64,000 nucleotides of DNA, taken from contig NZ_ACJX03000001.1 of assembly GCF_000160455.2 (NCBI RefSeq), positions 940,001-1,004,000 of the forward strand, written 5' to 3'. Both the position numbers and the translations under genes were made by a program. Shown one piece after another: positions 1-64,000 of the stretch. This DNA is from Acetomicrobium hydrogeniformans ATCC BAA-1850. Its GTDB lineage: Bacteria; Synergistota; Synergistia; Synergistales; Acetomicrobiaceae. Every line of letters begins with the position of its first letter. The stretch's first letter is position 1. The notes beneath the pieces are model-generated. The model was not told where the DNA came from. It saw only the letters and a list, made by a program, of their open reading frames with translations, and searched no databases.

Positions 1-929
1 GGAATTTCTACTACCATCGTCCCAACCTTGGTACACTGGTGCTTTAAGATGTTTACAAACTGGCCGTGTCCGAGATCGGATATCTTTCTTCCCCACATTT
101 TTTGCATCGCATTAATGTTTAAGTCTTCAATGCAGATTATGGTATATTCTTCAGCCAGTTCTTTAGCCAGCTTGAAGTGATAGTCCCTGCGGCGGTTTGT
201 TATCTTCTTATAGGCCTTGGCAAGAGTTATTAATGCTTTTTTGCGATTGTTAGATCCTTTCTTTTTGCGGGAAAGGATTCTGTGCAGTTTCCGTATTTCT
301 TTTATACTTTGTTTGAAGAATAAAGGAGATTCGATAATTTTTCCATCTGACGTTGTGAGAAACTGCTTCAGGCCGAAGTCCAACCCGACGCTTTTACCCG
401 ATCTTGGTTCGACAGCGGTCTCTTCAGTTTCACACGTCAGATGAATGTATATATCTCCCAGAAAGTCGCGTTTAACTGTCAAGGTCTTAATTTTTCCTTC
501 AATATTGCGGGACTTGGAGTATTTGTATACGTTGCCCATAATTATAATCTTATTCCCTTCAAGCAGTTTGTATCCGGTCTGCTTCAAAGTGAAAGATTTG
601 TACTTCTTGATCTTCTTGAAGGAAGGCGGCGCTGTTTTGATACCGCGCTTTTGGTTTTTGAAAAAAAGCTTGTAGTTCCTTTCAATCCGCTGGGCAATAT
701 CCTGGATCGCCTGGGAACCTAACTGATTCCAGAAAACAAACCTTCGGCGTTTCTTTAATTTCGTCATATGTTGCATCAGTTTGTTGACGTTCAAATGTTT
801 TCCGTACAGGCGGTAGTATCTCTTATGCAGGGCTATAAGGTGGTTATATATACGCCCAGCAACGTCTATCAATCTATGAAGTTTTTTGTTCTTCTTTGAG
901 CGGTAGAGCTTGAAACGGTAGGTTTTCAT
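1..929 (-). CDS. tnpB: TnpB RNA-guided nuclease of IS605 element, 3' end missing
   Basis: Reading leftwards from ATG 929, the frame stays open for 309 codons to the window edge with no stop. The N-terminal part (MKTYRFKLYRSKKNKKL) is the OrfB helix-turn-helix/wedge region. The RuvC-I aspartate is in GLDFGLKQF and the RuvC-II glutamate in IICIEDLNI, both intact. The C-terminal zinc ribbon and third RuvC acidic residue would lie beyond the edge. Its ATG overlaps the tnpA stop (ATGA), indicating coupled translation. TnpB proteins are known to be guided by an RNA read from the right end of the element, which is not visible here. Confidence 0.9.
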   Translation of the reverse strand, partial: MKTYRFKLYRSKKNKKLHRLIDVAGRIYNHLIALHKRYYRLYGKHLNVNKLMQHMTKLKKRRRFVFWNQLGSQAIQDIAQRIERNYKLFFKNQKRGIKTAPPSFKKIKKYKSFTLKQTGYKLLEGNKIIIMGNVYKYSKSRNIEGKIKTLTVKRDFLGDIYIHLTCETEETAVEPRSGKSVGLDFGLKQFLTTSDGKIIESPLFFKQSIKEIRKLHRILSRKKKGSNNRKKALITLAKAYKKITNRRRDYHFKLAKELAEEYTIICIEDLNINAMQKMWGRKISDLGHGQFVNILKHQCTKVGTMVVEI

Positions 930-1327
930 TTGTTCTTCTGCTTCTCGATATACTTGCGGATAGTTTCTTCGGATATATGGCCAACCGATTCACAGTAGTA
1001 CGATCTGGTCCACATAGACGGTAGCCTACTTTTCAGCGATGGGAACTCTTGTCTCAATATACGAGAAGTATAACCTTTCAACTGCTGTACGATAAAATGG
1101 GGGCTATTGGTAGGCGTTGTTTTCACGAACAGATGCACATGATCTGGCATGATCTCCATTTGGACAATCTCTAGTTCAATCTCATGAGCCTTTTGTAACA
1201 GCAGTTTCTCCAGCCGTTTTGCCACATCATCCACCAGTACTTTGCGGCGGTATTTAGGACACCAGATAAGATGATAGCTAATATTGTATACAGTTGTTGT
1301 TGACCGTTTCCATCTTTTCCCGTTCAT
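926..1327 (-). CDS. tnpA: IS200/IS605-family transposase TnpA (Y1 HUH)
   Basis: A 133-residue protein of the usual TnpA length. The HUH metal-binding motif is visible in MPDHVHLFVKT (His-Val-His), and the catalytic tyrosine is expected in the C-terminal helix around RSYYCESVGHISEETIRKYIEK. The N-terminal NISYHLIWCPKYRRKVL is typical of the family. It cuts and rejoins single-stranded element ends using 5'-phosphotyrosine links. The gene has no strong ribosome-binding site. An AT-rich stretch with TATAAT-like sequence precedes it. Both key motifs are intact, so the element could be active if tnpB and the right end are complete. Confidence 0.93.
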   Translation of the reverse strand: MNGKRWKRSTTTVYNISYHLIWCPKYRRKVLVDDVAKRLEKLLLQKAHEIELEIVQMEIMPDHVHLFVKTTPTNSPHFIVQQLKGYTSRILRQEFPSLKSRLPSMWTRSYYCESVGHISEETIRKYIEKQKNK

Positions 1328-1371
1328 AATTAAATTATAATATAGTTATTAGATATTTGCAATACATCTAA

Positions 1372-1838
1372 TAAAAATAACACCACCTTTCATCCCACCT
1401 TTAAAAAAGGGGGCTTTCCCGGCGGTTGATCGTAAGAAGACATGCTTTTTCATTCCCATGCTACGCATAGGGTTAAAAAATCCGATGAGGAAAGGGCAAT
1501 AAGATACTATGTACCCAAGGGGTAAAGCCAAAAACGACCTCAAAAACAGTAATGCTTTTATGAATTTCGAAAAACCCAAAGTCGAGATATCCGAATATAC
1601 CATGAACATCCTGTGATTGTTCGAATAATTTTTTACGTTTGATAAATTTATATTAATTGAGTCTCGGAAGAAAAGTCAAGACATTTCGCATAATTATAAT
1701 AACTGATGATTTACTAATGCAAATAAACGAGCAACATAATATGCAACGATTTATCGTAATATCACAAGTTGAGTAACAATTATTAATAGATAAATAAATA
1801 AATCTAACAATAATGACGCTAAACTCATCTAAAATAAA
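1372..1838. other. Intergenic region between IS element and larC
   Basis: About 470 bp of AT-rich DNA with no convincing gene. A short inverted motif (CCCACCTTT, 1394-1402, against AAAGGGGG, 1406-1413) resembles a decayed intergenic repeat or terminator. The stretch 1620-1820 is very AT-rich. An 86-codon open frame on the minus strand (1349-1609) has no ribosome-binding site and no recognisable composition. Confidence 0.4.
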
Positions 1839-2954
1839 TCAACTCCCGGCATTTTTCGTAAGGTCGTCAAAATCGATCTTCTCCTTTTGGAGGTTCCCGT
1901 GCCGAGAGACCTTCACGCGCACAAAACCGCCTTCATGGGGGACTTCTTCAATCGTACGTTTCATTTTTACCCTTGAAACCGGCCAATATCTCACCCCTAT
2001 AGTAGTGGTATACTCGAAGAGGCCTTCGATAGCTTGATCTAAATTTTCAGCATCGACCAAAAGCCTCAGGACAAAGAGGGGCCTGTTTTTCTTTCCCAAT
2101 CCCTGCAGAAGATGAACTTCCTTCGATGTCTCCTGCAGCTTAGAAATGGCATATCCGATTTCCTCTCCGGTGATATCATCCAGCGATGTTTCGATAAGGA
2201 TCGTCTCTTCCAGATCTTCCTCCTCGGCCATGGTCGCCCTTAAGACATTTGCCACTTCGAAATCTTTAGAGCCTGCACCATATCCTACCTTGGAAGGAAC
2301 GAAAGAAGGAAGGACTTTGTAAAAGGTGGCAGATACCGCCAAAAGGGAAACCCCCGTCGGAGTAGCCAGCTCCCCTTCGATATCGCTCCCCAAAAGGGGA
2401 ACCCCTTTTTTCGATGCTATCGCCATCACGGCGGGCACGGGAACGGGTAATAATCCGTGACAAGTTTTAACTTTTCCGCTTCCCGTACAAACGGGAGTAG
2501 AGGCAATTCTTTTTTCTCCCAAACTTTCAAGGAGCATAAAAAAACCAAGACAGTCGATGATCGTGTCAAAACTTCCCGCTTCATGAAGGTGGACTTCTTC
2601 GACCTCTGCTCCGTGCACATCGGCCTCAGCCTCAAGGATACAGAGTATGGCCTCCTTCGCCCTGTTTATGGCCCAATTGGAAGCTCCAACGGAATAGGAG
2701 GTCCGATCTAAAATTTCCAACATCTCATGCCCGTGCCTACCATGAAAGTGTTCGTCGAGGGATATGTCGATTTTTGTCGCCTCTATGCTCCCCTTTTTTG
2801 TTATTTCCTTTCTTATCTCTACGCCGGAAAGGCCCTTCACGCCTTCAACAGCATTGAACCGCTCGAGGAGGGCAAAATCGGCCCCAAGGTCCACCAATGC
2901 TCCCAAAAGCATATCTCCGCTAACTCCCGAGAAATTCGGTTCGAATATTATCAC
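1839..2954 (-). CDS. larC: Nickel-pincer cofactor biosynthesis protein LarC
   Basis: A 371-residue DUF111/LarC protein. In the known pathway LarC is the CTP-dependent enzyme that inserts nickel into the pyridinium bis-thiocarboxylate mononucleotide made by LarB and LarE. The start (IIFEPNFSGVSGDMLLGALVDLGAD), the HGRHGHE histidine cluster and the VHLHEAGSFDTIIDC segment are diagnostic. In Lactiplantibacillus LarC is made by ribosomal frameshifting; here it is one uninterrupted frame, somewhat short for the family. The start is GTG, with GGAGGG lying inside the end of larE one base upstream, so the two genes are almost certainly one transcript. Confidence 0.93.
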   Translation of the reverse strand: MIIFEPNFSGVSGDMLLGALVDLGADFALLERFNAVEGVKGLSGVEIRKEITKKGSIEATKIDISLDEHFHGRHGHEMLEILDRTSYSVGASNWAINRAKEAILCILEAEADVHGAEVEEVHLHEAGSFDTIIDCLGFFMLLESLGEKRIASTPVCTGSGKVKTCHGLLPVPVPAVMAIASKKGVPLLGSDIEGELATPTGVSLLAVSATFYKVLPSFVPSKVGYGAGSKDFEVANVLRATMAEEEDLEETILIETSLDDITGEEIGYAISKLQETSKEVHLLQGLGKKNRPLFVLRLLVDAENLDQAIEGLFEYTTTIGVRYWPVSRVKMKRTIEEVPHEGGFVRVKVSRHGNLQKEKIDFDDLTKNAGS

Positions 2955-2955
2955 T

Positions 2956-3759
2956 CTATATCCCTCCCGCTAAAGAATCCATCTTGCCGCTTCTGTGTCC
3001 TTCCAAATCCAGTGCAACGACTACAAAGCCAAGTCCCTGCAGAAGGCTCCTCAGTTCGTCCCTGACTGCCCAAGCCTTTCCCATATCTTCACGAGACACC
3101 TCAACCACGGCAACTTTCGGACGATAACACCTGACCCTGACCTCTTTAAGGCCTAAGGAAGCCAACTCTTTTTCCGCCCTTGAGACCTGACCTATCTCCT
3201 CTACAGACAAGGTTGTGTAGTAGGGGAAACGCGTTGCAAGACAGGGGGAAGGAGGTTTGTCCCAAAATTTCAAATCGAATTCACGGGCAAGCTTTCTGAT
3301 ATCTTCCTTCCTCAAACCTGCTTCCTTCAGAGGATGATGCACACCGTCCTCTTTTGCAGCTTCAAGGCCGGGCCTGTATTCCATCGTGTCCGATTCCGTC
3401 ACCCCGTCCATTACCACATACCCTTTTAAAGCAAACTTTTCAAGCCATTTCATAACCAAAGTGTCTCTGTTTTTTCTGCAGAAATAACACCGCCTAGGAT
3501 GATTTTGCCTTATCTCGCTTACGCTCAGGTCGTCTGAATATATTACATGGTGTTCGAGCCCGAATGTTTCTGCCACTTTTTTGGCCTCTTCCACTTCGTC
3601 GTCGGGAATCAAAGGAGAGGAGAAGGTCACGGCCAGGACATTGCCTTCAACCTTCGAGCAGGTATAGGCCAAAAAAGAACTATCCAATCCGCCCGATAGC
3701 AAGATCAAGATGTTGTCGTATTTATTTATGTATTCCAACAACTTAGTCCATTTGGACAT
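2956..3759 (-). CDS. larE: ATP-dependent sulfur transferase LarE, three-cysteine type
   Basis: A 267-residue PP-loop protein. LarE adenylylates the cofactor precursor and converts its carboxylates to thiocarboxylates. The PP-loop is LSGGLDSS (about 21-28). Cysteines 91 and 94 (RRCYFC) and 173 (PPSPCLATR) give the three-cysteine pattern described for the [4Fe-4S]-containing Thermotoga LarE, unlike the sacrificial single-cysteine Lactiplantibacillus enzyme. The ATG has an upstream AGAGG. It is the first gene of a two-gene unit with larC. Neither larB nor the lactate racemase larA is in the window. Confidence 0.92.
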   Translation of the reverse strand: MSKWTKLLEYINKYDNILILLSGGLDSSFLAYTCSKVEGNVLAVTFSSPLIPDDEVEEAKKVAETFGLEHHVIYSDDLSVSEIRQNHPRRCYFCRKNRDTLVMKWLEKFALKGYVVMDGVTESDTMEYRPGLEAAKEDGVHHPLKEAGLRKEDIRKLAREFDLKFWDKPPSPCLATRFPYYTTLSVEEIGQVSRAEKELASLGLKEVRVRCYRPKVAVVEVSREDMGKAWAVRDELRSLLQGLGFVVVALDLEGHRSGKMDSLAGGI

Positions 3760-3933
3760 CCTATTACCTCTTTTCGTCGTAGAGTGTTTTACAGTTTATT
3801 ATACATTTTGGCTTATAATAAGTGTAGAAGGTTTGCCGGTCTAGCCTTAAGGTAGGCAAAATTACTCTTATCCCTTTTCGGGGTCATGAATTAATATTTA
3901 AAAAATATGACATTCTAGAAGGATTTTATTTAA

Positions 3934-6900
3934 ATGTCAAAAAAATTTTTAACAAAAAGAACGCTAAAAACCATAGCATTCCTATTTTGTCTTTTTCTCT
4001 TATCCTTGGTATTGGTCGCCTCGGTGGTTTTAAAAAGGGGAGGCGACTTCGGGTCGGCCTTTGTCGTCGAAAAGATAGAGAAGGCCTTAAAAAGCGTCGC
4101 AGGTCTTGACCTTCGCTTTGCCTCCTTTTCCGGCAACCCCATCACCGGATACGTAGGCAGCGGCGTCGAGATATTCCTGGACGGCAATGAATTGCTGCTC
4201 GCCAAATCTATAGAAATCAAACCATCCGTCAAATCGCTCATCAAAGGGAAACCCGCCATCAAAAGTATCGAAATAAATTCTATAGATATATCGAAGGATG
4301 AAGCTTCGAGACTGGCAACTGCTATCGCTGCAATCAAAGAAACAAATGCATCGCCACCTCCACCGATAGAAGAGATCGTCTTGAAAGATGTAAAGGTCTC
4401 AGGAAAAAGAAACTACAGCATAACCCAGGCCAGGTTCAAGCCTCATGACGATTCGATCGACGTCGACTTTCGCGGCGCGATTAATTCCTTAAAAATCACC
4501 GGTAAATTCAGGGCGTTGAGGGCCGACGAAAAATTAATTTTAGAAGACTGCCATGTCAAGGTGAACGATACAAAACTAAAACTTGAAGGGACGTTAACAC
4601 CACGCATCAATCTGACCGGCAAAGTCGAAGAGTTAAGCGCCGAAGAGATAGTGGCTATATTTCCAAAATTCAAAGCGGCACAACCTAAGGGCTTCCTTTC
4701 GGGTACTATGGCCATATCTTGCGACGATAGCGGTTCTATCGTCGTTGAAGGACGTTTTTACGTGCCTTCCGGCGAAATTGTCGATATACCATTAAACAGC
4801 GCTACATTCACCATGATCTACAAAGAAGGCAAACTTAACTTTGAGCTTCTCGAAAATAGGTCTTTCGAGACAGAAGTTACGGGAAAAATAGAAGTCGCCT
4901 TTAACCCTTTGATGTTGAAGTTGGACTTATTCTCAGATAAAGCTTCAACAGAAAAGTGGCAGAGTCGTTTTCCCTGGCTTTCATCCTTTGACGGAATGGC
5001 AGAGGATGTCCGCCTGCATCTTAAGGGACATCCGAGGAAGCTCTCGGGAAGGATTCATTTCACGTCCGACGAATTTACCGCCACTGGGTTTACCTTAAAG
5101 GATGCTGAAATTGCCGCAGATATATCCGGCAAGGAGGTTTCCTTCAAAGGCAGGGGATATTGGCAGGGAATTCCCATCGCTATGGAAGGATCGGCTCTGC
5201 ATAACGGCTCCTTGATGCTCGATGCTTTGGTCTCTGCCGAAGGGTTGGAAATCGGCAAGTTGGGCCGACTTTTCAGTTCCCTTTCGGACAAGAACCTCGA
5301 GGGCCAATGCGACATTACCGTCAAAGTACAGGGTAAACCTGACGAATTGGCCTTAGAAGGTGTCGCGAAATCCAATCGACTCAAAGCAGGCTTCGCCGAT
5401 TTGAGAGATCTCAAGATGGAATTCACCCTTAAAAAGAACGGATTAAAGATCTCGTCTTTACAGGCAAAACTTTACGATGGCGAAGTGACAGGGCAGGGGA
5501 CTATCTCAGATCTCTTTTCGCCGAGCCCTAACATTGACCTATCGGGAATTGCAAGAGATATCGAGTTAGGCGGAATATTCGACTCCGTCGATCCGAAGAT
5601 GAAGGGAAAAACGGAAGTGAGATGGCGCATTTCAAAGGAAAAGGAGGGTGTCATCTTTTCGGCAGTAGCCGACGCACCCGTTTTAGTCTTTGGCGATTTG
5701 TTGAAGCTACTAGACCTGCACGCCGAAGCAGCTTCCTTTGAGGGCGGCTTAAACTTAAAGGGACGAGCCATGTTAAATGGCGGAAAGGTGGAGTTTCTTG
5801 GGAAAATAAAAGATGAAAAGGGCGAGCTTTTTACGGAGATCTCAGGTACGATCTCCGATTTGCGCCTCGAGCCGAAAACATGGCCTATCCATGGTATGTT
5901 AAGAGGAAATTTCAAAGCGGAAGGACACAGCGGAAATCTAAGTTTCTATGCAAAGATGTACGGCCAGGATGTAACGGTAAAGGACATCCCCCTTAAGGAC
6001 TTTAAATTAGCCGTGGGCGGAAAGAATTCTTCTATGGAAGTGCAGTCCCTCTCCTTCGGTCTCTGCAATGGCATTGTCTCCTTGGGCGGAACAATTGAGG
6101 GGGATAACTTGCATTTAACGGGAGACTTCAATGCCGTCGATATCTCAGGACTCCCCTTGCCTTCCCTCTGGTTCGTTCGGGGCATAACGGGCGGGAAAGT
6201 GGTCGTAGAAGGTGAGTTTACCTCTCCTCAGATTGAAATAGATGGCCTGATTAGAGAGGCGGCAATAGACGGCTTAACCTTTGAAACCGTAAAATTCAAG
6301 GCTAAATGCGATACGGTCAATCTTGCATTAGACGTCACGGAGGCCAGCGGTGAAAATTGGACAATAAAGGGGAGAGCTAAGGGCAGCATCAAGCCCTATC
6401 CGACCTTCGAATTCGAGGTTGACGGAGACAACGTCCCCATAGATATGTTTTCCCAACTGCTTTCGCCAAATCTAAAAGGAAAGCTTAAAGGCAGGGCCAA
6501 GATGAGTTTTGCCGGAAAATACGACGGAGCCTTAACCTATCGGGGCCTTATCCGATCAGAGGAGCTTTCTTTTTTTGACGTTAAGTTCCAAAACGTGGAG
6601 ATTCCTCTTGCTTTGAGCTCCGATTCCCTTCGGATCGATGACTTAAAGGCCTCGCTGTTTGGAGGAACCTTGAATATGAGCTATTCCGCTCAGGTTGGAA
6701 AGCTCCTGGCGTGGCAAAGCGATATAGATATAAAAAACGCTCCGCTGAACGCATTTTTGCAAAATTTTCTGGCGGAATCGGTTTCATCGGACGGCATCTT
6801 AAACCTTTCCCTCAATTTGAAGGGCGAAGGTACGCGATTGGTGAACCTCTCGGGCTACGGCAAATTAGATGTGACAGACGGTAAAATCGTAGGGTTTGCT

Positions 6901-7548
6901 GAAAAACACGATGGGCTGAAAAGCATTGGACTTAATAGCCTGAATTTTCAGAAGGCCTCCCTGGACTTTTATATCAACGGTCCGTCACTTTACATTTTGC
7001 CGGGAAGCATGATAACCTCCCAACCCAACGATTCCCTGTACCGATACATCTCCATTGACGGTATTCTGGCTTTAGACGGGATGATCGATCTGTTCTGCTC
7101 AGGAAATATAAACGTCAAAGCTTTAAACGCCCTGACCAGGGCCGTGAAGGAAGTAGCGATACTTGAAAATCCGACGGAACAGGAAATGGCCCAAAATTTG
7201 CTCAAGGGCTTCATCAGCGGATTTTCCCTCAACGACTTTAAAGACATTTCTCTTCACATAAAAGGCAGCTGGCCATCCCTGACAATCTCAAATCTAAGGG
7301 TAAACGAACCTCTAATGGCCAAAGGCCCATTATATTACCAATTCGATGATGATGAGGATGAGTGGAAATTCAACCTCCATTTTAACTTCCCGACAGGCAG
7401 CGGTAAGCCTTCTGAGGGGGATTTAGGGGAGCAGTTCGTTTCTCAGATCCTGGAAGGACTTTTAAACGGCATTTTCAAACCCACCTCAGAGGATAACAGT
7501 AAAAAGGGCACCTTTTCAACTGCGGACGAAATCAAGGGAAATCATTAA
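3934..7548 (+). CDS. Very large AsmA/TamB-like inner-membrane-anchored protein
   Basis: A 1204-residue protein with one N-terminal membrane helix (about 11-32) followed by a long, mostly beta-strand periplasmic region. AsmA-like segments recur, for example the N-terminal block that places the protein next to a lipid-bound strand (GLDLRFASFSGNPITGYVGSGVEIFLDG) and the C-terminal block with DGKIVGF and LNLSLNLKGEG. Proteins of this superfamily are thought to form grooved bridges that move phospholipid towards the outer membrane. I cannot place it firmly in AsmA, YhdP or TamB. The start has AGAAGGA upstream. It stands alone between divergently and convergently read neighbours. Confidence 0.75.
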   Translation: MSKKFLTKRTLKTIAFLFCLFLLSLVLVASVVLKRGGDFGSAFVVEKIEKALKSVAGLDLRFASFSGNPITGYVGSGVEIFLDGNELLLAKSIEIKPSVKSLIKGKPAIKSIEINSIDISKDEASRLATAIAAIKETNASPPPPIEEIVLKDVKVSGKRNYSITQARFKPHDDSIDVDFRGAINSLKITGKFRALRADEKLILEDCHVKVNDTKLKLEGTLTPRINLTGKVEELSAEEIVAIFPKFKAAQPKGFLSGTMAISCDDSGSIVVEGRFYVPSGEIVDIPLNSATFTMIYKEGKLNFELLENRSFETEVTGKIEVAFNPLMLKLDLFSDKASTEKWQSRFPWLSSFDGMAEDVRLHLKGHPRKLSGRIHFTSDEFTATGFTLKDAEIAADISGKEVSFKGRGYWQGIPIAMEGSALHNGSLMLDALVSAEGLEIGKLGRLFSSLSDKNLEGQCDITVKVQGKPDELALEGVAKSNRLKAGFADLRDLKMEFTLKKNGLKISSLQAKLYDGEVTGQGTISDLFSPSPNIDLSGIARDIELGGIFDSVDPKMKGKTEVRWRISKEKEGVIFSAVADAPVLVFGDLLKLLDLHAEAASFEGGLNLKGRAMLNGGKVEFLGKIKDEKGELFTEISGTISDLRLEPKTWPIHGMLRGNFKAEGHSGNLSFYAKMYGQDVTVKDIPLKDFKLAVGGKNSSMEVQSLSFGLCNGIVSLGGTIEGDNLHLTGDFNAVDISGLPLPSLWFVRGITGGKVVVEGEFTSPQIEIDGLIREAAIDGLTFETVKFKAKCDTVNLALDVTEASGENWTIKGRAKGSIKPYPTFEFEVDGDNVPIDMFSQLLSPNLKGKLKGRAKMSFAGKYDGALTYRGLIRSEELSFFDVKFQNVEIPLALSSDSLRIDDLKASLFGGTLNMSYSAQVGKLLAWQSDIDIKNAPLNAFLQNFLAESVSSDGILNLSLNLKGEGTRLVNLSGYGKLDVTDGKIVGFAEKHDGLKSIGLNSLNFQKASLDFYINGPSLYILPGSMITSQPNDSLYRYISIDGILALDGMIDLFCSGNINVKALNALTRAVKEVAILENPTEQEMAQNLLKGFISGFSLNDFKDISLHIKGSWPSLTISNLRVNEPLMAKGPLYYQFDDDEDEWKFNLHFNFPTGSGKPSEGDLGEQFVSQILEGLLNGIFKPTSEDNSKKGTFSTADEIKGNH

Positions 7549-7574
7549 GATCCCGCTTTACGCCGAGATTAGCC

Positions 7575-8543
7575 TCAATTTTCGGACAGGACCCTCATCA
7601 AAACTTCGTGATCGATGTTGCCTCCCGATATGACCACTCCGACATAACGCCCCACGGCCGATATCCGCCCCGATAATAACGCAGCTACACCGATAGCCCC
7701 CGCTCCCTCAACTACCTGATGGTGTTTTTTATGAAGAAAAGAGATTGCCCCGGCAATGTCCTTTTCTTCTACAGCAATGAAATCATCAACGCGAACCCTG
7801 GCCAGATCGAGCAAAGACTGCGGTATTCCGCCCGTCAGGCCATCGGCCAATGTGTCTGAATAGGATACATCTACGACCCTTCCCGACTGCCAAGATGCAA
7901 CCCAGGGCATGGACGCCACCGATTGAACCCCAACGATCCTTATGCGGGGAGAAAGGGCCTTGGCAGCTGTAGCGATGCCGGTTATTAAACCGCCGCCCCC
8001 TGCCGGCACAATGATCATATCGAGCTCAGGTTCGTCCAACAACATCTCAAGCCCCACGGTACCAGCGCCGCTTACGATGTAATGATCCTCGTAGGAAGAG
8101 ACGTAGGTCAAACCTTCGGTTCTCGACAGCTCCTTTGCAGCCGCCTCCGCTTCATCGTACAGGCCTTCGGTCACCCTAAGCTCTACTTTATCTCCGCCCA
8201 GCCTTTTAATGGCCTTTCGTTTTGTTATAGGGCATACCGACGGAACAAAGACTACCGCCCTTACGCCAAGCATTTTGGCAGCCATGGCCACCCCTTGAGC
8301 GTGATTGCCGCTTGAAGCGGTCACAACTCCCCGCTTTCTTTCGCCCTCGGACATGTGAAACATTTTATTAAGAGATCCCCTGATCTTAAAGGATCCGCAA
8401 GGTTGCATGTTCTCCCACTTGAGAAAAACTCTTCCTCCCGCTATCTTGCTCAGATCGGCCGATTCTTCCGTTGGAGTGCGCCTCGCCTTGCCTTCTAAAA
8501 ATTTCGCCGCCCTCAATACATCCCTCATTTCAGGCCATATCAT
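7575..8543 (-). CDS. PLP-dependent threonine/serine dehydratase, no ACT domain
   Basis: A 322-residue fold-type II PLP enzyme. The PLP lysine is in SFKIRGS (about 52-58), the substrate loop is SSGNHAQG, and the phosphate-binding glycine loop is PAGGGGLITG. It lacks the C-terminal regulatory ACT domain of biosynthetic threonine dehydratase, so a catabolic threonine or serine dehydratase (TdcB-like), or a serine racemase, is likeliest. It converts threonine or serine to 2-oxobutyrate or pyruvate plus ammonia. A second member of the family is at 55436-56398. It converges on the AsmA-like gene with only about 26 bp between them. Confidence 0.88.
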   Translation of the reverse strand: MIWPEMRDVLRAAKFLEGKARRTPTEESADLSKIAGGRVFLKWENMQPCGSFKIRGSLNKMFHMSEGERKRGVVTASSGNHAQGVAMAAKMLGVRAVVFVPSVCPITKRKAIKRLGGDKVELRVTEGLYDEAEAAAKELSRTEGLTYVSSYEDHYIVSGAGTVGLEMLLDEPELDMIIVPAGGGGLITGIATAAKALSPRIRIVGVQSVASMPWVASWQSGRVVDVSYSDTLADGLTGGIPQSLLDLARVRVDDFIAVEEKDIAGAISFLHKKHHQVVEGAGAIGVAALLSGRISAVGRYVGVVISGGNIDHEVLMRVLSEN

Positions 8544-8648
8544 AATTTTTATACGATTCTCCTTTATGTGCTTTAATTTTATAAAGGTTTTTACAACACT
8601 TCATGGTAATATTATAATATTAATTATTCCATGTCAAAGCAGCAAGAT

Positions 8649-8684
8649 GCCATCTGCCCCTGTCCTCTTCGAGGCAGAAATGGC
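8649..8684 (+). terminator. Possible hairpin upstream of HD-GYP gene
   Basis: GCCAT and CTGCC pair with GGCAG and ATGGC, enclosing a loop of about 14 nt, and CTTTTGG follows. It could be a weak terminator or a 5'-leader structure. It does not match the c-di-GMP riboswitch pattern I would expect in front of an HD-GYP gene. Confidence 0.3.
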
Positions 8685-8738
8685 CTTTTGGGTGCCCCGT
8701 TTTAAAAATTGATATTTTGTAGAGGTGACTTCAGCCCA

Positions 8739-9824
8739 ATGAAGCTAATAAGCACGGAAAAGCTGAAATCAGGGATGATAGTAGCACGTCCTATTATATC
8801 GGATGCAGGCATCCTCTTGCTTAATAGTGATGTAACACTCAACGATCGCCTGATAGAACTCATAAAAAGAAGGGGCATTCCCTTTCTTTACGTCAAGGAC
8901 GATAGGATAGATACAGATGTTAAACCCCTCATAACGCCCGAGGATACGGCAAAGGCAGTATACGTCATCAAAAAAGCTTTTGACCAAGCCCTTCAAAGCA
9001 GCCTCAGGCGTTCCTCGCAGATGAACCTGGAACTTCTGGATGATATAGTTTCAGGCATCGTGGAAATCATTTCAAGACAAAATGACCTGATCGTTCACCT
9101 AATCGACATAAAAAACGCCGATTCCTACACCTTCCAACACAGCCTCCAAGTTATGACCATCTCTCTTATGATCGGCAAGATCCTGGATATGACCAAAAAC
9201 CAACTCCACAATCTGGGCATGGGCGCGGTCCTGCACGACATAGGGAAGGTCGGAATTCCGAAGTCAATCTTGAACAAAGAAGGGCCTTTGACGGAGGAAG
9301 AGAGAAGTATAGTCAGACAACACCCCAAAATAGGTTTTGAATTTCTGCAGGATTGCCCGTTAGTTTGGCCCACGGCCAGGGCCGTCGTCCTGCAACACCA
9401 CGAAAAATGGGACGGCTCGGGTTACCCCCGAGGCCTTGCAGGAGAGGACATCCACATCTATTCTCGCATAGTAGCCCCAGTGAACGTTTACGACGCTTTG
9501 ATATCGAAAAGGCCCTATCAGGAATCCATGCTCCCTCATCAAGCCTATTATTACATAAAGGGAAAAGCCGGCTTATTGTTCGACCCCCTCGTGGTAGAAA
9601 AATTCCTAGATATAGTAGCCCCCTATCCGATTGGCACTTGGGTCAAACTAAACTCCGGCGAGGTTGGATTGGTCACGTCGATAAAGCCAGGGAAAGTAGC
9701 CTATCCCGAGGTCAAGATCTTTTACGATAATAATTTAAAGTCTCTGAAAAACCCAACCACAATATCCTTGGCCGAAAACACAATATTATCTATAGATGAA
9801 GTTGTAGAGGAACCATCAGAATAA
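8739..9824 (+). CDS. HD-GYP domain protein, probable c-di-GMP phosphodiesterase
   Basis: About 361 residues. An N-terminal region of the DUF3391 kind (MKLISTEKLKSGMIVARP) is followed by an HD-GYP domain with HDIGKVGIP and [14 protein letters not shown], so both the HD and GYP signatures are intact. A small C-terminal beta-rich part follows (about 300-361). Such proteins hydrolyse cyclic di-GMP to GMP. I chose ATG 8739 because AGAGGTGA lies about 10 nt upstream; an upstream in-frame start at 8709 lacks a site. There is no GGDEF partner in the window, but a second HD-GYP gene lies at the right edge. Confidence 0.88.
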   Translation: MKLISTEKLKSGMIVARPIISDAGILLLNSDVTLNDRLIELIKRRGIPFLYVKDDRIDTDVKPLITPEDTAKAVYVIKKAFDQALQSSLRRSSQMNLELLDDIVSGIVEIISRQNDLIVHLIDIKNADSYTFQHSLQVMTISLMIGKILDMTKNQLHNLGMGAVLHDIGKVGIPKSILNKEGPLTEEERSIVRQHPKIGFEFLQDCPLVWPTARAVVLQHHEKWDGSGYPRGLAGEDIHIYSRIVAPVNVYDALISKRPYQESMLPHQAYYYIKGKAGLLFDPLVVEKFLDIVAPYPIGTWVKLNSGEVGLVTSIKPGKVAYPEVKIFYDNNLKSLKNPTTISLAENTILSIDEVVEEPSE

Positions 9825-9845
9825 CATACGAAGGGGGATCGCTGA

Positions 9846-10844
9846 ATGTTTTTGCTTTGCATTGCCAACACCGAATTGAGCAAAATACCTGGCCTTTCTG
9901 CCGCAGGAGAAAACGTCGAAGCCATTAAATACACCGTGCCTTCCGATGCAGAACTCGTCTATTGGGGGAAATGCCTCACAAGCTCTTCCTTGCCGGTCGA
10001 CCCTGAAGGACATCCCACACCTGCAATACTTACTAGGGCAGCTTACGAAGAGGCCCAATTTCCCGTCATGGTCGTAAGGACAGGAAGCTTCATCCCGCCC
10101 GCCTGTCCCTACGTAGAGATATCGTCGACACCCGGCGCAAATCCCTTAGAAAGACCTGCCGTAATTGAAGCGAAGAGAATATATTCCTGGGCAAAAACTT
10201 TGGGACATAACATATCGGCAATTGAGCCCCTTGTAGTCATAGGAGAATCCATACCTGGAGGGACCACCTCCGCATTTCTCGTTCTTAAGGCCCTGGGTTA
10301 CGACGGCATGGTCTCCTCGGCAAGCCCCAAAAACCCGACGAACTTGAAAGTAGAGATTTGGAAAAAATGTTGTGAGGTCTACGGCATAAGCGAAGGTTCG
10401 CTTCGACATAAAGGGCTAGATGCCCTCTCTCTATTGGGAGATCCTATGCAGGCAGCGGTAGCAGGGATTGCCATGGGGTCCTTTAACAGGTCTCGCGTTG
10501 TCCTTGCAGGCGGAACTCAGATGCTTGCCGTAGCGGCCATCTTGAGGCATGAAGGGTACAATGGGGAAATCGAGATAGCCACAACGAAATACGTGGCCAC
10601 GGACAAGACGGCAAACTTCGCCGATCTGGCTGAAGACTTAGGAATCAAAACTCATGTCGTTCCCGTCGACCTATCCCGCTCAGCCTTCAAAGGGCTTTCG
10701 GATTACGAAAGAGGTTACGTAAAGGAGGGCGTTGGCGCCGGGGGCGCCCTGTGGTATGCAACTTATCTGGGCCTTTCCCTTGATAGGTTGACCGACAAAA
10801 TAGAGAAACTATACGACAACTTAATAAAGGGAGCTCTTCAATGA
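9846..10844 (+). CDS. cobT: CobT-like nicotinate-nucleotide phosphoribosyltransferase (UPF0284 type)
   Basis: A 332-residue protein of the archaeal-type CobT family (UPF0284). It would activate the lower-ligand base by transferring phosphoribose from nicotinate mononucleotide, giving the alpha-ribazole phosphate used in cobalamin assembly. Family-like segments are PVMVVRTGSFIPPACPY, IGESIPGGTTSAFLVLKALGYDG and VLAGGTQMLAVAAIL. The assignment is strengthened by its neighbours: its last four bases overlap the cobU start (ATGA) and cobS follows. GGGGGAT lies just upstream of the ATG. The family differs in sequence from the standard proteobacterial CobT. Confidence 0.85.
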   Translation: MFLLCIANTELSKIPGLSAAGENVEAIKYTVPSDAELVYWGKCLTSSSLPVDPEGHPTPAILTRAAYEEAQFPVMVVRTGSFIPPACPYVEISSTPGANPLERPAVIEAKRIYSWAKTLGHNISAIEPLVVIGESIPGGTTSAFLVLKALGYDGMVSSASPKNPTNLKVEIWKKCCEVYGISEGSLRHKGLDALSLLGDPMQAAVAGIAMGSFNRSRVVLAGGTQMLAVAAILRHEGYNGEIEIATTKYVATDKTANFADLAEDLGIKTHVVPVDLSRSAFKGLSDYERGYVKEGVGAGGALWYATYLGLSLDRLTDKIEKLYDNLIKGALQ

Positions 10845-11395
10845 GACTGATATTTATCCTAGGAGGGGCGAGAAGCGGAAAGAGCAGCTTCGCAAAAGCT
10901 ATATTGGAGAAATATGAAGGGCCCGTCACCTTTCTGGCCACCGCAAGGCCGGGCGACGAAGAAATGAGGAGGCGCATCTTTTTTCACAAAAGAGAAAGGC
11001 CTGCCTCATGGAGCACCTGGGAGGGCAATCCTAAGGATCTCATAGATTTCGCCGACGCGATCAAAGGCGCCGCTTTGATGGATTGTCTCACCACGTGGTT
11101 GTCGGAACTCATATTCGACAATTACGATATCGAAAACCTCTCCGAAGGGGAGTGGCAAAGGGCCGAAGGAGAGCTTCTCTCCAATGTAGAGGATTTGTGT
11201 GGAGTCAGAGGACCGGAAGTATTCGTCATAGTTAGCAACGAGTTAGGTTGCGGAATTACACCCCTCTCGTTAATGGGACGAAGATTTCGGGACCTCCACG
11301 GCAGAGCCAATCAAATTGTCGCCTCGCGAGCGGAAAGGGTCGCCATGATCATGGCTGGATTGCCCCTATGGCTTAAGGGCAAACCACTCTTTTGA
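10841..11395 (+). CDS. cobU: Adenosylcobinamide kinase/guanylyltransferase
   Basis: A 184-residue protein of normal CobU/CobP length. The P-loop is GGARSGKSSFA near the N-terminus, followed by TFLATARPGDEEMRRRI and HKRERPASWSTWE, which carries the histidine that is guanylylated in the family. DCLTTWLSELIF and VSNELGCGITPLS are also typical. It phosphorylates adenosylcobinamide and then transfers GMP to it, giving adenosylcobinamide-GDP, the substrate of CobS downstream. It overlaps cobT by 4 nt, so the two are translationally coupled. Confidence 0.95.
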   Translation: MRLIFILGGARSGKSSFAKAILEKYEGPVTFLATARPGDEEMRRRIFFHKRERPASWSTWEGNPKDLIDFADAIKGAALMDCLTTWLSELIFDNYDIENLSEGEWQRAEGELLSNVEDLCGVRGPEVFVIVSNELGCGITPLSLMGRRFRDLHGRANQIVASRAERVAMIMAGLPLWLKGKPLF

Positions 11396-11510
11396 CTTCA
11401 GTGATTTGACAAAAGACGAGCGAGGCTGGTCGCAAAAAAATTTTACATATAAAATATCTTTATCAAGATAATGTAGAGGTAATTCATAAATTCCAAAAGG
11501 GGGCCTGGCC

Positions 11511-12257
11511 TTGCGCATATTGGAGTTGATAGCGGCTTCATTTGCTTTTTTCAGCAGAATTCCCGTGCCTAAAATCCTTTTGCCCGAAAAAGAACCACCC
11601 TATGCCATGATTTTAGTCGTATCTCCTTTAATGGGGGGGTTCTTAGGCGCCCTATGGGGAGGGATAGGGGCATTCCTCAGCCTGAGGTTTGCTGCGCTCG
11701 GTGCCGCCTGGGCTTCGGCAGTAGTATACGTCCTTTTGGGCTGGGGATTGCACCTGGACGGTCTGAGCGACATTGCCGACGGTTGGGCAAGCGGTAAAAG
11801 CGGTGAGGAAATGAGAGAGATCGTCAAGGACAGCCGCTGCGGTCCCTATGGCGTTATGGCCCTAGTCTTGACCTTTGGCCTCTGGACTTCCCTCCTGTTC
11901 GCCCTCCCCTCATGGCGATGGATAACGATAGGAATGATAGTGAGCGCATCGGGCAAATGGGCGATGTGTTGCGCTGCCTGTATGGGCAACTGCCCTTGGA
12001 AGAACAGTATGGCCTTTTCCTTCGTTCAAAATTTTTCCCTCAAAGAAACCGCTTACGCTTTTATCTGTTTTGTGTTAATCTTCTTCTTCGGACCTTGGAT
12101 GTGGGTCTTGTCCTTTTTAGCGACGACGGTCGTAGGCGTCCTTATGTCCCTTTGGGCACAATACAGATTGGGGGGGATAAGCGGCGATGTCCTCGGGGCA
12201 ACAGAGGTTTTAGGCGAAATCCTTGCCCTTGCTGCTATAGCTTTATTTACGTCCTAA
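11511..12257 (+). CDS. cobS: Adenosylcobinamide-GDP ribazoletransferase (cobalamin synthase)
   Basis: A 248-residue integral membrane protein with about six helices. The metal-binding aspartates are in HLDGLSDIADGWASG, followed by DSRCGPYGVMAL, both diagnostic of CobS. It joins adenosylcobinamide-GDP and alpha-ribazole (phosphate) at the inner membrane. The start is TTG with AAAAGGGGG upstream. It is separated from cobU by 115 bp, so it may have its own promoter, although I see no clear one. No cobC phosphatase is nearby. Confidence 0.95.
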   Translation: MRILELIAASFAFFSRIPVPKILLPEKEPPYAMILVVSPLMGGFLGALWGGIGAFLSLRFAALGAAWASAVVYVLLGWGLHLDGLSDIADGWASGKSGEEMREIVKDSRCGPYGVMALVLTFGLWTSLLFALPSWRWITIGMIVSASGKWAMCCAACMGNCPWKNSMAFSFVQNFSLKETAYAFICFVLIFFFGPWMWVLSFLATTVVGVLMSLWAQYRLGGISGDVLGATEVLGEILALAAIALFTS

Positions 12258-12313
12258 GCTATTAAGGGCAGGACAGATCCACAAATTTCAGCACACAGAT
12301 AGGGAAAGAAGAA

Positions 12314-13147
12314 GTGGTAAGAATGGAAAAACAGGGAAGAAAAAGAATAAAACTGATCGCGATAGATCTGGACGGATCTTTATTGACTTCACAAAACAAC
12401 ATCACCGAAAGGACGGCTCTGGCCATTAAAGAACTGATCTCCCGCGGGGTTATTTTTGTAATAGCAACGGGGAGGATGTTCCCCTCTGCGAGAAAATATG
12501 CCCTTCAATTCGGACCCAATACTCAGGTAATATCTTATAATGGCGCCTTGGTAAAAAGCGCTGCTGGCGAGCTGTTGTTACATAGGCCGATACCGCTGAA
12601 TTTGGCCAAGGACGTGATGTCCTTTTTAAGGGAGAGGAAATGGCACGTAAACAGCTACATTGACGATGTGCTCTACGTCAAGGAATTGAACCAAAAGGCC
12701 TTGATATATGCCAGAAACTCGGATGTAACGCCCCAAGTCGCGGGCGATGAGATATACAACCCAAAAAAAGAGCCGACCAAGCTGCTCGTCGTTGCCAACG
12801 ACCCAAGCCAAACGGAGCAAATCAGGGACGAGATAAAACTGAATTTCAACGGCCGCCTCTTCGTGGCCATTTCATCACCACTTTATATCGATCTTGGGAA
12901 TCCGGAGACGAGCAAGGGAAAAGCTATAAAATTTCTGGCCGATCGCCTTGGCATAGAAAGAGATGAAATATGCGTCATAGGCGATTCCGAAAACGACGTG
13001 GAGATGTTCGAAGCGGCAGGAGTGTCGATCGCCATGGGAAACGCCAGAGAGGACGTGAAATCCAAGGCCTCCTTCGTAACTGCCTCCAACGACGAAGATG
13101 GCGTAGCCGTAGCCATTGAAGAGATCGTCATTCCCCGCTATCTTTAA
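12314..13147 (+). CDS. HAD-superfamily (Cof/IIB) phosphatase
   Basis: About 277 residues. HAD motif I is IAIDLDGSLL, motif II IATGR, and motifs III and IV lie in KGKAIKFLADRLGI and CVIGDSENDVEMFEAAGVSIAMGNA. The IIB cap lies between. Members dephosphorylate small phosphometabolites such as sugar phosphates and FMN; the substrate cannot be told from sequence. A GTG start at 12314 is used here, and ATG at 12323 is equally possible. It follows cobS on the same strand and overlaps the convergent aminotransferase gene by 20 bp at the 3' end. A role in the missing alpha-ribazole-phosphatase step is only a guess. Confidence 0.85.
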   Translation: MVRMEKQGRKRIKLIAIDLDGSLLTSQNNITERTALAIKELISRGVIFVIATGRMFPSARKYALQFGPNTQVISYNGALVKSAAGELLLHRPIPLNLAKDVMSFLRERKWHVNSYIDDVLYVKELNQKALIYARNSDVTPQVAGDEIYNPKKEPTKLLVVANDPSQTEQIRDEIKLNFNGRLFVAISSPLYIDLGNPETSKGKAIKFLADRLGIERDEICVIGDSENDVEMFEAAGVSIAMGNAREDVKSKASFVTASNDEDGVAVAIEEIVIPRYL

Positions 13148-14300
13148 CCAATTCCGACAGAGCGTTCAAAAAAAACTCTATATCTTCCTCTTCGTTGAAG
13201 GGGCCGGGCGAGACCCTCAAGGCGCCTTCCGGGAAGGTGCCGAGCGTCCTGTGGGCCAGCGGAGCACAGTGCAGCCCCGGACGGGTCTCAATTTTCCACC
13301 TGTCGTTAAGCTTAAACGCCAGCTCGGCGTTATCCCAACCCTTCACGTTAAAGGCGAATACGGGAAGTCTGCCTGCCATGGTCTTCGGCCCGTAAAGGAT
13401 GGCTTCGGGCATACCGAGCAGCCCATCTAAAAGTTTCTCGCCGAGGCGGTTGGATTTTTCTGCGATATTTTTTATCCCACGAGCATCTATCCAATCTATA
13501 GCAGCGCTTAACCCAGCTATTCCGGGCAAATTGAGGGTGCCGGACTCGAATTTATCGGGCAGTTTATCCGGTTGAACCTCTTCGTGAGAGAAACTTCCCG
13601 TCCCCCCCTCTATAAGGGGAGAAACAGCTTCGGCAAAGTCAGGTCTCCATACAATTCCCCCCGTGCCCTGGGGGCCCAGCAGCCCTTTATGCCCCGTAAA
13701 ACATAAAGCAGCTATGTCCCCTTTGGACACCGATATAGGCAGATGACCGGCAGCTTGGGCGGCATCTATAACCACGGGAAGGCCGTAATCGCCACATATA
13801 CCGCATAAGGCCTCGATATCCTGAATCGCTCCGCAGACGTTGCTTGCGTGATTTAAGATGATCAGATTTGGCCTGTGTTTTTTTATCTCCTCTTCAAAAA
13901 ACGAGGGAGACAGGAAGCCATTTCGGTCGCATTTCATTACGATGACCCTTACGCCTTTTCTTTCCAAGCTTCTGAGGGGCCTTATCACGGCATTGTGCTC
14001 CACGGAGGAGGTTAAGACGGTCATGCCGGGCCTCAAAAATCCCTTTATGACGACGTTGAGAGCTTCCGTAACGTTGGAAGTAAAGGTTACATACCTGGGA
14101 TCCCGATCCGAGTGGCCGTCAAAAAGGGTCGCAATTTTGGCACGCGTATCGGCGACCAAACCGAGGGTCATCACGTCTCTGTCGGAAGCGCTTCCCCTGC
14201 CAAGATTGGCGCCGGCATTCAGAATGAAATTCGACATCTCCTCCGCCACCACCCTTGGTTTCGGCCAACTGGTCGCAGCGTTGTTAAGATATAAGGACAC
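13128..14300 (-). CDS. Class V aminotransferase / cysteine desulfurase-like protein
   Basis: About 390 residues. The N-terminal YLNNAATSWPKP, the FTSNVTEALN turn and the PLP lysine in CFTGHKGLLGPQGTGG place it with the SufS-like class V enzymes, in the group often annotated as cysteine desulfurase family (EF2568-like). A cysteine in RPGLHCAPLAHRTLGTFP is in the family's characteristic position. It may release sulfur from cysteine or act on a related amino acid. I prefer GTG 14300 because GGAGGAG sits about 8 nt upstream; GTG 14309 abuts that site. It overlaps the HAD gene tail to tail. Confidence 0.85.
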   Translation of the reverse strand: MSLYLNNAATSWPKPRVVAEEMSNFILNAGANLGRGSASDRDVMTLGLVADTRAKIATLFDGHSDRDPRYVTFTSNVTEALNVVIKGFLRPGMTVLTSSVEHNAVIRPLRSLERKGVRVIVMKCDRNGFLSPSFFEEEIKKHRPNLIILNHASNVCGAIQDIEALCGICGDYGLPVVIDAAQAAGHLPISVSKGDIAALCFTGHKGLLGPQGTGGIVWRPDFAEAVSPLIEGGTGSFSHEEVQPDKLPDKFESGTLNLPGIAGLSAAIDWIDARGIKNIAEKSNRLGEKLLDGLLGMPEAILYGPKTMAGRLPVFAFNVKGWDNAELAFKLNDRWKIETRPGLHCAPLAHRTLGTFPEGALRVSPGPFNEEEDIEFFLNALSELVKDSGE

Positions 14301-14326
14301 TAACCTCACTCCTCCTGCAGTAAAAA

Positions 14327-15451
14327 CTAAATATTTTCCAAAACCTTTTTAACTATGAATTCCCCTGCCCTTGGCCTGGCCAAGCTGCCCGCAATATCCG
14401 TAAGCCTTTTTCTCTCCGCATCGTTTCTGAGGACGGACAATACAGTATGGGCTGTCCTCCGGGGTTCAAATATGGCTTTTGCAGCACCGCGATCGAGCAG
14501 ATAATCGGAGTTTCTTTGCTCCTGCCCCGGGATGACTCCACAAAGAAAGAACGGGCGTTTCATGCACAGCACCTCGGAGGTCGATAAACCGCCCGGCTTC
14601 ATCACGATAGCGTCAGAGGCAGCATATATGTTCACCATATCCTTGACAAAACCGAATACCTTCACTTTGAAGTTATCGTAGAATCTCTCCTCCATTGCCT
14701 CTCTTAGATCGTCATTGTTACCACAGAGGGTCAAGACTGTGGCTCCATCTACCTGAGATAGAGATTCGACAACATCCTCCAGAGGGCCGACTCCTATGCC
14801 GCCCCCCATGACTAAAAATACCTCGGACTCCTGCGACAGGCCCAACTTGGCACGAGCGGAAGACTTTGCCGGAGGGTCTGCAAAACAGCGCCTCACAGGA
14901 ATTCCCGAAACGTGAACTTTGTTCATGTCGATACCGTCTGCTTCGTATTGTAACCTCGCCTCTTCCGAAGCTATAAACCACTCGTCGTAAACATCCTTAT
15001 CGCGGTGAAAGATATGACTCAAAAAGTCCGTATTCACCAAAATAATGGGAATTCTCCCCCTGAATTCCTGAGCAACGGCGGAGGCGGCAAAAAAATGGGT
15101 GAATATTATCACATCTGGGGAAAAATCGTATAAAATTTTGAGCAATTTTCTCGCGTTTAACTTTACGGTCAATTCGTGAAGTCCAATCAGTAGCCCTATA
15201 GATCCTTCGGGCGAATCGGTGGATTCGTAAAAATATCCCCAAATCTGTGGCGCCTTACGAACCATCTCCAGATAGGAGCGAGCATATATTCCTCGAATTA
15301 GCGGGTTTACGTAAGCTAGAGCATCGAGGCATATCGTCTCTACATTGAACATCGAAAACCACTCACACAATGCATTTGCTGCCGTCTTATGCCCCGTCCC
15401 AATGGACGAATGTATTATAGCTGCCCTTCTTTTCTCATTTGTCATAATCAC
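14327..15451 (-). CDS. MGDG synthase-like glycosyltransferase (GT28)
   Basis: A 374-residue protein with an N-terminal MGDG-synthase domain (HSSIGTGHKTAANAL, DALAYVNPLIRGIYARSYLEMVRKAP) and a C-terminal GT-B sugar-nucleotide domain (LVMGGGIGVGPLEDV, AIVMKPGGLSTSEVLCMKRPF). The family includes plant galactolipid synthases and the Bacillus diglucosyl-diacylglycerol synthase UgtP, so it probably glycosylates a lipid at the cytoplasmic face of the inner membrane. It starts at GTG overlapping the upstream DHH stop (GTGA), with ATG 15445 as an alternative, and the two are cotranscribed. Confidence 0.85.
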   Translation of the reverse strand: MIMTNEKRRAAIIHSSIGTGHKTAANALCEWFSMFNVETICLDALAYVNPLIRGIYARSYLEMVRKAPQIWGYFYESTDSPEGSIGLLIGLHELTVKLNARKLLKILYDFSPDVIIFTHFFAASAVAQEFRGRIPIILVNTDFLSHIFHRDKDVYDEWFIASEEARLQYEADGIDMNKVHVSGIPVRRCFADPPAKSSARAKLGLSQESEVFLVMGGGIGVGPLEDVVESLSQVDGATVLTLCGNNDDLREAMEERFYDNFKVKVFGFVKDMVNIYAASDAIVMKPGGLSTSEVLCMKRPFFLCGVIPGQEQRNSDYLLDRGAAKAIFEPRRTAHTVLSVLRNDAERKRLTDIAGSLARPRAGEFIVKKVLENI

Positions 15452-16464
15452 TTTCGCTCCTCGCCTTGCTTCAGCCTATTTTTAAGCATATCTCCCAGAG
15501 TCATGGAAATGGGCGTCTCCTGCTCTGAAATCAATTTGATCGCCGAGAGAATGGAATCGCAAATCTGCTCAAGGGAATAATGGGAAGGGAAGTAGAGGGC
15601 AGCTGCATCGCCGTGACCACCTCCATGGATCTTTTTGCCATCGCGCAACATCCCCGTTATCTTTCCGGCCAATCCCGTCCTGCTTCTAAGGGAAACGGCC
15701 CACTCGCCCGTGACCTTTTTATTCGCAACGGCGACCATTTTTGGGGGATCCTCGTTCCTATCCAAAATTAGGCCGCAAAAATCGGAGACATCCCCAAACT
15801 GCAACAGTTCCGGGCCTACGGCCACAAGATCGTCTCCGAAGCGTTTTACCCTTTCCAAAGCCGTTGCGAACCGCTCTTCCTGATCCCTGACGAAAGTCAC
15901 GGTCGCCTCGTACTCTCCTTCTGAGAGGGATGAGGAAGGATTGGCTATAAGCCTGCCTAAAACGCTCCAGGGTCCGCACATCGTGATCAACGCCTGCCAA
16001 AGCCTGCTTTCGGGAATCTGTCCCAGCCAAAGATCCCTGTCGTTTGCGACTTCAACTATGTCAGAAAGCGGCAAGAGGCGTTCCTCTACGTTTTTTGGAA
16101 GTTCAAGTGACATGAGCCAATTATAGTAAACCTTGGCAGCACAACACGATGTATCTATCTTCAGCCAGGACCTGTTGCCCCAGCGTTCCAAAGTGGTCTT
16201 GTGGTGATCAAAACATATTGGCGAACCTCCATCGAAAAAGTTGTCTATTAAATCGATCGTCTCCCTCCTCTGGCAGAATAAATCCAAAACGACAAGGCTT
16301 CTTCCCGACTTCACCGAATCGAAGATTACGTTGTCCACATCCCCATATCCTATTAAATAAATCTGCAGGGGAGAGTTATCCGGATAGAGGGCATGCCAGG
16401 CCACGGCAGCGGCCACTACGCCGTCGAGGTCTGTATGGCTTATTATATTAATCAAAGGCCTCAT
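15448..16464 (-). CDS. DHH-family phosphoesterase
   Basis: About 338 residues. The DHH domain shows SHTDLDGVVAA, VVLDLF and FDHHKT, giving the metal-binding Asp/His set, and the C-terminal DHHA1-type substrate domain ends in GGGHGDAAALYF. It resembles NrnB-type oligoribonucleases and other DHH phosphodiesterases; the substrate (short RNA, pAp or cyclic dinucleotide products) is not determined. I moved the start to ATG 16464, which has GGAGGTG 12 nt upstream; the longer open frame from 16485 would run through this site. It is divergent from the PPP phosphatase, with 42 bp between the starts. Confidence 0.87.
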   Translation of the reverse strand: MRPLINIISHTDLDGVVAAAVAWHALYPDNSPLQIYLIGYGDVDNVIFDSVKSGRSLVVLDLFCQRRETIDLIDNFFDGGSPICFDHHKTTLERWGNRSWLKIDTSCCAAKVYYNWLMSLELPKNVEERLLPLSDIVEVANDRDLWLGQIPESRLWQALITMCGPWSVLGRLIANPSSSLSEGEYEATVTFVRDQEERFATALERVKRFGDDLVAVGPELLQFGDVSDFCGLILDRNEDPPKMVAVANKKVTGEWAVSLRSRTGLAGKITGMLRDGKKIHGGGHGDAAALYFPSHYSLEQICDSILSAIKLISEQETPISMTLGDMLKNRLKQGEERK

Positions 16465-16506
16465 CAAAATAAACTGCACCTCCAATATTTGAAAGGGGTG
16501 ATTTGC

Positions 16507-17307
16507 ATGTGTCTTAAAAAACTCATATCACGCAGTATAGAGCTTAATATAAAACGTCCCGACCGTCACGAAAATATGATCAAAAGAAGAAGAGATCTCC
16601 CTTTGATAATTATAGGTGATCTCCACGGAGAGCGCGATTCCCTAAAAGAAATCTTAGAAATAACGAGCGACGAAAGAGATTCCCTTTTTCTATTTCTAGG
16701 GGATTACGTGGACAGGGGTCCAGATTGTATGGGCTTACTTGAAGACATCATCAACTTTCAAATAAACAACGGAGAAAGAGTGATATTACTTCGAGGCAAC
16801 CACGAAGATTGGGATATGAATATACGCTATTCCTTCGCCAGCGAATTAATAGCCAAAGGCTACGAAGGGGTAATCGAAGATATTATCTCCTGGTACGAGT
16901 CTCTGCCCTTAATCGCCCTTTTCGATGACGTAATCGCTTTACACGGTGGCGTCCCAAAACCGATTCCCTCAAATATAGACGATCTTTCCAGAATAAGGGC
17001 CACCGATCCTTTGGGGATGCAAATTTTGTGGAACGACCCTCTGGATGAAGGCTATTGGCCCCGCGGAGGAGGAACAAAACCCTTTAACGCCGAAGATTTG
17101 GAAGCTTTTTTGAAGCTAACAGGCGCGAAACTCCTGATAAGGGGACACCAATACGTACCTAATAGAGGGTATAAGCTCAATTTCGACAACAGATGTATGA
17201 CCATCTTTTCAGCAAGCTACGGATACGGTTGGCCCAGATGCTTTGTTTATCTTCCCCCTTGTGATTTCAACGTCGGCGATGTGGAAAAATACATCATCCG
17301 GATATAA
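16507..17307 (+). CDS. PPP-family metallophosphatase
   Basis: About 266 residues. All signature blocks are present: GDLHGE, GDYVDRG, RGNHED, then LHGGVP and RGHQYV, so the dinuclear metal site is complete. It belongs with bacterial PPP-type serine/threonine phosphatases or diadenosine-tetraphosphatase-like enzymes; phosphoprotein and dinucleotide substrates are both possible. ATG 16507 follows AAGGGGTGA. Longer upstream frames overlap the divergent DHH promoter region and have no site. Its stop precedes the DnaA-box region by less than 100 bp. Confidence 0.87.
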   Translation: MCLKKLISRSIELNIKRPDRHENMIKRRRDLPLIIIGDLHGERDSLKEILEITSDERDSLFLFLGDYVDRGPDCMGLLEDIINFQINNGERVILLRGNHEDWDMNIRYSFASELIAKGYEGVIEDIISWYESLPLIALFDDVIALHGGVPKPIPSNIDDLSRIRATDPLGMQILWNDPLDEGYWPRGGGTKPFNAEDLEAFLKLTGAKLLIRGHQYVPNRGYKLNFDNRCMTIFSASYGYGWPRCFVYLPPCDFNVGDVEKYIIRI

Positions 17308-17607
17308 GGATTCCCATATTTATTCACTATGGTGTGATCAATTAGCCAGTAAAGTCTCGATAACTTCACAGAAACTTATACACAGTCGGTGAATAACCTG
17401 TGGATAACTACGTAATCGCGCTCCTTCACTATAAATTACATAGTTCACTAAATTGATTTTAATAATCGAAATCCCATGGTTGACGCACAATGAAGAAAAA
17501 AGTTATCCACATGTTTGGTCAACAACTTGTGTATATGTGGATAACTTTTGTGGAAAATATGTGGTAATATTTAGGATAACCTGTGGATAACCAAGGGGGG
17601 CCTTTTT
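17308..17607. other. oriC: oriC part 1: DnaA-box cluster upstream of dnaA
   Basis: This gene-free 300 bp carries perfect DnaA boxes TTATCCACA at 17503-17511 (+), and TGTGGATAA at 17399-17407, 17536-17544 and 17582-17590 (minus-oriented). One-mismatch TTATACACA lies at 17376-17384 (+), with a weaker TGTGGAAAA at 17549-17557. The last perfect box is about 17 bp before the dnaA start, so DnaA very probably autoregulates its own promoter here. With the second cluster downstream of dnaA this looks like a Bacillus-style bipartite origin. Confidence 0.88.
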
Positions 17608-18948
17608 GTGGACGACAAGTTAAACGATACGTGGAAAGACATTCTTTCGATAGCTCGTGAAAAACTCCCTCAGGGGGCTACTGAAATATGGCTTAAGACC
17701 TGTTTACCCATTTCCCTTGACAGAGGAAAACTAGTCCTCGATGTTCCTAACGTTTTCGTAAAGGAACAAATTCAATCTCGCTTCTTGAGCGGGCTTAAAG
17801 ATCTCGTGGCCGACAGGGGTATTGCCAGGGAAGTTGAGCTGGTAGTGGGGACGGAGGTGCGCGATGGAGAACAAAAGAGAGCTGAAAATGCCTTAAAACA
17901 ACCACCACCTCCGAATCCCGACGGACTCAACCCTAACTATTATTTCGATACCTTCGTAGTAGGGAAATCCAACAGATTAGCCCATGCCGCAAGCCTTGCC
18001 GTGGCCGAATCTCCGGGGGTAGCATACAATCCTTTATTCATCTGGGGAGGCGTGGGTCTTGGGAAAACTCACCTGATGCATGCCATAGGTCATTACGTAT
18101 TGGAACACCTGCCGGGCGCACGTGTAGTTTATGCCAGTTCCGAAAAATTCACTAATGAACTGATATCGGCCATACAAAACAACAAGACACAGGAATTCAA
18201 GGCCAAGTTTCGGAATGTGGATATCCTCTTGATAGACGATATACAGTTTTTGGCCAACAAAGAGAGCACCCAGGAGGAGTTTTTTCACACCTTCAACAGC
18301 TTGCACAACGCAAAAAGACAGATCGTCTTAAGTTCTGACAGGCCTCCCAAGGAAATTCAGAGTATAGAACAGAGGTTGGTCTCCCGATTTGAATGGGGAC
18401 TTGTAACGGACATACAACCTCCCGATCTGGAGACTAGAATAGCGATACTTCAAAAGAAGGCGGAATTTAGAGGATATGACATCCCCGAGGACGTCGTCTA
18501 TTTTCTGGCTCAAAACATCCCCAGTAACATAAGGGAGCTAGAAGGAGCTTTGAACCGAATAATAGCGTGCTCTCAACTCAATATGGAACCGATAACGGTG
18601 GAAAATGCCACGGAGTGGCTGAAAGATATTATAAAAATGCAACAACAGGGACCTATATCGGTCGATCTCATTCAGGATGCCGTCGCTTCCTACTTTGGTT
18701 TTGACGTTGAGGACCTGAAAAGCTCAAAAAGAACTGCCGATATTGCCTTGGCAAGACAGGTAGCCATGTATTTGTCCAGAGAATTGACTGAGTCCAGCTT
18801 ACAGCAGATTGGTATAGCCTTTAATAAGAAGGACCATACGACCGTCCTTCATGCCTGTAGAAAGATTGAGGAGATGATGAAGGAAGATTTGAAGATGAAA
18901 AAGATTGTGGATAACTTGTTGAGTAATTTGCGGTCTAATAGTGGATAA
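17608..18948 (+). CDS. dnaA: Chromosomal replication initiator DnaA
   Basis: A 446-residue protein with all four domains: an N-terminal DnaB/partner-binding part, a short proline-rich linker (about 97-105), an AAA+ core with Walker A GGVGLGKTH (about 147) and Walker B LLIDDIQF (about 206), and a C-terminal DnaA-box-binding helix-turn-helix with DHTTVLHACRK (about 409). It starts at GTG, with AAGGGGGG upstream. It assembles on the flanking boxes and melts the origin. One DnaA box (18906-18914) lies inside its own 3' end. Confidence 0.98.
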   Translation: MDDKLNDTWKDILSIAREKLPQGATEIWLKTCLPISLDRGKLVLDVPNVFVKEQIQSRFLSGLKDLVADRGIAREVELVVGTEVRDGEQKRAENALKQPPPPNPDGLNPNYYFDTFVVGKSNRLAHAASLAVAESPGVAYNPLFIWGGVGLGKTHLMHAIGHYVLEHLPGARVVYASSEKFTNELISAIQNNKTQEFKAKFRNVDILLIDDIQFLANKESTQEEFFHTFNSLHNAKRQIVLSSDRPPKEIQSIEQRLVSRFEWGLVTDIQPPDLETRIAILQKKAEFRGYDIPEDVVYFLAQNIPSNIRELEGALNRIIACSQLNMEPITVENATEWLKDIIKMQQQGPISVDLIQDAVASYFGFDVEDLKSSKRTADIALARQVAMYLSRELTESSLQQIGIAFNKKDHTTVLHACRKIEEMMKEDLKMKKIVDNLLSNLRSNSG

Positions 18949-19130
18949 GTTGTCATAAATCCACATATATAATTTTTATTCCAGCTAATATGCGTATATT
19001 GTGGATAGATTCCGAGCTTCTTCGCACATCTATCCACTGTGGAAAACTCAAGCAGATCGGCCTTGTTCCACGTTATCCACAATATCCACCGCACCTATTA
19101 CTGTCACTACTATTTTTTATATTATTTAAA
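18906..19130. other. oriC: oriC part 2: DnaA boxes, trio-like repeats and AT-rich unwinding element before dnaN
   Basis: Boxes are TGTGGATAA at 18906-18914, AGTGGATAA at 18940-18948, TGTGGATAG at 19000-19008, weaker sites around 19030-19046, perfect TTATCCACA at 19073-19081 and abutting ATATCCACC at 19082-19090. A short GC-richer step (GCAC) follows, then CTA TTA CTG TCA CTA CTA TTT TTT from 19095 to 19118, then ATATTATTTAAATAAAAG. Box pair, GC step, trio repeats and AT-rich run are the order of the basal unwinding system described in Bacillus subtilis, where the DnaA-trio reads 3'-GAT-5' on the opposite strand. Confidence 0.8.
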
Positions 19131-19161
19131 TAAAAGTAATAAATAGGAGGGGCATTGTAAA

Positions 19162-20316
19162 ATGAGGATAAAAATTAATGACCAAAAACTAATTAGAAGC
19201 TGGCAAATTACAGAAAGGACCTCCAGAGGACCAAAGACATCGGCTATCCTGTCAGGCATATATGTAAAGGCATATAACAACAACGTTATCTTGATGGCGA
19301 CGGACCTCAAGACATCCATAAAATGTTTAATACACGATGTCACAATTGAGGAAGAAGGAGAATCCATATTTCCAACCAAGGGAGTAGGGGAGATATTAAA
19401 AAAGCTATCCCACGGCTTTACTATAGAAGCCACTAACACAAAAGTAACGATCAGGCACGAGAAAAACCAATTCAACTTCACAACCTATCCTACAGAGGAA
19501 TTCCCAAAGCTACCCTCTTCGGAATCGGCAAAGCTGGCCTGCCGTATAAAATCGAAAGATCTATCCAGATCGATAAGGGAAGGTTCTTTTACGGGTTCAA
19601 CTAATGAAGAATTTCCTCAATACCTATCAAGTGCATTAATTGAATTTAAAAGGAACTCCCTCAAGCTAATTGCCACCGATGGCAAAAGACTCTCCCTTTC
19701 GGAAGCGGATCTGATGGAAGGATCGACTGAGGAAGATAGTATCCTAATACCCATCAGAGGGATAAATGAGCTTGAGAGGATACTTTCGACACTGGATGAA
19801 GATAGTCTTATAGAGATATTATACGATGACTCCCAATGTTATTTCAGAGGCGATGATATAGAGCTTTCCATTAGAAGGGTTGAATCTCTTTTTCCCCCTT
19901 ACGATAGAATTATATCCTCCGACAGGACTACATGGATGACGATCGATCGTCAGGCGTTGATTGATGCACTTGAGAAAGTAGAGGTAATAGTGAGAGATTT
20001 TAATAAAGTTATAATAATGGACTTAAAGCCTGCCGGAAATTTGTCAATATCTGCCTTTGCTAAAAACGTTGGAGAGGGCTTCGTCGAAATGGCTGCCGAG
20101 GTGGATGGAGAACCTCTGAAAGTGGGTTTTAACGTCGCCTATTTATTGCAGGGATTAAAGGCCATAGGGGATTCATCGGTAAGGATGAGTTTTAATGGTC
20201 CTCACGGGCAAATGAGGTTGCAAAAAATAAGCAGCGATAATTTCCTTTACATTCTAATGCCTGTAGTGTTGCCCGAAGAGCTGTTAGGCGAGGAAGAAGA
20301 GGCAGATGTGGTTTAG
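19162..20316 (+). CDS. dnaN: DNA polymerase III sliding clamp (beta subunit)
   Basis: A 384-residue protein with the three-domain beta-clamp pattern. Recognisable parts are the KLIATDGKRLSLSEADL segment in the middle domain and the C-terminal LYILMPVVLPEE-like end (here FLYILMPVVLPEELLG), which provides part of the client-peptide pocket. It forms the ring that tethers polymerase III to DNA. AGGAGGGG precedes the ATG by about 8 nt. It follows oriC and overlaps recF by 11 bp, the conserved dnaA-dnaN-recF order. Confidence 0.96.
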   Translation: MRIKINDQKLIRSWQITERTSRGPKTSAILSGIYVKAYNNNVILMATDLKTSIKCLIHDVTIEEEGESIFPTKGVGEILKKLSHGFTIEATNTKVTIRHEKNQFNFTTYPTEEFPKLPSSESAKLACRIKSKDLSRSIREGSFTGSTNEEFPQYLSSALIEFKRNSLKLIATDGKRLSLSEADLMEGSTEEDSILIPIRGINELERILSTLDEDSLIEILYDDSQCYFRGDDIELSIRRVESLFPPYDRIISSDRTTWMTIDRQALIDALEKVEVIVRDFNKVIIMDLKPAGNLSISAFAKNVGEGFVEMAAEVDGEPLKVGFNVAYLLQGLKAIGDSSVRMSFNGPHGQMRLQKISSDNFLYILMPVVLPEELLGEEEEADVV

Positions 20317-21370
20317 CCAAACCTATTGGCTGAATTATAAAAATTTAAAACCAGTGCGAATATCCTGGCATAAAGGCTTAAATGTCGTCGTAGGACCTAA
20401 TGCATCGGGAAAGACTAACACGCTTGAGGCTTTGTCCATGCTTTGCGGTTGGGGTCAGGTTCAGCGGGGAAAGCTAAGGGATCTCGTAAATTGGGATAGC
20501 CCCGGCCAGGCAAGGCTTTATTCGCAATTTAACGGAGAAGAGAACATATCCGTAGTGGTCTCGATACAGGACAAACGAACAATATCGGTTGCAGGAAAAC
20601 AATGCAGCGCTTCGACGTTAAGGCTTCATGTTCCCTGTCTGTCCTTTTGGAGTGACGACGTTCGGTTGATAGAAGGATCTCCTGCGATCAGAAGGAATTT
20701 CTTAAATCACCTCTGTGCTACTATAGTTCCGCTGTATGCCAGGAGATTATATGACTACAGAAAGCTCCTGCGCCATAAAAATTATATTCTACGGGCGGGC
20801 AGATACGACGATGCCGTGATTAAAGCTATGGCACCCGTAGCTGCGTGGCTTTGGTCTTACAGGAGAAGCATTGTGGACCTGTTAAAGGTGGGACTTAAAG
20901 AGGTATCGTCCCATTTGGTCGAGTTCGACTTTGAGGTCGACATCGAAGAGGGAAACAAGGATTACTATGAAGACCCCTTAGAAGCTTTTTATAAATCCCT
21001 TGCCTTCTTTAAAAAAGAAGAAATTGCCCGAAAAGTTTCCTTGGTGGGACCCCATAGAGACGATTTGAGAATAACGGTAAAGGGAAGGCCTGCATTTCAG
21101 GCCTTAAGCAGAGGGCAGAGAAGAAAACTTGCCGTTGCTTTTATGATGGCATCAGCAAAGGTCGTCGAGTATAAGCTGAAAAGAAGTCCTATAATATTAT
21201 TGGACGAGGTGACGGCCGAGCTGGATCGGGAAGGTAAAGAGCAGTTGATAAAGGCGCTTTTTGAGAGCAACTGGCAAGTTATAACTGCCACGGCCGATGA
21301 ACAGTTAGGCTATATTGAGGATTTTCCGGCAAAGGTTTGGCATATATGTCGAGGAGGTTTATCCGCATAG
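20306..21370 (+). CDS. recF: DNA repair and recombination protein RecF
   Basis: A 354-residue SMC/ABC-type ATPase. Walker A is VGPNASGKTN (about 30), the ABC signature is ALSRGQRRKLAVAF (about 267) and Walker B is IILLDEVTAELD (about 297). RecF, with RecO and RecR, loads RecA at single-strand gaps. It overlaps dnaN by 11 bp and its TAG immediately precedes the mnmG ATG, so dnaN-recF-mnmG-dciA read as one operon. Length is normal. Confidence 0.95.
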   Translation: MWFSQTYWLNYKNLKPVRISWHKGLNVVVGPNASGKTNTLEALSMLCGWGQVQRGKLRDLVNWDSPGQARLYSQFNGEENISVVVSIQDKRTISVAGKQCSASTLRLHVPCLSFWSDDVRLIEGSPAIRRNFLNHLCATIVPLYARRLYDYRKLLRHKNYILRAGRYDDAVIKAMAPVAAWLWSYRRSIVDLLKVGLKEVSSHLVEFDFEVDIEEGNKDYYEDPLEAFYKSLAFFKKEEIARKVSLVGPHRDDLRITVKGRPAFQALSRGQRRKLAVAFMMASAKVVEYKLKRSPIILLDEVTAELDREGKEQLIKALFESNWQVITATADEQLGYIEDFPAKVWHICRGGLSA

Positions 21371-23257
21371 ATGATATATAAAGACGAAAGGAATTTCGAT
21401 GTTATAGTGGTGGGAGCAGGACATGCCGGATGTGAGGCCGCTTTAGTTTCGGCGAGGATGGGGGCGCGAACCCTCCTTCTTAATTTGTATCTGGATAATA
21501 TTGCATTGATGCCCTGTAATCCCTCGATAGGCGGTCCGGCCAAAGGGCATATTACGAGAGAGATAGACGCCTTGGGCGGAGAACAGGCAAAGGCAGCCGA
21601 TGCCTCTACCATTCATATAAGATGGCTGAATACTTCAAAAGGGCCTGCTGTCAGGGCGCTTAGGGTACAGTGCGATTTGTCGGATTACCATAAATACATG
21701 AGAAATACTTTGGAGACTACAATTAACCTTTATGTCCACCAAGCTCTGGTAACGGACCTTTGGGTCGAGAAGGGAAGGGTTAGAGGAGTAAAGACATGGT
21801 TGGGAGAGGAGTATTATTCTCCTTGCGTGATAATAACCACGGGTCCTTATACGAATGGCAGGGTATTTATAGGTTCGCACAGCTTTCCATCGGGGCCACT
21901 GGGCCAGATGGCCTCTTTAGAGTTATCAAACTCTTTAAAACGAATAGGTTTCATAACGGGAAGATTAAGAACTGATACCACGCCAAGACTTCATGCTGAT
22001 ACTATTAATTTTACTTCTTTGACTAAACAGGATTCTGCAGATGAACCATTATGTTTCAGCCACTGGGGGATACCGCGGATCTATAGCGGCTATTCCTGTT
22101 ATTTGACGAGGTCGACGGCAAAGACGCATGAGATAATAAAGTCCTCTCTTACCCGTTCCCCAATGGCAAAGGGAGAGATAAACAGTCCCGGGCCCAGATA
22201 CTGTCCTTCTATTGAAGATAAGGTCATGAGGTTTCCTGAGAAGGAATCTCATCCCATATTTTTGGAGCCCACCTGCCGTCATTCGAAGGAAATTTATATG
22301 CAAAACTTCTCCACAAGCTTGCCCTATGATGTGCAGGTGGAAATGGTAAGAAGCGTTCCAGGATGTGAGAGGGCACACATATTGAGACCAGGATACGCCA
22401 TCGAATACGATTATTTTCCTCCGACACAACTTTATCCCTGGCTAGAGACGAAATTGGTAGAGGGACTTTTCTTTGCAGGGCAAATAAACGGCACATCCGG
22501 TTATGAGGAGGCGGCAGCCCAGGGATTGATGGCGGGCATTAATGCCGTATTGAAGTTACGAAAAGAAGATCCCATAGTACTAGGCAGAGATGAAGCTTAC
22601 ATAGGTGTACTCATCGACGATCTCGTGACTAAGGGGACGGAAGAGCCCTACAGGATGCTCACGAGCAGATGTGAGTACAGGCTGCTGATGAGACACGACA
22701 ATGCTGACAAGAGGCTTGCGCCTATAGGAAGAAGGCTTGGTCTTATAGACGACGAAAAATGGAGCCTCTTATTAAAGAAATGGAAGTCCATGGACGAGGA
22801 AATCGATCGCCTCAAGGGTACGAAGATTTATCCATCTTATGGGGTAAATACATTATTGTCTTCTTTAAATCAACCAAAGTTGGAAGAAACTGTAAGCGCT
22901 TACGATTTGCTCAAAAGGCCGGGAATTGACTACGATATTTTATATAAAATAGCTCCATTGGAAGAGAGTTTAAACGAAGAAATAAAATCCAGAATAGAGA
23001 TCGAGGTTAAGTATTCTGGCTACATAGAAAGACAGACGAGCCTTGCTTCTAAATTGCAAAGGATAGAGCAATTACGCATACCTTTGGATTTAAATTACGA
23101 CGAAATTAAAGGCCTTTCTTCCGAGGGAAGGGAGAAACTCAAAAAAATCCTGCCCGGCACTTTGGGGCAGGCAGGTAGAATATCGGGGGTAACACCTTCC
23201 GACCTTCAAATTTTGTGGATGTATTTGGAGATGAGGAGTAAAAATAAAGCGTCATGA
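21371..23257 (+). CDS. mnmG: tRNA uridine-5-carboxymethylaminomethyl modification enzyme, large subunit
   Basis: A 628-residue FAD enzyme of normal MnmG/GidA length. The N-terminal FAD motif is VVGAGHAGCEAAL, followed by MPCNPSIGGPAKGH, both diagnostic, and the C-terminal helical part ends in SGVTPSDLQILWMYLE. With MnmE it modifies the wobble uridine of several tRNAs. GAGGAGG in the end of recF serves as its ribosome-binding site. Its stop overlaps the dciA start (ATGA). mnmE is not in the window. Confidence 0.97.
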   Translation: MIYKDERNFDVIVVGAGHAGCEAALVSARMGARTLLLNLYLDNIALMPCNPSIGGPAKGHITREIDALGGEQAKAADASTIHIRWLNTSKGPAVRALRVQCDLSDYHKYMRNTLETTINLYVHQALVTDLWVEKGRVRGVKTWLGEEYYSPCVIITTGPYTNGRVFIGSHSFPSGPLGQMASLELSNSLKRIGFITGRLRTDTTPRLHADTINFTSLTKQDSADEPLCFSHWGIPRIYSGYSCYLTRSTAKTHEIIKSSLTRSPMAKGEINSPGPRYCPSIEDKVMRFPEKESHPIFLEPTCRHSKEIYMQNFSTSLPYDVQVEMVRSVPGCERAHILRPGYAIEYDYFPPTQLYPWLETKLVEGLFFAGQINGTSGYEEAAAQGLMAGINAVLKLRKEDPIVLGRDEAYIGVLIDDLVTKGTEEPYRMLTSRCEYRLLMRHDNADKRLAPIGRRLGLIDDEKWSLLLKKWKSMDEEIDRLKGTKIYPSYGVNTLLSSLNQPKLEETVSAYDLLKRPGIDYDILYKIAPLEESLNEEIKSRIEIEVKYSGYIERQTSLASKLQRIEQLRIPLDLNYDEIKGLSSEGREKLKKILPGTLGQAGRISGVTPSDLQILWMYLEMRSKNKAS

Positions 23258-23742
23258 GGAGGAAAATAAGAGAACCAAAACACATAGCCGAGGTCATTGA
23301 TAAGGCTTCATCGGTAAACCTGAAGAATTTTCTGGAGTTTTATAAAGTAAGCAGTGCATGGCCTGAACTTGCAGGCAGAGTGTCGAGCAGGTCAAGACCT
23401 GTTAGTTTGTTAAAGGGAAAACTGAAGATTGTAGCCGATTCTCCATCTGTGGCTCAGGAGATCATGATGATGTCGGGGAGAATAATTTCCGAAGCCCTCT
23501 CCAAGGGCGTTAAGATCGAGTCGGTCTTGGTTAATATCGGTAGAGTGGAACCTATTGTCGGATCCCGATCTTTGAATGAAGGCAACCGTCACCGGTTTAA
23601 GCCGATTTTAAGGTGTTACTCGACAGATGATATCGAAAGGGTAAAAAGCAGATTCAATCAGAAAGGCCTGCCTAAAGATGTGTTAGATGGACTTTGCAGG
23701 CTATATATAGCTTATAACAGAAGGTTTAATTCCTTAAAATAA
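23254..23742 (+). CDS. DUF721 protein, likely DciA-type helicase loader
   Basis: A 162-residue basic protein with the DUF721 core WPELAGRVSSRSRPVSLLKGKLKIVADSPSVAQEIMMMSGRII, the KH-like fold found in DciA. In bacteria without DnaC or DnaI, DciA loads the replicative helicase. Its place at the end of a dnaA-dnaN-recF-mnmG operon fits that role. It has an unusual C-terminal tail (about 100-162) with no similarity I recognise. It starts inside the mnmG stop codon (ATGA). Confidence 0.8.
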   Translation: MRRKIREPKHIAEVIDKASSVNLKNFLEFYKVSSAWPELAGRVSSRSRPVSLLKGKLKIVADSPSVAQEIMMMSGRIISEALSKGVKIESVLVNIGRVEPIVGSRSLNEGNRHRFKPILRCYSTDDIERVKSRFNQKGLPKDVLDGLCRLYIAYNRRFNSLK

Positions 23743-23776
23743 TTTTAATAATATTAAGAAAAAGAGGTGGCGTTTT

Positions 23777-24568
23777 ATGAAAAAAAGTCACTTATTTAAT
23801 TTGATTAAAAAATTGACTTTTATTGCGGTTGTTATAATTCTTATCTTTCCCTCATACTTGACAAAAATATCAAATGCTGAGGAAATAGAAGATCTTTTTG
23901 TAATTTACGGCGAGAAAGAACGTGGAGAGGCTCAAGGTCTGATACTGCAGAAAAATTTATTGGAAAAGGCTCCGAAGAATATGTCACAATACGACATGTG
24001 GCATAGCCTTTTCGAGGAGGATGTAACGGAAGAGGAAAAGGCTGCTTTAGCTTTGAAGTTAATAGACGAGATTTATCCTCAGGGGAATCCGGCAAAATGG
24101 GACGAGATAGGGGGGCTGTGGATTCCACAGCTGGTTCCAAAACCGCTGGCAGCCTTTGATGCTCTTTATGTAGCAGTAGGATCGTTGCTGTCATTAAATA
24201 ATGAGGGAGCTGCCTGGCTTGCCAGAAGCTTACTGCTTCAGCTTTATGAATCCAGAGGAGCCAGGATATACGGAATAAGGACTGCTCCAATAGAAGTCGT
24301 TGATATAATTGAAAAGCTGAAAGTGAGGGCACCCTTGCCGCCTATTGGGGGGTGGCCAAACCCTAAGGTCTTAGGGAGGCTTCCCTATGCGAGAAAAATA
24401 TACGGATACATATCCGTCGATACCGCCCTTGTCCATGAAATGACCTTTCTCGATTCCCTTGGAAGGCCAAGAGGTGGATCCGGCGTTTATGCCTGGGATA
24501 GGGCGAGGGGTAGGATATACAACGTCAAAGGCGGGCGAAATGAGGACGAGATATGGCCAAATTTTTAA
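23777..24568 (+). CDS. Secreted protein of unknown function
   Basis: 263 residues with a clear signal peptide: a lysine-rich start, a hydrophobic run (about 15-29) and probable cleavage after SNA at about 36. The mature part is mixed alpha/beta and slightly acidic, with no motif I recognise. The C-terminal third is rich in Gly, Arg and Tyr (GRPRGGSGVYAWDRARGRIYNVKGG). There are no cysteines after the signal peptide. AAAGAGGTGG precedes the ATG. It lies between the replication operon and the superoxide reductase on the same strand. I offer no function. Confidence 0.75.
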   Translation: MKKSHLFNLIKKLTFIAVVIILIFPSYLTKISNAEEIEDLFVIYGEKERGEAQGLILQKNLLEKAPKNMSQYDMWHSLFEEDVTEEEKAALALKLIDEIYPQGNPAKWDEIGGLWIPQLVPKPLAAFDALYVAVGSLLSLNNEGAAWLARSLLLQLYESRGARIYGIRTAPIEVVDIIEKLKVRAPLPPIGGWPNPKVLGRLPYARKIYGYISVDTALVHEMTFLDSLGRPRGGSGVYAWDRARGRIYNVKGGRNEDEIWPNF

Positions 24569-24627
24569 AGTATGTTAAAATAAAATTGTTTTTAAAAGAC
24601 TATCGCCTATAGAAGGAGGGATTGGAT

Positions 24628-25020
24628 ATGAAATTTGAAACATTGATACAGTCAGGCGACTGGAAGGGTGAAAAACACGTTCCCGTTATCGAAGCTCCCG
24701 AAGAGGTGGCCTCGGGCGAAGCTTTTACCGTTACAGTGAGCGTCGGCAAGGAGATACCGCATCCCAATACTACAGAACATCATATAAGATGGATAAAGCT
24801 ATTTTTTAAGGGAGAGGACGAGAAATTTCCCTTTGAAGTTGGTACATACGAGTTCAACGCCCACGGTGAGCACGTAAACGGCCCTAATACTGGCCCGGCC
24901 TATAGCGAGCCCTATGCGGTGGCAAAAATCAAACTCAACAAATCTGGCACGCTTTTGGCGATGTCTTATTGTAATATTCACGGGCTTTGGGAAAACTCCA
25001 AAGAGATAAAGGTTAAGTAG
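24628..25020 (+). CDS. Superoxide reductase, neelaredoxin type (class II)
   Basis: 130 residues. It reduces superoxide to hydrogen peroxide without making oxygen, the usual defence of anaerobes. The Fe(His)4Cys site ligands are visible: EKHVPVIE, TEHHIRWI, and SYCNIHGLW with the Cys and last His. The N-terminal rubredoxin-like [Fe(Cys)4] domain of desulfoferrodoxin is absent, so this is the one-iron form. ATG 24628 follows GGAGGG by 7 nt; an in-frame TTG at 24622 is too close to it. A strong terminator follows. Confidence 0.95.
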   Translation: MKFETLIQSGDWKGEKHVPVIEAPEEVASGEAFTVTVSVGKEIPHPNTTEHHIRWIKLFFKGEDEKFPFEVGTYEFNAHGEHVNGPNTGPAYSEPYAVAKIKLNKSGTLLAMSYCNIHGLWENSKEIKVK

Positions 25021-25050
25021 ATATTAGCCATCACAATAATCAAAGTAAAA

Positions 25051-25090
25051 CAAAAACCATCCCCCGGAATTTATCAGGGGATGGTTTTTG
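25051..25090. terminator. Bidirectional rho-independent terminator
   Basis: AAAACCATCCCC (within 25051-25064) pairs perfectly with GGGGATGGTTTT (within 25077-25090), with T-runs on both strands. It separates the superoxide reductase gene from the convergent transglycosylase gene. Confidence 0.93.
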
Positions 25091-25091
25091 T

Positions 25092-25790
25092 TTATAAGAT
25101 CTCTTGAAGCGTCCTTAGGTGATTGTTAACTACGCTTTTGTATTTAGAAGAAGCTTTTCCGTAATATCGGTCAAGGGCCTTATGTTCCGAGCCATAGGCT
25201 CTCGTATAGCGGGATAACAGCAGGGCTCCGGCAGCTATTCCAAGTTCCGGGTCATGCAGTAAGTTTTTCGATGTTATACCGTTGGCAGACAACAATCCTG
25301 CATGAATATTCCACATGACCTGCATCACGCCCACAGCCCCCTTTTTGCTCACCGCCTTGGGGTTAAAGTGACTTTCGGTATTGGCGACTGCCACCAACAG
25401 ATCTTCCGAAATGCCATATTTTTTTCCATAGTGAACGAAAGCACAGGCTTCTCTCCACACGGTTTTTGAAGACAGCTTCGGGTTGGTCTTTTTTATGTGT
25501 ATGGCCAGCTTGCCTACTTTCTCCTGTTCCTCAGGGGGCATTTCTTCCAGAAACCTGAGGGACGAATTGGGGTGTTCTTCTTGCCACCGAAGTACGTCTT
25601 TGGGGGTATTTCCCGTTGCAACTAGGGCTTTAATGACTTGTTCCTGAAGATTTAACGTTTTTTTTACAGGTTCGTTGTTTACCACACTATCGCTTCGTGT
25701 CGTTATGGATAAAAATATACTGAAAAATAGAAATATAGTTACTATCTTTATGATTCGAGAGCTGATATCCAGCGAATGTCTCAATATCAT
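25092..25790 (-). CDS. Lytic transglycosylase (SLT domain), exported
   Basis: About 232 residues. The N-terminal hydrophobic segment (about 13-31) is a signal anchor or signal peptide. The C-terminal lysozyme-like SLT domain shows VANTESHFNPKAVS with the catalytic Glu, then GAVGVMQVM and HDPELGIAAGALLLSRY, as in Slt/MltE-type enzymes that cleave peptidoglycan to 1,6-anhydro-muropeptides. The start is ATG 25790, with AAGGAGG 5 nt upstream; the longer frame to 25814 runs through this site. Confidence 0.9.
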   Translation of the reverse strand: MILRHSLDISSRIIKIVTIFLFFSIFLSITTRSDSVVNNEPVKKTLNLQEQVIKALVATGNTPKDVLRWQEEHPNSSLRFLEEMPPEEQEKVGKLAIHIKKTNPKLSSKTVWREACAFVHYGKKYGISEDLLVAVANTESHFNPKAVSKKGAVGVMQVMWNIHAGLLSANGITSKNLLHDPELGIAAGALLLSRYTRAYGSEHKALDRYYGKASSKYKSVVNNHLRTLQEIL

Positions 25791-25862
25791 CACAACCTCC
25801 TTGAAAAATTGCACTTATGGCCACGGAAGAGAGAAATTTCCCTTTGGCCTGTCTTAAAAACA

Positions 25863-25890
25863 CAATAGACCGCCCATGGGCGATCTATTG
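25863..25890. terminator. Hairpin terminator upstream of the transglycosylase gene
   Basis: CAATAGA and CGCCC pair with GGGCG and TCTATTG with a mismatch between the arms. A-rich and T-rich runs flank it. It probably ends the phoR transcript, which is read leftwards towards it. Confidence 0.65.
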
Positions 25891-25962
25891 TATACAACAA
25901 AATAAGTGGATTATATTTGCAAATCTGATTTTACATGTTTTGCTGGATTTTGCCAACCCGAC

Positions 25963-27732
25963 TTAATCTTTTTTACGTAGTTTCGGCAAACTTACAAGAA
26001 AGGTGGTCGGATTTACAGGCGATTTTAACTCTATGATTCCTCCGTGTCCTTCTATTATATTTTTCGCTATGGCAAGGCCAAGACCGTAGCCGGCTGATTT
26101 TTCTCTGTATCCTGTTTTAAAGGAGCCTCTCTTAAACCTCGCGAAGATATCTTCAGTCGTGTTCGACGGCACTCCTACGCCGTTGTCCGATATGCTCACA
26201 TGCCAAAAATTTTTGTTCTCATCTAGGGATATACAGATAAGTCCTCCCTTTTGGTCCTTGAATTTTTGCTGTGTATATTTGACCGCGTTATCGATTATAT
26301 TGCCCAGGGCTTTTTTTATAGCGTCGTAGGAGGCTTCTATAGGAGCGCGAGTGAAGGGCAAGTCCACCTTCCATTCTATATACCTGGCCTGGGGGTAGCC
26401 TTTATATTCACTCGCCAGATCTTTAAGCATTGAGACGATATCTACGGTCTCTCTTTCTCCCTTTGTTATTGTCATTTGTTGGCTTTCAAGTTTAGCGAGA
26501 TACAGAAGGTCGTCTACCAACCTGGAGAGTCGATCCTCTTGTTCTGTGATTTTTTGCAACAACTTTTCACGTTCGGAGGCCTCCATATCGGGATTACATG
26601 CCAAGATTTCCGTTGCGGCCTTTATTACGGTGAGAGGGGTTTGAAACTCGTGGCTTGCATCGGCGATGAAGTTTCTTCTGGCGATTTCCATTTGCTTCTG
26701 ATCGGTGATGTCTGTGATCAAGAAGAGATAACCTTTTTCTAGACGCTTTGCTTTACAATTTAAGTATCTTTTATTCTGATTGGTTACTTCAATGGTCGAT
26801 TCCGCTTCGGATCTTTCTTTTAATTCGTCGTAAAGTTCTATCAGTTTGGGAAGGCCTATTACACCTATGAATAGTTTATTGATGTAATCTCCTTGAGCCA
26901 TATCCAATATATCTATCGTGCTTTTGTTAAGATAGAGTATCTTGCCTTCGCTGTCTATCAGGATGACGCCTGCGGGGAGATAGTCTATCAATTGTTTTAG
27001 ATTGTTTCTCTGTTGATTTAATAGTTTTAAAGTGTTTTGCAGATTTTCCGCCATCTCTCTCAAGCTCCTCGCTAAATTCGATATCTCTGGAGGGCCGATG
27101 AGAGAAAACCTGGCCTCTTTTCCCTCTGCGAGTTTTGATGCTACGCCGGACAATTCTTCCAAGGGGGTTAATATTTTTCTTATAATAAAATGGCTTAGTA
27201 AAACAGCAAAAAAAGAAAGGATCAACATCAGCAGGAAAAAGTATAAATTTAAGCCCCCTTTTACCGAGGTCAACAGATTCAATGATCGGGATAACACTAT
27301 GATCAATTCTTCATCGCTCAAGGAAATTTTTTTCAACATGTGGGTCAAATAGGTTCTCTTTGCTTTATTATAAATACTGTCGAAGACCAGCGGTTCTTTT
27401 AAAGCTCTTTGAAAATCAGCGCTCCCCGATAAATATTCTATTTTTGCCTCTTCCGGCTTGCTATCCCATATTATTTTTCCAGTTAAATCGTAAAGAGATA
27501 TTCTGTCTGAATGGGCAAAATTTTTTTGGGCTAAAAAACGGATGGCCTCCGATCGATTTAGCTTTGCAATTGCTTTCTCAATATTCTCTAGCGTGAGGCT
27601 CTGTTCTTCGAAGGCCTGATTTATCAATGAATTTTGAAATGCTTTAGAAGATAAATACCACGATGAGCATATTGTGAGTAAGACTAGAAAGACCGTGAAG
27701 AATACTATCTGCCCCTTAATGCTTTTCATCAT
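25963..27732 (-). CDS. phoR: Phosphate-regulon type sensor histidine kinase
   Basis: About 589 residues. Two membrane helices (about 7-28 and 170-190) enclose an extracytoplasmic domain. A HAMP linker, a PAS domain (IDYLPAGVILIDSEGKILYLN), the HisKA box DASHEFQTPLTVIKAATEI with the phospho-His, and an HATPase domain with NIIDNAVKYT, ISDNGVGVP and GYGLGLAIAKNI follow. It would phosphorylate PhoB in response to phosphate. The ATGATG at 27732/27729 follows GGTGA; the longer frame to 27777 lies inside phoB. It overlaps the end of phoB. Confidence 0.93.
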   Translation of the reverse strand: MMKSIKGQIVFFTVFLVLLTICSSWYLSSKAFQNSLINQAFEEQSLTLENIEKAIAKLNRSEAIRFLAQKNFAHSDRISLYDLTGKIIWDSKPEEAKIEYLSGSADFQRALKEPLVFDSIYNKAKRTYLTHMLKKISLSDEELIIVLSRSLNLLTSVKGGLNLYFFLLMLILSFFAVLLSHFIIRKILTPLEELSGVASKLAEGKEARFSLIGPPEISNLARSLREMAENLQNTLKLLNQQRNNLKQLIDYLPAGVILIDSEGKILYLNKSTIDILDMAQGDYINKLFIGVIGLPKLIELYDELKERSEAESTIEVTNQNKRYLNCKAKRLEKGYLFLITDITDQKQMEIARRNFIADASHEFQTPLTVIKAATEILACNPDMEASEREKLLQKITEQEDRLSRLVDDLLYLAKLESQQMTITKGERETVDIVSMLKDLASEYKGYPQARYIEWKVDLPFTRAPIEASYDAIKKALGNIIDNAVKYTQQKFKDQKGGLICISLDENKNFWHVSISDNGVGVPSNTTEDIFARFKRGSFKTGYREKSAGYGLGLAIAKNIIEGHGGIIELKSPVNPTTFLVSLPKLRKKD

Positions 27733-28426
27733 TGATGTCACCGCCGAGCCTGTAGCCTCGATGTCTGACAGTTTCAATTAGGTTGAAGTTCAAGCCAGCC
27801 TTCTTGACCTTCGTCCTCAATCTGCTTATATGAACGTCTATGGTCCTGGTCTCTCCAAGATATGTCCCCCACACCTTCGCCAGCAGCTGTTCCCTCGAGA
27901 CTATCTTTGGTGCATTTTTCATCAATATCTTTATCAGCTCAGTCTCTATGGGGGTTAGCACTATCTTTATATCCTCGTATGTCAGGATATCCGCATCAGC
28001 AATAAGTTCCAGCTTACCAAGCTTTATCGTTTCATTTTGAGGGGAAGCTGGATGGGCTCTGCGAAGGATGGTCTTAATCCTCGCGTGAAGTTCAGCCAGG
28101 GAAAAAGGTTTTTTTACGTAATCGTCGGCACCAAGCTCTAAACCTTCAATGACGTCTCTTTCGTCACGCCTTGCGGTCAAGATAATTATGGGTATATCCT
28201 TCGTTATGGGGTCTTTCTTAAGTCTCCTGCACACCTCCCAGCCGTCCATAATTGGCAACATGAGGTCTAATATGATCAAGTCCGGCAACGACTCGTAACA
28301 AATCTCCAAAGCTCTATCTCCGTCTGCGGCCTTTATTATTTCATATCCCTGCATTGAGAGGTATTGGCTTACGAGGGAAGCTATATTCTCTTCGTCTTCT
28401 ACGAGAAGTATTTTTTCACCGCTCAA
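27716..28426 (-). CDS. phoB: Phosphate-regulon response regulator, OmpR/PhoB family
   Basis: A 236-residue regulator. The receiver domain carries the acidic pair in LLVEDEENIA, the phospho-acceptor Asp in LIILDLMLPIMDGWE and the Lys in DYVKKPFS. The C-terminal winged helix ends in TIDVHISRLRTKVKKAGLNFNLIETVRHRGYRL. It would activate phosphate-starvation genes. The start is TTG overlapping the phoU stop (TTGA), with AGGGAGG upstream. It sits between phoU and phoR in the pst-pho operon. Confidence 0.95.
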   Translation of the reverse strand: MSGEKILLVEDEENIASLVSQYLSMQGYEIIKAADGDRALEICYESLPDLIILDLMLPIMDGWEVCRRLKKDPITKDIPIIILTARRDERDVIEGLELGADDYVKKPFSLAELHARIKTILRRAHPASPQNETIKLGKLELIADADILTYEDIKIVLTPIETELIKILMKNAPKIVSREQLLAKVWGTYLGETRTIDVHISRLRTKVKKAGLNFNLIETVRHRGYRLGGDINDEKH

Positions 28427-29115
28427 GAGTTTTCCTCCCTAGGCCTCCTTATTTGAGAGGCACTTATCTTTTTCCCGGTGACTATATAGATAACCCTTTC
28501 TGCTAAATTTGTAGCATGATCTCCGGCTCTTTCAAGCGTTCGGGCGACAAGAAGAAGCTCGGTTGCCTGTTGTATTACCTGCGGTCTTTCTATCATGATC
28601 AACAGAAGTTCGCGGAATATCTGGCGTTCAAGGTCGTCAACTTCATCGTCCATACGACATACATCCTCGGCCTTCTTCGTATCCTTTTCCATCAGGGCAT
28701 CAAGGGCGAGAAAGACCATTTTACGTATGTCGCTTTCAATTCTGGGTATATCCAGGAGAGGTTTTATATGGGGTCTGTCGGAAAGCTTGATCGCCCTTTT
28801 TGCGATGCTTGCGCCGTAATCGCCTATACGCTCTAAGTCGACTGCCATATGCATTATTGCCGACACCGTCCTCAAGTCCTGTCCCAAGGGTTGAAATCTG
28901 GCCATAAACTTCAAACAGCTCATGTCAATATCCTCGGCCATATCGTCAAGATTTTTGTCACCCTCTATTACCGCCTTGGCCTTGTCTACGTCCTGTTCTT
29001 TTAAAGCAAGAACCGATTGAGATACGGCATCTATGGCCAGCTTGCCAAGTTTTAAGAGTTTTTCCTCCAGATTTTTTAATTCTAGGTCTATATGCTCTCT
29101 AATGTTAATATCCAT
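28423..29115 (-). CDS. phoU: Phosphate transport regulator PhoU
   Basis: About 230 residues made of two PhoU repeats, each with the acidic metal-binding pattern seen here as MAVDLERIGDYGASIAKRAI and ARTLERAGDHATNLAERVIYI. PhoU links the Pst transporter to the PhoR kinase and lowers signalling when phosphate is plentiful. The ATG at 29115 is preferred; GTG 29118 is also in frame. It lies 45 bp downstream of pstB and overlaps phoB by 4 nt. Confidence 0.96.
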   Translation of the reverse strand: MDINIREHIDLELKNLEEKLLKLGKLAIDAVSQSVLALKEQDVDKAKAVIEGDKNLDDMAEDIDMSCLKFMARFQPLGQDLRTVSAIMHMAVDLERIGDYGASIAKRAIKLSDRPHIKPLLDIPRIESDIRKMVFLALDALMEKDTKKAEDVCRMDDEVDDLERQIFRELLLIMIERPQVIQQATELLLVARTLERAGDHATNLAERVIYIVTGKKISASQIRRPREENS

Positions 29116-29160
29116 CACTCCATCACCGACCTCTTATGTCAATTAAAATTTGGTTATATT

Positions 29161-29934
29161 TTATCCGAAACGACCCGTGATGTAATCGGCAGTGCGCTGG
29201 TCTTCGGGAGAGGTGAATATTTTTTCCGTAGGCCCCATTTCCACCAGTTCCCCCATCAGAAGAAATGCTGTCACGTCGGAAATCCTTGCAGCCTGTTGCA
29301 TGTTGTGCGTCACGATCACTATCGTGAAATGGTTTTTCAAGTTTCTTATCAGCTGTTCAATGCGGGCAGTGGCCATAGGGTCTAACGCAGAAGTCGGTTC
29401 GTCCATTAAAAGCACCTCAGGGTTTACGGCAATAGCCCTTGCCACGCACAGACGCTGCTGTTGTCCTCCCGAAAGAGACAAAGCCGACCTGGTGAGTATA
29501 TCCTTGACTTCATCCCAAAGGGCGGATGCTTTTAAACTGTTTTCTACAATTTCGTCCAACCTGCTTCTGTCGGTTACACCGTGGAGGCGAGGTCCGAAGG
29601 CCACATTGTCATAAATAGACATGGGGAAGGGGTTTGGTCTTTGAAAGACCATTCCCACCTTTTTGCGAAGCTCGATTAAATCCATGCCTGGAGAGTAAAT
29701 ATCGGTATCGTCCAGGTAAATCCTACCTTCGACTTTTGCGTTTGGCACGAAATCGTTCATCCTGTTGAGACATCTTAGCAGACTGCTTTTTCCGCACCCT
29801 GAGGGTCCAATGAGAGCCGTTACGCTTTTGTTAGGTATTTTCATGTTTATGTTTTTTAAAGCCATAACGCCTTCATAATAAAGAAACAAATTTTCGATTT
29901 TCACTTTCATGACGTCCCTCGTAATATCGCTCAT
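29161..29934 (-). CDS. pstB: Phosphate ABC transporter ATP-binding protein
   Basis: A 257-residue ABC ATPase. Walker A is [20 protein letters not shown], the signature is [16 protein letters not shown], Walker B is [14 protein letters not shown] and the switch His is in VTHNMQQA. The spacing and the [25 protein letters not shown] stretch are typical of PstB. It powers high-affinity phosphate uptake with PstA and PstC. ATG 29934 follows GGAAGG; ATG 29910, after GAGGGA, is a possible alternative. Confidence 0.97.
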
Positions 29935-29953
29935 ATTAAAAACCTTCCTTATA

Positions 29954-30808
29954 CTACATTAAGTAACGTCTACGGCTTAATCTGGCGCGCATTATAATGC
30001 CTACTAAAGTGATTCCCAAGACCAAAATGAGTAAGACCAAAATTGCGCCATATTGAAGCGGTCGTGTCTTGTCTATAGATGTGCCTGCAGTAGCTAAAAC
30101 GTAAACATGAAAGGGAAGGGCCATGACTTCCTGAAACAGGCTTTTTGCAATTCCGGGCGTGAAAAAGGCTGCGCCTGTAAACATAATAGGCGCTGTTTCC
30201 CCTGCGACGCGGCCAACGGACAGTATGGCACCAGTGAGGATGGATGGCATAGCCGTAGGAACTACTACCTTGCTGATAGTCTGCCACTTGGAGGCACCAA
30301 GGGCATAAGATGCGTATCGAAGGCTTTGGGGGACGGCAAGGAGCGCCGTTTCGGCTGCGCCCACTATAAGCGGTAGGGCAATACAGCCCAAAGTGAGTCC
30401 TGCCGATAAGAGGGATGGATTGAACTTAAGCGTTATACAGAAAAAGGAAAGTCCGAAAAGACCATAGACTATTGAGGGAACTGCCGCCAAGCTCCTTATG
30501 GCCAGTCTCAATGTTGTTGTGAATATATCGTCTTTAGCGTACTCCGCTAAATATATGGCCGTACAAATTCCAACAGGAAGGGAAAAGGCAATGGAGACCA
30601 GTATTAGCTGTATGGTTCCCACGATCGGTGTTAATATACCGCCCTCCGTCATAGAATTTCTGGGCGGTTGTGTTAAAAATTCTATAGACAAGGCTCCGGC
30701 TCCCTGGACAATCACGAAACCTAAAATGCCGAATAAAATAAGTATCACAGCGAACATAGAGGCCCACAATATAAAGGTCAATGATTTGTCCTTTAACTTT
30801 CTTCCCAT
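29954..30808 (-). CDS. pstA: Phosphate ABC transporter permease PstA
   Basis: About 284 residues with six predicted membrane helices. The permease motif lies around [37 protein letters not shown], the EAA loop that docks on PstB. The start is ATG 30808, sharing a base with the pstC TGA (TGATG), with GGAGGTG 16 nt upstream; TTG 30811 is also in frame. The longer frame from 30829 would run through that site. It pairs with PstC to form the phosphate channel. Confidence 0.95.
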
Positions 30809-31689
30809 CAATGCAATTGCCACCTCCATCGCTTTTCTACCCAGATGGCTGCAAAATTAAGCGCCAGGGTCATTAACAATAAGAGCAATCCGGCAAAGAA
30901 AAGAGCATGATAATGAGGAGAACCGACTGGGGTTTCGCCCATTTCGGCAGCTATAGTAGACGTCAAAGGCCTTATGGGATCGAATAAACTCCTTGGGATG
31001 ATGGCTGCCCCTCCTGCGGCCATTAAAACCACCATGGTTTCGCCAATTGCCCTCATCATACCAAGCAGGCAGGCCTGCATAATACCGGGCAATGCGGCGG
31101 GTAGGACCACTCTGGTGATCGTCTCCTGCCTTGTGGCTCCCAGGGCGAAGGACGCGTCCCTAATGTCGGAAGGTACGGAAGAAATCGCGTCGTCAGCCAG
31201 CGACCCAGTTATAGGTATGATTAGGATGCCCAAAAGTAGGGAGGCGTTGAAAAGGTTTAATCCGGAGACCAGCTCAAAGGTATTTTGAAGCCAGGGGGCC
31301 AAAAGGACCATTCCGACGAAACCCAGCACCACAGAAGGTAAAAAACCCAGCATTTCGAGCAGAGGTTTCATTATATTTCTTAAAGGGGACGGGCAAATTT
31401 CGGATAAGTATATGGCGACCAGAACGCTCAATGGAAGGGCGAAGAGGGACGACAGAATAGTTACGGCCAATGACCCCGCTATTAAAGGGAGCATTCCAAA
31501 ATCCGGAGGAGAGTAAGTGGGATACCAATATAACCCGAATAGAAGCTCCTTGAGCGACGTCGATTTTAAAACCGGGATTCCTTCCTTTATCAAGAAAAAC
31601 AAGATAAATATAAGGATAAAGATACCCACCATAGCTATGCCGCTTATAATGGTCCTGGCTATGAGATCCCGTTGCTTTATATCCCTCAA
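30808..31689 (-). CDS. pstC: Phosphate ABC transporter permease PstC
   Basis: A 293-residue permease with six membrane helices. Its EAA-type loop is GATRQETITRVVLPAALPGIMQACLLGMMRAIGETM. The start is TTG with AAAGGAGG about 10 nt upstream; no better start follows before the first helix. It is the first gene of the pstCAB-phoUBR operon. The periplasmic phosphate-binding protein gene pstS, which usually precedes pstC, is missing, and no remnant of it is recognisable in the 298 bp upstream. Confidence 0.95.
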   Translation of the reverse strand: MRDIKQRDLIARTIISGIAMVGIFILIFILFFLIKEGIPVLKSTSLKELLFGLYWYPTYSPPDFGMLPLIAGSLAVTILSSLFALPLSVLVAIYLSEICPSPLRNIMKPLLEMLGFLPSVVLGFVGMVLLAPWLQNTFELVSGLNLFNASLLLGILIIPITGSLADDAISSVPSDIRDASFALGATRQETITRVVLPAALPGIMQACLLGMMRAIGETMVVLMAAGGAAIIPRSLFDPIRPLTSTIAAEMGETPVGSPHYHALFFAGLLLLLMTLALNFAAIWVEKRWRWQLH

Positions 31690-31987
31690 ATCAGAACTTC
31701 CTCCTTTGGGATAACCGACTCGTGCTTCTATAAAGCTTCATGGAAGATTCATGCCTGTCCATACTTATAAAAACAATAACATTCACTAAGAGCTTATCAT
31801 ATTCTATGTAACAATATTTTTACAAAATTGTAAAACCAACGTTACTTTAAAAACAGTCTTTTTCGCGCCACGCCGCCATATAGTTTCAGCACGAACAGGA
31901 AATATCCGAAAAAGTTTGTTGTCTTGGCATTTTCGTCTTTAGGGTGTTAAATTTTGTTGGGTTCCTGTAATAAAACTGGAGGTGTTG
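31690..31987. promoter_or_regulatory. Divergent control region pst operon / pepA with an 18-bp palindrome
   Basis: The region contains TTTTACAAAATTGTAAAA at 31818-31835, two perfect 8-bp arms around AA, about 130 bp upstream of the pstC start. It is a plausible operator for the phosphate operon, but it does not match the classical PhoB box or the Bacillus TTAACA repeats. GGAGGTG immediately before 31985 is the pepA ribosome-binding site. No gene is visible. Confidence 0.5.
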
Positions 31988-33451
31988 ATGTTGAAAGTTT
32001 ACAAAAGCTCAGCGAGGCCAAGCGAGGTGAGCTCGCAGGCATTGGGTATTTTCGTCTTTGAAGGCAAAATTGAGGAGTCTTTGAAAGAGCTTGAAGGTTT
32101 GGGCAAGAGGGTCAAAAAGCAGGCGGAACATGAGCACTTTACCGGTAAGAAGGAAAGTATGCTCAAAGTCACTTTTCCCGAAGGCCCGATACCCAGGGTT
32201 TTTCTGGTGGGATTGGGACAAGAATCGAAGGCGAGGATAGACGATTACAGGGTTGCTGCTGCAATTATAACGAAGGCCGCTTTAGAATCACATGCCGGAG
32301 AACTGTATCTTTACTCTCCAAAAATTAACCCTCCCATTTCACAGGCCCTTGCCGAGGGGGCTTTGCTCGGCGCCTACAGGTTCGACCGATATAAAACCGA
32401 TGGCCGAAAGGAGGAAGGCAAAAGGGGAATTGATGACCTCTATATAATAAATGGCGACGACGATGACATCGAAAGAGGCGTCCTTTTTGCCTGCGGACAG
32501 AATTATGCCAGGGATTTGGCGAACGAGCCTCCAAACCTTGTCAACCCAGCCACCTTGGCGAAGGCGGCCGTTGATTTGGCTGAGGATATGGGCTTGGAAT
32601 GCGAGATATACGACGAAGTAGAGTTGGAACGCATGGGCATGAATGCCCTCCTTGCTGTCGGGAGGGGATCTGCTAATCCACCCAGGTTGATCCACCTGAC
32701 GTACAAGCCGTCGTCCAGGCCTTTAAAGAAAATTGCCCTTGTCGGAAAGGGACTCACCTTCGATAGCGGCGGATTGGATATAAAAACCTCAGAGAATATG
32801 AGGACCATGAAGGGCGATAAAACGGGAGCATGTGTCGTCTTGGGAGCGATGAGAAGCCTTGTCAAGTTAGATTTGCCGATGGAAGTGCACGCCTTGATAG
32901 GAGCCGTTGAGAACATGCCGAGCGGTTCGTCATATAAACCCGATGATATAATCAAAACCTATACAGGAAAGACCATAGAGATCGATAACACCGACGCCGA
33001 AGGGCGGGTGACTATGGCAGATGTGTTGGGTTTTGCCTCGAAGTTAAATCCCTCTTGCATGGTCGATATTGCTACTCTTACGGGAGGTTGTGCCGTAGCC
33101 CTGGGTCCTTACAGGGCAGGAATATTTGCGAACGATCAAGCCCTTTGCAACGCATTGCTCGATGCGTCGTCTTTCACGGGAGAAATGCTCTGGCAGCTTC
33201 CTATGGACGACGAGCGCTTGAGAAAGCGCTTGGATTCGCCCTTTGCCGATGTGGCCAATTCAGCGGGAAGATATGGAAGCGCCATCACTGCTGCCATGTT
33301 TTTGAGAGAGTTTGTGCCCGAAGACATTCCCTGGGCCCATATCGATATAGCAGGCGTAAGTTACTATAAGGAGCCTTTCGGGTACTACTCCAGCGGAATA
33401 TCGGGGTTCGGCACCAGAACGATATTGCAATGGCTTTACCGGTTGCAATAA
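31988..33451 (+). CDS. pepA: Leucyl aminopeptidase, M17 family
   Basis: About 487 residues. The C-terminal catalytic domain has the two-zinc site and active residues in VGKGLTFDSGGLDIKTSENMRTMKGDKTGA and in IEIDNTDAEGRVTMAD. The N-terminal macro-like domain is present. It removes N-terminal residues from peptides in the cytoplasm as a hexamer. GGAGGTG precedes closely spaced candidates GTG 31982, ATG 31988 and TTG 31991; ATG 31988 is chosen. Confidence 0.95.
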   Translation: MLKVYKSSARPSEVSSQALGIFVFEGKIEESLKELEGLGKRVKKQAEHEHFTGKKESMLKVTFPEGPIPRVFLVGLGQESKARIDDYRVAAAIITKAALESHAGELYLYSPKINPPISQALAEGALLGAYRFDRYKTDGRKEEGKRGIDDLYIINGDDDDIERGVLFACGQNYARDLANEPPNLVNPATLAKAAVDLAEDMGLECEIYDEVELERMGMNALLAVGRGSANPPRLIHLTYKPSSRPLKKIALVGKGLTFDSGGLDIKTSENMRTMKGDKTGACVVLGAMRSLVKLDLPMEVHALIGAVENMPSGSSYKPDDIIKTYTGKTIEIDNTDAEGRVTMADVLGFASKLNPSCMVDIATLTGGCAVALGPYRAGIFANDQALCNALLDASSFTGEMLWQLPMDDERLRKRLDSPFADVANSAGRYGSAITAAMFLREFVPEDIPWAHIDIAGVSYYKEPFGYYSSGISGFGTRTILQWLYRLQ

Positions 33452-33480
33452 AAAGCCCAAAGGCCCATGCAAAAGTTTGA

Positions 33481-33533
33481 TGGTAAGGATCCCTTCTCCT
33501 TACGCTCCATAAAAATTCATTTTGAAGGAGCGC
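33481..33533. terminator. Possible terminator between pepA and M48 gene
   Basis: CGCTCC pairs with GGAGCG around an AT-rich loop in front of the M48 stop, and a second short pair GTAAGG/CCTTAC lies beside it. The two genes converge here. The hairpins are modest and lack a clean T-run. Confidence 0.35.
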
Positions 33534-34166
33534 TTAATAACGCGTCGATACTTCCGCCGCCTTGTTTCTTACATGGATAAGCCTTCTGTCGGTTGGAGGA
33601 TGCGAATTAAAGCCGCTGGGACTGGTCTCGTAACCTGCCTCTTTCATCTTTTCCAGTGCCCTAACCAAACCCCATGGATCGTAACCGGCCCTGGCGGCCA
33701 ACTCTATGCCGTAGTCGTCTGCTTCCACTTCCTGCTCACGGCTAAAACCGGATTCTGCAAGGGCATAGCCAATGTCCAAAGGATCTATGCCCGAAGAACT
33801 TCCCACCTTGCGGAACAAGAGGCCCCATAAAATGCTTCGGGTGACCGTTCTGCCGTAGTGATTGAGTTTTATGTGTCCGATCTCGTGGGCCAGCACGCCC
33901 GCAAGCTCATCTTCGCTGTCCAGCAATTCGAGCATTCCCTTTGTCACCGTTATCGAATACTTATTCAGGGAAAAAGAGACCCAGGCGTTCGGCTCCTTTT
34001 GGTCGACGACAGCGATTGGAGCAGAAGGATCGATTCCGGCTGTTTTTGCCAATTTCGCCCAAACACTTTTTACCGAATCGGGTTCCAACGCAGCCAATGA
34101 AGCGTTAGCCGAAAGAAATATAATAATTACCGCCCCAACGAGGAAAAAGCGTGCAAATTTTTTCAT
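33534..34166 (-). CDS. M48-family metalloprotease, exported
   Basis: About 210 residues. A signal peptide (hydrophobic run about 6-22, cleavage after SLA) leads to a compact M48 protease domain: zinc motif LAHEIGHIKLNH, third ligand Glu in QEVEADDYGIELAARAGYDP, and HPPTDRRLIHVR near the end. It resembles BepA/LoiP-type periplasmic proteases, which act in outer-membrane quality control, but it lacks a TPR region. GGGGGTG lies 6 nt before ATG 34166; ATG 34172 is also in frame but abuts that site. Confidence 0.88.
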   Translation of the reverse strand: MKKFARFFLVGAVIIIFLSANASLAALEPDSVKSVWAKLAKTAGIDPSAPIAVVDQKEPNAWVSFSLNKYSITVTKGMLELLDSEDELAGVLAHEIGHIKLNHYGRTVTRSILWGLLFRKVGSSSGIDPLDIGYALAESGFSREQEVEADDYGIELAARAGYDPWGLVRALEKMKEAGYETSPSGFNSHPPTDRRLIHVRNKAAEVSTRY

Positions 34167-34322
34167 TTTCATCACCCCCATCCATAGTGGGGTAAATTTC
34201 TAGATTTATTTTAATTCTCATTTCCAATATTAATTCTAATATTTTATACTGGAATTGAAAATGGGAATTTTTACGTAGGATGGAGGGATGAAGGCCTTTG
34301 ATTCCCGGAGGTGGATCTGTTG

Positions 34323-35099
34323 ATGTTAGGTGCAATTGTGGGAGATATAGTCGGATCGGTATATGAGTTTGATCCGGTAAAAGACGAAAAGGCGGTAATT
34401 TTCTTTAAAGAAGGCTGCACCTACACGGACGATACCGTTCTCACTGTAGCGGTGGCCGATTGTCTGTTGCATAGAGGGTCTTACGCCGATTATTATTTAA
34501 AATATGCCAGCCGATATCCAAATGCTGGCTATGGTCGAATGTTTAAACTTTGGTTGAAATTTAACGGACAGAGATCTATAAAAAGCCTTGGAAACGGTTC
34601 AGCGATGAGGGCAAGCCCCATAGGATGGGCATGTAACGAAGCGGAGGACCTTTTGAGGGAGGCCGAAAAAAGTGCCCTTCCCACGCATTCAGACCCGGAG
34701 GGTATAAAAGGCGCCCAGGCCGCGGCTTTGGCCGTGTTTTTAGCTCGAAAAGGTTATTTGAAGGAGCAGATAAAACGAGAAATAGAAAGCCGTTTTGGAT
34801 ACGACCTGTCGAGAGAACTCGAGGAAATACGTCCTTCCTACAACTTTGACGCCACCTGTCCCGGTTCCGTCCCAGAAGCGCTTATAGCTTTTTTGGAGTC
34901 CGATGATTTCGGAGACGCCTTGAGAAAAGCAATATCTTTGGGCGGTGACGCCGATACGCAGGCTGCCATAGCAGGAGCCGTGGCCCACGCATATTATGGA
35001 GGCATTCCCGGCGAAATGATCGAAAAGTCGAGGATGCTCCTGCCAAGCGAGTTTGTAAAGATAATTGATATATTCGTCGATACCTACGATGTCTTTTGA
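34323..35099 (+). CDS. ADP-ribosylglycohydrolase-family protein
   Basis: About 258 residues. The family's metal-binding blocks are visible: GAIVGDIVGSVYEF at the start, TYTDDTVLTVAV, and SLGGDADTQAAIAGAVAHAYYG near the C-terminus, giving the two-magnesium site of DraG-like enzymes. They remove ADP-ribose from proteins or small molecules. No ADP-ribosyltransferase partner (DraT or toxin) is nearby. ATG 34323 is taken, with GGAGGTG 9 nt upstream; GTG 34311 lies inside that site. Confidence 0.88.
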   Translation: MLGAIVGDIVGSVYEFDPVKDEKAVIFFKEGCTYTDDTVLTVAVADCLLHRGSYADYYLKYASRYPNAGYGRMFKLWLKFNGQRSIKSLGNGSAMRASPIGWACNEAEDLLREAEKSALPTHSDPEGIKGAQAAALAVFLARKGYLKEQIKREIESRFGYDLSRELEEIRPSYNFDATCPGSVPEALIAFLESDDFGDALRKAISLGGDADTQAAIAGAVAHAYYGGIPGEMIEKSRMLLPSEFVKIIDIFVDTYDVF

Positions 35100-35150
35100 T
35101 TTTGAAGTCATAGAAAAAATAAGGGTGCTGATTTGTTATCTGAGACCATA

Positions 35151-35184
35151 AAATAAGGACCGCGGATTTCTGCGGCCCTTATTT
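35151..35184. terminator. Bidirectional terminator between ADP-ribosylglycohydrolase and encapsulin genes
   Basis: AAATAAGG and CCGC pair with GCGG and CCTTATTT around a short loop, with single mismatches, and A/T runs lie on both sides. The flanking genes converge on it. Confidence 0.85.
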
Positions 35185-35215
35185 GGCATATCGGTGTAAG
35201 CCTTTTATAGGAGCC

Positions 35216-36019
35216 TTAGTCGACCAGCTTTAAAGGAACGGCAGCTTCCGGGGTGTTTACGTTAAACGTAAATGTTTCAGTATAATATAAGGATACTACT
35301 GTATCATTGTGCTCTTTATAACCGATCGAGATGTCCTGTCCCGATACGAGCTCGAAATCTCCGCCGCGAAGGGAGACAACTATTCCGTCGTTTATCTGGG
35401 AAGATAGGATTATCCTGCTGTCGCCAAGAATGTCGCTGATTTTCTTGTAAAGGGGATAGCCTTCTCCTGCGGAGAATATCCTGGTATAAAGGGCCGGGCT
35501 TGCAACAAGGGCGTAGGGTCCTTCGATGCCGTGTAAGGTAAAATGCGCCCTTACCTGTGCCAAGCTTGCTAGGAGCTCCGATGGGTCTTGAAGGGGCAGT
35601 TCCTGGACAAACTCTTTTGAGGCAGCGAAAATGCCTTCTATGCAGGCATCGTCCAAACCATAGAATACTGCTTTATCTTCGAAGGATGCTATCTTTCTGG
35701 CTGCTTCTTCGAGACTAGAGAGATCGGGAGATTTGGAGCCTCTGGCTATACTGTCTAATTCGCATAGGGATAGCTCGAAGGGCACGTAAGCTTCTACCAA
35801 AGGCAAACTCAGGCGCGTAGCATAGCAAACCTCTTTGGAGGCATCGCCCTTTTTAAGCTTTCCCGTCGGGTAGGCTGCATAGTCCCAACCGAGGGGGCCT
35901 ATGAAATCCACAAACTTTCTTGCGGAGAGGTTCTGTTTTAATATCTCTTCCGATCTTTGGAGTATCTCTTCCCACGCAAGGTTATTTACGGGTGCGAGCT
36001 CTTTTTTTAAAAAATCCAT
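35216..36019 (-). CDS. Encapsulin shell protein (family 1, HK97 fold)
   Basis: About 267 residues, the normal length of a family 1 encapsulin. The start MDFLKKELAPVNNLAW matches the N-terminus typical of these shells, which is why ATG 36019 (GGAGGG 9 nt upstream) is preferred to 36028. FVDFIGPLGWDYAAYPTG and the C-terminal SGQDISIGYKEHNDTVVSLYYTETFTFNV are family-typical. It would self-assemble into an icosahedral nanocompartment that packages the upstream ferritin-like cargo through its tail peptide. The two genes are 7 to 17 bp apart. Confidence 0.95.
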   Translation of the reverse strand: MDFLKKELAPVNNLAWEEILQRSEEILKQNLSARKFVDFIGPLGWDYAAYPTGKLKKGDASKEVCYATRLSLPLVEAYVPFELSLCELDSIARGSKSPDLSSLEEAARKIASFEDKAVFYGLDDACIEGIFAASKEFVQELPLQDPSELLASLAQVRAHFTLHGIEGPYALVASPALYTRIFSAGEGYPLYKKISDILGDSRIILSSQINDGIVVSLRGGDFELVSGQDISIGYKEHNDTVVSLYYTETFTFNVNTPEAAVPLKLVD

Positions 36020-36035
36020 CTGATTCATCCCTCCT

Positions 36036-36395
36036 TTACTTTTTAAGAGATCCGATGTTTAAGCTCGAAGGGGCTTTATCCTTCGAGGGTGTTTCGTTTG
36101 ACGTCGCCGATTCTTCAATTTCCGTAATGGGCTCTTCGGTAAAAAGGTAGGTACGAAGAGCCTCGTCCCAACCCGGCATATTTCGCCTCAGCCATTCAAG
36201 AAGCATGGCTGCGTGTTCCATTTCTTCGTCGCGATTATGCTCTACTACTGCTTTAATCGCTGGATCCTTTGTGGCTGCAGCTCTGTCGTTGTACCACATG
36301 ACTGCCTCTATCTCTTCTTTGAGGCTGGCCAGGGCTCTGTGAAAATCTCTATCCTGTGCAGTGAGCTCTTCTACCGGTTCATGATATTCGGCCAT
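36036..36395 (-). CDS. Encapsulated ferritin-like protein (EncFtn) with targeting tail
   Basis: A 119-residue two-helix ferritin relative. LKEEIEAVMWYNDRAA and HNRDEEMEHAAMLLEWLRRNMPGW match EncFtn; by alignment from memory the ferroxidase ligands would be Glu28, Glu58 and His61. A flexible linker rich in Glu, Ser and Thr (about 87-109) leads to a C-terminal SSLNIGSLKK, a typical encapsulin-loading peptide. EncFtn oxidises Fe(II), and the shell stores the mineral. AGGAGGG lies upstream of the ATG. Confidence 0.95.
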   Translation of the reverse strand: MAEYHEPVEELTAQDRDFHRALASLKEEIEAVMWYNDRAAATKDPAIKAVVEHNRDEEMEHAAMLLEWLRRNMPGWDEALRTYLFTEEPITEIEESATSNETPSKDKAPSSLNIGSLKK

Positions 36396-36433
36396 GGAAA
36401 ATCCCTCCTTAATTTGATATGCTTTCGAAATTT

Positions 36434-36462
36434 ATTATACTTCACAATTGGAGCTTAGGCAA
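36434..36462 (-). promoter_or_regulatory. Promoter of the encFtn-encapsulin operon
   Basis: On the minus strand TTGCCT (36457-36462) and TATAAT (36434-36439) are separated by 17 bp, a good sigma-70 type promoter about 40 bp before the EncFtn start. No obvious Fur-type palindrome overlaps it. Confidence 0.7.
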
Positions 36463-36533
36463 AAGAACTTATTCTTTAGTACAATGAGATAGCTATCAAA
36501 GAATCAATATAAACGATCAGGGAGAGATATATA

Positions 36534-37469
36534 ATGGAGAACAGGGAATTTCAAGTCGACGAAGCGACCGTCGATACTTCTTTAGATTGGTCGAGCCTCA
36601 TTGCCTTGGCAGTTACTCTTTTAGTGTGGTCGTCGGCCTTCGCTGCGATAAAGGCAGCTCTAGAGCATTATACTCCTCTTCATCTCGCTGTCCTCCGTTT
36701 TATGATCTCTTCGCTAATATTGCTTCCCTTCGTATTTTTTAAGTTCGGTTTGCCCCAATTAAAGGATCTCTCATTCATATTTTTTCTGAGCGCTACGGGC
36801 ATGCTCCTTTACCATATACCGCTTTGCATTGGAGAACAGACGGTTGCGGCGGGTTCGGCAAGTCTCTTGATCGCCACGGCTCCGGTTTTCACTGCCATAT
36901 TGGCCGTTATCATCTTAAAGGAAAGGATGAACCCTTTGGGCTGGGCCGGCATTATCATAAGCTTTGCGGGAGCAGCCGTGATTTCACTTGGCGAAGGCGA
37001 TTTTGGCCTGGAGTTGGGAGCTCTCTGGATTTCATGTGCGGCCTTTATGGAGTCCTTCTATTTCGTTTACCAGAAAAAGCTTTTACCTAAATATGGTGCC
37101 TTTCGTCTTACAACTTATGTAATAATGGCCGGAACTATCTTGATGATCCCCTTTGGAAAGGACCTTTTGAAGGCGGTTATAACGGCACCTCCATCTGCCA
37201 CTATCACCGTCGTGTATCTCGCCATTTTCCCGACCTGCATCGGCTATGCGGGCTGGGCTTACGCCACTTCCAGAAATCCTGCCTCTCTGGTTGCCAGCAG
37301 TCTATTCCTGAATCCTGTAATGGCTATATTCATAGCTTGGATATGGCTGGACGAAATGCCCACTTTCATATCGATTATGGGTGGCGTAATCGCAATAGTT
37401 GGAGTTTGGATGTTGCAAAGATCTAGAAGGTCTGGTTCGATAGGGGATGTTTCTAAACGAAAAACCTAA
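36534..37469 (+). CDS. EamA/DMT-superfamily transporter
   Basis: A 311-residue membrane protein with ten predicted helices in two EamA repeats (first about 20-150, second about 160-295). LVWSSAFAAIKAAL, ALEHYTPLHLAVLRFM and the repeat-two LFLNPVMAIFIAWIWLDEMP are typical. These carriers usually export amino acids or metabolites; the substrate cannot be read from sequence. It is transcribed divergently from the EncFtn operon, and GGGAGAG precedes the ATG. Confidence 0.88.
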   Translation: MENREFQVDEATVDTSLDWSSLIALAVTLLVWSSAFAAIKAALEHYTPLHLAVLRFMISSLILLPFVFFKFGLPQLKDLSFIFFLSATGMLLYHIPLCIGEQTVAAGSASLLIATAPVFTAILAVIILKERMNPLGWAGIIISFAGAAVISLGEGDFGLELGALWISCAAFMESFYFVYQKKLLPKYGAFRLTTYVIMAGTILMIPFGKDLLKAVITAPPSATITVVYLAIFPTCIGYAGWAYATSRNPASLVASSLFLNPVMAIFIAWIWLDEMPTFISIMGGVIAIVGVWMLQRSRRSGSIGDVSKRKT

Positions 37470-37544
37470 TACCCAATTAGATTAATATTATAAAATTTAG
37501 ATAATATTTTGTTATTTATAAATTATAACATTGACATGATAAGT

Positions 37545-37730
37545 ATTAGTATCAATGTAGAAGATATAAAGTGAGCACAAGAAGCATATGAAAATGAATT
37601 TTTAATGTATCAACCTATAATAGAGAGAAAGGCTATGGACCTTTATAGTAAAAATCCTGCTGAGGCGCAATCTTATTTGACGGATTACGTTAATGACAAT
37701 ATAAATAAGGTTGTTGATGTCTACCACACG
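37545..37730 (+). pseudogene. Remnant of a C69-family dipeptidase C-terminus
   Basis: In the frame from 37575, after an in-frame TGA at 37572-37574, the reading AQEAYENEFLMYQPIIERKA then AMDLYSKNPAEAQSYLTDY and NDNINKVVDVYH resembles the extreme C-terminus of PepD-type C69 dipeptidases. The rest of the gene, including the catalytic N-terminal cysteine, is absent. About twelve codons before the TGA may also belong. I take it as a decayed fragment between the EamA gene and pgsB. The family match is from memory and needs a search. Confidence 0.6.
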
Positions 37731-37757
37731 ATAGAGAAGACTTCTTTTCTATCGTGT
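37726..37757 (+). terminator. Strong hairpin before pgsB
   Basis: ACACGATAGA pairs with TCTATCGTGT, extended inward by AGAAG/CTTCT, making a long stem about 30 nt upstream of the pgsB start. No T-run follows directly, so it may be an old terminator of the dipeptidase remnant or a leader structure of the pgs operon. Confidence 0.55.
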
Positions 37758-37788
37758 AGTATTATAATCAAACAAGAGGTGTAAAAAC

Positions 37789-38760
37789 ATAACCAGATAC
37801 AAAGTCCTTGTTACAGGAACAAGGGGAAAGAGCACTTTGGTAAGGTTAATGACGGCCGGGTTTAAGGCATTAGGTATCTCATGTTTTTCTCGTATTACCG
37901 GAGTCGTCCCGATGGAAATATCGCCCAGCGGTGTTCGGCAGATAGTCAGATCGAGAGAGGGGCATATCGAAGAGCTCCGGTGGTGGCTATCCCATGTGCC
38001 CGAAGATTCGGAAGCTATCGTCGTGGAAAACAGTGCTGTCTCCGCCGAGCTTCAGCCTCTGGCGGCAAAGTGGCTCAAGCCCAACCTAGTAATCTGGACC
38101 AACTTAAGGGAAGACCATCCAGAAGCTTGGGGTCCGACGAAAGAAGGTGCGATGCGGGCTTTGCTTTCTGGGATCCCGAAGGGCGTGCCTGTAGCATTGG
38201 GCCCTGACATGTATTTGGAAGAAAAATTGCTTGGGATTTTAAAACAAAATCGTAACGAGGTTTTTTTGACAGGAGATGCTGTAGATTTTGAGGAAGCAAA
38301 TAAGGCTTTAGCTATAAATGCTCTAAAGACATACGGGCTTAATGTAACAGAGGAATCCCTGAGCAGTAATTTAACTGATGATCCAGGTAGATTTAGAGTT
38401 CTAAAGATGGGTAATGGTCTTCTGGCATGGGGTTTTTCGGCTAACGACGTAGAAAGCACCGTAAGCCTTCTTTTTTCCCTTAAATGGCAGAAAGAAGAGA
38501 CTACTGTGCTTTTTAACAATCGTAGAGATAGGCCGGGAAGGCTGAAGGCGTTTGAACCATGGTTTAATAATGCTCGGTACAAAGGTATTTACATTTGCGG
38601 TTCCCATCCCCTTCGTCATGTAAAAGGTGCTAAATGGATTTATTTTAGGGATGTTAACGAGATCGTTTCTTTCGTGAGTGAAAGAGGTTTAGTTTTCGGT
38701 TGCGGTAATATAGCGGGGTTGCCCCTTCGAGAACTGCTCTCTTATGAAGAGGTGAATTAA
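37789..38760 (+). CDS. pgsB: Poly-gamma-glutamate synthase subunit PgsB/CapB, apparent ATA start
   Basis: About 323 residues of an ATP-dependent amide ligase related to Mur ligases. The P-loop VTGTRGKSTLV lies at about residues 8-18; NLREDHPEAWGP, GFSANDVEST, LFNNRRDRPGRL and VFGCGNIAGLP are the further PgsB blocks. No ATG, GTG or TTG lies in frame between the upstream stop (37765-37767) and TTG 37837, which would delete the P-loop. ATA 37789, 7 nt after AAGAGGTG, gives the natural N-terminus. The N-terminal membrane helix of the Bacillus enzyme is absent. pgsC follows at once. Confidence 0.85.
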   Translation: MTRYKVLVTGTRGKSTLVRLMTAGFKALGISCFSRITGVVPMEISPSGVRQIVRSREGHIEELRWWLSHVPEDSEAIVVENSAVSAELQPLAAKWLKPNLVIWTNLREDHPEAWGPTKEGAMRALLSGIPKGVPVALGPDMYLEEKLLGILKQNRNEVFLTGDAVDFEEANKALAINALKTYGLNVTEESLSSNLTDDPGRFRVLKMGNGLLAWGFSANDVESTVSLLFSLKWQKEETTVLFNNRRDRPGRLKAFEPWFNNARYKGIYICGSHPLRHVKGAKWIYFRDVNEIVSFVSERGLVFGCGNIAGLPLRELLSYEEVN

Positions 38761-38762
38761 AT

Positions 38763-39176
38763 CTGCGACAGGATTTAATCATTATCGCTGTAAGTATAGC
38801 TTTAGGTTTGATATTTTATCGCAGGACAGGTGTAGCTACGGGAGGGATAATTTCGCCGGGCTTGCTGGCTTTGGGGCCATTTGCACCACGTACGTTTGCC
38901 TTCGTCATACTGAGTTCGCTTCTTGTACTCTCTTTACTGGAAGTCCTCGTCAGGGTTTTTGGCCTATACGGAAGGGAAAGGGTGTCCTTTGCTTTGCTCA
39001 TCGCAGCATTGCTTGGCTTTTTCTCGAGCCCCCTTTTGCCATGGGTTGGATGGGTGGTCCCAGGCCTTATTGCTGCTGACATGCAGCGTCAAGGAGTCAT
39101 TCCAACGACCTTGGCGCTATTTATCGTCACCGGATTATCTGTTTTAATGGGGAATTTGGTATATGAGATATTTTAA
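38763..39176 (+). CDS. pgsC: Poly-gamma-glutamate system membrane protein PgsC/CapC, apparent CTG start
   Basis: About 137 residues and four predicted membrane helices. RQDLIIIAVSIALGLIFYRR followed by TGVATGGIISPG matches the N-terminal helix and TG-x-x-x-GG-x-x-x-PG loop of PgsC. CTG 38763, two bases after the pgsB stop and 8 nt after GAGGTG, is the only plausible start that keeps this helix; TTG 38808 would delete most of it. PgsC forms the membrane partner of PgsB in making and exporting polyglutamate. Its end overlaps the next gene by 14 bp. Confidence 0.85.
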   Translation: MRQDLIIIAVSIALGLIFYRRTGVATGGIISPGLLALGPFAPRTFAFVILSSLLVLSLLEVLVRVFGLYGRERVSFALLIAALLGFFSSPLLPWVGWVVPGLIAADMQRQGVIPTTLALFIVTGLSVLMGNLVYEIF

Positions 39177-40239
39177 CGCCTTCGTGCGTGGCATATTTTC
39201 GATGATCCTGGGAAAGGACACAACATTATCGCGAAGGTGTAATCTGTATCTTTTCATGCTTGCCGCCGTTTTATCTTTATTGATATGGTCCTGGCCTTCA
39301 GGAACTCTCACTGTCGAGGAGGAAAGGGTTTGGGATCGGATCAGAGAAGCTCAATTTTATCTTTACAGTTTAAAAACGCAAAGTGAAGGAGTTGCTCCCT
39401 CTCAAAGCTTGGATCCTTGGCAAAGCGGTCTTATCGGGACCGAATGGAGCATCATAACTACCACAGTGGGCTCTTTGGCGTCCAAACAGATTTCATGTAA
39501 TCCCCTCTGGGGCGCGATCTTTCTGCGTTGGTTCGATAAGGCGGGACTAAAGCGAGGAGACAGGATTGCAATCTTAAGCTCAGGTTCTTTTCCAGGTTTT
39601 TTGATATCTTCCCTGGTCGCCGCGGAGGAAAGGGGGTTAGATGTGCTGCTTGTTGTCTCGCTGGGCGCATCTTCCTATGGCGCTAACGATCCGAATTTTC
39701 CTATCCCGATAATTCTAAGGGAACTGAGAAGGGCAGGATTTATCTCTACGAAGGCGGCTTTTTATACCTTTGGCGGAGACTACGAAATAGGAGCAGGCAT
39801 TCCTCCGGATGGACTTGAAATATTGTCGCAATCTGCGATATCGGACGATGTACCGCTTTTACAAGCGAAGTCATTGCAAGAAGTGATTGATGCAAAGGTA
39901 GGACGTTTAGATATATTTAAACCTGCTTTGGTGGTGCAAATTGGCGGATCTCATGCAAATATGGGAACCGATGATGCTGTATTGTCGTTACCACCAGGTT
40001 TTTTGGATTCAAGATATGCCGAACGCGCCGGCAATGGGGTTATAGGATTGGTCCTTAAAAGAGGAATACCGGTTATACATATACTTAACGTCAAAAGTTT
40101 ATGCCGGATGACCGGCGTTTCCGAAGGGGTAGAAGTTGCAAAGAAAGGACCAAAGCCCTTCAAATTTTCAAGGGCCTTTTTAGGCCTACTATTTTTTGCC
40201 GTCTTTTTGTATAAGTATGAGCGATGGGCCTTTGAGTAA
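39163..40239 (+). CDS. pgsW: Poly-gamma-glutamate system protein PgsW (TIGR04332-like)
   Basis: 358 residues with an N-terminal membrane helix (about 27-43) and a hydrophobic C-terminal segment (about 335-350), so the bulk is probably outside the inner membrane. KRGDRIAILSSGSFPGF and VQIGGSHANMGTDDAVLSLPPGF are conserved-looking blocks. From memory it matches the family named poly-gamma-glutamate system protein, found as the third gene after pgsB and pgsC in Gram-negative anaerobes. Its reaction is unknown to me. There is no pgsA/capA gene nearby. Confidence 0.75.
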   Translation: MRYFNAFVRGIFSMILGKDTTLSRRCNLYLFMLAAVLSLLIWSWPSGTLTVEEERVWDRIREAQFYLYSLKTQSEGVAPSQSLDPWQSGLIGTEWSIITTTVGSLASKQISCNPLWGAIFLRWFDKAGLKRGDRIAILSSGSFPGFLISSLVAAEERGLDVLLVVSLGASSYGANDPNFPIPIILRELRRAGFISTKAAFYTFGGDYEIGAGIPPDGLEILSQSAISDDVPLLQAKSLQEVIDAKVGRLDIFKPALVVQIGGSHANMGTDDAVLSLPPGFLDSRYAERAGNGVIGLVLKRGIPVIHILNVKSLCRMTGVSEGVEVAKKGPKPFKFSRAFLGLLFFAVFLYKYERWAFE

Positions 40240-40439
40240 AAGTGTAAGTATCCTCTTTTTAAATGATATACATAGCAGCTTAATATAACAATGAACTCGC
40301 CTTAATTCCTTTTTATATCAGGATAAAAATATATTTTTTTGATATTCGTGATACAATTAATCTTAACCTCTAAGTTCCTCTTTATTAAAAGATGTTGCGG
40401 AGGTGATTCGGAAGCGGGAGCTTCAAGGGGGTGTTTTGA

Positions 40440-41570
40440 TTGAATGATGAAAGATTTGATCGACTGGCCGGTGAGCTTTTGAGGCTCATAGAAATTCCAA
40501 GTCCGAGCGGAAACGAAGGACCTATCCTGGAATACCTCGAAAAAAGGCTGCAGTTTCTTGACCTTCCTTCAAAAAGGCAAATGATAACCGAAAATATGGG
40601 AAATTTAGTCTTTAACCCGGGTTCTAAGGTGTTGTTCGATCTTCATGTAGACACCGTTCCTGAAATCATGGAAGGTATTAAGTGTAGCCCGTATCTGGAC
40701 GGAGATTTGGTTTACGGCAGAGGGGCATCCGACATAAAAGGGTCAATAGCATCGCTCATAATTGCCCTGGAAGACTATGCACAGATAACCAAAGGGGATG
40801 TTGACTTTCCTGCGAGCATAGTTTTTACCGTGGACGAAGAACAGGGCGGCAGAGGAGCCTGCGAAGCAGTGAACCTAAAGCCGGAAGAGGTCATCGTCTT
40901 TGAACCGACGGAGCTTGATATATGCACAATGGAAGCAGGAGCCATAGGAGTCAGACTGAATTTTTCAGGTAGGCCCGCCCATGGAAGCGATTTCGAGGCG
41001 GGAGAAAACGCCATTACAAAGGCCATCGAATTTTTGTCCAAATTGAAGGAATTACCCTTTCTCGAAGGGGAGCATCCTCGCATTGGTGAGGCCGGATTCA
41101 ACGTGCAGGCTCTGTTTGGCGGCTCTGCCGACGAACTGGTCATTCCAAGCCGAAGCGAGATGTACGTCGATTTCAGGTTATTGCCCGAGGTAGATCACAG
41201 AGAGGCAGAGATTCAGTTAAGGCAGTTCTTTGAGGAGAATGGGGTCGACTACGAGATCGACGATGTCTCGCCTTCCTTTCGGTTGGACGATGAAGTTCCA
41301 ATCGCCAGGAAACTTAAGGAAGTTGCTTCAGCAAAGTTAGGCCTGAGCTTGCAGACGGGAGCTTTTAAAAGTTGGAGCGATGCAGAGCCCTACGTTACGG
41401 CGGGCATCCCCGCGATAGTTTTTGGTCCAGGAAAGCTCTCCATATCCCATACGCCCTTTGAACACATCTCCTTGGGGGAAATGGATGTTGCAAGCAGGAT
41501 TTTGACGGCCTTTTTGGTTTCCCTTACAGATATCTCGAGGGATGAATTGAATATTTCAAGGGTTCGCTGA
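40440..41570 (+). CDS. M20-family metallopeptidase (ArgE/DapE/CPG2-like)
   Basis: A 376-residue enzyme. Zinc ligands are seen in LFDLHVDTVPE, YGRGASDIKGS, VDEEQGGRG and FEPTELD, and the dimerisation domain lies around GRPAHGSDFEAGENA. The last ligand His is in SISHTPFEHISLGE. It hydrolyses an N-acyl or peptide bond of a small substrate, such as N-acyl amino acid, succinyl-DAP or a carboxypeptidase substrate; which one is open. The start is TTG with AAGGGGGTG upstream. It lies downstream of pgsBCW on the same strand, but 200 bp away, probably with its own promoter. Confidence 0.87.
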   Translation: MNDERFDRLAGELLRLIEIPSPSGNEGPILEYLEKRLQFLDLPSKRQMITENMGNLVFNPGSKVLFDLHVDTVPEIMEGIKCSPYLDGDLVYGRGASDIKGSIASLIIALEDYAQITKGDVDFPASIVFTVDEEQGGRGACEAVNLKPEEVIVFEPTELDICTMEAGAIGVRLNFSGRPAHGSDFEAGENAITKAIEFLSKLKELPFLEGEHPRIGEAGFNVQALFGGSADELVIPSRSEMYVDFRLLPEVDHREAEIQLRQFFEENGVDYEIDDVSPSFRLDDEVPIARKLKEVASAKLGLSLQTGAFKSWSDAEPYVTAGIPAIVFGPGKLSISHTPFEHISLGEMDVASRILTAFLVSLTDISRDELNISRVR

Positions 41571-41585
41571 ACATTTAAAAATAAA

Positions 41586-41614
41586 GGCTGTTTTAGGTTT
41601 AACCTAAAACAGCC
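41586..41614. terminator. Perfect hairpin between M20 and acetyltransferase genes
   Basis: GGCTGTTTTAGGTT pairs exactly with AACCTAAAACAGCC with a single-base loop on paper. No long T-run follows, but it lies between two convergent genes and probably terminates both. Confidence 0.75.
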
Positions 41615-41638
41615 AATGTTAACTTAAAAAGCATCCCT

Positions 41639-42163
41639 TCAAAGATTTTTTATAAACCTTATCCATTTTCCTCTTTTTTCTTTTTCCTCGAAACCCTGGC
41701 TTTTGTAAAAATTTTGGGCGTGGAAATTCTTTTCGCCCGCCCACAGCTCTATCATCTTGACGCCTCTTTTAGCCAATAAGTCCACGGCCTTTTCCAGTAG
41801 CAGTTTCCCGATCCTTTTGCCCTGGTAATTGGGGTCGACCAGGATTTCATGTATTTCTCCCACGATATGGCTCTCCGGGGAAAGCCATTTGTGGTCTATG
41901 GAGACGAAACCTACGATTCGCGATCCGTCAAAGGCGACCAAAAAACCGCCATCGGCTCGCCTGTAAAGCCATCCGAGATATCTTTTGATCGTCTCGATTT
42001 CGGTGTCAGCGTACTCCTCTAAGCCTTTGTAAGCACGTCTGTAGAGGTCAACGATCTCCGATTCGTAGTCGGCGGGGTTCACGCTCTTTATTTCGATAGT
42101 ACCTGAGGCCTCTCCCTGTTCAAAACCCCATGGCTCACCACCTCCTTCCCTAAAGAAATTCAT
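41639..42163 (-). CDS. GNAT-family N-acetyltransferase, 5' end shifted out of frame with its ribosome-binding site
   Basis: A GNAT domain with HEILVDPNYQGKRIGKLLLEKAVDLLAKRG (acetyl-CoA loop) and NFHAQNFYKSQGFEEKEK; the substrate is unknown. The in-frame ATG 42163 overlaps the end of murB and has no good ribosome-binding site. In another frame GGAAGGAGGTG is perfectly spaced before ATG 42131, which reads only ATG GGG TTT TGA. Removing one base from GGGGTTTT would join that start to the GNAT frame. The gene is therefore expressed from a weak start, frameshifted, or affected by a homopolymer error. Confidence 0.8.
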   Translation of the reverse strand: MNFFREGGGEPWGFEQGEASGTIEIKSVNPADYESEIVDLYRRAYKGLEEYADTEIETIKRYLGWLYRRADGGFLVAFDGSRIVGFVSIDHKWLSPESHIVGEIHEILVDPNYQGKRIGKLLLEKAVDLLAKRGVKMIELWAGEKNFHAQNFYKSQGFEEKEKRGKWIRFIKNL

Positions 42164-43106
42164 GTAAAGGCGCTATCTTTCCCTTGGGGGTAACATACCT
42201 TACCTCGCATTCGAGCCAAAAACCAGTCCTTTTGTGGACTGTCTCTCTAATCATGGAAATCAGCTCAAGGGCGTCTTTGGAGCGCCCGCCTCCGACATTA
42301 ACTATAAAGTTGGCATGCATTGTGCTGACCATGAGCCCCCCCACGCGAAGTCCCTTCAAGCCCGCCTCTTCTATTATCTTGCCCGGCGGGCCGCATACTT
42401 CGTATATTTCCGCATTGTTCGTGAAGACGGAGCCGCAACTTGGAAGTTTAAGGGGAAATTTGCATTTTCGCTCGGCAAGTATGTCTAAAATGCGCCTTTT
42501 GATGTTTTTGGGGTCATCGCCTATGCCCTCGATGCAGGCCTTGAGGATTACATAATTTTTTCTTTGAAAAAGAGAGCTGCGATAAGAAAATTCGCACTTA
42601 TCGCGAGATATCTCGATAAGATTTGTATCTTCGTCCAAAGCCAAAACGCTTTTTACATTATCGCCGATTGAACGCCTCAAGCTGCCTCCGTTCATGTAGA
42701 TAAGCCCGCCCAAGGTACCAGGTATTCCGCTGACGTGCTCAAGTCCCGAGATGCCTTTTGAGGCGGCGATCTTTGCCAAGCGAGGAGTCCACATGCCGGC
42801 ATCGGCGACAATACTTGTGCCGCTTGTCCGAACACTTGCGAAGGCTTTGCCGAATTTTGCCACTATGCCACGCAGGCCTTCGTCGGGAAAAAGTATATTG
42901 CTTCCCCTTCCGATGACGATAAAGGGGATGTCCCACTCCTTGGCGAAGACGATCAACTTCTGCAGGGAGGGTATGTCGCTCACATTTACCAACACATCGG
43001 CAGGTCCGCCGATCTTCCAGCTCGAGTGGAGGGCCAGCGGCTCGTCTTTTTTTAGGTCCTTTATGCCTATTTCTCTCAGTCTGTTGGCCAATATTTCAAG
43101 TTTCAA
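42150..43106 (-). CDS. murB: UDP-N-acetylenolpyruvoylglucosamine reductase MurB
   Basis: A 318-residue FAD enzyme that reduces the enolpyruvyl group to make UDP-MurNAc for peptidoglycan. FAD-binding blocks are SSWKIGGPADVLV, VIGRGSNILFPDEG and GLEHVSGIPGTLGG; FSYRSSLFQ follows, and the proton-donor Ser is in LPSCGSVFTNN. The C-terminal KGLRVGGLMVSTMHANFIVNVG is the family signature. No gene of the mur/fts cluster is adjacent; only the acetyltransferase follows, overlapping its end by 14 bp. Confidence 0.95.
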   Translation of the reverse strand: MKLEILANRLREIGIKDLKKDEPLALHSSWKIGGPADVLVNVSDIPSLQKLIVFAKEWDIPFIVIGRGSNILFPDEGLRGIVAKFGKAFASVRTSGTSIVADAGMWTPRLAKIAASKGISGLEHVSGIPGTLGGLIYMNGGSLRRSIGDNVKSVLALDEDTNLIEISRDKCEFSYRSSLFQRKNYVILKACIEGIGDDPKNIKRRILDILAERKCKFPLKLPSCGSVFTNNAEIYEVCGPPGKIIEEAGLKGLRVGGLMVSTMHANFIVNVGGGRSKDALELISMIRETVHKRTGFWLECEVRYVTPKGKIAPLHEFL

Positions 43107-43361
43107 TTCTATCCCTCATGTCTGCTTTGTATGTGAGATGCTCGACATTTCGTCTCGTAATAGGATATCAAACTTTCGTCATATTTCTAGGGGGAACTTC
43201 ACGAAAAAGCTTCTTCCCAGAGCGCGATTTATCCTCAGATTTATCCTCATTAATATAATACAATATACAGATAATTTACTTTTAAAGCGTAGTATAATAT
43301 AAAAAACATGTTACTAGTCAAACATATCACTATCACTAAAGAAGGGAAAGAGGTGAGGTGT
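43107..43361. promoter_or_regulatory. Divergent promoter region murB / redox operon
   Basis: A TATAAT at 43293-43298 lies about 65 bp upstream of the NuoE-like start, with no good -35 at 16-18 bp. An in-frame ATG at 43308 right after it lacks a ribosome-binding site. Nothing else stands out. Confidence 0.4.
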
Positions 43362-43841
43362 GTGACTAAAGGCACTAAGGAAGTCGAGCTCGACATTAAG
43401 GAGCTAGAGGATATCGTAAACAAGGCTAAGGAAGAGAATTTAGGTTTAATACCTCTGCTCCAGAGGACCCAGGAGGTAATCGGTTATTTGCCGAAGGAGG
43501 CCCTGGTAGCATTGTCGGAGATGTTGCACATTCCCTACAGCAAGGTCTTCGGAGTAGCTACATTTTATGCACAGTTCCATTTGACGCCAAGAGGACGTCA
43601 TGTGATCCAACAATGCGACGGTACTGCCTGCCATGTCAAGGGAGGTCCCAGGATAAGGCGTGTCATAGAGGAAAAATTGGGCATCTCTCCCGGCGAAACT
43701 ACCGAGGATTTGAAGGCTACATACGAGATCGTCTATTGTTTGGGTTCCTGCGGCCTGGCGCCAGCTGCAATGATCGATGGCAAGGTGATTGGAAGGCTGA
43801 CTCAGGAGAAAATGAAGAGAATTTTAGATTCGATGGAGTGA
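43362..43841 (+). CDS. NuoE-like [2Fe-2S] subunit of a bifurcating NAD(P) oxidoreductase
   Basis: About 159 residues, with the NuoE/HndA fold: a helical part (LIPLLQRTQEVIGYLPKEALVALSEML) then a thioredoxin-like domain whose four cluster cysteines are in QQCDGTACHVKG and YCLGSCGLAPA. It passes electrons from a NuoF-type FMN site. I prefer GTG 43362, after GAGGTGAGG, to the upstream ATG 43308. It is the first of four closely spaced genes (10 to 30 bp apart) on one transcript. Confidence 0.9.
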   Translation: MTKGTKEVELDIKELEDIVNKAKEENLGLIPLLQRTQEVIGYLPKEALVALSEMLHIPYSKVFGVATFYAQFHLTPRGRHVIQQCDGTACHVKGGPRIRRVIEEKLGISPGETTEDLKATYEIVYCLGSCGLAPAAMIDGKVIGRLTQEKMKRILDSME

Positions 43842-43851
43842 GGGGAGCGAA

Positions 43852-44253
43852 ATGTGCAGCTTTAAGTTGAAAGGCCCCGAGGATCTTGAGAAGTTGGCCG
43901 AAGAGGCCAGGAAGGAGCTGGTAATTAGGGAGGGTGCTGAATTTACGGTAAAAGTCTTCATCGGACCGCTAAATAACAGAGAGACATATAAAAAAGTGGC
44001 CAAGGCCTTTGTGGATGAAACGAAAAGGGCTAACGTCAGAGCCAGGGTGATAATTGCAGAGGGTGAAGCTGCCTCCGGCTTCGATCCACTTGTCGAGATA
44101 GATACACCGCGGGACGGCGTTGTTCTTTATGCAAACATCACTCCCGACAAAGTTCCCATCTTGGTAAGAGAGCATTTGGTAAGGGGAAAAATTGTTTCTG
44201 AGTGGATCATCTCTCAGAAGCGCAGCCAGCATGTGCTCTTTAGCTGGCATTAA
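43852..44253 (+). CDS. HndB-like thioredoxin-fold subunit without cluster cysteines
   Basis: 133 residues. The C-terminal half (VEIDTPRDGVVLYANITPDKV, then LVREHLVRGKIVSEW) has the pattern of the thioredoxin-like [2Fe-2S] domain that begins many NuoF/HydB proteins, and the length and position match HndB of NADP-reducing hydrogenases. The only cysteine is Cys2, so it cannot bind the usual cluster. A structural role in the complex is likely. GAGGGGAG precedes the ATG. It lies between the NuoE-like and NuoF-like genes. Confidence 0.75.
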   Translation: MCSFKLKGPEDLEKLAEEARKELVIREGAEFTVKVFIGPLNNRETYKKVAKAFVDETKRANVRARVIIAEGEAASGFDPLVEIDTPRDGVVLYANITPDKVPILVREHLVRGKIVSEWIISQKRSQHVLFSWH

Positions 44254-44281
44254 TTTCTTATGATGTATTGGAGAGATTGTC

Positions 44282-47200
44282 ATGTCAGTTAATTATCGTG
44301 CAAATATTTTGTGTTGCAGAGGTACGAGTTGTACGGCGGGCGGATCCCGTGAGATATTGGAATCCTTTAGAGAACAAATAAAGTTGCATGACCTGGAAGA
44401 TGAGGTCTCCCTTTCCTTTTCCGGTTGTCACGGGTTGTGCTCCATAGGTCCTGTCGTGGTGATATATCCGGAGGATATATTTTATTGTCAAGTAGAGCCA
44501 GAAGATGTGCCTGAAATAGTGGAGAAAACCCTTATTCGGGGCAAATTGGTGGATCGACTTTTGTTTAAAGATCCTATCACGGATGAAGCTATCCCTCACT
44601 ATCATCAGATTCCCTTTTACATGAATCAGACGAGAATTTTGTTGAGAAATTGTGGCCTCATAAATCCGGAACGCATCGAGGAATACATAGCAAGAGAAGG
44701 TTACCAGGGTTTGGCCAAGGCGCTCTATAAAATGTCTCCGCAACATGTCATAGAAGAAGTAAAAAGCTCAAATTTGAGAGGGCGGGGAGGCGGCGGTTTC
44801 CCAACGGGGGTTAAATGGGATTTAACAAGAAAAAACCCCGCGGAACCTAAATACGTGATTTGCAACGCCGACGAAGGGGATCCGGGAGCCTTCATGGATC
44901 GAAGCTTGATTGAGGGAGATCCTCATGCTTTGATCGAAGGGATGCTCATCGCAGGCTATGCTATAGGAGCGCAAAAAGGATTTATTTACTGTAGGGCCGA
45001 ATACCCTTTGGCCATACAGAGGCTGAAAATAGCCATTGACCAGGCTAAGGAATATGGTTTGTTGGGAGAAGGCATTTTAGGTTCCAACTTTAATTTCGAC
45101 ATAGAAATAAAGGAAGGCGCTGGAGCCTTCGTCTGTGGTGAAGAGACGGCCTTGATTGCCTCTATAGAGGGCCGAAGGGGAGAGCCCAGGCCGCGGCCAC
45201 CCTTTCCCGCAGAAAAGGGTCTCTGGGGCAAGCCGACGAATATAAACAATGTAAAAAGCTACGCCTTCGTCCCTCAAATCATTTTAAACGGTCATGAGTG
45301 GTTTTCTTCCATCGGCACGGAAAAAAGCAAGGGGACGGCAGTGTTTGCCCTGACCGGCAAGGTAAAAAACACCGGATTGCTTGAGATTCCAATGGGAACG
45401 ACTATAGGGGAAATCATTTTCGATGTGGGAGAAGGTGTGGCCAAGGACAGGCAGTTCAAGGCAGTGCAAACGGGAGGCCCTTTGGGAGGATGCCTTCCCT
45501 CTGACGCTTTAAACCTCCCCGTCGATTTCGATTCCCTCACGGCTTCAGGCGCCCTGATGGGTTCCGGCGGAATGATCGTCGTGGATGAGACTACCTGCAT
45601 GGTGGAGCTCGCGAGGTTCTTCCTACAATTTGCCGTGGCTGAATCCTGCGGGCAATGCACCCCCTGTCGGGTTGGCGGAAACAAGATGCTCGAGATACTC
45701 ATGCGGATAACAAAAGGACAGGGCAAGATGGAAGATTTGGATATGCTGGAAGAGATAGCGAAGTTCATGAAAAAAGCTTCTCTCTGCGCCCTCGGACAAG
45801 GTGCTCCAAATCCGGTGTTGTCGACGCTCCGTTATTTTAGAGATGAATACGAAAGGCATATATTGGACTTAAGATGTCCTGCCGGGGCGTGTACGACTCT
45901 TGCGCCCTCCCCCTGCCAAAGCGCCTGCCCTGCAGAGGTAAAAATTCCCATCTATGTTTCTTTAATATCGGAAGGAAGGTATGACGAAGCGCTGGATATA
46001 CACAGGGCATCCAATCCCTTCCCTTCCGTTTGCGGGCGGGTTTGTCCCTCTTTCTGCGAAGATAAATGCAGGAGAGGAGAGGTCGATGAACCCGTTGCAA
46101 TAAGAGATTTGAAGCGCTTCATGGCTGATCGCGAATCTGAAGAATGGTTCCCTAAAGTTTACGAACCAGATAAAGGAAAAAGCGTAGGTATAGTTGGGGG
46201 CGGACCGGGAGGCCTTACCGCAGCTTTAAGATTGGCTCAACTTGGATATGAAGTTTTCATTTACGAAGAAAGCTCGGAACTGGGCGGCATGATGAGGTGG
46301 GGCATTCCCGATTACAGGTTGCCTAAGGACGTGTTGAGAAAGGAAATAAATTCGATCTTGAACGTCGGGAAAATCGATGTCAAGTTAAATACTAAAGTAA
46401 GTCGCGATATCACAATTGAAGACCTGCTAAAAACTCATGATGCCCTTTTGCTGGCCATAGGGGCACAGGGCTCCAGGGATTTAGGAATTCCTGGCTATGA
46501 GCTTTCCGGCGTCGAAAGCGGCGTTTCCTTGCTGCGAAAGCTAAATATGGGCGATGATCTCTCCTTCGTCAAGGGTAAAAGGGTAGTAGTGGTAGGCGGA
46601 GGAAATGTCGCCATGGATGCCGCACGATCCCTTCTCAGGCTAGGGGCCAAGGAAGTTCACCTGGTCTATCGAAGGGAGCGCAAAGATATGCCTGCCCTTG
46701 TGGAAGAAGTTGAGGCTGCCGAGGAGGAGGGAATCCACTTCGATCTCAGCACACGCAGATGGCGCAGACGGAGAATATCGGCAGAAGAGGAGAGGGTTAT
46801 ATTCCATTATTTAACATCTCCCGTAAAGGTGCTCGGAGAGAATGGAAGGGTTACAGGATTGCTTTGTCAAAAACTCAAACTTCACGACGAAAGTGGTAAA
46901 AGCCAGTTCGATTCCTCGGCCAGGAAGGTCTCCTTTCCGGTGAAAGGAAGCGAGTTTGTTCTTGACGCTGATGTAATCGTTGCCGCCATAGGGCAAAAGG
47001 TAGAGCAGCTCTCATTGGAGGATTTGGGCATCAAACAGCACAGGAATGGCACGATCTTGGTAGATGAGAGGAGCTTGATGACCAGTCGGGAGGGTGTGTT
47101 TGCAGTTGGAGATGTAGTGTTGGGGCCGGCAAGTATAGTGGAAGCCGTCGGCCAGGGAAACAAAGCGGCACGGGCAATCGACAGGTTCCTAAGAGGACTA

Positions 47201-47416
47201 TCCCTTCCTGAACCGCCTTCATTTATCGAAAGACCGGAGCCGCAAAAGTACGAAATCTCCGAAGAAGAGGCGGAGCGACCGAGGGCTAAGACGTCCATAT
47301 TGTCGCCCGAAACGAGGGTTTACGATTTTAGGGAGGTCAACTTGGGTTTTCCCAACGAAGCTGTGGCCAGGTCGGAAGCGAGAAGATGCCTTCGATGCGA
47401 CCTGGAAGAGCGCTAA
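44282..47416 (+). CDS. NuoF-GltD fusion: FMN/NADH module joined to FAD/NADPH module
   Basis: 1044 residues in three parts. Residues 1-100 form a thioredoxin-like [2Fe-2S] domain (Cys12, 17, 49, 53). About 120-530 is NuoF, with FMN/NADH site RGRGGGGFPTGVKW and [4Fe-4S] motif ESCGQCTPCRVGG. About 540-1044 is a GltD/NfnB-like module: cysteine-rich start (SPCQSACPAEVKIP, CGRVCPSFCEDKCRRGEV), FAD loop GIVGGGPGGLTAALRL, and a second dinucleotide site VVGGGNVAMDAAR with VYRRERKDMPA, the arginine pattern that favours NADPH. One chain thus links NADH and NADPH chemistry. Confidence 0.9.
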   Translation: MSVNYRANILCCRGTSCTAGGSREILESFREQIKLHDLEDEVSLSFSGCHGLCSIGPVVVIYPEDIFYCQVEPEDVPEIVEKTLIRGKLVDRLLFKDPITDEAIPHYHQIPFYMNQTRILLRNCGLINPERIEEYIAREGYQGLAKALYKMSPQHVIEEVKSSNLRGRGGGGFPTGVKWDLTRKNPAEPKYVICNADEGDPGAFMDRSLIEGDPHALIEGMLIAGYAIGAQKGFIYCRAEYPLAIQRLKIAIDQAKEYGLLGEGILGSNFNFDIEIKEGAGAFVCGEETALIASIEGRRGEPRPRPPFPAEKGLWGKPTNINNVKSYAFVPQIILNGHEWFSSIGTEKSKGTAVFALTGKVKNTGLLEIPMGTTIGEIIFDVGEGVAKDRQFKAVQTGGPLGGCLPSDALNLPVDFDSLTASGALMGSGGMIVVDETTCMVELARFFLQFAVAESCGQCTPCRVGGNKMLEILMRITKGQGKMEDLDMLEEIAKFMKKASLCALGQGAPNPVLSTLRYFRDEYERHILDLRCPAGACTTLAPSPCQSACPAEVKIPIYVSLISEGRYDEALDIHRASNPFPSVCGRVCPSFCEDKCRRGEVDEPVAIRDLKRFMADRESEEWFPKVYEPDKGKSVGIVGGGPGGLTAALRLAQLGYEVFIYEESSELGGMMRWGIPDYRLPKDVLRKEINSILNVGKIDVKLNTKVSRDITIEDLLKTHDALLLAIGAQGSRDLGIPGYELSGVESGVSLLRKLNMGDDLSFVKGKRVVVVGGGNVAMDAARSLLRLGAKEVHLVYRRERKDMPALVEEVEAAEEEGIHFDLSTRRWRRRRISAEEERVIFHYLTSPVKVLGENGRVTGLLCQKLKLHDESGKSQFDSSARKVSFPVKGSEFVLDADVIVAAIGQKVEQLSLEDLGIKQHRNGTILVDERSLMTSREGVFAVGDVVLGPASIVEAVGQGNKAARAIDRFLRGLSLPEPPSFIERPEPQKYEISEEEAERPRAKTSILSPETRVYDFREVNLGFPNEAVARSEARRCLRCDLEER

Positions 47417-47430
47417 AGGAAGTGTTGACG

Positions 47431-49131
47431 ATGTCTGATATTACCTTGGAAATTAACGGCAGGAAAGTTCAGGGGAGCTCGGGAGATACGATACTAAAGG
47501 TATGCGAGAAAAATGCGATTGTCGTGCCTACACTGTGTCATTTCGGGGGCCTTGCCGATATCGGAGTTTGCCGCATGTGTCTGGTTGAGGTAAAGGGCGC
47601 AAGAGGTCTCGTTCCAGCCTGCACAACGCAAGCTATGGATGGCATGGTGGTAGTTACCGAAAACGATGAAATCAGGGATCTCAGGCGTTCAAATCTCGAA
47701 ATGCTCTTTTCCGAGCGAAACCATTTTTGCATGTTTTGTGAAAAGAGCGGAGATTGCGAACTTCAGAAATTGGCCTACGAGTATGGCTTGGACCACATCA
47801 GCTATGGTTTCTTTTGGCCCGAATTGCCCATGGATATCAGCAGAAAATATTTTTTATACGATCAAAACCGCTGTATTCTCTGCAGGAGATGTTTGAGGGC
47901 CTGCGAAGAGTTGGCTGGGCATGCCGTTTTAACAGTTCGAGACAGGGGGCCCAAAAGTATGATATGTGCTGACGTCGACCTTCCATTCAACGAGTCTACC
48001 TGTGTCTCTTGCGGAACCTGTTTGCAAGTCTGCCCAACCGGGGCCTTGGCGGACAGGAAGAGCACATACATCGGAAGGCAAGAACATATGACTAAAACGA
48101 GAAGTGCCTGTGCCTTCTGTAGCGTTGGCTGTGAAGTAGAGATATACTCTCGAGACGGCGAGCCATTGCGAGTAGAAGGAATATTCGGCCAGGGGCCTAC
48201 TTCCGGAATTTTGTGTTCAAAGGGAAGGTTTGAGCCCCTTTTCGAGGCAAACAAAAGGCTGGACAGGCCGCTATTGAGGGAAGATGAGGGCAAAAGAGGC
48301 TTAAATCTAAATGAAGCCTTGTCTGTTTTAGCAAAAAAGATCAAAGAATGGGGAATTAATTCCTTTGCGGGATTGATATCCCCTCGAGCCACAAACGAAG
48401 CTGCGTTTCAATTCAAAAAGCTGTTTGGCGATAACGTCTTTTTAATCGATTCCTTTTCTGTGCCCCTTGGCAATGCCTCTATTGAGGAGATCGACGATGC
48501 AGATTGTATAGTCGTTGTCGGTGCAGATCTGGACGAGGAATTTAAGGCCCTAAGTTCCTTCGTCAAGAGGGGCGCGAATCTGGGATCGACCGTCGTAGTC
48601 ATGGGTTCTGCCGGGGCAAAGGTAGATATTCGTGCGACATATCGCTTTCATGATGAAGATATTGACTCTCTGAGCGAGGTCATGGGAAGGTTCTCCAATC
48701 CACTTGTCGTCTATGGGCCGGGGACGAAAAGATCGGTTATGGAGTTTTTATGGGGGCTACGTCCCGGCGTCAGACAGCTTGGCCTGGCTCGAGGAAGCAA
48801 CATTCGCGGTATTGAAAAGTTGAAGATCAAACCTTGGAAGAAAAACAAAGGGTTCAGAGGCTTATACGCTCTGCTGGGCGATTTCGAAGTTTCCGACGAT
48901 TTGTTGGGACAACTGGGCAATGCCGAATTCCTTGCGGTACAGTCTTGCTACGAAAATGAAGCGGTAAATTACGCCGATTTGGCCTTGCCTTCCAGGCTTT
49001 GGTTCGAACGTTCGGGCACTTATATAAATACCGAAGGAAAAGTTAGACATCTCGAGGCCATACCTGAAATTGCGCTGTCCCTCCCTTCCGATGAGGAAAT
49101 CTTAAAGGGTTTAATTAGACTGTTGGGTTAA
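47431..49131 (+). CDS. NuoG-like iron-sulfur subunit without H-cluster or molybdopterin active site
   Basis: About 566 residues. In order: an N-terminal [2Fe-2S] domain (PTLCHFGGLADIGVCRMCLVEV), the His-Cys [4Fe-4S] site NHFCMFCEKSGDC, two ferredoxin clusters (NRCILCRRCLRAC and STCVSCGTCLQVC), the cluster domain SACAFCSVGCEVE of molybdopterin enzymes, and a shortened MopB-like remnant. Neither [FeFe]-hydrogenase H-cluster motifs nor formate dehydrogenase catalytic residues are present. It would wire ferredoxin to the NuoF-GltD chain. ATG 47431 has AAAGGAAGTG upstream; the longer frame from 47386 lies in the preceding gene. Confidence 0.88.
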   Translation: MSDITLEINGRKVQGSSGDTILKVCEKNAIVVPTLCHFGGLADIGVCRMCLVEVKGARGLVPACTTQAMDGMVVVTENDEIRDLRRSNLEMLFSERNHFCMFCEKSGDCELQKLAYEYGLDHISYGFFWPELPMDISRKYFLYDQNRCILCRRCLRACEELAGHAVLTVRDRGPKSMICADVDLPFNESTCVSCGTCLQVCPTGALADRKSTYIGRQEHMTKTRSACAFCSVGCEVEIYSRDGEPLRVEGIFGQGPTSGILCSKGRFEPLFEANKRLDRPLLREDEGKRGLNLNEALSVLAKKIKEWGINSFAGLISPRATNEAAFQFKKLFGDNVFLIDSFSVPLGNASIEEIDDADCIVVVGADLDEEFKALSSFVKRGANLGSTVVVMGSAGAKVDIRATYRFHDEDIDSLSEVMGRFSNPLVVYGPGTKRSVMEFLWGLRPGVRQLGLARGSNIRGIEKLKIKPWKKNKGFRGLYALLGDFEVSDDLLGQLGNAEFLAVQSCYENEAVNYADLALPSRLWFERSGTYINTEGKVRHLEAIPEIALSLPSDEEILKGLIRLLG

Positions 49132-49170
49132 ACCGTAACATTAAATTGGTATATATCCTTAAAATAAAAT

Positions 49171-49205
49171 ATATGGGAATGTCTGAGACATTCCCATATA
49201 TTTTG
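49171..49205. terminator. Bidirectional terminator after the redox operon
   Basis: ATATGGGAATGTCT pairs with AGACATTCCCATAT around G, followed by ATTTTG. It ends the redox operon on the plus strand and can also end the small two-peptide unit read leftwards. Confidence 0.9.
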
Positions 49206-49255
49206 ATGATATATATAAAAATTATATTATTATTTTATTTAAAAGCTATTATCGC

Positions 49256-49414
49256 TTATGCCGTCAATGAGACCTGACTCATCTCAACGGGTTGCATATC
49301 TTTAATCCAATCGCCGTTCTCGTCTTTAAACCATGTGCCATTACTTCCAAATATTTCGGTAAAAAGAGTATCTTGTAATATAAACCAGTTACCGCTTTTA
49401 TCTTTCAACCACAT
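49256..49414 (-). CDS. 52-residue tryptophan-rich repeat peptide
   Basis: A short frame with a good ribosome-binding site (GGGAGG, 8 nt before ATG 49414). The peptide has two related units, MWLKDKSGNWFILQD (1-15) and GTWFKDENGDWIKDM (26-40), of form W-[LF]-K-D-x-x-G-[ND]-W, then an acidic/polar tail. It has four Trp, no Cys and no signal peptide. The unit recalls choline- or cell-wall-binding repeats, but this is only a resemblance. It is the second frame of a small transcript with its own promoter (49548-49576) and terminator. Function unknown. Confidence 0.7.
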   Translation of the reverse strand: MWLKDKSGNWFILQDTLFTEIFGSNGTWFKDENGDWIKDMQPVEMSQVSLTA

Positions 49415-49453
49415 ATTTAAAACCTCCCAACCAGGAAAATTTTTTGGTGAAAA

Positions 49454-49516
49454 TCAGCTCTTCCTTGTTGTGAGGCTTCGTCTTATTCGTCCTGGGCGTC
49501 GAAAGAAACCGTTCAT
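49454..49516 (-). CDS. 20-residue very basic peptide (leader or small protein)
   Basis: ATG 49516 is preceded by AAAGGGGGA at 9 nt and lies about 25 nt after the expected transcription start. It encodes MNGFFRRPGR then IRRSLTTRKS before TGA; eight of twenty residues are Arg or Lys. It could be a regulatory leader peptide (arginine-rich, so attenuation or stalling is possible) or a functional small protein. The 52-residue frame begins 39 nt after its stop. Confidence 0.55.
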   Translation of the reverse strand: MNGFFRRPGRIRRSLTTRKS

Positions 49517-49547
49517 ATCTGTGATCCCCCTTTTTGTCCTTGGAAGA

Positions 49548-49576
49548 TTTATATCACATCCGAAGAACATTGTCAA
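49548..49576 (-). promoter_or_regulatory. Near-consensus promoter of the small-peptide unit
   Basis: On the minus strand TTGACA (49571-49576), a 17-bp spacer and TATAAA (49548-49553), with TG one base before the -10 hexamer (extended -10). It is among the strongest-looking promoters in the window and drives nothing but the two tiny frames. Confidence 0.85.
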
Positions 49577-49723
49577 CTTAGGTTTACTAAAAATCTATAA
49601 ATCTTATATAAGTTTATGCAATCGTTTGCATTTCGGTCCCTTGCGCTTTATTAGCGGCCGAACGCTTTTTTTGCTATAATATATTTGGCTTAATAAAGTA
49701 GATACCCCGATGGAGGTCCTGTC

Positions 49724-49915
49724 TTGAAATTTTCGTCCAATAACGATGATTTTGCTTCTTTGGGTGACGTTGTGGCCTTGATCAATGCAGAGAAAGGTGC
49801 GTTGATCTACATGCGGAATGGGAAGATACTGGAGACGGACAAAAGCGTCAGGGCTTTGAAGAGAAAATACGAGGAAATCTTGGATTATTATCAAAAAAAT
49901 TGGCGCGATAGATAA
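49724..49915 (+). CDS. Small RemB/DUF370-like protein upstream of gyrB
   Basis: 63 residues. [17 protein letters not shown] resembles the start of the DUF370/RemB family, whose Bacillus gene lies between recF and gyrB. Here it lies just upstream of gyrB, which supports the assignment, although the rest ([24 protein letters not shown]) is charged, helical and less similar. In Bacillus RemB helps activate matrix genes. The start is TTG, 9 nt after GGAGG. The gyrB frame follows 46 bp later. The call is tentative. Confidence 0.6.
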
Positions 49916-49961
49916 AGCCAAGACTATTGGATATGAAATGCAAAGGGGAAGTGGTGAGTCG

Positions 49962-51875
49962 ATGAAGACAACAGTCGCTAATTTAAAGGAATATACTGCA
50001 AACGATATACAGATTTTGGAAGGCCTTGAGGCGGTCCGCCGCAGGCCGAGCATGTACATCGGCGATACGGGCATCAGAGGTTTGCATCATCTGGTCTACG
50101 AAGTGGTGGATAACGCCATAGATGAAGCAATGGCGGGATATTGCGATCAGGTGAGCGTGATCGTTTATCCCGATGGCAGCGTGTCCGTGGAGGATAACGG
50201 AAGGGGTATACCCGTAGATACCCATCCGAAGGTGAATAAGCCTGCGGCGGAAGTGGTGTTGACGATTCTCCATGCCGGTGGCAAATTCGACAACAAAGCC
50301 TACCAGGTATCGGGTGGGCTACACGGTGTCGGCGTATCCGTCGTCAACGCCCTTTCGACATGGCTTGAGCTTATCATATGGCGTGACGGGATGGAGTGGC
50401 ATCAGCGCTATTCCAGGGGCGTTCCCCAGTGCGAATTGACCCCTGTAGGCAAGGCCGACCGGACTGGCACTAAAGTGCACTTCTTGCCCGACGATACTAT
50501 CTTTGAAGAAAAGGATTTTTCCTTTGACGTTTTAAGCTCCAGGTTGCGGGAAATTGCCTTTTTGGTGCCCGGCTTGAAGATAGATCTGAAGGATTTGAGG
50601 AACAACAAATCTGTTGCCTTTAAATACGATGGCGGCGTGATTTCCTTTGTGGAGTATCTGAACAGAGACAAAAACCCTCTGTTCAAGGAGCCAATTTACA
50701 TAAAGGGAGAAAAGGACGATGTCCTTGTGGAGGTCGCCCTCCAGTACAACGATTCCTTCCAGGAGAGGGTCTTTGCCTTCGCCAACCTAATCCATACCGT
50801 AGAAGGCGGCACACATGTGGTGGGTTTCAGGACGGCTTTGACCAGGGCTGTAAACGAAATGGCGAGGAGGCAGAAACTTTTAAAGGACAAGGATGCAAAC
50901 TTGTCGGGCGATGATTTGAAAGAGGGGCTTACTGCGATAATATCGGTTAAGCTTAAGGAGCCCCAATTCGAAGGGCAGACCAAGACGAAGCTTGGTAACA
51001 GCGATGTCAGGGGTATAGTGGATTCGATCGTTTACGATGGGCTGATGGCCTTTTTGGAGGAAAAGCCCGATTGTTTGAGGCCTATCGTTGAAAAGGCCAT
51101 AAAGGCAAGGCAGGCGAGGGATGCAGCGAAAAAGGCGAGGGAGCTGGTCAGGCGAAAATCGGCCTTCGGAGGGCTGGACTTGCCGGGCAAGCTGGCCGAC
51201 TGTTCCAGCAAAGATCCTGAAGAGTGCGAGCTTTACATAGTGGAGGGAGATTCGGCGGGAGGCAGTGCAAAACAGGGCAGGAACAGGACCTTTCAAGCGA
51301 TACTACCCCTTCGCGGCAAGATACTCAACGTCGAAAAGGCGCGCCTCGACAAAGTTCTGTCAAATGCCGAAATCAGGACGATTATTCAAGCCCTAGGTTG
51401 CGGCATAGGGGAGGATTTCGACGTCAATAAACTTCGCTACCATAGGGTCATAATAATGACCGATGCCGACGTCGACGGCGCACATATCAGGACCCTTTTG
51501 CTCGCCTTCTTTTATCGTTTCATGCCGGGAATAATCGAGGGTGGGCACCTCTACATCGCTCAGCCCCCTCTTTACAGGGTACAGGCGGGCAAAAGCGAAT
51601 ATTACTGTTACTCCGATAAGGAGTTGCGCAATATGGCGGACAAACTTGCTAATAAGAAGATATCGGTGCAGCGTTACAAGGGCCTTGGCGAGATGAACCC
51701 CGAACAGCTGTGGAAGACGACGATGGATCCCAACGAAAGAATACTGAAGCGCGTTGATGTAGAAGATGCCCTCGCTGCCGACGAGTATTTCACGATATTG
51801 ATGGGAGACAAGGTGGAGCCCCGAAGGGAGTTTATAGAGAGCCACGCTAACGAAGTGAGAAATTTAGATGTATAA
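49962..51875 (+). CDS. gyrB: DNA gyrase subunit B
   Basis: About 637 residues. The GHKL ATPase part has [26 protein letters not shown] and [15 protein letters not shown]; the TOPRIM part has [17 protein letters not shown] and [40 protein letters not shown] ends the conserved core. With GyrA it introduces negative supercoils. ATG 49962 follows GGGGAAGTGGTGA; the in-frame ATG 49938 has no site. gyrB is about 29 kb from recF, unlike the compact Bacillus arrangement, and gyrA is not in the window. Confidence 0.97.
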
Positions 51876-51925
51876 TTTGCTATAATGACTAAAGTAATAG
51901 ATTTTTCAATAAAGGGGGCTTCATC

Positions 51926-54094
51926 ATGTCCGATAATCCCGGCGGCAAAGGCGTATCTTTGAGGTATAAGTCGGTTCTGATCTCGGGTCTGATCACCCTG
52001 GCTGTAGTAATGGCAGTATTTATGGGCAGCTATTTCGCTGCAAAGGGAAACTTGTTGCGCAACATGAACGATCAGGCTAACAGCTTCGCAGGAAGTTTGA
52101 AGGATACTTTAGAACTTGAAATAACTCTCTTTCAGGATCGCAGTCAATCCAATCTCTCGGTCGCCTTGAACCAGCTTCCGGGAGATAGGATTATGGAATC
52201 GGTGAACAAGGTTAAGGTTGGTGAATATGAACTTCCCACTCTTTTCGTAATGGGCGTCGGGAGCGGGCTTAAGCAGATTACCGCTTCCAACGAGCTCGTG
52301 GATCTTTGGGCCGAACAGTTGAGCAGCCATTTTTCGATATATCAAATACATAGAAGCGATAAAGGAGAGCAAGCCATCCTGGTATCGACGAGCTTTAAAA
52401 GCTCTTCCGACAGGACTGTGGGGAAGGTAATGGATCCCGCCTCCCCCATCTACCAAACTGTAGTTAAAGCCGAAGGCCTCTATCAGGGTTTTGTGGAAAT
52501 AGATGGCATGCCCTATTGCGTGTCCTATAAGCTAATCAAGGATGCCAGCGCTGTTCCGGTCATAATCGTAGGCACTGCCGTCTCGATCGAGCCCGTGATG
52601 GATTACATCGCAAAGGCATCATTCACGGAAGGCAGCTATGCCTTTGCCGTAAACGAAAAAGGAAATATAACGGTCCATCCCAAAATTGAAAGAGGCGCCC
52701 TCCTCTCGGAGGCCATGCCCGGCTTCTGGGAGTCGTTCAAGGAGGTAGAACAAAATCTGTCGAAGGAGTCTGGGCAGATAAATTTCAACTACAAGACCGG
52801 GGAAGGAGAGGGCTATTTGGCATCCCTTTTTGAAATTGGCGGTTTGGGGTGGCGGGTTGTGTTGAACATACCCGAATCCTATATATTCGCCCCCGTCTCC
52901 GCTATGGAAAAGGGAATGCTTCTTTATGGCCTGCCCGCTCTCATCGCGGGCCTTGTTCTGTTGGTTTTGGTGTTGGGCAAGTTTCTTGCTCCCCTTAAGT
53001 CGGTGTTGACTGTGGCAACCTCCATAGCAGAAGGCGATCTCTCCCTCCCCATCGAAGGTGACATGAACAGCAAGGATGAGGTCATCGCCGTTTTGGGGGC
53101 CTTTGAGCGCATAAGGCTGTCTTTTAAGGATTTAGTAGAAAAGTGCAGCGAGCTTTATCGTAAACTTGAGGCCAGAGACGAAGACCTGGGGCGCATAGAG
53201 GACAAAATCGAAGCATCCAGCAACAGAAGCCTGGAGGCCTCTAGGGAGATAGTCTCGGTCATTGCTTCGGTGTCATCAGCCGTGGAAGAGACAAATGCAG
53301 GCGTTGAGGAGGTAGCCTCGGGTGCGCAGAATACTGCCAAGATAACTACAGAATTGAGCGAAAGGTCTAATGTTGTTAACGAAAGTGTTAAAGCCGGCAG
53401 TGAGTCGGTATTTGAAACTGTTGCAAAGATAAACAGCGTGGGGGAATCGGGAACTCGCATTCGCAATGCAATTTCATCGCTCGATTCGGCTATAAAAGGC
53501 ATAACCCAATTTGTTGAAACTATAACCAGTATAGCCGACCAGACGAACCTTTTGGCTTTGAACGCGGCGATTGAGGCTGCCAGGGCCGGTGAAGCGGGCA
53601 AGGGATTTGCCGTCGTTGCAGATGAAGTCAGGAAGTTAGCCGAGGCGTCGGCCGAAGCGGCGAAAAAGGTGCAGGAAGTAATTAGCGATATCCAAGAAAG
53701 GGGCAAGGAAGCGACTAAAGAGGTCAACGAGACCGTGCACCTGATAGAGGAAGCCGTGGCTTCCTCTCAGGAGACGAGCGCACAGATACAGAGCATTACG
53801 GAGCAGGTGAAGAGTATAAGCGATGGAGTTCAATCCATAGCTGCCGTTGCGGAAGAACAGGCTGCCTCTGCCGAGGAAATAGCTTCCGCCATGGAAGATA
53901 TTTTGAACAAAGTGACTCAAGGTCAAGTGCAAGCTGAAGGTGTGGAGGAATCGTCGCGCGAGCTGATGGAACAGATATCAGTCCTGGCTCAGATAAGGGA
54001 AGAACAAAGTGCTCTGGTAAGAGACCTTAAAGAAGCGTTGGCCTTTTACAGGCTTGAGAAATCCGAGAGCGCGGGTTTGGTTCCCCTAGATTAA
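51926..54094 (+). CDS. Methyl-accepting chemotaxis protein, double-Cache type
   Basis: 722 residues. Two membrane helices (about 13-35 and 330-350) enclose a periplasmic sensor of about 290 residues with dCache features ([40 protein letters not shown]), which in this family often binds amino acids or organic acids. HAMP follows, then a long coiled-coil signalling domain with the hairpin tip [20 protein letters not shown] and [19 protein letters not shown]. It controls CheA. A free-standing gene with AAAGGGGG before the ATG. Confidence 0.93.
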
Positions 54095-54135
54095 CCTTGA
54101 ATAAATAATTTTGGAAGTCTTTGTGGCTTAAAGAT

Positions 54136-54174
54136 ATAAAATAAAGGGAGGAGGATTTCCTCCCTTTATTTTAT
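54136..54174. terminator. Strong rho-independent terminator
   Basis: ATAAAATAAAGGGAGGA pairs with TCCTCCCTTTATTTTAT around GGATT, with A/T runs on both flanks. It ends the chemoreceptor transcript. Confidence 0.92.
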
Positions 54175-54208
54175 AGTTTTTATTATCTTCGCGAAGGAGG
54201 AAGGCCAC

Positions 54209-55411
54209 ATGGAAATTTCGTACGAAAGATTGGTTTCTAAGGCAGAAGATGCGGTCGATCGATATTCGGGCGAAGCTGTTGCTTTGAGCGATTATCTGGC
54301 AGAACATCCCGAGGTCTCGGAAAGGGAATTTCAGTCTAGCAAAAGACACGCGGAGCTGCTCCGCCGTCACGGTTTTGAGGTCGAATACCCCTTTTTAGAC
54401 ATTCCCACGGCATTTTGTGCAAAAAAATCCAACGGAGAGGGTGCGAAGGTGGCTTTATTGGTCGAATACGACGCCCTTCCCGAGATCGGCCATGCTTGCG
54501 GGCATTGTCTCCATGGTGCCATGTCTACCCTTGCCGGCATAGGGCTGGCTCCTCTCCTGGATGAGGGAGATATCAAAGGCACCTTATTTATTATTGGGAC
54601 TCCAGCAGAGGAGACGAACGGAGCGAAGGTCACTATGGCGGAAAAGGGCGTGTTCGATGATCTTGATCTTGCCATCATGATTCACTCTTCCGGGAATAAA
54701 AGCTACGTCAGATACAGGAGCCTCGCCATGGATGCCATGGAATTTAGCTTCAAAGGAAAACCCGCCCATGCGGCAAGTTGCCCCTGGGAGGGCCGTAACG
54801 CCTTGAATGGCGTTCAGCTGTTTTTTCACGCCCTGGACATGTTGCGCCAGCACATTCGATCGGAAGCGAGGATGCACGGGATAATACATAGAGGTGGCGA
54901 TGCGCCAAATATCGTTCCCGAAGCTGCTGCCTGCAGATTTTACTTCAGAGCGCCCACCAGGGCTTATCTGGATCGTTTGGTAGAACGAATCAGGAAAATC
55001 TCCCTGGGCGCGGCCATGGCAACGGAGACGGAAGTAGAGATGAAGAACTTCGAATTTAGCTTCGACAATATGTTGAGCAACGAGGCGGCGGAAAGTAAGA
55101 TGGAGGAAATAATGAAAGGCCTTGGCATAGAAATAAGCGAAGAGGAGGGTTATGAGGGTTCTTCCGACATGGGCAACGTGAGCCATCGCTGCCCCGCTTT
55201 GCAGCCAAAACTGGCTATAAGCGATGAACCTCTGGTGACCCACAGTCGAGAGTTCGCAGGAGCAGTGACGACTTCCAGGGCGCACGAGGCTTTGATCTTA
55301 GGCAGCAGGGCTTTGGTCAGGATGACCCTAGCCATTTATTGCGACGGAGATCTTAGGAGGGCTGTCAGGGAGGATTTTGAAAGGGCCAAGCATGGGGAAG
55401 AACTTTTTTGA
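54209..55411 (+). CDS. M20D-type amidohydrolase
   Basis: A 400-residue member of the M20 amidohydrolases, close to aminobenzoyl-glutamate hydrolase AbgB, IAA-amino-acid hydrolases and PM20D2. VEYDALPEIGHACGHCLHG carries the first metal ligands, GTPAEETNGAKVTM the catalytic Glu, and GKPAHAASCPWEGRNAL the bridging His. PSSDMGNVSHRCPA-like sequence (here GSSDMGNVSHRCPAL) supplies the last part. It cleaves an acyl-amino-acid amide. GAAGGAGG precedes the ATG. The dehydratase gene follows in 24 bp, suggesting a small catabolic operon. Confidence 0.88.
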   Translation: MEISYERLVSKAEDAVDRYSGEAVALSDYLAEHPEVSEREFQSSKRHAELLRRHGFEVEYPFLDIPTAFCAKKSNGEGAKVALLVEYDALPEIGHACGHCLHGAMSTLAGIGLAPLLDEGDIKGTLFIIGTPAEETNGAKVTMAEKGVFDDLDLAIMIHSSGNKSYVRYRSLAMDAMEFSFKGKPAHAASCPWEGRNALNGVQLFFHALDMLRQHIRSEARMHGIIHRGGDAPNIVPEAAACRFYFRAPTRAYLDRLVERIRKISLGAAMATETEVEMKNFEFSFDNMLSNEAAESKMEEIMKGLGIEISEEEGYEGSSDMGNVSHRCPALQPKLAISDEPLVTHSREFAGAVTTSRAHEALILGSRALVRMTLAIYCDGDLRRAVREDFERAKHGEELF

Positions 55412-55435
55412 TCAATGTTTAAGAGGTGATAATTG

Positions 55436-56398
55436 ATGATTTCTTTGGAAGACGTAAAGAAGGCGAGAGAACGAATAAAGGGTTGGATTCATGAGACGCC
55501 GCTTTTTTCCTCGGCTACCTTCAGCTTATGGTCCGGAAACGAGGTTTATCTAAAGGCGGAAAATTTACAGAAAAGTGGAGCCTTTAAGTTCAGGGGAGCG
55601 ATGAACTTCATGCTTTCTATGGATGAAGAGGAGAGAAAAAAGGGAGTGGTTACGGGATCCTCAGGAAATCACGGTCAGGCCCTTGCCTGCGCAGCCAAGA
55701 TTTTGGGTGTAAAGGCGATAGTGGTAGTTCCTGAAGATGCTTCTTCCGCTAAAGTGGCTGCTATCGAAGGATACGGAGCACTTGTAGAAAGATGCGGACG
55801 TTCGTCGACGGAACGCATATCAAGAGCTATGGAGATAGCAGAACAAAGAGGGATGACCTTTGTACCCCCCTTCGATCATCCTTGGATCATGGCAGGTCAG
55901 GGAACGACTGGTCTCGAGATCCTGGACGAATTGCCCGACGTCGATGCCGTCCTTGTCCCATGTGGTGGTTGCGGTCTGATCTCAGGAGTGGCTACGGCCC
56001 TAAAAGAATCCTCTAAAAAGGTCAAAGTTTACGGTGTAGAACCCGAGAGGAGCAACAGCACCTATTTGTCCCTTAAGGCCGGTCACATAGTAGAACTTAA
56101 AAACATCGAGACGATTGCAGATGGCCTGAGGACTGCAAGCCCCGGGAAGATTACCTTTCCGATAGTTCAGAAATATGTAGATGATGTCCTTCTGGTGTCG
56201 GAGGAGGAAATTAAAAATACGGTTCTCTTGCTCCTGGAAAGGGCTAAATTGCTCGTGGAGCCGTCGGGAGCGGTACCCGTTGCCGCACTTTTATACGGGA
56301 AAGTTCCCTTTAAGGCTAAGAAAACAGTGGCCTTGATGTCGGGCGGAAACGTAGACCTCTTGACCCTTAGCAAGTGGATAGAAGAATCGAAGGCATAA
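55436..56398 (+). CDS. PLP-dependent threonine dehydratase / serine racemase-like
   Basis: About 320 residues of fold-type II. The PLP lysine is in GAFKFRGAMNF, then SSGNHGQALA, and the phosphate loop PCGGCGLISG, where a Cys replaces a Gly of the usual GGGG. MSGGNVDL is near the end. No ACT domain is present. It is similar to, but not a recent copy of, the protein at 7575-8543. It probably makes 2-oxobutyrate or pyruvate from threonine or serine. ATG 55436 follows AAGAGGTG; TTG 55433 is also in frame. It forms an operon with the amidohydrolase and DUF523. Confidence 0.87.
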   Translation: MISLEDVKKARERIKGWIHETPLFSSATFSLWSGNEVYLKAENLQKSGAFKFRGAMNFMLSMDEEERKKGVVTGSSGNHGQALACAAKILGVKAIVVVPEDASSAKVAAIEGYGALVERCGRSSTERISRAMEIAEQRGMTFVPPFDHPWIMAGQGTTGLEILDELPDVDAVLVPCGGCGLISGVATALKESSKKVKVYGVEPERSNSTYLSLKAGHIVELKNIETIADGLRTASPGKITFPIVQKYVDDVLLVSEEEIKNTVLLLLERAKLLVEPSGAVPVAALLYGKVPFKAKKTVALMSGGNVDLLTLSKWIEESKA

Positions 56399-56400
56399 AA

Positions 56401-56850
56401 GTGAAGCTTTTGGTTAGCGCCTGTCTGGTAGGATGTCGCTGTAGATATGACGGCAAGTCCTATGAGGATGAAATTTTAAGGGTCTTAGTTGAAAAAGGCC
56501 TGGCGTTATCGGCTTGCCCGGAGGTGCTTGGAGGGTTTGCAATACCCAGGCCCAGGGCTGAAATAGTCGATGGGACGGGAGAGGACGTTTTGCTTCGACG
56601 TGCCAGAGTCATAAATGAAAACGGAGAGGATGTAACGCCTCAATTTGTGAGAGGAGCTTTTAAGTTTTTGGATTTAGCGATAAAAAACAACATTAAATAT
56701 GCTATCTTAAAGGATAAAAGTCCATCCTGTGGTGTATATAACATTTACGACGGATCCTTCACGGGTAAACTTAAGCAGGGCAGAGGTGTATCCTCTGCCC
56801 TGCTTCGTAAATGGGGAATAATTATATATTCCAACGGTCAGATAAAATAA
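56401..56850 (+). CDS. DUF523 cysteine-rich protein
   Basis: 149 residues of the DUF523 (YbbK-like) family. Family-typical blocks are VSACLVGCRCRYDG with three Cys, ACPEVLGGFAIPRP and LKDKSPSCGV, so an iron-sulfur or metal site is likely. The biochemical role of the family is not settled. The start is GTG, two bases after the dehydratase stop, with GAAGG upstream. A perfect 14-bp inverted repeat lies inside its 3' end (56773-56805). Confidence 0.85.
   Translation: MKLLVSACLVGCRCRYDGKSYEDEILRVLVEKGLALSACPEVLGGFAIPRPRAEIVDGTGEDVLLRRARVINENGEDVTPQFVRGAFKFLDLAIKNNIKYAILKDKSPSCGVYNIYDGSFTGKLKQGRGVSSALLRKWGIIIYSNGQIK
56773..56805. repeat. Perfect 14-bp inverted repeat inside the DUF523 gene
   Basis: AAGCAGGGCAGAGG and CCTCTGCCCTGCTT are exact complements around TGTAT, about 45 nt before the stop. 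It is terminator-strength but within the coding sequence and lacks a T-run. Confidence 0.85.
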
Positions 56851-56907
56851 ATGCCCATCGCAAAATACCTCCGTTATTTTCTGTCATGGCCTGCTCTATA
56901 TTGCTAT

Positions 56908-56960
56908 TTGACATGAATTTATTTAGAGTTTAAAATAAAACAAGATTAGGGTTACCTAAT
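56908..56960 (+). promoter_or_regulatory. Promoter and palindromic operator of the nitroreductase gene
   Basis: TTGACA (56908-56913), a 17-bp spacer and TAAAAT (56931-56936) form a strong promoter. ATTAGG-GTTA-CCTAAT (56945-56960) is a perfect 6-bp-arm palindrome just at the transcription start, where a repressor would block initiation. Its AGG/CCT half-sites loosely recall DtxR/IdeR-type iron boxes, but this is a resemblance only. Confidence 0.75.
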
Positions 56961-56980
56961 TATATGGAGGTGATTTATTT

Positions 56981-57601
56981 ATGGACGTTATAGAGGCCAT
57001 TCAAAAGAGAAGGGCCATCAACTTCTTCGATTCCGCTAAGGAAGTGCCCGATGAAACGATACAGAAATTGCTCGAGCTCGGCAGCCTTGCCCCATCTTCT
57101 TTTAATTTGCAACCCTGGGAAGTCATTGTAGTTAAAGATCCCGATAGGAAGAAAGCCTTGAGGCGTTGTGCCTCCGGCCAGCCGAAGGTGGAAGAAGCCT
57201 CGGCAGTTTTGATATTCATAGCCGATCCGGGTGCTGTGGAAAAGAACTTGGATAAAATACTGGATAAAAATGTCGAGCTTGGCTATATGAAACCGGAAGG
57301 ACGCCAGGGAACGACAGAAATGGTCCATAAATTATATGGTCCAAAGGAAAGCGTCAAAAGGAAGATCTTCGCCGCCAAGAACACGGCCTTTTTCGCCATG
57401 ATAGTCATGATTGCCGCACAGGGCTTGGGGCTTGAAACCCATCCCATGGATGGTTTCGATGAGGAGGCCATAAAGAAAGAGTTCGGTATATCGGAAGATA
57501 AGATCATACCCTGTATCGTTGCCCTTGGCTATATGAGAGAGGGGATAAATTTACTGCCCAGGTTCCGCTTCCCCGTAAAGGAGATAGCGAAGTTCCTTTA
57601 A
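56981..57601 (+). CDS. Nitroreductase-family FMN protein
   Basis: A 206-residue protein of the nitroreductase superfamily. The N-terminal IQKRRAINFFDSAKEVPDE with the Arg-Arg FMN-phosphate site, LAPSSFNLQPWEVIVVKD, and the C-terminal GLGLETHPMDGFDEEAI and IVALGYM are typical. It reduces nitroaromatics, quinones or another flavin-accessible acceptor with NAD(P)H; the natural substrate is unknown. GGAGGTGA precedes the ATG, and the unit has its own promoter, operator-like palindrome and terminator. Confidence 0.92.
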   Translation: MDVIEAIQKRRAINFFDSAKEVPDETIQKLLELGSLAPSSFNLQPWEVIVVKDPDRKKALRRCASGQPKVEEASAVLIFIADPGAVEKNLDKILDKNVELGYMKPEGRQGTTEMVHKLYGPKESVKRKIFAAKNTAFFAMIVMIAAQGLGLETHPMDGFDEEAIKKEFGISEDKIIPCIVALGYMREGINLLPRFRFPVKEIAKFL

Positions 57602-57610
57602 ATTCATTGT

Positions 57611-57656
57611 AAGATCAGGGGGGGAAGAAAGAAAAACCTCTTTCCCCCTGATCTTT
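57611..57656. terminator. Bidirectional terminator after nitroreductase gene
   Basis: AAGATCAGGGGG pairs with CCCCCTGATCTT, and the loop is purine-rich then pyrimidine-rich, extending the stem with GAA/TTT. It lies between convergent genes. Confidence 0.88.
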
Positions 57657-57660
57657 ATCC

Positions 57661-58545
57661 TTAGAGGGAACCCCCCAATAGTTTATTGGCGATAGAACCT
57701 ATGACGAAGGAGATGGCGGCGACGCCGAAACTCACCAAAGCCATTTCAGTGAACATCGGCTTAAAGCTGACGGACCTTACGACGGAAACGAAGAAGGTAA
57801 ACAGAGCAATGATAATGAGGGCGTTGACCAAGCTCCAAGCCAACGCTGCATATACCGAAGAGGATACGAAAAAGGGAAATATGAGCAAAGCGACTGTTAT
57901 GATGTAAGCCACTCCCGTATACACAGAGGCCTGCACTGGGAGGGTATCTCTTTCTTCCGACTTTTGGGAGAGGTATTCCGAGGCTGCCATCGATAGTGAT
58001 GCGGCGATGCCCGTAATCAGGCCGGCTAAACCGACTATTCTGCTGTTTGCCAAAGCAAAAGTCAGTCCGGCCAAAGTTCCGGTAAGCTCCACCAACGCGT
58101 CGTTTAGCCCTAATACTATTGAGCTGGTGTATTTTAGCCTCTCTTCGTCAATCAAGTCCAGCAGAGCTTGCTCATGTTTTTCCTCTTCCTTTAATACTTC
58201 TTCGGCGTCCGGAAGGAGCGTCAGAAACTTCTTGTATTTTTTCTGAGCCCTGTCTTCGTTTAGCTCCATGAGTTTCAAGGTGAAGGTAATTCCAAATAGC
58301 ATATTCAAAAATGTGTACAAGATAACTGCCACAGGATTTGGCCTTACTTTTGTGTTCGTATATCTTTCCCATATCGAAGCATGTCGAGCCTCGTCTTCAG
58401 ATATTTGTTCTAAAATTTCCGCGTTCCTGCCGCGCTGTTTTTTAGCTAACCTCTTGTAGACGACATGTTCCGTCATTTCAGTCTTTTGCGATTTTAAAAC
58501 TGCATCTTTAGTTTTTGCGTCCAGTTTCGTTTCAATATCCTTCAT
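57661..58545 (-). CDS. VIT1/CCC1-family metal transporter with N-terminal ferritin-like domain
   Basis: About 294 residues. The first 140 form a ferritin/rubrerythrin-like helical region with acidic metal-binding patterns (SEDEARHASIWERYT, LKEEEKHEQALLDLIDEERL). The rest is a VIT1/CCC1 membrane domain of five helices with GLNDALVELTGTLAGLTFAL and AASLSMAASEYLSQKSEER. Relatives such as MbfA export iron, the soluble domain sensing or feeding Fe(II). With the EncFtn shell it points to careful iron control. ATG 58545 lies 6 nt after GAGGTG; longer starts to 58554 are less well spaced. Confidence 0.9.
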   Translation of the reverse strand: MKDIETKLDAKTKDAVLKSQKTEMTEHVVYKRLAKKQRGRNAEILEQISEDEARHASIWERYTNTKVRPNPVAVILYTFLNMLFGITFTLKLMELNEDRAQKKYKKFLTLLPDAEEVLKEEEKHEQALLDLIDEERLKYTSSIVLGLNDALVELTGTLAGLTFALANSRIVGLAGLITGIAASLSMAASEYLSQKSEERDTLPVQASVYTGVAYIITVALLIFPFFVSSSVYAALAWSLVNALIIIALFTFFVSVVRSVSFKPMFTEMALVSFGVAAISFVIGSIANKLLGGSL

Positions 58546-58630
58546 CGTCATCACCTCATCCAGCCATGTTGTCGTATAATGCTAACCAAGGTAATAAAAC
58601 ATTCTAACATGATAAGGAGAAGGATGCAGA

Positions 58631-59395
58631 ATGAAAATTGTTCGTTTCGCGGCCCCAAAGGGGTCAATTCATTGGGGTATAGTCGAAGAAAATGAGGTCA
58701 AAGAGACAGAAGGTTTGTTGGGATCTTTTACGGGAAAGAACTTTGTTCTTTCCGAAGTGAGGCTCTTGGCCCCCGTTGAGCCGTCAAAGATCGTGTGCGT
58801 CGGGAAAAATTACGTCGATCACATCGAGGAAATGGACGGGGATGTAAGCAGCCTTCCAAAGGAGCCCGGACTTTTTTTGAAGGCACCGAACGCTTTGGCC
58901 GATCCCGAGGACATAATACCCTACCCTGCTTTCACTAAGGAATTCCACTACGAAGGAGAGCTTGCGGTAGTAATCGCTAAACCGATGAAAGAGGTTCCGG
59001 AAGATGAAGCATTAAACTATGTGTTGGGTTATACCTGCGCCTTCGATCTTACAGCTAGGGACGCTCAGAGGGAAGACTTGCAGTGGATAAGGGCCAAATC
59101 GGCCGATAAATTTTGTCCCATCGGTCCCTGGATCGAGACTCGGCTCGATCCCACCGATCTCGGCATAAAAACGGAAGTGAACGGACAGATAAGGCAAAAC
59201 AGCAGGACATCCCTTATGATATTTTCCGTCAGGAAGATATTGAGCTGCATATCTTCTTTCATGACATTATTTCCTGGAGATGTGGTTTTGACGGGAACTC
59301 CTAGCGGCGTTGGAGAGCTTCGCAGGGGGGACGTCGCTTCTGTAACGGTGGAGGGGATAGGAACCCTTAAAATCTCCATAGGCAGTCAAAAATAA
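58631..59395 (+). CDS. Fumarylacetoacetate hydrolase-family protein
   Basis: 254 residues. An N-terminal small domain leads to the FAH core: IVCVGKNYVDHIEEMDG, PGLFLKAPNAL, EFHYEGELAVVIAKPM with the metal-binding Glu residues, FDLTARDAQ and LTGTPSGVGELRRGD. These enzymes cleave or decarboxylate acylpyruvates, oxaloacetate or 2-hydroxyhepta-diene-dioates; the exact substrate is not evident. AAGGAGAAGG precedes the ATG. It is divergent from the VIT1-type gene. Confidence 0.92.
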   Translation: MKIVRFAAPKGSIHWGIVEENEVKETEGLLGSFTGKNFVLSEVRLLAPVEPSKIVCVGKNYVDHIEEMDGDVSSLPKEPGLFLKAPNALADPEDIIPYPAFTKEFHYEGELAVVIAKPMKEVPEDEALNYVLGYTCAFDLTARDAQREDLQWIRAKSADKFCPIGPWIETRLDPTDLGIKTEVNGQIRQNSRTSLMIFSVRKILSCISSFMTLFPGDVVLTGTPSGVGELRRGDVASVTVEGIGTLKISIGSQK

Positions 59396-59408
59396 ATGGG
59401 TTGTCACG

Positions 59409-59465
59409 AGGCAGGGCGCTGAAGAACCTCTTGCCACATGGCCTTTAGTGCCCTGCCTTACTTTT
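59409..59465 (+). terminator. Terminator after the FAH-family gene
   Basis: AGGCAGGGC pairs with GCCCTGCCT across a loop of about 28 nt, followed by TACTTTTTT. The next gene converges from the right. Confidence 0.75.
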
Positions 59466-59482
59466 TTATCGGTTCTTAAGAT

Positions 59483-60721
59483 TTATCCCTGCGCCTTCCT
59501 GAACCAATTTTTACCTTCGAGGAATCGGGCCACAAGCATGGAGGAAGCTGTGTCCCCCGTGGCGTTGACCATGGTGGCTGCCGGATCGACGAGAAAGCCG
59601 ATGGTTGCTATTATGGGAAAGGCCTCCGGGGGGAAACCGTATAAGCTTACGATCAGCATTTCGCCCACCAGGCCGCCTCCGGGAATCCCCGAGAGGACTA
59701 CTCCGCTTAAGGCGGCAATTGCGATGGCGGTGGCGAAGGTGTTCACGCCTGAGAAACTCAACCCGTAAAAGCCAAAGAGAAAGGATATCTTAAGTATGCC
59801 GCTCAAGCACGATCCTTCCATATGAATTGTCGCTCCCAGGGGCAGGACCATGTTTCTTATGTCTTCCGGAACTCCGATATTTCTCGCGGCCTCCAGATTT
59901 ACGGGCAGTGTGGCGTTGCTGCTTCCCGTTGCAAGGGCAGTAATGGCGGGGGTGATCATGTTCTTCCAGAAACGGGCGATACCCTCACCGTCCGTCGAAA
60001 TGTAAGCATAGACGCTGAAGGCGATAAAAAAGTAGGCAAAGGTAACTGTGTGATAGACTATCATGGCTCTTGCGTATGAACCGAGAAGTTGCGGTCCGAA
60101 GTCGCCTACCAGGGTGGCGAAGTAAGCCCCAAGCCCGATGGGTGCATAATACATTACGATCTTGACCAGTTGCAACATGGCATCGGATAGTATTGATACG
60201 ATATTAACTACGGGGCGAGCTTTCTCGCCGAGGGCGTTCAAACTGACGCCCAGCAATATGGAAAAGATTATCAGGGGTAAAATGTGCCGTCTCGAAAATA
60301 GGTCAGCAAAATCCTCTACCGTGAAGGCTTTTACGATTTGTTCGGCTGTGTTCAAGGGCTCGAAATCCTGAGGAGCAACTCCCTCTATCACTATGCCCTG
60401 TGCAGGAGGAAAAAATACTACGGCGGCGAGCATTAGTACGGCAGCTATGACGCCGGTTATCAGAAAAATAGATATAGTCGTTCCGAGCACTTTCCCCAAA
60501 CGTTTAAGGGACGACATTCCGGCAACGGCGTTCGTTATGGTACAAAATACCAATGGCACGACTATCATGAACATTAGATTTATAAAGACGTCGCCTAGGG
60601 GCTTGAAGACCAATGCCTCTTTGCCCATCAAGGCGCCTATAGTCGAACCTACTGCTATAGATATCAGCAAGATTACGGGAAATCCGTAGTTCTTCAACAA
60701 GCCTGTCTTACTATCGGTCAT
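59483..60721 (-). CDS. Dicarboxylate/amino acid:cation symporter (DAACS)
   Basis: A 412-residue membrane carrier of the glutamate transporter family. The hairpin-1 serine-rich loop is in TALATGSSNATLPVNLEA, the NMVLPLGATIHMEGS block is the helix-7 signature, and the hairpin-2/helix-8 region is SGIPGGGLVGEML...DPAATMVNATGD. It takes up glutamate, aspartate, serine or C4-dicarboxylates with sodium or protons. GGGAGGGG precedes the ATG. It lies downstream of dapF on the same strand with a 20-bp gap and is probably cotranscribed. Confidence 0.94.
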   Translation of the reverse strand: MTDSKTGLLKNYGFPVILLISIAVGSTIGALMGKEALVFKPLGDVFINLMFMIVVPLVFCTITNAVAGMSSLKRLGKVLGTTISIFLITGVIAAVLMLAAVVFFPPAQGIVIEGVAPQDFEPLNTAEQIVKAFTVEDFADLFSRRHILPLIIFSILLGVSLNALGEKARPVVNIVSILSDAMLQLVKIVMYYAPIGLGAYFATLVGDFGPQLLGSYARAMIVYHTVTFAYFFIAFSVYAYISTDGEGIARFWKNMITPAITALATGSSNATLPVNLEAARNIGVPEDIRNMVLPLGATIHMEGSCLSGILKISFLFGFYGLSFSGVNTFATAIAIAALSGVVLSGIPGGGLVGEMLIVSLYGFPPEAFPIIATIGFLVDPAATMVNATGDTASSMLVARFLEGKNWFRKAQG

Positions 60722-60741
60722 TGCTTTCCCCTCCCGACGTC

Positions 60742-61584
60742 TTATTCAAAGCCTTCTTCTTCTGACAAGGCCTCTTCCGTAATAAGGCCTTCTGCCACTA
60801 TTAGAGCTTTACCCGAAAGAGAGGCCTCGAAGACCTTTTCGGATGTGAGCCTCAATGCCACTTTATTTACGCCCCCCGGATTTTTAACCTTCATCGCAAG
60901 AGGAGAACCGAAAAGTAGATGGGATGCTAGGCAACAGGCTATGGATCCCGTGCCGCAGGAAAGGGTGAAATCCTCCACCCCTCGTTCGTATGTCATCGCC
61001 CCTATGCAGTCTTTATTCCTCTCTGCGAAGTTTACGTTTGCCCCTTCGTCGAAGATCGCGCCCTTCCGGCGTATATGGCGTGCAAGGGAAAGCAAACTGT
61101 CGCGCGGTATGTCCCGAAATCCAGGAAAAAAGAGGACGCAATGAGGTACGCCAACGTAAAAGGCCACATAGGGAATTTCTTTGCCAAAGGCGTTGATCTT
61201 TCCCTCTTTCAGGTTTGAGACATCGATTTCGCCCATGTCAATTGTAGCCCAGGGAGGATTTACGGAAGCCCTTATAGGGCCAGCTTTGGTCTCAAAGGTC
61301 ATGTCGCTTTTTGCATGGCCTTTTTCAAAGGCATATCTTGCAATACACCTGGCACCGTTCCCGCACATCTCTCCCTCCGATCCGTCGGCGTTGAAAAGCC
61401 TCATATAAAAATCGAACGTTTTCGAACCCTCGAGCACCAGGACTCCATCTGCGCCTAAAGAAGTCTTTCTGCGGCATATCTTCTTTGCCAGATCGGATAA
61501 CCTATCGTCGCTGTATGTCCCTTCTTTGTTTTCTATTATAATGAAGTCATTGCCGTTGCCATGGGCTTTTGCAAAGGATATCAT
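60742..61584 (-). CDS. dapF: Diaminopimelate epimerase
   Basis: A 280-residue DapF. The catalytic cysteines lie in GEMCGNGARCIARYA and in TLSCGTGSIACCLA, and the N-terminal KAHGNGNDFIII is diagnostic. It turns LL-DAP into meso-DAP for lysine and peptidoglycan, so the organism has DAP-type peptidoglycan. The last part (GGVNKVALRLTSEKVFEASLSGKALIVAEG) is typical. GGAGGCG precedes the ATG by 8 nt. No other dap gene is adjacent. Confidence 0.96.
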   Translation of the reverse strand: MISFAKAHGNGNDFIIIENKEGTYSDDRLSDLAKKICRRKTSLGADGVLVLEGSKTFDFYMRLFNADGSEGEMCGNGARCIARYAFEKGHAKSDMTFETKAGPIRASVNPPWATIDMGEIDVSNLKEGKINAFGKEIPYVAFYVGVPHCVLFFPGFRDIPRDSLLSLARHIRRKGAIFDEGANVNFAERNKDCIGAMTYERGVEDFTLSCGTGSIACCLASHLLFGSPLAMKVKNPGGVNKVALRLTSEKVFEASLSGKALIVAEGLITEEALSEEEGFE

Positions 61585-61733
61585 TTGTGGGTCGCCTCCT
61601 TTTCAGGTAACATCATTACTGAAATTTTACACTAAATGCAGGCATTCGGGACAATGGCCAAGTTTTAAACTCCATCAAATATTTTTTATGCTATGCTTTC
61701 ATAGGTTTAATATCGATATCGGAGGTGGAAGAA

Positions 61734-63518
61734 GTGATAGGCAACGTCTTTTTGAAATCCACGAAGATCAAGTCGAGACTGTTATTGCTCGTAGTTATTT
61801 TGATCATCGCCAATATTGGGACTTCCTGGTATTTGCTCAGATCCATGCAGAACCAGAAAGGCAACGTAGAGCTTTTAAGGCAAAGCGGAGAAGGCATCAG
61901 ATATGCTGCCGAGGCCAACGTCAACATTGTAGGCGCTTTAAGCAACGTTTACAGAGTAGTCAACGAACCTCAGGCTACCTGGTCGCTTGAATCAATGAAC
62001 ATAGAAAGCCTGCTTCAAAACGCCAGGCTAGCCTTCGAGCGGTACGAAGGGGCTTTGTTTACCGAAGAGGCGCGTCAGAGATACGACCGGACGGCTGAAG
62101 TATTCGAACGTTGGCTTAAAGCTATGGAAGGCATTAATAAAATGCTCTCCGAAGGTGCGTCCCATTCGGAGGTGTTGGACGGCATCAATAAGATCTATCT
62201 TGACACCAATATGCTGACCGGAGCAATAAACGAGGCCTTTGCCTTTTCCGCTCTCGACATGAACTCGACGGCCGATGAGGTTTCTCAGGCGATAGATTCG
62301 ACGACGAAAAGCTCGATAATAATTGTTGCAGCTATAGCCCTCGTTGCGCTGTTTTTCGGAATTATGCTGGTGCACTCGATAAATAGGCCTCTGAAAGATA
62401 TGGTGATTTTCGTCAATTCAATTGCTGACGACTTGGATTTGACGAAAAGGTCTGAAGGTGCAACCAAAGATGAAATAGGAGAAGTCTTGAAAGCCATCGA
62501 GAAATTGCTCTCCCGATTTAGAGATGCCCTTCTCGGTGTTATGGATGCCAGCAGGGATCTTGCCCTTACCTCCGATGAATTTTCAGATTCCACGGAAAAG
62601 GCTACGCGGATCATGGAAGAAGCCATGAAAGAGGTCAACAGGGTGTTCGACGACATCTCCTTCCTGGCTTCTGCCGTGGAAGAAATCAGCGCAAGCTCGC
62701 AAGAAGTTGCCGCAGGAGCCCAATCGGCAGCAAAGAGGAGCACCGATGTGGCGGAGCAGGTCGAAAGGTCGCGGCAATCGGCGCAAGAAGGGATCGATGC
62801 AGTCAAGAGAGCCGTGGCGTCATCCATGGAGGTATCGGAAAGCGCCAACAGGTCCGTTGCCGTGGTTAGCGACTTGAGCGCTAGGGCAAAGCAGATTCAA
62901 GGGTTCGTCGAGACGATTGGCCAAATAGCCGATCAGACCAACCTGCTGGCCCTGAATGCAGCCATTGAAGCAGCAAGGGCCGGCGAGCACGGGAAGGGTT
63001 TTGCCGTCGTCGCGGAGGAAGTGAGAAAACTGGCAGAACAATCAAATAATGCGGCGGGACAGATCACGAATCTGGCCGAAACGATAGTACAAGATCTTGA
63101 ACAGGTTGTTGGCATAACGAAGGAGAACGCCAAGCTGACCGAGCAGGCCAAGGAAGAGGCAAACGGTGCCGAAAAGGCCATAGAGAAGATAATCGAATCG
63201 CTCGATTCTATCGCAGGCGCTGCTCAAGACATGGCAGCTGTTGCCGAAGAACAGGCTGCCTCGGCCGAGGAAATAGCAAGCACCGTCCAAAACCTGAACG
63301 AAAGGTCGGCCACCTTAAACAAGTCAGTCGAGCATTTGCTCGAGAGCATTAAAACAGTCTCGGGAGTTATAAGTGGTATAGCTGACGAATCGCAGAATTT
63401 GGCCTCTCTGGCGGCAAGGATGGAGACTCAGGTAAGGGCCTTTAAATTGGCAGAGGAGGGGGAAGAAGCCGGCGAAGAAGAGATGATCGCCCTTGAAAGC
63501 GGACGGACTAGTCCTTGA
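61734..63518 (+). CDS. Methyl-accepting chemotaxis protein, four-helix-bundle sensor type
   Basis: About 594 residues. Two membrane helices (about 16-37 and 185-208) flank a helical periplasmic sensor of about 150 residues, as in Tar-like four-helix-bundle receptors. HAMP follows ([29 protein letters not shown]), then the signalling domain with tip [20 protein letters not shown] and [26 protein letters not shown] start at 61734, 7 nt after GGAGGTG, is preferred; GTG 61725 lies inside that site. Its stop overlaps the convergent HD-GYP gene by 11 bp. Confidence 0.92.
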
Positions 63519-64000
63519 AGGAAAATTCGCCGTTTTTAAGTAGGCTTGAGCAGGCTTCCACTACCCAAGGATCGTAATACGTGTCTTTGAAGGCCTCTAT
63601 TTCCGCAAGGACGGTTACTACGGGGAGCCCCTTTCTGTAGGGCCGGTCTGAAACCATGGCCTCCACTACGTCGGCGGCGGTCAGTATGAGGGCTAAGGGG
63701 TGAATTTCGCTTCTCCATAGCCCTCGCGGGTACCCGCTGCCGTCCAGTTTTTCGTGATGCTGATAGACGATCTCGGCTATGGGCCACGGAAACTCTATAC
63801 TTTTCAAGATTTCAAATCCTACACGGGGGTGCGTCTTCACGAGCTCGTATTCTTCGAAGGTAAGTTTCGACGGTTTGGTCAGTATCTCCGCAGGAATGCG
63901 AATCTTGCCTATGTCGTGAACTAGGGAAGCCATATAGAGGGCCTTAACGTCATCTTCTGTCAACTGTAACTTCAAGGCTATGGCTTTGGCTAATTCTGCG
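63508..64000 (-). CDS. HD-GYP domain protein, 5' part beyond right edge
   Basis: The frame is open to the window end. The visible 163 or so C-terminal codons hold a complete HD-GYP core: [43 protein letters not shown] and [19 protein letters not shown], so both HD and GYP motifs are intact and c-di-GMP hydrolysis is likely. An N-terminal sensor or receiver domain may lie outside. A TTG at 63975 could serve as a start, but the homologous reading continues upstream of it. Confidence 0.9.

Follow-up and report, generated by a model that had tools for sequence, protein, structure and literature searches.

Among studied systems, the closest analogue of the unit that we describe here is the speF leader (PMC6386406), the other being the R-L-R arrest of ErmDL (PMC8298421). 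In orf34/speFL of Salmonella and E. coli a short upstream open reading frame (uORF) carries conserved Arg codons (HIRRT in speFL), an RNA structure conceals the downstream ribosome-binding site (RBS), and a slowed ribosome alters the fold; our unit has such a leader, which we call P1, and we propose the same kind of control over the frame that follows it, P2. The speFL leader, however, is not homologous to P1, in which two Arg codons stand one codon apart, and what lies downstream of speFL is ornithine decarboxylase, with Rho and RNase G involved in its control (PMC6386406). In the ermD/ermC attenuators, as in the arrangement proposed here, the stall codons adjoin the arm that sequesters a second Shine-Dalgarno (SD) sequence and the motif is R-L-R, whereas in P1-P2 the downstream gene is neither a methyltransferase nor a known resistance gene and the identity of its codons is conserved (PMC8298421). 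In toiL-topAI, stalling on the uORF frees an occluded RBS, as we propose for P1-P2, but a toxin-antitoxin operon is controlled there and the two units have no sequence in common (PMC12121999). A regulator that we link to P2 resembles those of the PurR/LacI-family nucleotide regulons in its LacI-type HTH, its central-CG palindrome and its predicted control of pyrimidine genes, yet it is short and has no recognisable effector domain; the Synergistota lie outside the lineages covered by the study of LacI-family regulons (PMC4052901). In the papers that we searched, such a system had not been described in Synergistota.

Results

A two-frame transcription unit on the minus strand

The window, by which we mean the whole 64,000-nucleotide stretch of Acetomicrobium hydrogeniformans DNA that was analysed, contains the unit on its minus strand, with a hydrogenase-type redox operon on one side and DUF370-gyrB on the other. 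The near-consensus TTGACA-17-TATAAA promoter with an extended -10 described in the original prediction was verified at 49576-49548: the -35 hexamer TTGACA (49571..49576, minus strand) is separated by 17 nt from TATAAA, and the extended -10, TGA-TATAAA (49548..49553, minus strand), has a TG that ends one base 5' of TATAAA; TATAAA and the TG extension are found in many homologues. A stock promoter scanner missed this promoter for the sole reason that it requires the sixth base of the -10 to be T. An AAC-N4-GTT element (49575-49584, minus strand), also present at homologous P2 promoters, overlaps the -35. At 49617..49630 there is a LacI-type operator palindrome, TGCAAACGATTGCA, whose core, GCAANCGNTTGC, is also found at the pyrRBC promoter; this operator at 49617-49630 and the pyrimidine regulon formed no part of the original prediction.

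Downstream of the promoter the predicted pair of small frames, each with its own RBS, and the terminator were all verified in the sequence. The arginine-rich P1, MNGFFRRPGRIRRSLTTRKS (49454..49516, minus strand), comprises 20 codons from the ATG at 49516 to the TGA at 49454, has GGGGGA about 8 nt 5' of its start, and is kept in four other Acetomicrobium genomes. The tryptophan-rich P2, MWLKDKSGNWFILQDTLFTEIFGSNGTWFKDENGDWIKDMQPVEMSQVSLTA (49256..49414, minus strand), comprises 52 codons from the ATG at 49414 to the TAA at 49256, with the RBS GGGAGG at 49423-49428. A terminator hairpin (49166..49204, minus strand) with an 18-bp stem, a U-rich end and a fold z-score of -5.4 follows, and is probably bidirectional. 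An Rfam scan of the window gave no match. Other Acetomicrobium genomes repeat the promoter, the two frames in the same order and the terminator, and this recurrence, together with that of P2 and of the leader motif across the order, indicates that the unit is more than a product of chance. Because both frames and their order are kept in related genomes with changes biased towards synonymous ones, the idea that the unit encodes a real small protein and a leader peptide is borne out.

P2 represents a small-protein family of the Synergistales

By protein and profile searches, 39 of the 183 Synergistales genomes carry a P2 homologue. Family members are 50-70 residues long, and nearly all of them have MWxKDxxGNW[FY]...WxKxxxGxW; identity to P2 is 94-96% in close relatives and 56% in G004. 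When some 85,000 species genomes were scanned with the pattern, P2 matches came from Synergistales only (Acetomicrobium, Thermovirga and many Synergistaceae MAGs), apart from one unrelated match in Cytophagales, located within a 738-aa protein. In an alignment of 33 distinct sequences M1, W2, K4, D5 and W10 are invariant, and G8, N9, W28, K30, G34 and W36 nearly so. The two W-x-K-D-x-x-G-x-W units originally predicted are present in P2 itself, but family-wide the second is looser (W-x-K-[DNST]-x-x-G-x-W), and three members of family f10 have lost it. P2 is under purifying selection, with a summed pN/pS of 0.19 over 20 pairs that share branches.

No convincing family match for P2 was found in Pfam, NCBIfam, PHROG or the PDB. 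The Pfam entry SCNM1_acidic is matched by 19 of the 33 members, with P2 itself below the cut-off, and was set aside as a coincidence of the short W-x-K-D motif. An AlphaFold2 model depicts two beta-hairpins, one per repeat (pLDDT 67.5, pTM 0.27), and Foldseek with this low-confidence model returned matches at E > 1 only. By inspection P2 has no signal peptide. The tails of family members (LTA, LIA, VAL, IAL, LAS, LAG and LAV) may resemble ClpXP C-degrons. On the strength of its size, the absence of a signal peptide and the degron-like C-terminus, our best guess is that P2 would be a short-lived regulatory protein. The homologues include one viral contig and no plasmid homologue, and we rejected the notion that P2 is phage or plasmid cargo. 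On that 112-kb viral contig (IMGVR_UViG_3300033998_000095; L200 5001-5180) a 59-aa protein, MWYKDSNGNW...WIKDEDGNW, has the same start and two repeats as P2, and an apparent thyX gene is nearby.

The W-x-K-D-x-x-G-x-W unit resembles the hairpin of choline-binding repeats, and a link to cell-wall-binding repeats had been suggested at the outset. That P2 is a small cell-wall or choline-binding protein would fit the two modelled hairpins, which are like that of the choline-binding repeat PF01473, but we consider it very improbable: Choline_bind_1 is matched by 3 of the 33 members with a best E of 0.061, short of significance and of the curated cut-off, the repeats are spaced at 26 residues rather than about 20, there is no export signal, and no PDB structure matches.

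Leaders in six families share a pair of Arg codons

P1 reads MNGFF[RQ]RPGRIRR... in Acetomicrobium, and its comparison with G004 gave 4 synonymous and 2 nonsynonymous changes within 13 codons. Leaders with their own RBS are present in families f1, f6, f7, f8, f9 and f10, and common to the leaders of all six is a core, R-[ILMR]-R, which is encoded in the window by CGA ATA AGA (R-I-R; 49481..49489, minus strand), the proposed stall codons. The core lies near the end of the leader, or near its start in fused forms, and the rest of the leader differs. Thermovirga leaders, for example, end in ..YPEPGRIR and ..HPEPGRIR directly before the stop codon; the leaders of f9 (MLFKNLYTKRIR and MMLYKTFFSKRLRCFSEQNF), f7 (MGFVLSCSARLR) and f6 (MNPRFSADLSSRRR and MTPDLFPEPKSRRRRR) likewise run up to a stop, and those of f8 (MKFTTVPTSRIRRARR..) and part of f10 (MVLRIR.. 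and MLLRIR..) continue. The f8 leader and the f10 leaders named last are in frame with P2, whose own internal SD is kept. In L009, L013, L016, L017, L135-L137 and L139, where the leader is in frame, read-through would yield a P1-P2 fusion of 80-100 residues.

The codons of the core are mostly CGA-NNN-AGA, GC-rich genomes included, and CGA encodes the first of the two Arg residues in almost every leader (CGT in L067). In small gene samples, CGA makes up 4-17% of the Arg codons of the tested genomes and AGA 1-6% of those in GC-rich genomes, whose leaders use AGA nonetheless. That CGA and AGA are kept where they are rare indicates that selection acts on the codons (or on the letters of the RNA) in addition to the residues.

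Predicted sequestration of the P2 SD by an arm behind the Arg codons

In both the MFE and the centroid fold of the window RNA, an anti-SD arm just 3' of R-I-R (49459..49479, minus strand) pairs with a 3' arm that includes the RBS of P2 (49419..49439, minus strand), so that the SD is buried. Opening this SD costs 11.5 kcal/mol, compared with 4.5 ± 2.0 in shuffles; the z-score for the fold of the whole UTR is only -1.1. The cost of opening exceeds that of shuffles in L001, L067, L043, L047, L050, L007 and L045, and no excess over shuffles was detected in L004, L005, L009, L012, L135 or L139. In L003, a close relative, the fold differs. Across lineages the sequence of the hairpin arms varies while pairing is preserved. 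In the leaderless f3 genomes an SD hairpin is located at the 5' end of the mRNA, with compensatory arms (CCCGUG/CACGGG, CCCGUAA/UUACGGG, CCUCAUA/UAUGAGG, CCUCGUG/CACGAGG and CCUCCU/AGGAGG).

The anti-SD arm, defined by the first SD partner, begins 2-5 nt past the R-x-R codons in 7 of the 12 UTRs with a leader, where shuffles predict 0.54 (P about 1e-7, from shuffles that ignore shared ancestry, the seven UTRs coming from about four lineages). In f6, f7, f8 and L004 the arm is predicted 5' of these codons. Simulating a ribosome-sized block at or just past R-x-R lowered the SD opening cost in most members: from 10.5 to 5.8 to 2.2 kcal/mol in L001, from 12.3 to 5.0 in L067, from 11.5 to 2.6 in L043 and from 6.2 to 0.9 in L012. 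Since the anti-SD strand starts 2-5 nt past the Arg codons in 7 of 12 cases, the anatomy of the P1-P2 UTRs appears to be that of a translational attenuator.

P2 shares an operator with pyrimidine genes

Four copies of GCAANCGNTTGC occur in the 2.1-Mb genome, two in coding sequence and two intergenic, one of the latter 5' of P2 and the other on the -35 of pyrR-pyrB-pyrC. An overlap between this palindrome and the pyr promoter is seen in 16 examined genomes from many families. TGCAACCGSTTGCAT is present in 39 of 183 genomes, and a reversed control pattern in 0. A short LacI-family gene is found in 38 of the 39 genomes with TGCAACCGSTTGCAT (hypergeometric 2e-17, shared ancestry ignored) and in 33 of the 39 with P2 (Fisher 3e-10, shared ancestry ignored). 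Its product, of 267-300 aa, matches the LacI HTH PF00356 at E 2.8e-18 and 1.1e-16, and no Peripla_BP match, and hence no periplasmic-binding-protein-like effector domain, was found at E 1e-3. The LacI gene is directly 5' of P2 in f3, f6, f8 and f9 and 3-4 kb 5' in f10, and where it is beside P2 it often adjoins a uridine-kinase-like gene. In f9 a P2 gene lies between the operator and pyrR, and P2 copies in f4, f9 and f3-g21 carry the operator at their own promoter, either on it or adjacent to it; this type of palindrome is also found 5' of P2 in other families. Given the palindrome shared with the pyrRBC promoter and the short LacI often encoded beside P2, there is good indirect evidence that P2 is a member of the pyrimidine regulon in several lineages and that the LacI protein is a factor of that regulon. 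The protein may bind the P2 operator and respond to pyrimidines.

The association varies among families. P2 is kept in f2 (G005 and G014), which has neither LacI nor the leader, nor the operator at pyr or at P2, and f8 has LacI and the leader with no GCAANCGNTTGC at P2. Because f2 and f7 retain P2 in the absence of LacI, we rejected the idea that it is an obligatory partner of LacI. In Acetomicrobium and Thermovirga the operator is about 80-90 bp 5' of the start, off the promoter, so that simple steric repression is not obvious. Leaderless P2 copies immediately behind a pyrimidine operator were observed in L127-L129, L105 and L010; those of L127-L129 are second copies, and there the operator overlaps the -10. 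At pyrRBC itself, a LacI-type operator on the -35 is seen order-wide in Synergistales (L090, L093, L097, L098, L100, L101 and L109-L120), and in many of these genomes a leader ORF overlaps a terminator, as in pyrBI-like attenuation.

AA[CT]-N4-GTTGAC[AT] is found 5' of almost every P2 gene with a TTGAC[AT] promoter, and the AA[CT]-N4-GTT palindrome overlaps the -35 of P2 also in genomes without LacI. AAC-N4-GTT resembles half of a Gram-positive LexA box. P2 was nevertheless rejected as a gene of an SOS (LexA) regulon: the element is absent 5' of recA, and in 13 Synergistales genomes no LexA scored above the curated cut-off, the only candidates being proteins with a LexA-like peptidase domain. 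With the RecA profile no full-length recA was found in G000, the genome of the window (best E 1.4e-4), whereas 12 of 12 other genomes tested have one; for G000 this represents a gap, a split gene or a real absence.

Discussion

We consider it probable that the P1-P2 unit is a leader-peptide translational attenuator of P2, a clade-specific cytosolic protein. Transcription would start about 7 nt past TATAAA, and a hairpin in the mRNA would conceal the RBS of P2. When P1 is translated normally the ribosome would pass fast and the hairpin re-form, leaving P2 off; a ribosome slowed or stalled at R-I-R (CGA AUA AGA) would mask the anti-SD arm with its footprint, the SD would open, and P2 would be made. 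We infer both the stalling at R-I-R and its trigger, which would most likely be slow decoding of the Arg codons, caused by a shortage of arginine or Arg-tRNA or by a general slowing at CGA-NNN-AGA. In Acetomicrobium the unit lies behind a putative operator of the short LacI regulator, which may contribute a pyrimidine-linked transcriptional input. The model builds on what was computed, namely both frames and how far they are conserved, the SD hairpin found in many members, where the Arg codons lie with respect to the anti-SD arm, and the sharing and co-occurrence of the operator. Regulation of P2 by P1, as originally suggested, is thus the most likely reading of the conserved frames and order, the synonymous bias and the anti-SD arm right behind the leader's Arg codons.

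Other accounts of the leader differ in what they leave unexplained. The trigger could be unspecific, a variant of the attenuator model in which any slowing at CGA-NNN-AGA turns P2 on with no specific metabolite, as toiL, a uORF that senses many translation stresses (PMC12121999), would suggest by analogy. All sampled genomes use CGA as a minor codon, and in yeast the pairs CGA-CGA and CGA-AUA are inhibitory (PMC6301793), a result that may not transfer; neither the conserved hydrophobic middle residue nor the pyrimidine link is accounted for by such a general translation-stress switch, and we regard this variant as possible, if rather unlikely. P1 might instead be a constitutive translational-coupling ORF that keeps the SD of P2 open, with the real control at the promoter (LacI, AAC-N4-GTT). 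The good ribosome-binding sites on all leaders, the leaders in frame with P2 in f8 and part of f10, and the existence of leaderless forms all fit coupling, which nevertheless leaves unexplained why the R-x-R codons are conserved and placed right before the anti-SD arm; we hold it to be a tentative alternative that is more probably wrong.

A drug or ligand sensor of the RLR class, in which, as in ermDL, nascent R-(I/L/M)-R arrests only with a tunnel-binding molecule (macrolide- or ketolide-like) and the role of P2 is in protection or stress, seems to us distinctly unlikely. Between the two Arg residues every family has I, L or M, except f6 with R-R-R, and in part of f10 (MVLRIR, MLLRIR) the motif occupies residues 4-6, comparable to Arg6-Leu7-Arg8 of ErmDL (PMC8298421). 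No antibiotic-resistance gene lies downstream of P1, however, P2 matching no resistance family; P2 is tied to pyrimidine genes instead, and codons, not residues alone, are conserved in GC-rich genomes. Stalling of ErmDL at +X+ motifs is not seen without drug (PMC8298421), and for that reason we prefer codon slowing as the trigger.

Within the attenuator model, P2 could be a new protein messenger that couples the supply of arginine and of pyrimidines, both of which use carbamoyl phosphate: release of the operator would permit transcription, a stall at the Arg codons would permit translation, and P2 would then adjust an enzyme or the effector-less LacI. We offer this as a speculation that is more than likely to prove wrong, with a small chance of being right.

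Annotation usually misses proteins of the size of P2. Taken together, our comparisons indicate that P2 is a real, previously undescribed small-protein family, under a proposed leader-peptide switch whose mechanism the unit presents in a sharp and testable form. The analysis also reveals an order-wide candidate regulator of pyrimidine genes that lacks a normal effector domain. If the model is true, it would add a clade-restricted small-protein family with two layers of control, a LacI operator and an Arg-codon leader switch.
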